IMG/VR virus record: IMGVR_UViG_3300025151_000348
Location: 1-21,680 of that record
Source: a virus
Direction: 5' to 3' (one strand)
Length of the DNA stretch: 21,680 nt
Part shown: positions 1 through 21,680 of the stretch, in pieces
Numbering within the stretch: the stretch's first letter is position 1
How the letters are laid out: every line of letters starts with the position of its first letter
The notes under the pieces: model-generated
The model's database searches: none
Told to the model about the DNA's origin: nothing
What the model saw: the letters and a program-made list of their open reading frames with translations, nothing else
Position numbers and translations under genes: made by a program

Positions 1-71
1 CCCCAAGTTCCAGCATTTTCTCCAGTTGCCATTAACTCAAGTTTTAAATCAGATGAAAATGTTGATGCCAT
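1..71 (-). CDS. Start of a tail/virion protein, cut by the window edge
   Basis: Only the first 23 codons are inside the window; the rest lies beyond position 1. The reading begins MASTFSSDLKLEL and continues to a NAGTWG motif. I recognise this opening from appendage or tail-fibre proteins of marine phages, where the N-terminus is typically a short conserved segment ahead of a variable body; that assignment is from memory of the family. An AAAGGAT ribosome-binding site lies about 8 bases before the ATG and overlaps the stop codon of the preceding repeat protein, so the two are probably co-translated. The open frame reaches the edge without a stop. Function beyond virion appendage cannot be judged. 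Confidence 0.7.
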   Translation of the reverse strand, partial: MASTFSSDLKLELMATGENAGTW

Positions 72-81
72 ATATTATCCT

Positions 82-1053
82 TTATGCTGCTGTTTCTATC
101 TCAGTCCAAGTAACTGTTGAGCCAGTATCTATTTCTGCCCATGCTATTATTATTACACTTCCTACTGCACTCGTCAATACAACTCCAGTAACATCATCAA
201 CTACTCCTTGACCAGTTACCTCTACAGCAGTGCCTACAGCAGAAGTTCCAGAAACACCAGAAACACTATAAATAAAAACTGGTGTTATAGAACCTACAGA
301 ACCAGTTGCACTAACTCCAGATACTGCAAAAGTTGCAGTTCCTACTACGGTTACTGAACCTACAGAGCCAGTTGCACTAACTCCAGTTACATCTACTGGT
401 GTTTTTAATCCTGCAATAATGCTTCCTACAGAAGTGGTCGAGCTTACACCAGTTGCTGTTTCATTTGTAGTTTGAACTAAAGTAAATGTTCCTAAAGCAG
501 TAGTGGATGATACTCCAGATACAGATACAGTTGCAGTACCAGTAATTGTTACAGAGCCAATAGCACTTGTAGAAGAAACTCCAGTTGGAGTAACAGTTGC
601 GTTTGCTTGTGTGGTTACAGAACCAATAGCACTTGTAGAAGAAACTCCTGATGGTGCAGCTGTAAACGCACCATTCCATACCTTATTACCCCAAGTTCCT
701 CTTCCCCAACCTACACCAGTTAAAAATTCATCATCAATAGTAACCGAACCTACAGAAGTGGAAGAGCTTACTCCAGATACAGTTTCTATTCTACCTAACG
801 CAATACTGTTAGAACCTACAGCAGAGGTTGTGGATAGACTGGCAACTGTGAATGGGTCAACTGCAATACCAGCAGTAGTAGCACCAACAGAACTTGTGCT
901 TGAAACACCAGTAACTGTTATAGTGCAAGTTCCTGTTACAGTAGCAGTTCCAGCAGAACCTGTGCTAGATACACCAGTAGCTGCTTGGTTTACATCAGAT
1001 TGTTGATTCCAAGCATTCTGTCCCCAAGTGGCTTCACCCCATGCGTTAGCCAT
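82..1053 (-). CDS. Tandem-repeat virion/tail appendage protein
   Basis: This 323-residue protein is built almost wholly of about twelve degenerate units of 20-22 residues with consensus [TS]GVSSTSxVGSVTV, from residue 26 to about 303. It is rich in Ser, Thr, Val, Gly and Ala and has one Cys. The alternation of short beta-like strands and Gly turns suggests a beta-solenoid or fibrous rod, probably on the virion surface; this is inference. Two aromatic elements of the form WGxxTWGxxxWN interrupt the repeats, one at residues 5-16 and one at 116-127. A good AAGGAG site precedes the ATG. It lies between a small structural protein and the start of another tail gene. A long open frame on the opposite strand (503-1006) is a by-product of the biased repeats. 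Host-surface binding is plausible but unproven. Confidence 0.85.
   Translation of the reverse strand: MANAWGEATWGQNAWNQQSDVNQAATGVSSTGSAGTATVTGTCTITVTGVSSTSSVGATTAGIAVDPFTVASLSTTSAVGSNSIALGRIETVSGVSSSTSVGSVTIDDEFLTGVGWGRGTWGNKVWNGAFTAAPSGVSSTSAIGSVTTQANATVTPTGVSSTSAIGSVTITGTATVSVSGVSSTTALGTFTLVQTTNETATGVSSTTSVGSIIAGLKTPVDVTGVSATGSVGSVTVVGTATFAVSGVSATGSVGSITPVFIYSVSGVSGTSAVGTAVEVTGQGVVDDVTGVVLTSAVGSVIIIAWAEIDTGSTVTWTEIETAA
145..978 (-). repeat. Degenerate tandem coding repeat, mostly about 66 bp period
   Basis: Inside the appendage gene, units of roughly 60-66 bases repeat. The closest pairs are near-identical over 25-30 bases at a 66-base offset, for example around 556-581 and 622-647, and around 292-320 and 358-386. 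Other units have diverged. The period is a multiple of three and the unit encodes the GVSSTSxVG motif, so this is a protein-level repeat and not a CRISPR or satellite. Confidence 0.8.
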
Positions 1054-1064
1054 TTTTTATCTCC

Positions 1065-1502
1065 TTATGCTATTCTTAAAATAGCACTTGAAGCATTAGC
1101 AGTTGGAAATTGTATTGTAAATGTTCCTGAAGTAGCAGTCTTGTCTCCACCAAAATCTAATACAGCTACTGCTGGGTCTCCTGATGCAGTATCGTTATAG
1201 ATTAAAGCTCCTCTTGCAGTCAATGTTACTCCTACAAATGACAAATCAGCAAAATCTACTACAGCAGTATCACTGTCTAAAGTAGGTGTAACTGGAACTA
1301 AAGCACTTCCACCTGAAGAATATCCAGATGGTGAAGATACTTGATTGTCAGTTGTAAAAGAAGTTGTTGACTTACCGAGAGTAGCACTTGATGTATACAT
1401 AGATAATTTAAAACTGTTACCACCAGGATTAGTAAAATTATGAACCCCTTTCATAACATCTCTTTTAAATACATTACATACCACACTTGTTGTTATTGCC
1501 AT
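1065..1502 (-). CDS. Small phage structural protein
   Basis: A 145-residue protein opening MAITTSVVCNVFKRDVMKGV, with a segment near residues 27-45 of the type GNSFKLSMYTSSATLGKST. This pattern (a short N-terminal helix, then a beta-rich body with a C-terminal FTIQFPTANASSAILRIA strand) matches a widespread family of small virion proteins in marine and alphaproteobacterial phages, as I recall it. The precise position in the virion is not known to me. There is no signal peptide or membrane segment. It sits between the adaptor-type proteins and the repeat appendage protein, which fits a tail or appendage component. An AAGGAG-like site lies just before the ATG. Confidence 0.75.
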   Translation of the reverse strand: MAITTSVVCNVFKRDVMKGVHNFTNPGGNSFKLSMYTSSATLGKSTTSFTTDNQVSSPSGYSSGGSALVPVTPTLDSDTAVVDFADLSFVGVTLTARGALIYNDTASGDPAVAVLDFGGDKTATSGTFTIQFPTANASSAILRIA

Positions 1503-1520
1503 TTTTTACTCCTTATCTAG

Positions 1521-2171
1521 TTAAGGTGAAGGGGAAGCCACTTGTATTCTAGGTACACCGTCATCATACTCGCCTCTTCTTCTTCGACCCATTTGTTGCA
1601 ACGCAAAGTCTTGTATCTCTTCATTATACTTTGTTTTATATAAGTTGTACATATCAATAGGACCTTTTAAATAACTAAAACATTCTGTTAATACTCCATG
1701 TAATAACAAAGATTCTTGGTGTGTTGACAAGAAAGTAGATGTAGAAGAATCAAAATGGTCAGGGTCTTTAATGTAATTAAGTTGTATGGTGTATGTTTGG
1801 TCAGGCACTGGAGCTAATAAAATATTTTTATCATCCCAATTTGCATAATATTTTGGTTGTCCTGTTGTGTCTGCTGGATTAAATTCAGCTATAAAAGAAG
1901 TGTCTCTTTTTTCCAAAAAATCTCTTGTGCTACTATTTATAATTTGTACAGAACGAATTACCATAGTGTCATTTGGTGTATTTAAAAATCTTTGACTAGC
2001 CACAGTGGTAGCAGATACATATTTTCTTATATCGTCATAATCAACTTTATTAGCAATATCTAATTCGGTGTTTCTTATAAACTGGTCAAGTAAAGTGTCA
2101 CTTAAAACATTTGAATCTACTTCAGTATAACTACGCACTTGTGTTAAAAAATTAGAATGTGAAATACTCAT
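1521..2171 (-). CDS. Phage adaptor/head-tail joining-type structural protein
   Basis: A 216-residue protein, with an alpha-helical N-terminus (residues 1-50, including FIRNTELDIANKVDYDDIRKY) followed by a beta-rich section and a C-terminal helical part ending in an Arg-rich tract (GRRRRGE). The arrangement, and phrases such as ILLAPVPDQTYTIQLNYIKDPDHF followed by LLLHGVLTECFSYLKGP, resemble the phage adaptor/connector proteins that join portal to tail in podoviruses. The neighbouring 229-residue gene has the same general plan, so both may be rings or copies in the neck. The start overlaps the stop of the upstream gene by 4 bases (ATGA). The exact ring identity is inferred. Confidence 0.7.
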   Translation of the reverse strand: MSISHSNFLTQVRSYTEVDSNVLSDTLLDQFIRNTELDIANKVDYDDIRKYVSATTVASQRFLNTPNDTMVIRSVQIINSSTRDFLEKRDTSFIAEFNPADTTGQPKYYANWDDKNILLAPVPDQTYTIQLNYIKDPDHFDSSTSTFLSTHQESLLLHGVLTECFSYLKGPIDMYNLYKTKYNEEIQDFALQQMGRRRRGEYDDGVPRIQVASPSP

Positions 2172-2545
2172 GAAATCACCACTGTAAAATCTGTACCAAC
2201 TGCTGAAGTTGCAGATACTGTTGTGAGTTTAGTTCCTAAAATAGAATTACTTTGTGCCACTGTCATACTTGTGCCACCAATTCCACCGTCTCCATTATCT
2301 GCAAAAAAACCACTACTAATAAATAATAAAAATTCTTTTTCATTTTCAGGTGGTCTTGGTCTTGCATTCGCCAAAGCAATAGCATCTCCTTTAATATGTT
2401 TTTTTCTTATCTGTGGATGTTTAGCTTCAAACTCTGATTTGTGTACAAAAGAACCATTCCATTCTTTTACCATTTCATTATAAGGAAAAGCTAATCCTGA
2501 CCTATCTGAAATTGCTTGAGCATATTTACCTCTTGCGTATGCCAT
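2168..2545 (-). CDS. Marine-phage structural protein with a fused repeat-like tail
   Basis: A 125-residue protein. The N-terminal part (residues 1-75) reads MAYARGKYAQAISDRSGL and continues through WNGSFVHKSEFEAKHPQ, a conserved block that I recognise from marine podoviruses but cannot assign to a function. Residues about 105-125 (TTVSATSAVGTDFTVVI) match one unit of the VSxTSAVG repeat found many times in the appendage gene at 82-1053. The gene starts directly after the stop of the 229-residue adaptor gene and ends in an ATGA overlap with the next, so it is tightly coupled between two neck-type proteins. A structural role is inferred from context. Confidence 0.7.
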   Translation of the reverse strand: MAYARGKYAQAISDRSGLAFPYNEMVKEWNGSFVHKSEFEAKHPQIRKKHIKGDAIALANARPRPPENEKEFLLFISSGFFADNGDGGIGGTSMTVAQSNSILGTKLTTVSATSAVGTDFTVVIS

Positions 2546-3235
2546 CTATCCTCCTTGTGGAAAGTAATTTTGTGGTGTAATGTAAACAGAAGTTCTTTGA
2601 CCATCCTCTGTTAAAGCTCTTTGTAATTCATCTTCATATAATAATTTATTTTGCTGTACTAATTGTGGATTTTTTTTCATAGCTAAATAATAAGAGAGTC
2701 CTGCAACCATACAAGGAATAAAACGAAAAACCACATCTGCTTGATTTGTATACGCACCAGTATCTTCTATTCTTTTTAAATAATAATATTTTACATAAGT
2801 GTAAGTTGATGCATCTGGTGTTTGATACAGAGTTATTGTTGGAGTCGTTTGTCTGTCCACATAATATTGACTAGGTTGACCTTGTGAACCTTTGTTAGGT
2901 AAGGCTGCATATTCACTCCTTGAAATTTTTGTAAGAGAGACATCGTTTGTAGATGAGGTAGTTCCAGTAGTTGTGGAAACATAAGCCTCTAATATGTCGT
3001 TTGCGTTGCTTGGTGCTGTGTAAGTTGCTGTCCCTGCTGTTAGTTCTTGTTCTTTTAATTCTACCTTCCATAAGTGAACCCCTCGGTTTCCCCATTCGCT
3101 GAAAAGAATATTTAAACTTCGCCTTGCTGATTTTAAATCCTTTCCAGAATTAGTGCGAACACCACATCGTTCATAGGCTTCCTCAATGATGTCATCTATG
3201 TCTAAATCAAAAGCTGTTGTTCCAGAAGTAGCCAT
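2546..3235 (-). CDS. Tail adaptor / head completion protein (gp4/gp11-like)
   Basis: A 229-residue protein. The opening DIDDIIEEAYERCGVRT, then SARRSLNILFSEWGNRGVHLWK (to about residue 58), is the typical helical signature of podoviral head-completion and tail-tube adaptors such as P22 gp4 and T7 gp11: alpha-helical N-terminus, beta-rich middle, then a helical region AGLSYYLAMKKNPQLV. Such proteins form a ring under the portal and stabilise packaged DNA. The P22-type portal encoded in the same window supports this. It is the first of the set of neck genes in this operon. Assignment to gp4 or gp11 specifically is not possible by eye. Confidence 0.75.
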   Translation of the reverse strand: MATSGTTAFDLDIDDIIEEAYERCGVRTNSGKDLKSARRSLNILFSEWGNRGVHLWKVELKEQELTAGTATYTAPSNANDILEAYVSTTTGTTSSTNDVSLTKISRSEYAALPNKGSQGQPSQYYVDRQTTPTITLYQTPDASTYTYVKYYYLKRIEDTGAYTNQADVVFRFIPCMVAGLSYYLAMKKNPQLVQQNKLLYEDELQRALTEDGQRTSVYITPQNYFPQGG

Positions 3236-3243
3236 AGTTCACC

Positions 3244-3924
3244 CTACATAACACCTTTGAATTTTATTCCTTTAATAGCTTGTCCACCTCCACGAACTAT
3301 TCCTCCTTCTACTTTTTTATTTTCAGTCATAGCTTTTTGAATGGCTTCTCCTCTAGTTCTTTCATATTTACTAAACATACCATCACCATCTAAATCAGCC
3401 TTCGGTGACAAATTCATTCCTCCTTCACTTAAACCTTTCCTAGGTTTTTCTTTGCCAATTTTTCTTCTTTGTTTACCATAAGCAGGGGGGACAACTTTAA
3501 ATTTTCCAATCAACCCTTCTAGAGCTTTTCTTTGCTCTTTTTCAGTTAAAACACCTGGTCCAATAACTTCTTTTTTGTTTGTAGTTTTTTTCTTTTTAGG
3601 AAAAACAGTTGGAGGAGGTGAACCTTCAGGTCTATCACCAGATAGTTTAACTTTTGATTTATTTTTATTTTTTAAAATAGTCGCTGCTCCTGCACCTATC
3701 AATGCAGCTTTAACACCTTCCGTCATAGCACCGTTTTTTAAACCCTTAGCTTTAATTTTTTTTATGCCCTCTGTAACTCCACCTTCTTTTTGTCCCATTA
3801 GTTCCATTATTTTTTTCATAGAGGTATTTTCGTTTACTTTATTCTTACCGTATTTTTTTTGTAATCTTTTAATAAGGTCGCCTTTTTTAAAGTCTTTAAA
3901 TTGTTCTCCTAATATTTTAGTCAT
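3244..3924 (-). CDS. Lysine-rich protein with an EF-hand-like loop
   Basis: A 226-residue very basic protein with repeated KKxK tracts. Residues 67-90 (AMTEGVKAALIGAGAATILKNKNK) include a small hydrophobic Ala/Gly stretch that could be a membrane-touching helix. Residues 177-188 read DLDGDGMFSKYE, which places D, D, D, G, a hydrophobic residue and E at positions 1, 3, 5, 6, 8 and 12 of a canonical EF-hand or dockerin-type calcium loop. The C-terminus ends IKGIKFKGVM, similar in style to the C-termini of neighbouring basic proteins. A virion location, perhaps an internal or ejected protein, is inferred from its place next to the neck genes. No enzyme motif is visible. Confidence 0.6.
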   Translation of the reverse strand: MTKILGEQFKDFKKGDLIKRLQKKYGKNKVNENTSMKKIMELMGQKEGGVTEGIKKIKAKGLKNGAMTEGVKAALIGAGAATILKNKNKSKVKLSGDRPEGSPPPTVFPKKKKTTNKKEVIGPGVLTEKEQRKALEGLIGKFKVVPPAYGKQRRKIGKEKPRKGLSEGGMNLSPKADLDGDGMFSKYERTRGEAIQKAMTENKKVEGGIVRGGGQAIKGIKFKGVM

Positions 3925-4109
3925 TATAGCACTCCTTTATAATAATCTGCTAATCCACCTTTTGCTTTGTTTTGAGGTATTTTAATTCCATATTTTTTTA
4001 ATATCTTTTTTGCTTCTGCAACTGAAGGACCACCCAAAAGTGCTTTATTAGGGTTTTTTATTGTATCTTTAGCTATACGAATCATTCTTTTTTCAATTTC
4101 ATCTGGCAT
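3924..4109 (-). CDS. Small Lys-rich protein with GGLADYYKGVL tail
   Basis: A 61-residue basic protein: a helical N-terminal part (MPDEIEKRMIRIAKDTIKN) followed by a Lys-rich stretch and the C-terminal peptide GGLADYYKGVL. The same peptide, with the last residue changed, ends the adjacent upstream gene. The ATG is a single base after the stop of that gene, and its own stop overlaps the next start by one base. Length and Lys content are like the other small proteins of this cluster. I do not recognise a family or function. Confidence 0.65.
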   Translation of the reverse strand: MPDEIEKRMIRIAKDTIKNPNKALLGGPSVAEAKKILKKYGIKIPQNKAKGGLADYYKGVL

Positions 4110-4147
4110 TTAAATTACTCCTTTATAATAATCTGCTAATCCACCTT
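3931..4147 (-). repeat. 31-bp exact direct repeat at the 3' ends of two genes
   Basis: Positions 3931-3961 and 4117-4147 are identical over 31 bases. Both encode the shared C-terminal peptide KxGGLADYYKGV or its core, in the same frame, at the end of adjacent small genes. The copies are 186 bases apart, which is also the length of the 61-codon-plus-stop gene. Identity stops abruptly on both sides. Confidence 0.85.
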
Positions 4148-4397
4148 GAACTGCAAAAGTTTTTACATTTGTTGGTTTACCACCAACACCTTGAGCTTTA
4201 GCTCTTTTTCTTTTTACTGCACTTTTTCTTTGTCCTTCACTCATTCTTCTAGCTTTTGCTAAAGGAACACATTTCGGATATTTTCTTTTAGCATCTGCTT
4301 TTTGTTTACTTCTACCACAAGGTGCAAACGAACCATCTTTTTTTTTACTTCCGATGTCTACCCACTTTTGAGCAAACCATTTTTTCAAACCTGACAT
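4110..4397 (-). CDS. Small basic phage protein (KKWFxxKWVDIG family)
   Basis: A 95-residue protein beginning MSGLKKWFAQKWVDIGSKKK and continuing with CGRS, KYPKCVPLAKARRMS and a Lys/Arg-rich segment. I recognise this block from small proteins of unknown function in cyanophages and other marine phages (DUF5872 is my best recollection of the family name). The two Cys residues at 27 and 43 are spaced in a way that could bind metal, but this is not established. It ends GGLADYYKGVI, matching the next gene in the operon. The start overlaps the stop of the upstream 88-residue gene by one base. Role unknown; virion association is inferred from the structural neighbourhood. Confidence 0.7.
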   Translation of the reverse strand: MSGLKKWFAQKWVDIGSKKKDGSFAPCGRSKQKADAKRKYPKCVPLAKARRMSEGQRKSAVKRKRAKAQGVGGKPTNVKTFAVQGGLADYYKGVI

Positions 4398-4663
4398 TAC
4401 TTCAATAAATCTTTATAGTAAGATTTTGCAGAACTATTTGTGCCATAATCACTTTGTATAGCACTTCCCATAACTTCGTGTGTATCTATAAAGTCTCCAG
4501 TTGCAACTGGTTTAGGACCTTTAAAATCTTTTCTTTTTACACCACTTGGGTCTTTAATTTTTCCAGCACATATTTTAGATGCATACGCATTTGCATAGGC
4601 ACTTGGGTAAACCTTAAATTTTCTTTTAGCAGCTGCTTTGCCTCTTGGACATAGTTTTGTCAT
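4397..4663 (-). CDS. Small basic phage protein (LCPRGKAAAKRKFKVYPSAY family)
   Basis: An 88-residue protein whose first 50 residues, opening MTKLCPRGKAAAKRKFKVYP with SAYANAYASKICAGKIKDPSG after it, form a conserved block that I know from many marine myo- and podovirus genomes as a protein of unknown function. Two Cys residues (5 and 32) and many Lys/Arg suggest nucleic-acid or metal contact, which is unproven. The C-terminus ends SAKSYYKDLLK, a looser version of the YYKG tail of the two following genes. A plausible ribosome site (GAGGTGT) lies before the ATG. It is the first gene after a 43-bp gap behind the oxygenase gene. Confidence 0.7.
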   Translation of the reverse strand: MTKLCPRGKAAAKRKFKVYPSAYANAYASKICAGKIKDPSGVKRKDFKGPKPVATGDFIDTHEVMGSAIQSDYGTNSSAKSYYKDLLK

Positions 4664-4706
4664 AGTACACCTCTATATATAGTATAGAGATTGACAAGGG
4701 TTGTGT

Positions 4707-5264
4707 CTACTCTGGTAAAAAACATTTAAGAGCTAATGTTATTCTAGGTATGTGTGGATTGTTACCAGACAAGGCTCTGTGTAATATTCTACTTTTAAAA
4801 AACAATAATTTACCTCTTTCAAAATTTATGTTTTGATGTTCTGTTTGAAAAGTTCCTACTCCCTCTGGTAATGTAGGTCCTAACATAATTAACGCAGTTC
4901 TTGCTCTATCGTCTGCATGGTCAGTATGCCAATCACTTATTTGACCAGGATACTGAATATTACTGTATACTCTTTCTACATCAAGTTTTTTAAAGTTTAA
5001 AGTAAAACAAATTTCATTTATTAGATAATTTATTAAAAACCAATCATCTTCAAATTTTACATAGTAAAAATAATTTTTATCATTATCATTTGAGTTGTGT
5101 CCGAATATATGAGTTTTTCTAAATAATATAGTATGTTCTAATAATCCACATACTCTGTCGTTAACAAAATCTTTTACTTCAATAACTTCTCTATCGTGTT
5201 TTAGACTTTCGTTTTTTTCTTCCTGCACAATGAGCTCTTTCGCTAAATCCTTTAGGTTTAGCAC
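4707..5264 (-). CDS. 2OG-Fe(II) dioxygenase (prolyl-hydroxylase-like)
   Basis: A protein of up to 185 residues with the double-stranded beta-helix signature of 2-oxoglutarate/Fe(II) oxygenases. Metal ligands are H113 and D115 in SDWHTDHADDR and H162 in ILHRAL, and R174 in IPRITLALK would hold the 2OG carboxylate. Such enzymes hydroxylate proteins, small molecules or nucleic acids; phage versions are common in marine genomes but their substrates are mostly unknown. The open frame has no ATG before the domain. GTG at 5264 is the longest start, and GTG at 5228 is preceded by AAAGAG at good spacing and may be the real one (173 residues). The 5' end overlaps a 54-residue basic gene in another frame. 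Its place among virion genes suggests a virion protein as a possible target, which is inference. Confidence 0.8.
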   Translation of the reverse strand: MLNLKDLAKELIVQEEKNESLKHDREVIEVKDFVNDRVCGLLEHTILFRKTHIFGHNSNDNDKNYFYYVKFEDDWFLINYLINEICFTLNFKKLDVERVYSNIQYPGQISDWHTDHADDRARTALIMLGPTLPEGVGTFQTEHQNINFERGKLLFFKSRILHRALSGNNPHIPRITLALKCFLPE

Positions 5265-5355
5265 AATTTATACTAGCTTTTCTTTTTCTTGTCCATTTTT
5301 TTTTTTGAGGAGGCTTAGATATTTGTTGCCTCATTTGACTACGACTAATACTCAT
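5191..5355 (-). CDS. 54-aa basic Cys-containing microprotein
   Basis: This gene reads from ATG at 5355, which overlaps the endolysin stop as ATGA, to TAG at 5191. The product is very basic: an N-terminal MSISRSQMRQQISKPP, a run of Lys, then SINCAKPKGFSERAHCAG and a KKRKSKTR tail. The INCxxPKGFSxxAHC segment matches a small-protein family I recall from cyanophages and pelagiphages, so I take this as a true gene although it is short. A run of eleven A in the coding strand lies at 5297-5307. The 3' end overlaps the oxygenase reading frame by up to 74 bases. Nucleic-acid binding is a guess from composition. Confidence 0.7.
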   Translation of the reverse strand: MSISRSQMRQQISKPPQKKKWTRKRKASINCAKPKGFSERAHCAGRKKRKSKTR

Positions 5356-5810
5356 CTTAAAGTATATACCACTCTTCCTTCTTCATTTCTAGTAGCTTGT
5401 TTATATTCATATCTATTTTTTTCAGAACAAAAAGAAACATGAACCCAACCTGAATTAGGATTTACACCATCATAAAATTCCAAAATTAATTGGTCAAAAG
5501 AACAATTTGTATGTATCCAGTCAGACAGTTCATCATTTTTAACTCCAAATATTTCAATATCTGCTGCTTTTCCCTCAGTATGTTGCGAAGAAGAACTTCC
5601 ACCAATCATCTTGTTAAGAGCAGTGCAACGAAAACCAGAAGATATAATAACAGGCATAAGATAATAATTCCGTATCGGCTGTAATATATTCGTACAAAGA
5701 GCTTTAAGATTATTAAGTTGAGTTTTGTTAGGAGTATTATCAATATCATTTCGTAAAGCTGTTTGTGATTTAGTAAATTCATCTAAAGAAAAATTGTCTG
5801 ATAATTTCAT
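5352..5810 (-). CDS. Endolysin, M15 family zinc peptidase
   Basis: A 152-residue protein of the D-Ala-D-Ala carboxypeptidase / L-alanyl-D-glutamate endopeptidase type (peptidase M15A). The zinc-binding motif SxHxxGxAxD is seen as SQHTEGKAAD (residues 75-84, ligands H77 and D84), with the third ligand H124 in GWVHVS. The preceding SSGFRCTALNKMIGG segment (57-71) is also typical. It should cleave peptide cross-links of the host cell wall. There is no signal peptide, so release would depend on a holin; a holin-type gene lies at 14350-14718 in another transcription unit. GGAG lies 8 bases before the ATG, and the start directly follows the stop of the upstream gene. Confidence 0.9.
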   Translation of the reverse strand: MKLSDNFSLDEFTKSQTALRNDIDNTPNKTQLNNLKALCTNILQPIRNYYLMPVIISSGFRCTALNKMIGGSSSSQHTEGKAADIEIFGVKNDELSDWIHTNCSFDQLILEFYDGVNPNSGWVHVSFCSEKNRYEYKQATRNEEGRVVYTLR

Positions 5811-6119
5811 TTAACATCTCCATCGTCTACGAGCTGCACATATTCTTTTTTTAGGTGTTTTTTGACAATTTATATTGTGCATTTTCATTTGTCCTTTACT
5901 TCTAGAACAATAAGACTTTCTTCTTTTTTGTCTAGACTTGCTTGGTTTTTTTTCTGTCACAGCAGTCTTGAGTTTAGAGCCAGGATTGTCTCTTCGGTAT
6001 TTTTCAACACCTTTTTGAGTCATTCCTGCTCCAGACTCTGTAGACCTAAAATACTTCTTGGTTTTTGGTGGCATACCACCATTTTTAAAACTAAGAAGCT
6101 CTGCTGTGTATTTATCCAT
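5811..6119 (-). CDS. Basic Cys-rich phage protein (GAGMTxKGVxxYRRxNPGSKL family)
   Basis: A 102-residue protein from the ATG at 6119; a GTG at 6134 would add five residues. The core reads GAGMTQKGVEKYRRDNPGSK, then LKTAVTEKKPSKSRQKRRKS, YCSRSKGQMKMH and a C-terminal RRRWRC. I recognise this as a family of small phage proteins of unknown function (DUF6321 is my recollection of the name). It is rich in Lys and Arg with four Cys residues. The start overlaps the stop of the virion gene upstream by eight bases (ATGGATAA), and the stop is followed directly by the endolysin ATG. DNA or RNA binding is plausible from charge but unproven. Confidence 0.75.
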   Translation of the reverse strand: MDKYTAELLSFKNGGMPPKTKKYFRSTESGAGMTQKGVEKYRRDNPGSKLKTAVTEKKPSKSRQKRRKSYCSRSKGQMKMHNINCQKTPKKRICAARRRWRC

Positions 6120-6717
6120 AGTATACTGTTGCACTTACAACACTACCTGAAGGCAAATCTATAAAAGCACCTTCTCTAAACAAAATACCATCATCAGGTA
6201 TATAAGGTTCAATATAATCCTTTGTGGTTGTAGCCACAGTGTAGAAAAATTTAGTTGTACCTGTTTGAGAAGATTCTTTAAAACTTATGTCTGCTACAGT
6301 TCCTCCTGTTGTAATCTGTGCACCTTTAACTCTTGTTGCTCCAGTAAATATAGCTCCAACTGTGTCTGCACCATTACCAGCAGAAGTGTTAGTCCCAACT
6401 GCTCCATCTACTGCTATTTGTGTAACAGTAGAAAAGAACACACTACCAGTAACTGTAGTGTTATTAGGACCAGTTATATCCTCCGTAATGGTCGAACCAG
6501 AAGCATCCGTTCCAGTCACAGTAAATGTTCTTGCAGATATGTTTCCAGTAGAAGTTAAACTAATAGTAGAACCCACATTTGTTCCTGCATAAGCTCCAGT
6601 ACCAGCTGCTGTAGCAAGAGACATATTACCAGCTCCTCCAAGAGTTTGAGCAGCTGCCACACTTGTCGTTGAGGCTGCTGCTGGTTTAAAGGTTTTAACT
6701 TGTAGTTGTAAACCCAT
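6112..6717 (-). CDS. Ala/Thr/Gly-rich virion protein
   Basis: A 201-residue protein with a beta-rich, low-charge body (long Thr/Ser/Gly/Ala stretches such as GSTISLTSTGNISARTFTVTGTDASG) and a more ordered C-terminal part containing KDYIEPYIPDDGILFREGAF and ending SGSVVSATVYYG. This composition is common for capsid-decoration or fibre subunits of marine phages. The PYIPDDGILFREGAFIDL segment has the look of a conserved structural motif, but I cannot name the family. It follows the 238-residue virion protein after 11 bases and has an AAGGAGA site. It could decorate the capsid or form part of the tail; the sequence does not decide. Confidence 0.65.
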   Translation of the reverse strand: MGLQLQVKTFKPAAASTTSVAAAQTLGGAGNMSLATAAGTGAYAGTNVGSTISLTSTGNISARTFTVTGTDASGSTITEDITGPNNTTVTGSVFFSTVTQIAVDGAVGTNTSAGNGADTVGAIFTGATRVKGAQITTGGTVADISFKESSQTGTTKFFYTVATTTKDYIEPYIPDDGILFREGAFIDLPSGSVVSATVYYG

Positions 6718-6728
6718 AATGTATCTCC

Positions 6729-7445
6729 TTATCTATCTGAAGCTGCAAACATATAATCTAAAGTTGTTGCTTTAGTTCCTGTGGCATCTCCTGAAATTGA
6801 CATAGCTGCAATAGTTAAATTTTCATCATCAGGAATATTAGCTGTGTGTGTAGCAACTAAACTTCTATCTATAAAGAAATCTACTTTGCCAGTGCTTTGA
6901 ACTCTAATACTTAATGTTCTATAAGTAGCATCTGCAAAATCAATACCTGAATCAGTTGAAGTTTCTGTACCATCTTTTTCAGTTTTACAAAGAATAGAAG
7001 CATCCCCATCGTCTACTTGAAATACAATTCTATCAGCTGCTGATAACATAGCTTCTGGATTAGTTGCAAAGTTAACTGTAAAACCTATGCAAAAATCCAT
7101 CTGGTCAGCATCAGATAATTTAGCTTTTGCTTCAAACCATAAATCTTTTCCTGATTGCACTGCAAAAATTTCATTTTTTTGAATTGATGCACCATCGTTA
7201 TCTGTTGTACCTGCTGAAGTTAAAGCCACTTCACCACCAACTGTGTCTGCTACTATTGCTACAGACGCACCTGAATCTTTGACAACTGTCCATCTATGTC
7301 CAGTATTTGAATCAAATCCAATTCTGTCAAAGTCATCCATATATGCTATGTAATCAGGGTTTCTATCTATTGGTAAATTTTCAAACCATTTTTTTGTTCC
7401 ATCTTTTCCTGCAAACAAAATAGGTCCTGTAAAATGTACTGCCAT
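6729..7445 (-). CDS. Virion surface protein with LamG-like beta-sandwich
   Basis: A 238-residue protein. After an N-terminal segment (MAVHFTGPILFAGKDGTKKW) the body from about residue 35 reads as a jelly-roll of the concanavalin/LamG type: KDLWFEAKAKLSDADQMDFC, FTVNF, DRIVFQVDDGD, YRTLSIRVQSTGKVDFFIDR, then a final LTIAAMSISGD and LDYMFAASDR. Proteins of this kind in phages are capsid-decoration or host-binding proteins. It is the first gene of the appendage operon, with an AGGAGAT site before the ATG. Only weak candidates for its own promoter are seen in the 90 bases upstream, so it may depend on a phage-specific signal. The fold call is by pattern and needs a profile search. Confidence 0.65.
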   Translation of the reverse strand: MAVHFTGPILFAGKDGTKKWFENLPIDRNPDYIAYMDDFDRIGFDSNTGHRWTVVKDSGASVAIVADTVGGEVALTSAGTTDNDGASIQKNEIFAVQSGKDLWFEAKAKLSDADQMDFCIGFTVNFATNPEAMLSAADRIVFQVDDGDASILCKTEKDGTETSTDSGIDFADATYRTLSIRVQSTGKVDFFIDRSLVATHTANIPDDENLTIAAMSISGDATGTKATTLDYMFAASDR

Positions 7446-7535
7446 TTTTATCTCCTAGTTTAAAGATATAGTCCTCTAGGGGGTCTGCCAAGCCAGTCTA
7501 TATCAGTTATAAAATTCTTGGTACTAACAGTATAC

Positions 7536-7562
7536 AAAAAAAAACAGGACTATGTAAGTCCT
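7536..7562 (-). terminator. Intrinsic terminator after the DNA methyltransferase unit
   Basis: Read on the minus strand, AGGACT (7562-7557), a five-base loop and AGTCCT (7551-7546) form a 6-bp stem. It is followed after TG by nine T residues (7544-7536). The position, about 100 bases after the methyltransferase stop and before the next operon, fits rho-independent termination. Confidence 0.75.
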
Positions 7563-7591
7563 CCTTTGATTTAGTTATTTATTAAGAAAAT

Positions 7592-7644
7592 TTAAGACTA
7601 AATAGTGCTCCCAAAACTTCACACATTCGGATATTTAGTCTTAA
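7592..7644 (-). ncRNA. Long stem-loop in the 3' region, possible small RNA
   Basis: Positions 7592-7604 and 7632-7644 are perfectly complementary over 13 bases (TTAAGACTAAATA with its inverse), enclosing a 27-base loop. The stem lies between the methyltransferase stop at 7660 and the intrinsic terminator at 7536-7562, on the same strand. The transcript end would therefore carry two hairpins separated by about 30 bases. It could be a stabilising 3' UTR, a processed small RNA, or a DNA-level site. Strand assignment assumes it is transcribed with the methyltransferase gene. Confidence 0.5.
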
Positions 7645-7659
7645 CGATAATATAATAAA

Positions 7660-8658
7660 TTATTTAAAAAAAATCAACTTTTGTTTATAAGAGTTATCAA
7701 AACCATTGGATTTCTCAAACTTATCGTTTATCCAATCTTTTTTACCATCAGCCCAAAACAAATCTTTTCGATTCGTATAGATATCTTTTACTAAAGGTCT
7801 AGACCAATTTATATCGTTGTTTCTCTCTATTAATTTTTCTTTGTTGTCATCTTTTCTAAACACTATGCAATACTCGTGTGTTTTTAAGCAATTCAAATTA
7901 GTAATTGCTTGTACATATAAAGGATGTCTTTTTGCAGGACTCATCTCTAAAATTATTTCATCGTGATATGTTAAAGTATTTTTTAATACTTTTTTTGTGT
8001 CACCAACAAAGTCATAAAATGCACCATTAATTCTAAAGTTTGCTAACACAACTACAAAAAACCCACTTGGCTTCAATACCATCGATGCTTTTTCTAGTAT
8101 TTGACTATACTCCTTTAAAAATGCATCATATGTTTTTATATCTGTAAGTTGACCTTCTACACTTTCATATTTTTCAATATTAAAATAAGGTGGGCAAGTA
8201 TAAATCATATCTGCATAATTTTTATCTAAATGATTTAATATATTAGAACTACTTGTATTTATTAACTTTAATTCACCCATCTCTCTTTCTTTGGATATGT
8301 CTTCATATTGTTCTTGTGCCTCTTTTAAATTACTTTCTATAACTTCAAAACCTGTGTAATTTCTTTTTAATAAAGTAGAAACTAAAGGTCTAGAACTTCT
8401 ACCTGCAAATGGGTCGACTATCTTATCATTTTCTTTTGACCACATTTCAATAATTCTTTTTGCGTACTCGGAATTGAACTTTGATAAGAATGAACCTCTA
8501 CCTTTACCTATAAAATTTTCTTGTTTATTATTTTCATATGATTTTTTATCATTGACCATTTTGTCAATATTATTACCTCTAGAATATTCCCAAAAAGATT
8601 TAGGTTCGTATGACAGTTCATACTCTTTTTGTTTTCTCATTCTGTCCACATATTTCAT
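7660..8658 (-). CDS. DNA methyltransferase (N4-cytosine/N6-adenine type)
   Basis: A 332-residue class I SAM-dependent DNA methylase. The SAM-binding motif DPFAGRSSRP lies at residues 82-91, with TLLKRNYTGFE after it, and the catalytic motif TCPPYF at 154-159, the (D/N/S/T)PPY class used for exocyclic amino methylation of C or A. The motif I to IV order is that of gamma-type or related enzymes. I prefer ATG at 8658 over ATG at 8691, because AAGGAT lies seven bases upstream of it and the upper ATG falls inside a GC-rich hairpin. No restriction endonuclease gene lies nearby, so this is probably an orphan methylase used for protection or gene control. It forms a two-gene unit with the winged-helix protein upstream. 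Target sequence unknown. Confidence 0.85.
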   Translation of the reverse strand: MKYVDRMRKQKEYELSYEPKSFWEYSRGNNIDKMVNDKKSYENNKQENFIGKGRGSFLSKFNSEYAKRIIEMWSKENDKIVDPFAGRSSRPLVSTLLKRNYTGFEVIESNLKEAQEQYEDISKEREMGELKLINTSSSNILNHLDKNYADMIYTCPPYFNIEKYESVEGQLTDIKTYDAFLKEYSQILEKASMVLKPSGFFVVVLANFRINGAFYDFVGDTKKVLKNTLTYHDEIILEMSPAKRHPLYVQAITNLNCLKTHEYCIVFRKDDNKEKLIERNNDINWSRPLVKDIYTNRKDLFWADGKKDWINDKFEKSNGFDNSYKQKLIFFK

Positions 8659-8678
8659 TTTTTTATCCTTATAGTTGT

Positions 8679-8696
8679 GGGGGATTTTCATCCCCC
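8679..8696 (-). promoter_or_regulatory. GC-rich hairpin before the methyltransferase start
   Basis: On the minus strand GGGGGAT, a GAAA tetraloop and ATCCCCC form a perfect 7-bp stem, conspicuous in AT-rich surroundings. It sits between the stop of the upstream regulator-like gene (8707) and the ribosome site AAGGAT (8665-8670) of the methyltransferase. There is no U-run after it, so it is not a standard terminator. It may act on mRNA stability or translation. Confidence 0.5.
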
Positions 8697-8706
8697 TAGT
8701 TATTGA

Positions 8707-9003
8707 TTAAAGGTCGTTGATATTGTGATGGTCGCAATAAGCATCAATGCCTTCTTCAGTTAGATGAACAGTAGCAGGAACATATCCATATTTATTTGAC
8801 TCTGGCTCTGACCAAACTAATTTCTTTTTCTCTAAACTTGATATTACTCCCCCAACTTGCTCTTTAGTCCAACAAAGAATTTCCATAATATCGAAAGGTC
8901 CAACTTCACTAAAGTTATCTCCATGTTGATGTCTTGAAGGCTCTCCGTTGAAACATAATTCCATAAGTTTTGATTCTTTTTCTGTTATATTTATTTTTGT
9001 CAT
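8707..9003 (-). CDS. Small winged-helix-like protein, probable regulator
   Basis: A 98-residue protein with the look of a winged helix-turn-helix: NITEKESKLMELCF (helix 1), PFDIMEILCWTKEQVGGVISSLEKKKLV (helices 2 and 3, including a recognition-type helix about residues 46-60), then WSEPESNKYGYVPATVHLTE as the wing, and a short C-terminal helix EGIDAYCDHHNI. MarR-like and other wHTH regulators share this plan. It is transcribed divergently from two small plus-strand genes across a 249-bp region full of inverted repeats, a classic setting for a regulator that binds its own promoter region. An AAAGGAG site precedes the ATG. The DNA-binding role is inferred, and a zinc role for the Cys/His residues is possible. 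Confidence 0.6.
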   Translation of the reverse strand: MTKINITEKESKLMELCFNGEPSRHQHGDNFSEVGPFDIMEILCWTKEQVGGVISSLEKKKLVWSEPESNKYGYVPATVHLTEEGIDAYCDHHNINDL

Positions 9004-9030
9004 TTATTTATCTCCTTTGTTTATAAAATA

Positions 9031-9058
9031 ATAATATCAGATTAGAAGTGATTTGCAA
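9031..9058 (-). promoter_or_regulatory. Minus-strand sigma70-like promoter for the regulator unit
   Basis: On the minus strand TTGCAA (9058-9053) and TATTAT (9036-9031) are separated by 16 bases, with a TGA just before the -10 (extended -10 type). A 9-base inverted-repeat arm (9044-9052) lies within the spacer and a CACCT/AGGTG dyad lies just upstream, so binding proteins could occlude it. The ATG follows 28 bases after the -10. Confidence 0.55.
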
Positions 9059-9154
9059 ATACACCTCTGTAAGGTGCAGAAAAGCTGTATTTTAAAATTT
9101 TTATTATTTCTAAAAACAACGAATCGATTCGTTTTAGCATCAATTATCACTTCT
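9044..9154. promoter_or_regulatory. Cluster of inverted repeats between divergent genes
   Basis: AGAAGTGAT at 9044-9052 is mirrored by ATCACTTCT at 9146-9154. Between them lie CACCT-N5-AGGTG at 9062-9076 and the perfect palindrome at 9118-9133. ATTTGCAAAT at 9051-9060 is also palindromic. Such clusters are typical of operator regions; no protein is assigned to any of them. Confidence 0.55.
9118..9133. promoter_or_regulatory. Perfect 16-bp palindrome, candidate operator
   Basis: The sequence AACGAATCGATTCGTT is its own reverse complement and sits near the middle of the divergent intergenic region. It is 60 bases from the -35 of the minus promoter and 66 bases from that of the plus promoter. 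It is the longest perfect dyad seen in the region. Binding of a dimeric regulator is the simplest reading. Confidence 0.6.
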
Positions 9155-9198
9155 TTTTAGTAATTTATTCTTTTGTAAATACCAGAAAACTAGGCACT

Positions 9199-9226
9199 TT
9201 GACTTTAGTGGTCAGTATGCTATAAT
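9199..9226 (+). promoter_or_regulatory. Strong plus-strand sigma70-like promoter
   Basis: TTGACT at 9199-9204 and a consensus TATAAT at 9221-9226 are separated by 16 bases, with TGC directly before the -10 (extended -10). An AAGGAG ribosome site at 9241-9246 and the ATG at 9253 follow. It is the best promoter match in the window and reads only into the two plus-strand genes. Confidence 0.8.
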
Positions 9227-9252
9227 GGTATGTAACAACAAAGGAGTTAAAT

Positions 9253-9528
9253 ATGTTAAAAGAAGTATTAAAAGACGCAATGAAAGTAGATGAATTAGTA
9301 AATCAATTACAAGAAGTTGACCATGAGTGTGGATTTCATGATGCATCATTTAAAGGTATGTTAAGTTATTACACTAAAGATATTATTTTAGCTGAAGCCA
9401 AGAATAGATTGAATATGGCTAATGAAAATTTAGAAGATACCTTTGGTTATGAAGAAGGGGATGTAGAATACAAAACCATCAAGAGAGAAAAAAGACAGTT
9501 AGAAAAATTTATAAAAAAGTGGAGGTAG
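9253..9528 (+). CDS. Small acidic helical protein of unknown function
   Basis: A 91-residue protein, predicted almost entirely helical, with Glu/Lys-rich stretches (NRLNMANENLEDTFGYEEGDV, KREKRQLEKFIKKW) that could form a coiled coil at the C-terminus. The middle has a His/Cys-containing HECGFHD segment (about residues 24-30). I do not recognise the family. It is the first gene of the only plus-strand unit, with a consensus promoter and an AAGGAG site. Early expression is therefore plausible: phage units reading against the main operons often encode early host-takeover or regulatory proteins. The stop overlaps the ribosome site of the next gene. Confidence 0.7.
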   Translation: MLKEVLKDAMKVDELVNQLQEVDHECGFHDASFKGMLSYYTKDIILAEAKNRLNMANENLEDTFGYEEGDVEYKTIKREKRQLEKFIKKWR

Positions 9529-9530
9529 AT

Positions 9531-9824
9531 ATGTATATAAATGGAGAACAAAGAATAATGAAATTGACTAAAGCATTTAAGGAGAGGGTTGCATTAGATA
9601 TTAAACCTTTTATTGAAGAAGGTCATAATACTTTTTACAAACTAAAAAAGGTTTTGCCTCAATACGAAGATAGAGAATTAAAAGCTGGTTTAAAATATGC
9701 ATCTAAAAATTATCTACCACGAGCAATCTTTTCAGGGAAAGGTGTAAGAGCAAGAATGGCTATTGAAAACTATTTAATAGTTAAACCTAAAACTAAGAAA
9801 ATTTATCAAGTCGTAAAGCTATAA
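9531..9824 (+). CDS. Small basic protein, ProQ/FinO-like pattern possible
   Basis: A 97-residue basic protein. GGAGG at 9521-9525 puts the start at ATG 9531; a GTG at 9519 would add four residues but lies on top of that site. The core ALDIKPFIEEGHNTFYKLKK, then YEDRELKAGLKYASKNYLPR, resembles by eye the layout of ProQ/FinO RNA-chaperone domains (KP, a helical segment, then ELRxALxxYTxxxxYL and a basic tail), but the match is weak and I do not rely on it. The tail is Lys-rich. It is co-transcribed with the 91-residue gene and ends just before the shared intergenic terminator. Function unknown. Confidence 0.65.
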   Translation: MYINGEQRIMKLTKAFKERVALDIKPFIEEGHNTFYKLKKVLPQYEDRELKAGLKYASKNYLPRAIFSGKGVRARMAIENYLIVKPKTKKIYQVVKL

Positions 9825-9848
9825 AAAAAGGGGACATAAAGTCCCCTT
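9823..9848 (-). terminator. Strong intrinsic terminator after the capsid gene
   Basis: AAGGGGAC at 9828-9835 pairs perfectly with GTCCCCTT at 9841-9848 around an ATAAA loop. On the minus strand the hairpin is followed by T residues (9829-9823), giving a textbook terminator for the head operon 28 bases after the capsid stop. In the plus direction only CTTCTT follows, so it would be a weaker stop for the convergent plus-strand genes. Confidence 0.85.
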
Positions 9849-9875
9849 CTTCATACACATATATTTAAGAGAATA

Positions 9876-10787
9876 TTAAGCTGCACCAGGTGAGCCAAAA
9901 ATTCCTCTTGGGTCAGAGAAACCAAAAGAGTATCTCTCTCTTGCTTTAAATCTTACATTACCAGTATCAAAGTCTCCTTCAATAGCTGTCTTGATTGGTG
10001 CTCTAACAAATTGTTTTAATCCGTTAGGTGCATCAGTCATAATGAAGAAAGCATCAGTGTCAGTTAAATAATGATTAACTCTATAGCCTTCAGGAATCAT
10101 TCCCATAGATGCCATAGCATTAATATCATTATCTGCTGTACCGACTCTTTGTGGTGACTTTAAAATTCTTTCAGCAGTAAATTGTAATTCTTTTGGAATT
10201 ATTAATTTTCTACCTTGCATTGCAATTTTAAGTCCTCTCTCATCCACGAAAGCAGCAATATCAATAAGAGATTGCTCTAATGATGTTTCACTTAAATCAG
10301 CAGCTGTGGCAAGTTCGTTTGCTAAAGTGCCACCGTTTGCTAGAGGATGAAGTCTTGAACATAATTCAACACCATCTCCACCAGTAAAACTACTGTTAAA
10401 AGCATTGTTAAGAACATTTGCAGCTTTTACTTGCTTAGTATTTGCCATTGACCTTGCTAGAGCTCTTGTGTATCTACCTGCTAGTCTATCATAAAGATTA
10501 TCTTCGATAGCCTCTTCAGTAATTGCAAAAGCCATTGCAATAGTTTCGTGAGTATACCTTGCAGTAAAACTTTCTGTTGCTTGGTCAAAAGTAACCCCTG
10601 CACCCTCTGACTTAACTGGTGCAGAACCAAAACCTGATAACATTACTTCTTCTTCAAAAGCTCTGTCAGAAGTTTCAGTTGCAAAAATTTCTGCGTGTTC
10701 ATTTTCATACCTGTTATATTCCAAACCGAATAATGCGTTCAAGCCTGGTTCTAACTCTTTGACTAATTGACTTCTAGATATTGCCAT
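9876..10787 (-). CDS. Major capsid protein, HK97-fold type
   Basis: A 303-residue protein. It begins MAISRSQLVKELEPGLNALF and has EYNRYENEHAEIFATETSDRAFEEE (N-arm region), then TFDQATESFTARYTHETIAMAF (E-loop/P-domain strands). A long helix follows, including ALARSMANTKQVKAANVLNNAF at about 110-131 (spine helix). The A-domain segment LKIAMQGRKLIIPKELQFTAERIL follows, and a final SFGFSDPRGIFGSP. This is the sequence style of Mu gpT-like and related marine-phage capsid proteins. No scaffold/protease domain is fused; a separate scaffold gene lies upstream. It is the last gene of the head operon. The strong terminator directly downstream suits high expression. Confidence 0.85.
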   Translation of the reverse strand: MAISRSQLVKELEPGLNALFGLEYNRYENEHAEIFATETSDRAFEEEVMLSGFGSAPVKSEGAGVTFDQATESFTARYTHETIAMAFAITEEAIEDNLYDRLAGRYTRALARSMANTKQVKAANVLNNAFNSSFTGGDGVELCSRLHPLANGGTLANELATAADLSETSLEQSLIDIAAFVDERGLKIAMQGRKLIIPKELQFTAERILKSPQRVGTADNDINAMASMGMIPEGYRVNHYLTDTDAFFIMTDAPNGLKQFVRAPIKTAIEGDFDTGNVRFKARERYSFGFSDPRGIFGSPGAA

Positions 10788-10789
10788 GA

Positions 10790-11377
10790 TTATACTCCAG
10801 TATCAGCATTTTTAACTTGCTGATAAAAATGGTTATTAATACGAACCACAATGTTTGCATTGGCATTTCCAGTATCTTCATTGTTCACATCTTGACAAAT
10901 ATCAACAGCCATTAATGCAAAAGAGAAAGATGTACTAACCTCTGATACATCAAGTTGTACTTTTGATATACCAGTGTCTGTATTACCAGTTACATTAGTA
11001 ACAGAATAATTAGTAAATAGTCCTGCTCTTGTTAAAGCTGTGTCTGCATCAATCAAAAACAAAGTTTGTGGGTCATCTATAACTTGAGCAACTATATCAT
11101 CAGCAGCAATACTGCCAGGATAATAGTTACTAAAAGTTGGTTTCTTGGTTGTAGGGTCAGTGTAAAAACAACCGTTAAATACACCTAAGACAGCCTGACC
11201 GTTTCCAGCAGTATGTCTTTCTATATCGCCATCAGTTGCAGGTATAACTAAATCGCCTTGGAAAATAGCTGTACCGTAATTGTTTGATATAGTGTATCTA
11301 TTTTGTTGGTTGTTCCACGAATGACCACCAAGTGTCTTATATGGTCTTAGACCAAATTTTTCACTTACATTCGCCAT
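10790..11377 (-). CDS. Virion protein adjacent to the capsid gene
   Basis: A 195-residue protein. MANVSEKFGLRPYKTLGGHS begins a beta-rich sequence with QGDLVIPATDGDIERHTAGNG, the block VLGVFNGCFYTDPTTKKPTF, NYYPGSI and a C-terminal RINNHFYQQVKNADTGV. I recognise this as a common companion of the capsid gene in marine phages, usually annotated as a structural or hypothetical protein, and decoration of the capsid is a reasonable guess. The gene ends two bases before the capsid ATG and has an AGGAGG site before its own start. Function in the particle is not shown by the sequence. Confidence 0.7.
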   Translation of the reverse strand: MANVSEKFGLRPYKTLGGHSWNNQQNRYTISNNYGTAIFQGDLVIPATDGDIERHTAGNGQAVLGVFNGCFYTDPTTKKPTFSNYYPGSIAADDIVAQVIDDPQTLFLIDADTALTRAGLFTNYSVTNVTGNTDTGISKVQLDVSEVSTSFSFALMAVDICQDVNNEDTGNANANIVVRINNHFYQQVKNADTGV

Positions 11378-11432
11378 AATTACCTCCTAGTAAGATAGCT
11401 AAGTTAAACAAATACGATGATTGTAAATTTTA

Positions 11433-11897
11433 TTAGGATTTACGACCACCACCAAAAGTAACACGAGATTGTCTGTCAATATTGACTGGCATCTCAGGTC
11501 GTTGTTCCCTTAGAATGTCTTGGTCAACTGCTTTTACTTGGTCAGTAGTCTTGTTTTTAAAATACTCACTGCGTTGCTCAACCATTTCTTCAGGAATCCT
11601 CGCTAACACGAGACCTCCAACTCCAATTAAACCACTATACTGTCCGTTAGCTATTACTGGGTAATCGTGTTTGCCAATTCGTTTTGTTATCTCCTCGGCT
11701 CTTACAAATTCCCAACCTTCACGAAGTTTTTTTGATACATTAGCTGTATCATCTTGTCCCATCGTTTCGGTTCTAATCCAACGGTGTTTATAACCTTTTG
11801 GAGCAGGTGGTGCATCTAAACTAGATGGTGGCATCCACTGTTTTTTTCTGGTCTCTCTCACTGTGGAAGTTCGTGAGCTTCTATTTACATTGTCCAT
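11433..11897 (-). CDS. Conserved phage head-operon protein
   Basis: A 154-residue basic protein. It opens MDNVNRSSRTSTVRETRKKQ with WMPPSSLDAPPAPKGYKHRW and IRTETMGQDDTANVSKKLRE following. The middle is WEFVRAEEITKRIGKHDYPV, and the end is RQSRVTFGGGRKS. The GYKHRWIR and GWEFVR segments form a small beta-domain that I have seen in marine phages between the scaffold and capsid genes. No catalytic motif is visible. A role in capsid assembly or as a minor virion protein is inferred from position. AGGAGG lies before the ATG. The 55 bases after the stop hold no gene. Confidence 0.65.
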   Translation of the reverse strand: MDNVNRSSRTSTVRETRKKQWMPPSSLDAPPAPKGYKHRWIRTETMGQDDTANVSKKLREGWEFVRAEEITKRIGKHDYPVIANGQYSGLIGVGGLVLARIPEEMVEQRSEYFKNKTTDQVKAVDQDILREQRPEMPVNIDRQSRVTFGGGRKS

Positions 11898-11906
11898 AAG
11901 GACCTC

Positions 11907-12845
11907 CTATTTTACAAATTTGGCATATTCTTCCAAAGGCACTCCTAGTTTTTTAGCTATCGCTACTTGTGAACGAGTGAGTTTCACAACTCTGCGACCC
12001 TCTTGTTTTCTTCCAGCAGAAGCAACAGTTTGGGTAGGTCGTTTTTCTTGCTCAAACTTATTAGGAAAATATTCCCTCATTTTGAAATTTATCTCATTAT
12101 AGTAATCTTCACTCTCTGGGTCAAACCCCTGAGTGACTAAATCCTCGTGTATTCCATAAGCTGCATTTGTCATAACCTTGTCTTTACCGAACCAATCATT
12201 TTTTTGTGCCCAATCTTTTGCTTTAGGAGAGGGTTCTTTTACCTCTTGCTTAGGTTGAAGTGTTGGCTCTGGAGTTGTATTTTCTGGTTCTTTAGTAACA
12301 GCTTCTTTTTTTTGCTCTGTTAATATTCTAGCTTTTTCTTTTTCTACAGATAATTTAGCTAATAAATCATTAGCCTCCATAATTTTATCTGCATCATTAT
12401 TTTCAATAGCATTTTTTAAATTACTTTTAACTTGTTCTCTTTGTGCATCTATTCGAGCATCAAATTCTTTTATATAATTATCATCTACTGTGTTTAGTGT
12501 AGTCTCAGCTTTTTTGTATTTGTCTTGTAATCCTTTTGCATAATCTAAAGCAGCTTTCTCTCTTCTCTCTGCCTCTCTATATTTTCTTGTTAATTGGTCA
12601 ATTCTTCTTTGTACACTTCCAGATATTTCATTAAGATTACTTTCTTTTTTTGGCTCTTCTTTTGGTAAAACTTTTGTTTCAGTATCTTTTTTGTTAGGGT
12701 CAGTATACCCCAAATCAACTTCTTCTAATTTTACTTCTTCTTTTTCTTTTTCTTGCTCTACACTTAATTCTTTTTCTTCGTGAGCATCTTCTCCTACTGA
12801 TATTTTATCAGGTTCTGCGTTTAATTGTAATTGCTCTTGTGCCAT
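11907..12845 (-). CDS. Capsid scaffolding protein
   Basis: A 312-residue highly charged protein with the layout of a phage scaffold. The N-terminal acidic part (1-70, many Glu/Lys/Val) is followed by a long predicted coiled coil from about residue 76 to 175, including RRIDQLTRKYREAERREKAA. A Pro/Glu/Thr linker follows (190-212). The C-terminal helical part includes WAQKNDWFGKDKVMTNAAYG, a segment typical of scaffold proteins of marine phages, and ends KLGVPLEEYAKF. Scaffolds bind the inside of the procapsid and leave before DNA packaging. It is placed between the GroES-like gene and the capsid genes, with an AAGGAGAT site. Confidence 0.8.
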   Translation of the reverse strand: MAQEQLQLNAEPDKISVGEDAHEEKELSVEQEKEKEEVKLEEVDLGYTDPNKKDTETKVLPKEEPKKESNLNEISGSVQRRIDQLTRKYREAERREKAALDYAKGLQDKYKKAETTLNTVDDNYIKEFDARIDAQREQVKSNLKNAIENNDADKIMEANDLLAKLSVEKEKARILTEQKKEAVTKEPENTTPEPTLQPKQEVKEPSPKAKDWAQKNDWFGKDKVMTNAAYGIHEDLVTQGFDPESEDYYNEINFKMREYFPNKFEQEKRPTQTVASAGRKQEGRRVVKLTRSQVAIAKKLGVPLEEYAKFVK

Positions 12846-12854
12846 ACTATCTCC

Positions 12855-13274
12855 TTAAAATAGTGCGAGGATGTCCTCTGGTTTCTCAATTGTACCAATG
12901 ATTTCATCATCGTTTAATATTCTATGCTCACCGTACTTAGTCTTAAACCTTGCACCAGCATATCTTCCGTAAATAACAAACTGTCCTTCTTTACACCAAG
13001 CACCGTTTGGAAATCTATCTTTATCTTTATAACATAACTCTCCCATCTTAATAACTAATCCTACTACGGTAGTCATTTCAATAGTTTCTTGTGTTTTATC
13101 AGATAAATATACACCACCATCAGTTTTTGCTTTGCCAGACCAAGGTCTCACTAAAAGTCTATATCCAACTGGGTTAGGTATAAGTTTTAAATATTCTTCG
13201 GTTTGTTTTGCTCCCTTTGGGACTAATGCATCTGTTTCAGATGTTTCGTATCTTTTAGGTTTTATAAGTTTCAT
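12855..13274 (-). CDS. GroES-like co-chaperonin (Cpn10 family)
   Basis: A 139-residue protein with a Cpn10 core: GYRLLVRPWSGKAKTDGGVY (residues 37-56), then LSDKTQETIEMTTVVGLVIK and the C-terminal GQFVIYGRYAGARFKTKYGE, HRILNDDEIIGTIE. The segment GKAKTDGGVYLSDKTQET corresponds to the mobile loop that docks on GroEL, though its hydrophobic tip is unlike the bacterial IVL. An N-terminal extension of about 36 residues is longer than in host GroES (about 95 residues). Phages such as T4 (gp31) replace host GroES to fold their capsid protein, and the position two genes before the scaffold fits that use. No GroEL partner is present, so the host GroEL is presumed to serve. Confidence 0.85.
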   Translation of the reverse strand: MKLIKPKRYETSETDALVPKGAKQTEEYLKLIPNPVGYRLLVRPWSGKAKTDGGVYLSDKTQETIEMTTVVGLVIKMGELCYKDKDRFPNGAWCKEGQFVIYGRYAGARFKTKYGEHRILNDDEIIGTIEKPEDILALF

Positions 13275-13453
13275 TCTTCCTCTTTTTGCAGGTTATTAAT
13301 ATCCTGAAGCAACGACTCGTATGCGTTGAGCTTTCCTTTAGCATACTGCAATCTTTCAGGTGTGTCTATATTGTAGACGATATTTTCTTTAATAGCATCG
13401 ATTTCTTTTTTTATCAAATTTTTTATTCCAAATAAAGTGTCTATGTCGTACAT
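13271..13453 (-). CDS. Small coiled-coil protein
   Basis: A 60-residue protein predicted as two helices (LFGIKNLIKKEIDAIKENIV and RLQYAKGKLNAYESLLQDIN) ending NLQKEEE. I do not recognise it. The ATG overlaps the methyltransferase reading by 13 bases and its stop overlaps the GroES-like start as ATGA, so it sits in a tightly coupled string. A role in assembly is only suggested by position. Confidence 0.6.
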   Translation of the reverse strand: MYDIDTLFGIKNLIKKEIDAIKENIVYNIDTPERLQYAKGKLNAYESLLQDINNLQKEEE

Positions 13454-13989
13454 ATTTCATTCCCCCATACATCCCAACCTTGTGTTTTTTGTCTAGCAAA
13501 TAATTCTATTCTAGGAACATCGCCACAAAGTTTTACTATTTTATCCCTTACGCAATCTGGTTTTTTTGAGTGTTGTTCTATTGGTTCATATATTATTTGA
13601 TGCACACTACTAGAAACTCTTTTAGGTTTTCCTTTAGTTGCAAGTAAACATATTTCATTATTTGCTCTAGTCCAATACCCTAATCCCCAAAATAAACTAT
13701 CACTTTTTTTATTTTTTTTCATCCAACTAAATCCACAAGTTTTATATGTAAAACCCCAATCGGTTATTGTTTTTATTCCTTGTAATAAACAAGGATAGGT
13801 TACCCACAAAAATAATATACAATTATCTTTTGAAATAGATTGTATTGGAAGATTGCTAATATCTTTTTCACTCATACATAAATAATGTTTTTCAGGACTT
13901 CTATCTTTACCTCTGTCAGAATAAGTTTTAAATTTCCAAGGTGGGTCTGCATATATAATATTATATTTCTTGTCTGGAAAAGGTATCAT
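13441..13989 (-). CDS. MT-A70 family adenine methyltransferase
   Basis: A 182-residue protein with the catalytic DPPW motif at residues 15-18 (YNIIYADPPWKFKTYS), the ILFLWVTYPCLLQGIKTITDWGF segment and a C-terminal RIELFARQKTQGWDVWGNEI. All are typical of the MT-A70 family, which methylates N6 of adenine. Bacterial and phage members act on DNA and are usually about this length. The hallmark SAM contacts near the C-terminus (LFARQ) are present. No restriction enzyme is adjacent. Its start overlaps the stop of a 40-residue basic gene as ATGA. It may protect phage DNA from host nucleases; the recognition sequence cannot be read from here. Confidence 0.9.
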   Translation of the reverse strand: MIPFPDKKYNIIYADPPWKFKTYSDRGKDRSPEKHYLCMSEKDISNLPIQSISKDNCILFLWVTYPCLLQGIKTITDWGFTYKTCGFSWMKKNKKSDSLFWGLGYWTRANNEICLLATKGKPKRVSSSVHQIIYEPIEQHSKKPDCVRDKIVKLCGDVPRIELFARQKTQGWDVWGNEICTT

Positions 13990-14108
13990 GCAACTCTCAA
14001 ATGACTTTTAGGTCCTAATTTTTTTCTATGCCTTATAGCCTTTGGTTTATATCTTCTTTTAATCTTTTTAATTTCTAATTTAACAAAATTTTTTTGTCTT
14101 TTAGCCAT
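13986..14108 (-). CDS. 40-aa Lys/Arg-rich microprotein
   Basis: This small gene begins at ATG 14108, overlapping the upstream stop by one base (TAATG), and ends with TGA overlapping the MT-A70 ATG (ATGA). The product opens MAKRQKNFVKLEIKKIKRRY and is extremely basic, with about half of the residues Lys, Arg or His. Perfect fitting into both neighbouring overlaps supports a real gene. Nucleic-acid binding is a guess from charge; I know no matching family. Confidence 0.55.
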   Translation of the reverse strand: MAKRQKNFVKLEIKKIKRRYKPKAIRHRKKLGPKSHLRVA

Positions 14109-14353
14109 TATAAAACTTTTGTTATAAAATCATTATCTTTCATAACAACTTCATCAGTAGTTTCAATCCAAACTTTTGCTCCACAAGACAAAGGTTTGTG
14201 TGGTTTATAAACAACCTTACAAATACCTTTTACCTCTACTTCATCAGCATAATAATTATGTTTAGATGTTTTAACAGTTATCACTTGCTCATTCGTATTA
14301 TTTTTTTTGTTACTTCTAATTTTATGTTGATTTATGTGTATTCTTTTTTTCAT
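14108..14353 (-). CDS. Small beta-rich protein of unknown function
   Basis: An 81-residue protein: a basic N-terminus (MKKRIHINQHKIRSNKKNN) followed by a predicted beta-domain (VITVKTSKHNYYADEVEVKG, VVYKPHKPLSCGAKVWIETT) with two Cys residues. No signal peptide, membrane helix or catalytic motif is clear. The ATG overlaps the holin stop as ATGA and its stop overlaps the next start. The strand pattern looks like a small OB-like or SH3-like barrel, but this is only an impression. Confidence 0.55.
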   Translation of the reverse strand: MKKRIHINQHKIRSNKKNNTNEQVITVKTSKHNYYADEVEVKGICKVVYKPHKPLSCGAKVWIETTDEVVMKDNDFITKVL

Positions 14354-14718
14354 TTTTTAAATTGACCAATAGACTTTAATCCAAAACTAGCACCAATACT
14401 TGCAAGAATACCCCAACTTAACCAGTCAGGACAGTCCTCTCGTAAAAACTTGAAACCATCAGATAAATATGGCTGACAAGCAGGAATGAAACAGGCTACT
14501 ATTATGGCAATAAAGGTAAGAGTCCACAACTCGTCTTTCCAGCTATTCGCAGAAGCATCCATAGCTTTCTCTTCCCAATCAGCATCGCTTTGTACTCTTT
14601 TCACTTGTGCTTCAATTTTAGCAACTGCCAATTTTTGTTTTACCTCTGCTTTTTTTTGTCTTCCTTTTAACCAAGTACCAGCTAAATTTGCTATTGGTGT
14701 AATGAATTGTAAAGCCAT
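14350..14718 (-). CDS. Holin, three-TM GTA-type
   Basis: A 122-residue protein. The N-terminal part is amphipathic and charged (WLKGRQKKAEVKQKLAVAKI), then SWKDELWTLTFIAIIVACFIPACQPYLS gives a transmembrane helix near residues 62-82 and WLSWGILASIGASFGLKSIG another near 98-117. This pattern, with the conserved WKDE before the first helix, matches the 3-TM holin family of gene-transfer agents and related phages. A holin makes holes in the inner membrane so that endolysin can reach the wall. The endolysin is at 5352-5810, in a different transcription unit. AGGAGA lies five bases before the ATG. Confidence 0.8.
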   Translation of the reverse strand: MALQFITPIANLAGTWLKGRQKKAEVKQKLAVAKIEAQVKRVQSDADWEEKAMDASANSWKDELWTLTFIAIIVACFIPACQPYLSDGFKFLREDCPDWLSWGILASIGASFGLKSIGQFKK

Positions 14719-14720
14719 AG

Positions 14721-14837
14721 TTATCTCCTATCCCAATGAAGTTGACAATAAAATTTAAAATTATGATAGTATTCACTTGGACTATCACAAAAAGAACATT
14801 TTTTATATTTTAATAATTTCTTAAATAATTTTTTCAT
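14721..14837 (-). CDS. 38-aa microprotein with Cys/His motif
   Basis: This gene starts at ATG 14837, overlapping the upstream stop as ATGA, and ends three bases before the holin ATG. The product has an N-terminal cationic amphipathic stretch (MKKLFKKLLKYKK), then Cys14, Cys17, Cys31 and His34 in a C-x2-C-x13-C-x2-H spacing that could bind zinc. A phage-coupled holin regulator or lysis helper is conceivable from position but cannot be shown. It is not a known family to me. Confidence 0.6.
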   Translation of the reverse strand: MKKLFKKLLKYKKCSFCDSPSEYYHNFKFYCQLHWDRR

Positions 14838-15139
14838 TTTTCAAAGTAAAATTCTTTACCCCCTATCAAACCACAAGATAAACCATTTGTAAATGTGAAT
14901 ACAATTAAGAAACTATTATCTTCTTTGCCTTGATAAAATTCTATTAACTTGTTTTTAGATATTCCCCATCCTATTCTTTGTTTATTTTCTTTTTTTGTAA
15001 CATCGTCTTTCAAGTATTCAGCATTTGAACAGACATACTCTACAACTCTTTTATGATAAAAAACTTCAGACTGTAGTGTGTTAACTATTAAAAAGACACA
15101 AATACTTATTATGAAATAATCTAATATATTTTTACTCAT
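14834..15139 (-). CDS. Small exported or membrane-anchored protein
   Basis: A 101-residue protein with a hydrophobic N-terminal helix (residues 5-22, ILDYFIISICVFLIVNTL), a likely uncleaved anchor or signal. The rest would be outside the membrane. The remainder fits a pattern I recall from small periplasmic proteins of alphaproteobacteria and their phages: VVEYV...E(Y/R)..., IGWGIS, LIEFYQ, a strand-rich SFLIVFTFTNGLSCGLIGG and a terminal aromatic. Cys37 and Cys89 could form a disulfide. It lies directly upstream of the 38-residue microgene and the holin, so a role in envelope disruption (spanin-like or other) is possible. The family function is unknown. Confidence 0.6.
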   Translation of the reverse strand: MSKNILDYFIISICVFLIVNTLQSEVFYHKRVVEYVCSNAEYLKDDVTKKENKQRIGWGISKNKLIEFYQGKEDNSFLIVFTFTNGLSCGLIGGKEFYFEK

Positions 15140-15144
15140 ACCAT

Positions 15145-15690
15145 TTATTTTATATTACAAGTCATAGATAGTCTTTTATTTTTTATATCTATTACTTGAT
15201 GTTCTACTCCTTTATCAAACCATATGCAGTCTTGCTGTGACACAGTTTTTTCTTTTCCATTTATAACCCACAACCCCTCTCCATATATATTTTTTACTAT
15301 TACTGGATAGTCGTGGCTGTGTTTTATGTAACTTACTGTTTTTTTGCCAGTGCCAAAATAAAAATTACAATTGCATTCTATGTTAAAAGTTTTATTTAGC
15401 CATTGTTGAATAATCCAAGTGTCTTTTACAAATCCTCCAATATTTGATAAAATTAATGTATATCCATCCTCATAGGCTTTTATACATTCTAAAGAATTTA
15501 CATATCCATCTTTGTCAAAAAAATCTTGTGAGGTTTTTCTACCATCTTCTAATATAGCTTCAATACTTGGTTGACCACAAATGTAGTGTCTAGGAAATCT
15601 TCTTCTATCAAGTAACCTTTCTAAAATATCTTTTTCAGTAAGATTAATATTTTTGTTTTTTAGAGTTTCTATGAATTTGTTTTCAATCAT
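15145..15690 (-). CDS. Cupin/JmjC-like protein, possible Fe oxygenase
   Basis: A 181-residue protein. After a helical N-terminus the segment AYEDGYTLILSNIGGF, TWIIQQWLNKTFNIECN, then NFYFGTGKKTVSYIKHSHDY and PVIVKNIYGEGLW matches the beta-barrel start of the Cupin_4/JmjC group. That group includes ribosomal oxygenases (LNxLNxxF, then NxYxxxxxxxxxxHxDxHDxFVxQxxGxKxW). Candidate metal residues are H124, H126 and D127 and, in KGVEHQV, H164. The usual HxD does not align perfectly, so a metal-binding cupin without oxygenase activity is possible. It starts four bases inside the preceding methyltransferase gene (ATGA). Substrate unknown; pairing with that gene is notable. Confidence 0.65.
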   Translation of the reverse strand: MIENKFIETLKNKNINLTEKDILERLLDRRRFPRHYICGQPSIEAILEDGRKTSQDFFDKDGYVNSLECIKAYEDGYTLILSNIGGFVKDTWIIQQWLNKTFNIECNCNFYFGTGKKTVSYIKHSHDYPVIVKNIYGEGLWVINGKEKTVSQQDCIWFDKGVEHQVIDIKNKRLSMTCNIK

Positions 15691-16286
15691 AACTCTCTTT
15701 TATAAATTAATTTTCTCTCCCCTTCTACCACTGGTTTAAAAGCCATCTTACCTTCTAAAAACCAACGAACTGTTTTTAGATTCATAGTTTTGTAATCATC
15801 AATGATTATTAAACTGTCATTAGTCATTCGTTTCATAAAAAAGTCTACTTCTTTTTGTACAGCTTGACTTGTGTGAGGTCCGTCTAAATGAACGATTGCA
15901 TATTGTCCCAAAATGTAAGTTTGTCCTTGTATAGAGAAAGGGTAACCCTCACTCATCGTTTCAAAAAAATATTCATCAGGAAACTCAAAAAAAGCAAACT
16001 CTTTGTATTTACTTAACTCTGATACAGTTTGCACTTTCATACTATCTGTATAATCAGCAGTGTACGGAGGTCTATCATCGTAATGTTTATAATTTAAATT
16101 TCCGTATGGGTCTATCGCAATATGCCTATAATTTGCAACACCTTTTGCAATCACTGCATCCATAATAGTTTTTGAACCTAACCCTTTACGCAATCCTATT
16201 TCACAAGTTAGTACCGTATCTTCTAATTTTAATTTTTCTATTTCTTTAGTTATGAGCTCATACTCAAGTGAATCACCCTCAATCAT
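15687..16286 (-). CDS. Class I SAM-dependent methyltransferase
   Basis: A 199-residue protein. The SAM motif is LTCEIGLRKGLGSKTIMDAV at about residues 26-45 (ExGxxxGxS type), with the acidic residue of motif II in IAIDPYG (57-62). AIVHLDGPHTSQAVQKEVDFF (130-150) and LIIIDDY (159-165) complete the Methyltransf_24-type layout known from O-methyltransferases of sugars, antibiotics or lipids. It is not a DNA methylase type. Its start overlaps the stop of the 54-residue gene by eight bases, and its end overlaps the cupin gene (ATGA). Joint action of the two on one substrate is an inference. Confidence 0.75.
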   Translation of the reverse strand: MIEGDSLEYELITKEIEKLKLEDTVLTCEIGLRKGLGSKTIMDAVIAKGVANYRHIAIDPYGNLNYKHYDDRPPYTADYTDSMKVQTVSELSKYKEFAFFEFPDEYFFETMSEGYPFSIQGQTYILGQYAIVHLDGPHTSQAVQKEVDFFMKRMTNDSLIIIDDYKTMNLKTVRWFLEGKMAFKPVVEGERKLIYKREL

Positions 16287-16443
16287 TTTGCCTCATCTTT
16301 TCTATTTCTTTGCGTTGATGTAATATTTCTTTTCTTTGGTTTTCAAGAAGTTTTCTCTGCATCTCTACTTCTTGTATTTTATCAACTGGTTTACAAATAT
16401 ATTTTTTTTTACTAGGAAAAATAATGATATTGTTCTTTATCAT
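16279..16443 (-). CDS. 54-aa small helical protein
   Basis: The gene starts at ATG 16443 (ATGA overlap with the preceding stop) and ends at 16279, overlapping the methyltransferase start by eight bases. The product begins MIKNNIIIFPSKKKYICKPV and continues as a helix rich in Gln, Glu, Lys and Arg (RKLLENQRKEILHQRKEIEK). Junctions on both sides support it as a gene. The helix may form a coiled coil. No family recognised. Confidence 0.6.
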   Translation of the reverse strand: MIKNNIIIFPSKKKYICKPVDKIQEVEMQRKLLENQRKEILHQRKEIEKMRQND

Positions 16444-16916
16444 TTAACACCAATAAACTTTTTTCCTTTTACTTGTATTGGTTTTACTCCCTTAATATCA
16501 CTTCCTTGTACACCATTTTCACGATGAGGACAACCTAAATTTGATAATGCTCCTACTTTAAAAGGGATTACTAATTTAACATTCACTCCTTTATCTCTTG
16601 GATTTTTATACGCACCAACATTTAGTTTTCCTCCTAACAAATCTTTAGAGTAATTTGCTGTTGTGGAAAGTTTATCTTTAGTTAAATTTAATTCACCTTC
16701 TCCTAAAGAAGTTCGTAGTTTAACATTTTTAAATTTTTTCTTTTTTACATTATAAGTGGCTTTTACATCTGTTTTTGGTTTTATTTTTTTTTCATAACTT
16801 AAATCTCCACTAGCTCTAAACTTAAAACCTTTTCCAATTTTTGCTAAATCTCCCTCTTGCATCCCTTGTGGGTTAGGACCTTTTTCTGGTGGTAACGCAC
16901 TACTTCTTTTGTTCAT
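16440..16916 (-). CDS. Basic marine-phage protein downstream of portal
   Basis: A 158-residue basic protein. It opens MNKRSSALPPEKGPNPQGMQ, a motif that I recognise from a conserved unknown of marine phages. A long beta-rich middle follows (LSYEKKIKPKTDVKATYNVK, VKLRTSLGEGELNLTKDKLS), then GCPHRENGVQGSDIKGVKPI and the ending VKGKKFIGVK. The repeated strands could form a beta-barrel or sheet. Its start overlaps the portal stop by 17 bases. The C-terminus resembles the end of the 226-residue Lys-rich protein at 3244 (KFKGVM). A virion role is plausible; function unknown. Confidence 0.65.
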   Translation of the reverse strand: MNKRSSALPPEKGPNPQGMQEGDLAKIGKGFKFRASGDLSYEKKIKPKTDVKATYNVKKKKFKNVKLRTSLGEGELNLTKDKLSTTANYSKDLLGGKLNVGAYKNPRDKGVNVKLVIPFKVGALSNLGCPHRENGVQGSDIKGVKPIQVKGKKFIGVK

Positions 16917-19251
16917 TTTTTTTCTCCCTTGCTACATTTAATTTTTCTTCAGCTATTCGTATTCTTTCTTCAGCTTGTTCTTCATTATCTTCTCGTTTCA
17001 TCTTTTCTAAATCAAGTTTCTGCTCAAACTCCCCCATCTTTCGTTCTTCCACATCTACATGCTCTTGTATTTTTCTTTGCATATCTAAAGCTCGTAAATC
17101 CATCTCTTGTTGTTTTAGTTGCACCAATGGGTCTTTCTTTTCTTCTGCACTTTCTAACAATTGTAACTCAGAAGTAAGTTGTGCAATCTTATCTGCAACC
17201 AAAGATTCTGTAATAACTAAAAATGCTTCAGGATTATCTTTTTGCATAGCAAATGTTTCTGGTTTTTCTTGCATTTCTTGTAATATTAAAGCTCTTGCTT
17301 TGAAAGAAAGATGCTCCATAATGTGTGCTTGTAATAACGCATACACCATAGGATTAATTTGCACCATTCTACTCTTAATAAACGAAGTATGTGCAATAAT
17401 GTGTGCATCGTGGTTTTGTTCTGGGTATGCTTTTGGTATTTCCATTCGTAAAGCCTCTGCATTTTCTATCGATGGGTCGAGAGGAGTGGGTACTCTCTCT
17501 GGTTTCAGCAAAGTATCAATTTGTTTCGTGCCAAGTGCTTCATATACCCTTCTATATGCCTCACGAACATTGTGAAGTTGTGGATTCGACTGTGCAATCT
17601 GCAATTGTGTCTGTGCAAGAGTGACTCTTTGAGCCATTGAGAAGATATTTGGGTCTGCAATTGGAATTACATCTACTTCTGGTGAAAAATCAGCTAATTT
17701 TATCAATCGATTGCCACCATATACAGCATATGGATAGATTGGAGGTAAATATGTGCCAAAAACATTCGACAAAAGCCTAAATTCTTGTCTCATTGCATAG
17801 TAACATCGTTTATGTATGGCACTCATCACTCGTGAGCCTCGTTCCAAGAGTGCAATTGTTGTTCCGACAGCTCTATTTTGTGCATCATTGCCTATTGCAT
17901 TGTCTGTAATGGCTGCAAATCTCTGTCCAGCTTGTACAACAAAGCCTAGCAATGAAAAAAGTACCGAACTTGGCTCTTTAAATGGCAAAATTTGGAATTG
18001 GTCTTTAATATTACCACCAGGTGCGTCTACATCTCGGAACTCACCAGGCTGAAATGGTTGTTCATCATCCCTGATTCGTAGTCCACGAGACTTGAATCCA
18101 GCAGGTAAGTTACTTAATGTCCCAGCATCTAGCAATTGTCTCAATGCAGCAGTCGCAGTTTTTGATAATCCACCAATCATATGTATTAAACCAAAGCCAT
18201 AGAACCCAAGACCAGGTAAAAACTTGTAATGCACAAAGTATTCTTTTCTTTGAAACAATGGGTCGTTCATTTCATAGTTACGATATATGGATAATACTTC
18301 TTGTGAACCTTCATCAATGGTCACGATATACGGAACTTTTACATTTTTCTCTGCATCCTCAATCGCATACTCATCTAAATCTAAATCAATATGCATTTCT
18401 AATATATTAAACTGATATTCTTTTTCTCCAGTTGGAGATACTCCATCCATAGAATCATATTTTTCTTGAACCTTATCTTCATCTATTCGTGAAGGAATAA
18501 TTTCTACATCTCTATAAAATCCAGTTCGCTGTTTTTTTAATACATCGTTTTCGTTCATTTTAATTAGGTGCGTGATTCGTTCACAGTCTTTTAAGTCTGT
18601 TGCATAATACGGAACGATTAAATCTTCAGCAGGAATAAACTTCGATACTGCTCTTTGCATTACTTCATCGTAATATATTTTTTTAAATGCTGAACCAGCT
18701 AACGGTAAATAAAATAATAGTTGGTCAAAGTCTGGAGTGTATTCTTCCATAACTTCCATTAACATATAATTCATAAACTCTTTTACTCTTTGAGCTTGTT
18801 GTTCCTTCTCCCTTGTCACATCTCCCACTACTTGTGTGCGAACTGGTCCGTCAGACGGTATTAATTCTTTATAGGCTTGTGCTTGAAATTGTGTAACAGA
18901 CTCGGCTAGTAGTGGATGCGTAACGGAACTCGCACCTTGGAACGGTCTGCTTTCATTATCATATTTAAAACCAAGTAAATCTAATCCAGAAGTATACGAC
19001 TTTTCCCAATCACTTCTAGACTCTTTATCTCGTTTATAATCAGCAAGTAAGTCAGAAGATATTTTAGCAAGTATGCGTTCATCCATATCCTCAGCAAGGT
19101 TAGAGTGAAACTCTTTTACTTGTTCAGCTAACTCTTCCACTTGTTCTTGCATCTCTGCTTTATCAGTTACTTCAACTTGAACTTCTTCTTCCTCTGTAGG
19201 TTCAGAAGTTTCGGTTTCTTCAACCTCAGTTTTATTTTCTTCTTCTATCAT
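16900..19251 (-). CDS. Portal protein, P22-type
   Basis: A 783-residue protein, close to the length of P22 gp1 (725 residues) and far longer than siphovirus portals. It has an acidic N-terminus (1-40). The conserved central region contains FVHYKFLPGLGFYGFGLIHM (clip/stem side), then IGGLSKTATAALRQLLDAGT, LSNLPAGFKSRGLRIRDDEQ, FQPGEFRDVDAPGGN and GTTIALLERGSRVMSAIHKR, which I take as the portal core. The C-terminal 110 residues are a charged coiled coil that matches the barrel of P22-type portals. Twelve copies form the DNA entry channel at the capsid vertex and bind the terminase. It starts in an ATGA overlap with the 130-residue gene. Confidence 0.9.
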   Translation of the reverse strand: MIEEENKTEVEETETSEPTEEEEVQVEVTDKAEMQEQVEELAEQVKEFHSNLAEDMDERILAKISSDLLADYKRDKESRSDWEKSYTSGLDLLGFKYDNESRPFQGASSVTHPLLAESVTQFQAQAYKELIPSDGPVRTQVVGDVTREKEQQAQRVKEFMNYMLMEVMEEYTPDFDQLLFYLPLAGSAFKKIYYDEVMQRAVSKFIPAEDLIVPYYATDLKDCERITHLIKMNENDVLKKQRTGFYRDVEIIPSRIDEDKVQEKYDSMDGVSPTGEKEYQFNILEMHIDLDLDEYAIEDAEKNVKVPYIVTIDEGSQEVLSIYRNYEMNDPLFQRKEYFVHYKFLPGLGFYGFGLIHMIGGLSKTATAALRQLLDAGTLSNLPAGFKSRGLRIRDDEQPFQPGEFRDVDAPGGNIKDQFQILPFKEPSSVLFSLLGFVVQAGQRFAAITDNAIGNDAQNRAVGTTIALLERGSRVMSAIHKRCYYAMRQEFRLLSNVFGTYLPPIYPYAVYGGNRLIKLADFSPEVDVIPIADPNIFSMAQRVTLAQTQLQIAQSNPQLHNVREAYRRVYEALGTKQIDTLLKPERVPTPLDPSIENAEALRMEIPKAYPEQNHDAHIIAHTSFIKSRMVQINPMVYALLQAHIMEHLSFKARALILQEMQEKPETFAMQKDNPEAFLVITESLVADKIAQLTSELQLLESAEEKKDPLVQLKQQEMDLRALDMQRKIQEHVDVEERKMGEFEQKLDLEKMKREDNEEQAEERIRIAEEKLNVAREKKNEQKK

Positions 19252-19640
19252 AATAATTTAGTTTTTTTATTTTTTCCTAATTTACATTTAGCTTTTACAA
19301 ATTTTCCTTGTTTAGCTCTTTCAAAATAAAAAGGGTACATTTTTGGTGAGGAAGCTATTCTTGCTTTTTGTTGTTCTACTCGACTACGAACTTCACTAGC
19401 TAAATCAGGTGCATCTAAATCTGGAGTGGTTGGAGTGTCTGTAAAATAACTAAATGGATTAATCCCAGTAATTTGTGAAAATTTATCTAATCTCTCTCCA
19501 AAAGTTTTTTTATCTTTTTTTGCTTTAATTACATCATCATCTTTAGTTGTGTAACTAGAAGTAATTTTACTTTTCTTTTTTTTGATAGGACCTTTCTTAA
19601 TCCTTCTCTCTTGTTCTAATAATCTTTCTTTTAAAGTCAT
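19248..19640 (-). CDS. Small Lys-rich protein between terminase and portal
   Basis: A 130-residue basic protein from ATG 19640. I prefer this start because the stop of the 26-residue gene upstream overlaps it as ATGA; a TTG at 19658 and an ATG at 19652 lie inside that small gene. The N-terminus is very Lys-rich (TLKERLLEQERRIKKGPIKK), the middle holds DKFSQITGINPFSYFTDTPT and the C-terminus is basic (KAKCKLGKNKKTKLL). The INPFSYF segment may be a short interaction motif. I do not recognise a family. Its stop overlaps the portal start as ATGA. A head-joining or packaging role is inferred from position only. Confidence 0.65.
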   Translation of the reverse strand: MTLKERLLEQERRIKKGPIKKKKSKITSSYTTKDDDVIKAKKDKKTFGERLDKFSQITGINPFSYFTDTPTTPDLDAPDLASEVRSRVEQQKARIASSPKMYPFYFERAKQGKFVKAKCKLGKNKKTKLL

Positions 19641-19717
19641 TTGTCCCCACATTGACAAAGTTTGCCAAATAATCTTTTTTTTATTTTTTTATATAATTTT
19701 TTTATCTTCTTGAACAT
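19637..19717 (-). CDS. 26-aa cationic peptide with Cys-x-Cys
   Basis: This gene reads from ATG 19717, with AGGAAAG just upstream, to TGA overlapping the next ATG (ATGA). The product has a Lys-rich amphipathic stretch (MFKKIKKLYKKIKKRLFGK) and then C-Q-C-G near the end. Reading-frame fit, ribosome site and overlap support translation. Its composition is that of a membrane-active or nucleic-acid-binding peptide, without proof. I recall similar short phage peptides but no name. Confidence 0.55.
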   Translation of the reverse strand: MFKKIKKLYKKIKKRLFGKLCQCGDK

Positions 19718-19725
19718 AACTTTCC

Positions 19726-21201
19726 TCAATAATAGTTATAGTGTTTTGGTGGCAAATCATCATTGTCCACATAATCAGAGTATAGTTCAACAAAGTTCCC
19801 TTGTCTATATCGTAGTAAGGCTTGGGTCGTGCTATCTACATAGTCATCGTGAGAACCATGTGGAAAGGCTGCACACTCCTCAATTACTTCATCTGCAAAA
19901 CTTTCTCCATACGGAAACCAAATAGCACCACTTTCAAATAAAGGTGCAACGGAGTTTACTCTGGTATGTTTATCATTTCCTTTACTAGGTATGAAAGGAA
20001 TAACTGGTATACCCATTCTACGAAATTCTTGTGTTAGTGGTTCACCACTAGCTTTCTGTTCCACAATAATTGTTTCAGGTTGCCAATATTTATAGTGTTG
20101 CATAGCGACAGCTTTCAATTCAGGAAAGTCATATTTACCACGCATAGCATCTAATAAAATTAAATTAGGTGTAACTTCGTCAGGATAAAAAACTCCCCAA
20201 GTTGTAATCGCTGAATAGTCGGCAGTTTCTTTTTTACTAAAAGCTGTGTCGTAACTTTGTATAACATGAATTAAATTAGGTATATGTTCTTCCTTCCAAG
20301 GTTTCCACCACTCTCTTTTTAAAATCGCACCTTCTTCTGATGTAGGTTCTTGCATATACTGAGCTGACCAATTACGAATAGGTAACGATGCTTTTATTTT
20401 TTCTAATTCTGATAATTCCCAATACTCAGACCAAACTGGTTTACCATCTGGAAGTATTGCTGGGAAAGAAATTGTTTTCCACTTATCTGCTTTCGGTTCT
20501 GTTTGAGCCTTCAATAATCTACCAGTTAAATCATCTTCTGCCCATCGTGTCATAACTAATAAAATTGAACCACCTGGTTGTAATCTCTGTCGAGGTCCTG
20601 AGGTGTACCATTCATATGCTCGTTCCATTGCCAAGTCCGACATAGAATCTTGTTCTGTATGTGGGTCATCAATAATTAATAAATCTGCACCACGACCAGT
20701 AATCGATGCTCCTACACCAGCTGCATAATATTCTCCACCATGATTAGTTTCCCATCTTCCTTTTGCTTTGGAGTCCTCACGCAGTTTTACATCTCCAAAA
20801 ATTTGTTTGTACTCTTGAGAATCAATTATGTTACGAACCTTACTTCCAAAACGAACTGCAAGTTCTGTATTATGTGATACTTGCATAATTTTTAATTTTG
20901 GATACTTACCAATAATCCATGCTGGAAAATACACAGATGCAAATTCTGATTTCGTATGTCTAGGAGGCATATTTATTATGAGCCTCCCTTTTCTTTCGTT
21001 TGCTATTTGTGTAAACTCACTAGCTATGATTTGATGGTGTCCCCACTTGTTTTTGTTTTTTTCTTTTCTACAAATAAAATCTTGCCACATCTCCTGAACA
21101 AAATACAAAAAATTATCTTGGCATAACTTAATATGTTCTATGTGTAATTTTTCTACTTGTAATCGAAGTCTGTCTGTGGTCAAATGTTCAACATTGCTCA
21201 T
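19726..21201 (-). CDS. terL: Large terminase subunit (packaging ATPase/nuclease)
   Basis: A 491-residue terminase. Walker A is seen as MPPRHTKSE at residues 78-86, Walker B as LLIIDDPH at 174-181, and the coupling TRW at 218-220. The nuclease half has D318 in IQSYDTAFSKKETADYS, D351 in LLDAMRGKYDF, E381 in IIVEQKASGEPL and D452/D453 in GSHDDYVDST, as expected for an RNase H-like catalytic centre. It pumps DNA into the procapsid and cuts it at the end. No small terminase gene is seen in the window; it may lie beyond the right edge or be absent. There is no clear ribosome site before the ATG, and a promoter-like TATAAA lies six bases ahead. Confidence 0.95.
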   Translation of the reverse strand: MSNVEHLTTDRLRLQVEKLHIEHIKLCQDNFLYFVQEMWQDFICRKEKNKNKWGHHQIIASEFTQIANERKGRLIINMPPRHTKSEFASVYFPAWIIGKYPKLKIMQVSHNTELAVRFGSKVRNIIDSQEYKQIFGDVKLREDSKAKGRWETNHGGEYYAAGVGASITGRGADLLIIDDPHTEQDSMSDLAMERAYEWYTSGPRQRLQPGGSILLVMTRWAEDDLTGRLLKAQTEPKADKWKTISFPAILPDGKPVWSEYWELSELEKIKASLPIRNWSAQYMQEPTSEEGAILKREWWKPWKEEHIPNLIHVIQSYDTAFSKKETADYSAITTWGVFYPDEVTPNLILLDAMRGKYDFPELKAVAMQHYKYWQPETIIVEQKASGEPLTQEFRRMGIPVIPFIPSKGNDKHTRVNSVAPLFESGAIWFPYGESFADEVIEECAAFPHGSHDDYVDSTTQALLRYRQGNFVELYSDYVDNDDLPPKHYNYY

Positions 21202-21207
21202 AGCAAC

Positions 21208-21216
21208 TTTATAGCA
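21208..21216 (-). promoter_or_regulatory. Extended -10 element just before terL
   Basis: On the minus strand TGC-TATAAA (21216-21208) gives an extended -10 promoter. It ends six bases before the terL ATG, so the transcript would start at or within a base or two of the start codon. No convincing -35 box is seen at the usual distance. The same ATGCTATAA core also occurs in the strong plus promoter at 9217. Confidence 0.4.
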
Positions 21217-21304
21217 TAAAAAAATCGATATGTTTAGTTCTTATATATATGTATCCAACTCAACCTATACACGCATATGCAGTAACATAAATTTTGTCGA
21301 CCCT

Positions 21305-21321
21305 AAAAAAAATAAAAAAAA
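21305..21321. other. A-tract (8A-T-8A) upstream of terL
   Basis: Two runs of eight A separated by one T, in a 225-bp stretch without genes between the terL start and the resolvase-like gene. Phased A-tracts usually bend DNA. No gene or tRNA was found in this stretch; it also holds the inverted repeat at 21400-21416. Confidence 0.45.
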
Positions 21322-21399
21322 TGCTTGACCAGTTGCAAAATTACTATGAGCCTTCTTTACTAACCGTATGAGTACAAACCGAGAACAAAGTAGCTAATT

Positions 21400-21416
21400 T
21401 AACATAATGTATGTTA
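21400..21416. repeat. Short inverted repeat TAACATA-N3-TATGTTA
   Basis: A perfect 7-bp dyad with a three-base centre, ten bases after the stop of the resolvase-like gene. It has no T-run after it, so a protein-binding site or packaging-related signal is as likely as termination. Confidence 0.4.
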
Positions 21417-21426
21417 TGCGAACCAA

Positions 21427-21680
21427 CTAAAACGAATCACTCACCAACTTAATTATTTCACGCAGATTATCTTGGTTATATTTTTTTGTAGCAAGAACCT
21501 CGTACCTATCTTTGTGTGGAACAGAATCAGAACGAAACCAGAACAAATCAGGAACTAATCTCACAAGTTTGAGCTCTCTCTGCGAGAGGGCGAAAACTAA
21601 GTTAAATACTTTACCACCAGCTTTCATATAATCTAGTTGCCATATAATTTGATATTTAGATAAGCCATAATTCTTATCAT
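21427..21680 (-). CDS. C-terminal part of a resolvase/nuclease-like protein
   Basis: The frame is open from the right edge to the stop at 21427. An ATG at 21627 is internal, because the reading continues upstream as KNYGLSKYQIIWQLDYMKAG. The pattern LSxYQxxWxxxYMxAGGKVFxLV is like the C-terminal half of phage Holliday-junction resolvase or VRR-NUC/PD-(D/E)XK-type proteins (a psQxxwLxxxxxxGGxxxvLV motif); the catalytic residues would lie outside the window. The rest (RLVPDLFWFRSDSVPHKDRY) is not diagnostic. It may process packaging or recombination intermediates, a common neighbour of terL. Confidence 0.5.
   Translation of the reverse strand, partial: DKNYGLSKYQIIWQLDYMKAGGKVFNLVFALSQRELKLVRLVPDLFWFRSDSVPHKDRYEVLATKKYNQDNLREIIKLVSDSF

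Follow-up and report, generated by a model that had tools for sequence, protein, structure and literature searches.

Recurring C-terminal peptides on unrelated small basic proteins of HTVC023P-related ocean phages resemble address tags

Why should two neighbouring genes of a marine phage, encoding otherwise different proteins, finish in almost the same peptide? The question is raised by the window, that is, the whole 21.7-kb stretch of DNA analysed here, a fragment of a tailed marine phage that encodes a portal (phrog_1216), a major head protein (phrog_371) and a large terminase, together with an SU10-type adaptor, an M15 peptidase and a GroES-like gene (gene calls were made in this analysis). 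On its minus strand, a 61-aa protein (3924-4109) ends in GGLADYYKGVL (codons 3927-3959) and a 95-aa protein (4110-4397) ends in GGLADYYKGVI (codons 4113-4145), as the initial annotation had described; both endings are assigned to tail class A. Among isolates, the best DNA matches of the 95-aa protein are phage 023Pt_psg01 and the Pelagibacter phages HTVC027P and HTVC023P. Pelagiphages of the HTVC023P type have a wide distribution in the ocean (PMC9599517), and the only annotation of most of the proteins treated here is "hypothetical". Compared at the sequence level, phages related to HTVC023P carry a few short end-peptides on many unrelated small basic proteins, and this pattern looks like an address tag.

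The pair itself has a short history. Behind the shared tail lies a 31-bp exact direct repeat (minus strand; 3931-3961 in the 61-aa gene and 4117-4147 in the 95-aa gene), which had also been reported correctly. Identity extends over exactly 31 bp, with mismatches flanking both sides, and the chance expectation for such exact repeats in the window is about 2e-9. The copies are 186 bp apart, which is the length of the 61-aa gene. In a closely related contig (L003), whose 95-aa gene shares 280/285 DNA identity with that of the window, the tail (...GGTGGATTAGCAGATTATTATAAAGGAGTGATATAATGACT) is joined directly to the homologue of a 226-aa gene and the 61-aa gene is absent; the junction is the same in L218, another close relative, and in two further contigs (L226 and L473). 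The order in the window is tail, 61-aa body, tail and then the 226-aa gene, and the second tail copy retains the TAATGACT junction to the 226-aa gene. Taken together, the L003-type junction without the 61-aa gene and the retained TAATGACT junction indicate that the tail was the site at which the 61-aa body entered, between the genes for the 95-aa and 226-aa proteins, leaving a duplicate of the tail. Judged from these junctions, the window pair is a recent insertion and the tail copy is recent in this pair. Homologues of the 61-aa body in two other contigs (L083 and L084) end in CRGMGAAIRGGDFKGVK instead. The initial annotation had allowed that the tail might occur only in this pair, as a recent duplication. 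Recency is right for the pair, but restriction to it is wrong for the tail, which sits on many bodies, and recent duplication is therefore rejected as the sole cause of the tail in general.

The window holds further tails, again on the minus strand. The looser endings noticed beside the pair are all where they were said to be: SAKSYYKDLLK ends an 88-aa protein of the PSAYAN family (phrog_27331; 4397-4663; class A tail NSSAKSYYKDLLK, codons 4400-4438), IKGIKFKGVM ends the 226-aa Lys-rich protein, which has an EF-hand-like loop DLDGDGMFSKYE (3244-3924; class B tail RGGGQAIKGIKFKGVM, codons 3247-3294), and VKGKKFIGVK ends a 158-aa Lys-rich protein downstream of the portal gene (16440-16916; class B-like tail VKPIQVKGKKFIGVK, codons 16443-16487). 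A 136-aa Lys-rich protein upstream of the portal gene (19248-19658) bears a class D tail (AKCKLGKNKKTKLL, codons 19251-19292), and its relatives have similar tails. The tagged genes lie in the interval that separates the M15 peptidase from the head-tail adaptor, and next to the portal; the SU10-type adaptor gene (2546-3235, minus strand) lies directly downstream of the tagged cluster. Several proteins of one contig (L122) end in xTK[LM]Y (VARGSRLVKVKPTKLY, VARGNKLARSKPTKLY, IMAKTKLGKNKATKLY and GCGKVMNDRRKVTKMY) and resemble the KTKLL tail of the window at 19248. Many Lys-rich proteins, tagged or neighbouring, contain a single EF-hand-like loop, DxDxDGxxxxxE/D (window 3244-3924, L050, L202, L362 and HTVC023P gp53), as does a stand-alone 41-aa protein of the T7-like cyanophage P-SCSP2 (11831-11956).

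A search of IMG/VR for the tails, with comparison of the sequences upstream, placed the tagged bodies in unrelated families and found the tail kept in relatives. The idea of a repeated C-terminal tag on otherwise different basic proteins, first put forward from this locus, now extends to at least 6 bodies for GGxxxYYKG and at least 14 for RGGG..F.GV, always at the end of the protein. The motif GG[LMV]xxYYKG-h-h-stop (h, hydrophobic) ends 66 distinct proteins, whose unrelated bodies include the KWVDI family (to which the 95-aa protein belongs), PSAYAN, the LYRGE family, two Lys-rich families and the 61-aa body. The class B end RGGGxAx[RK]GxxFxGVx, scanned as GGxAx[RK]GxxFxG[VI]x-stop, finishes at least 134 proteins. 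Another tail, KTPIY, was discovered through within-genome tail comparison and occurs on 54 proteins of at least three body families; five contigs have it on two unrelated proteins each. These body counts are conservative, since families were clustered by blastp, which tends to merge Lys-rich sequences. The motifs are strictly C-terminal, with 0 internal copies in about 3 Mb, and shuffled proteins yield 0 to 0.4 tail motifs per set. Sharing can reach further into the protein: a profile built from PSAYAN proteins only matches 18 KWVDI proteins (best E 1e-13) through a module of about 30 aa, GSxIKxDxDGxxxxNxSxxxYYKG. Bare tails used as queries against isolate phages gave almost no matches, the queries probably being too short.

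Just as one tail occurs on many bodies, one body occurs with many tails. PSAYAN bodies carry classes A, B, C, D and E (ends YYK[GD]hh, F.GV., KGFGKARR, CGxx..KKT or GMNRDAIGKNS), KWVDI bodies carry classes A, B and F (ends GGxxxYYKG, NPSxxxYYKG, KYYGGM, F.GV. or GGFMARR), and the 61-aa family carries classes A and B. Genomes of the clade usually have several tail classes, often with at least two proteins per class. Typically the PSAYAN and KWVDI proteins have class A tails and other Lys-rich genes have class B; of these, one immediately precedes the adaptor and varies freely in its body, and one is close to the portal. One class D tail is present in many clade genomes and class T in some, and a single contig (L268) has two A, two B and two T tails. 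In HTVC023P, a phage of the SAR11 strain HTCC1062, gp51, gp52 and gp53 are tagged. Both bodies are present without such tails in HTVC027P and HTVC106P. The same is true of P-SCSP2 (Autographiviridae), where the PSAYAN and KWVDI proteins are encoded between the scaffold and MCP genes. Three proteins of P-SCSP2 (L377; 11658-11828, 12086-12346 and 16945-17397) end in RKSLRVA, RSSLKIA and EFLRIA, the first two being its PSAYAN and KWVDI families, and these ends are possibly a different tail vocabulary.

If each genome kept its own key, tails should be most alike within a genome. A tail similarity score of at least 40 was reached by 0.055% of within-genome pairs versus 0.036% of between-genome pairs, and because this difference is slight we reject genome-specific keys and regard the tails as a shared vocabulary. 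Nor does tail type track capsid sequence: with MCPs more than 90% identical, the KWVDI gene ends in GGLADYYKG, KYYGGM or MLIETYYKG, which counts against a simple reading of the tail as a capsid lock.

What, then, would such a tail do? Virion docking, in the manner of the T4 capsid-targeting sequences (CTS), is in our view the best explanation, with a probability of about 0.45, and it rests on gene context, on charge and on one neighbour family found in cyanophage virions. The tagged bodies are basic, with a median net charge of +0.16 per residue versus -0.016 for the rest. An untagged neighbour in the window, the 107-aa DUF6321 protein (5811-6134, minus strand), has a homologue in the C-terminal domain of gp137 of Synechococcus phage S-CREM2, a protein detected in the virion proteome with 4 unique peptides (PMC10665884, Table 3). 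One PHROG profile, 727, matches both DUF6321 and, weakly (E 0.002), the body of the 95-aa protein, a hint that these small families are linked. No virion proteome of the clade turned up in a search of the literature, and no published account of the tails was found in literature covering few subscription journals.

The bodies themselves belong to or resemble uncharacterised families (DUF5872 and DUF6321; PHROGs 23735, 27331 and 727 for the 95-aa, 88-aa and 107-aa proteins), and Pfam and PHROGs returned no function for the tagged bodies. The 95-aa protein matches the phrog_23735 profile at E 8e-30 and Pfam DUF5872 at 15 bits, below the gathering cut-off of 27.5. The phrog_23735 family has 81 positions and its match covers residues 1-82 of 95, which indicates that the tails are not part of the family definitions. 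An AlphaFold model of the 95-aa protein (27 sequences) has a pLDDT of about 70-80 at residues 11-70 and below 50 at residues 73-95; the model of the 88-aa protein is poorer and places a low-confidence helix in the tail. There was no significant fold match for the 95-aa body in PDB or BFVD, and the 95-aa and 107-aa proteins had no sequence relatives in PDB.

We hypothesize that the tail serves as a docking module: a short C-terminal stretch, probably unfolded, on which selection acts at the peptide level and which recurs on unrelated basic proteins encoded in the structural gene module. It would be bound by a virion or assembly partner, whether shell, scaffold, portal or adaptor, and this binding would take the tagged proteins into the particle, as the CTS does for the internal proteins of T4; there, the Lys-rich bodies may contact packaged DNA or other virion parts. 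The several tail classes of a genome (A, B, T and D) would address different partners or positions. In the window, the DNA encoding the tail also served as the junction for the insertion of a new body, the 61-aa gene, so that bodies can be exchanged without loss of the tag. The fullest form of this proposal, in which a vocabulary of C-terminal address peptides places interchangeable basic cargo at different virion sites and the tag DNA is the joint that captures new cargo genes, we consider doubtful.

The CTS of T4 is N-terminal and is removed by the prohead protease. The ocean phage tags, unlike the CTS, are C-terminal in all occurrences and fall into several classes, and their packaging is something we infer. 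The likeness lies in a short conserved peptide common to otherwise unrelated proteins, as on IPI-III and Alt of T4, and in the Lys-rich bodies of the tagged proteins, since lysine contacts the packaged DNA in T4. T4 internal proteins bear a short conserved tag on highly diverse small proteins of which only the tag is conserved (PMC3012670). Encapsulin cargo is recognised by a short C-terminal targeting peptide (PMC7925596), and to this the predicted flexible C-terminal peptide on the folded body of the 95-aa model is similar. A shell of the HK97 lineage is another likeness, but almost every encapsulin encloses just one cargo protein (PMC8229669). Here, by contrast, there are about six small proteins and three or four tail classes in a tailed phage, portal and terminase genes accompany the shell gene of the window in a phage head set, and tail type is independent of MCP sequence.

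The tails might instead direct their proteins to a target in the infected cell (host membrane, nucleoid, a host enzyme or a chaperonin partner) rather than to the particle. Tagged proteins that are all of unknown function and mostly small and basic would suit such a role, as would a tail type independent of MCP sequence and the GroES-like gene carried by phages of the clade. However, the tagged genes lie inside the structural module beside the adaptor, portal and M15 peptidase, the body families of P-SCSP2 lie between scaffold and MCP, and the neighbouring small basic family has a virion-detected homologue. We therefore regard a target in the cell as unlikely.

A second alternative is that the tail is chiefly a DNA linker, with bodies swapped by homologous recombination at the tail DNA and the peptide having little function. 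The window offers the clearest case for this, in that its 61-aa gene is flanked by two tail copies, while in contigs such as L003 and L218 a lone tail leads straight into the gene downstream. Yet nothing about a DNA linker would restrict it to the final codons and tie it to one reading frame, and across bodies the same tail residues recur with different codons. In within-genome class B pairs, shared residues are encoded by 101 identical versus 122 synonymous codons. These pairs differ from the window pair, whose tail DNA is identical, and their mostly synonymous differences imply that they are not recent DNA copies and are either old or convergent at the peptide level. A role chiefly as linker is thus improbable. 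So, to a slightly greater degree, is mutual association of the small basic proteins into a core or nucleoprotein without an external receptor, which would fit the many genomes with at least two proteins per tail class and the low-confidence helix predicted in the tail.

Least probable of all is that the shared peptide is a by-product of translation, arising where the stop codon overlaps the following start (TAATG) and the Shine-Dalgarno (SD) sequence of the next gene, AAAGGAGT, spells K-G-V in the codons of the tail. In both GGLADYYKG tails of the window, AAAGGAG lies 7 to 8 nt 5' of the next ATG, at Shine-Dalgarno distance: the copy at 3932-3938 is the likely SD for the 226-aa gene, which has a TAATG overlap, and that at 4118-4124 the likely SD for the 61-aa gene. 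When a GGxxxYYKG tail is coupled to the following gene through TAATG, 41/42 cases use GGA or GGG for the KG glycine, while the first glycine of GG is mostly GGT, and GGR codons are enriched with coupling in class A (p=0.017) and class B (p=0.004). QG or DGV is also a frequent ending of the MATSG adaptor gene, and unrelated genes may show an SD effect too. In these respects the tails are like termination-reinitiation gene pairs, the TAATG overlap and the SD inside the upstream gene explaining part of the KG codons, but coupling leaves unexplained the rest of the motif and the tails without a coupled gene. SD coding cannot yield GGLADYY, RGGGxAxRGxxF or NPSxxxYYKD, and KTPIY contains no SD. Class B retains xGVx in every case that lacks the overlap. 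Because loci found by the tail pattern are biased, coupling was tested again on loci selected by means other than their tails, and there the xGV end was kept in 20/20 genes without TAATG overlap, including all 5 with no start within 18 nt. Uncoupled class B tails mostly use GGT or GGC, and do so more often than coupled ones; among coupled NPSxxxYYKG (A2) tails, over half have GGC or GGT. The uncoupled tails lead us to reject the SD as sole cause, while it is still a real contributor to the KG codons. That uncoupled tails keep their residues, and that KTPIY exists without an SD, points to peptide-level selection plus modular shuffling. Our results show that the tails are reused as modules on unrelated bodies, that they are strictly anchored to the protein end and that they persist whether or not translation is coupled. 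Mimicry of the scaffold, whose C-terminus EEYAKYVK weakly resembles the tail, was unconvincing, the scaffold family ranking 2nd of 45 on the YYKG profile with scores of at most 5.7 versus more than 20 for true tails.

If the tails do signal docking, sequence alone would mark which small proteins of unknown function travel in the particle, foreign proteins could be loaded into these heads by means of the tails, and the T4 targeting sequence would have a C-terminal counterpart with several classes. Even if they do not, tails and bodies evolve as separate modules, and so whole-gene orthology misses the conserved part. A tagged family of about 131 aa (LYRGE...GRWFSPD...; L195, L225 and L228), with no Pfam match, looks like a folded and possibly enzymatic domain; if an enzyme, it would be the clearest cargo candidate.

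Other features of these genomes may be noted. Four contigs with a class B tail, one of which (L473) additionally has a GGLADYYKGVI tail, are found in the bin of a Maricaulis MAG (IN14) and are probably phage contigs within it (L470, L471, L473 and L481). In the window, a GroES-like co-chaperonin (Cpn10) is encoded within the head module (12855-13274), with no GroEL seen in the window; there are three methyltransferase-like genes (N6_N4_Mtase, 7660-8691; MT-A70, 13441-13989; Methyltransf_24, 15687-16286); and a 323-aa protein (82-1053), with no PHROG match, consists mostly of repeats of about 66 bp (SGVSSTSAVGSVT units). A second module, LxKASxxHxxQAKTLxxI, is present in several unrelated tagged proteins (L209, L214, L254 and L112) and, to judge by this distribution, is a further shuffled building block; it stands nearly alone as a 36-aa protein, HTVC027P gp51 (L370, 12240-12350).
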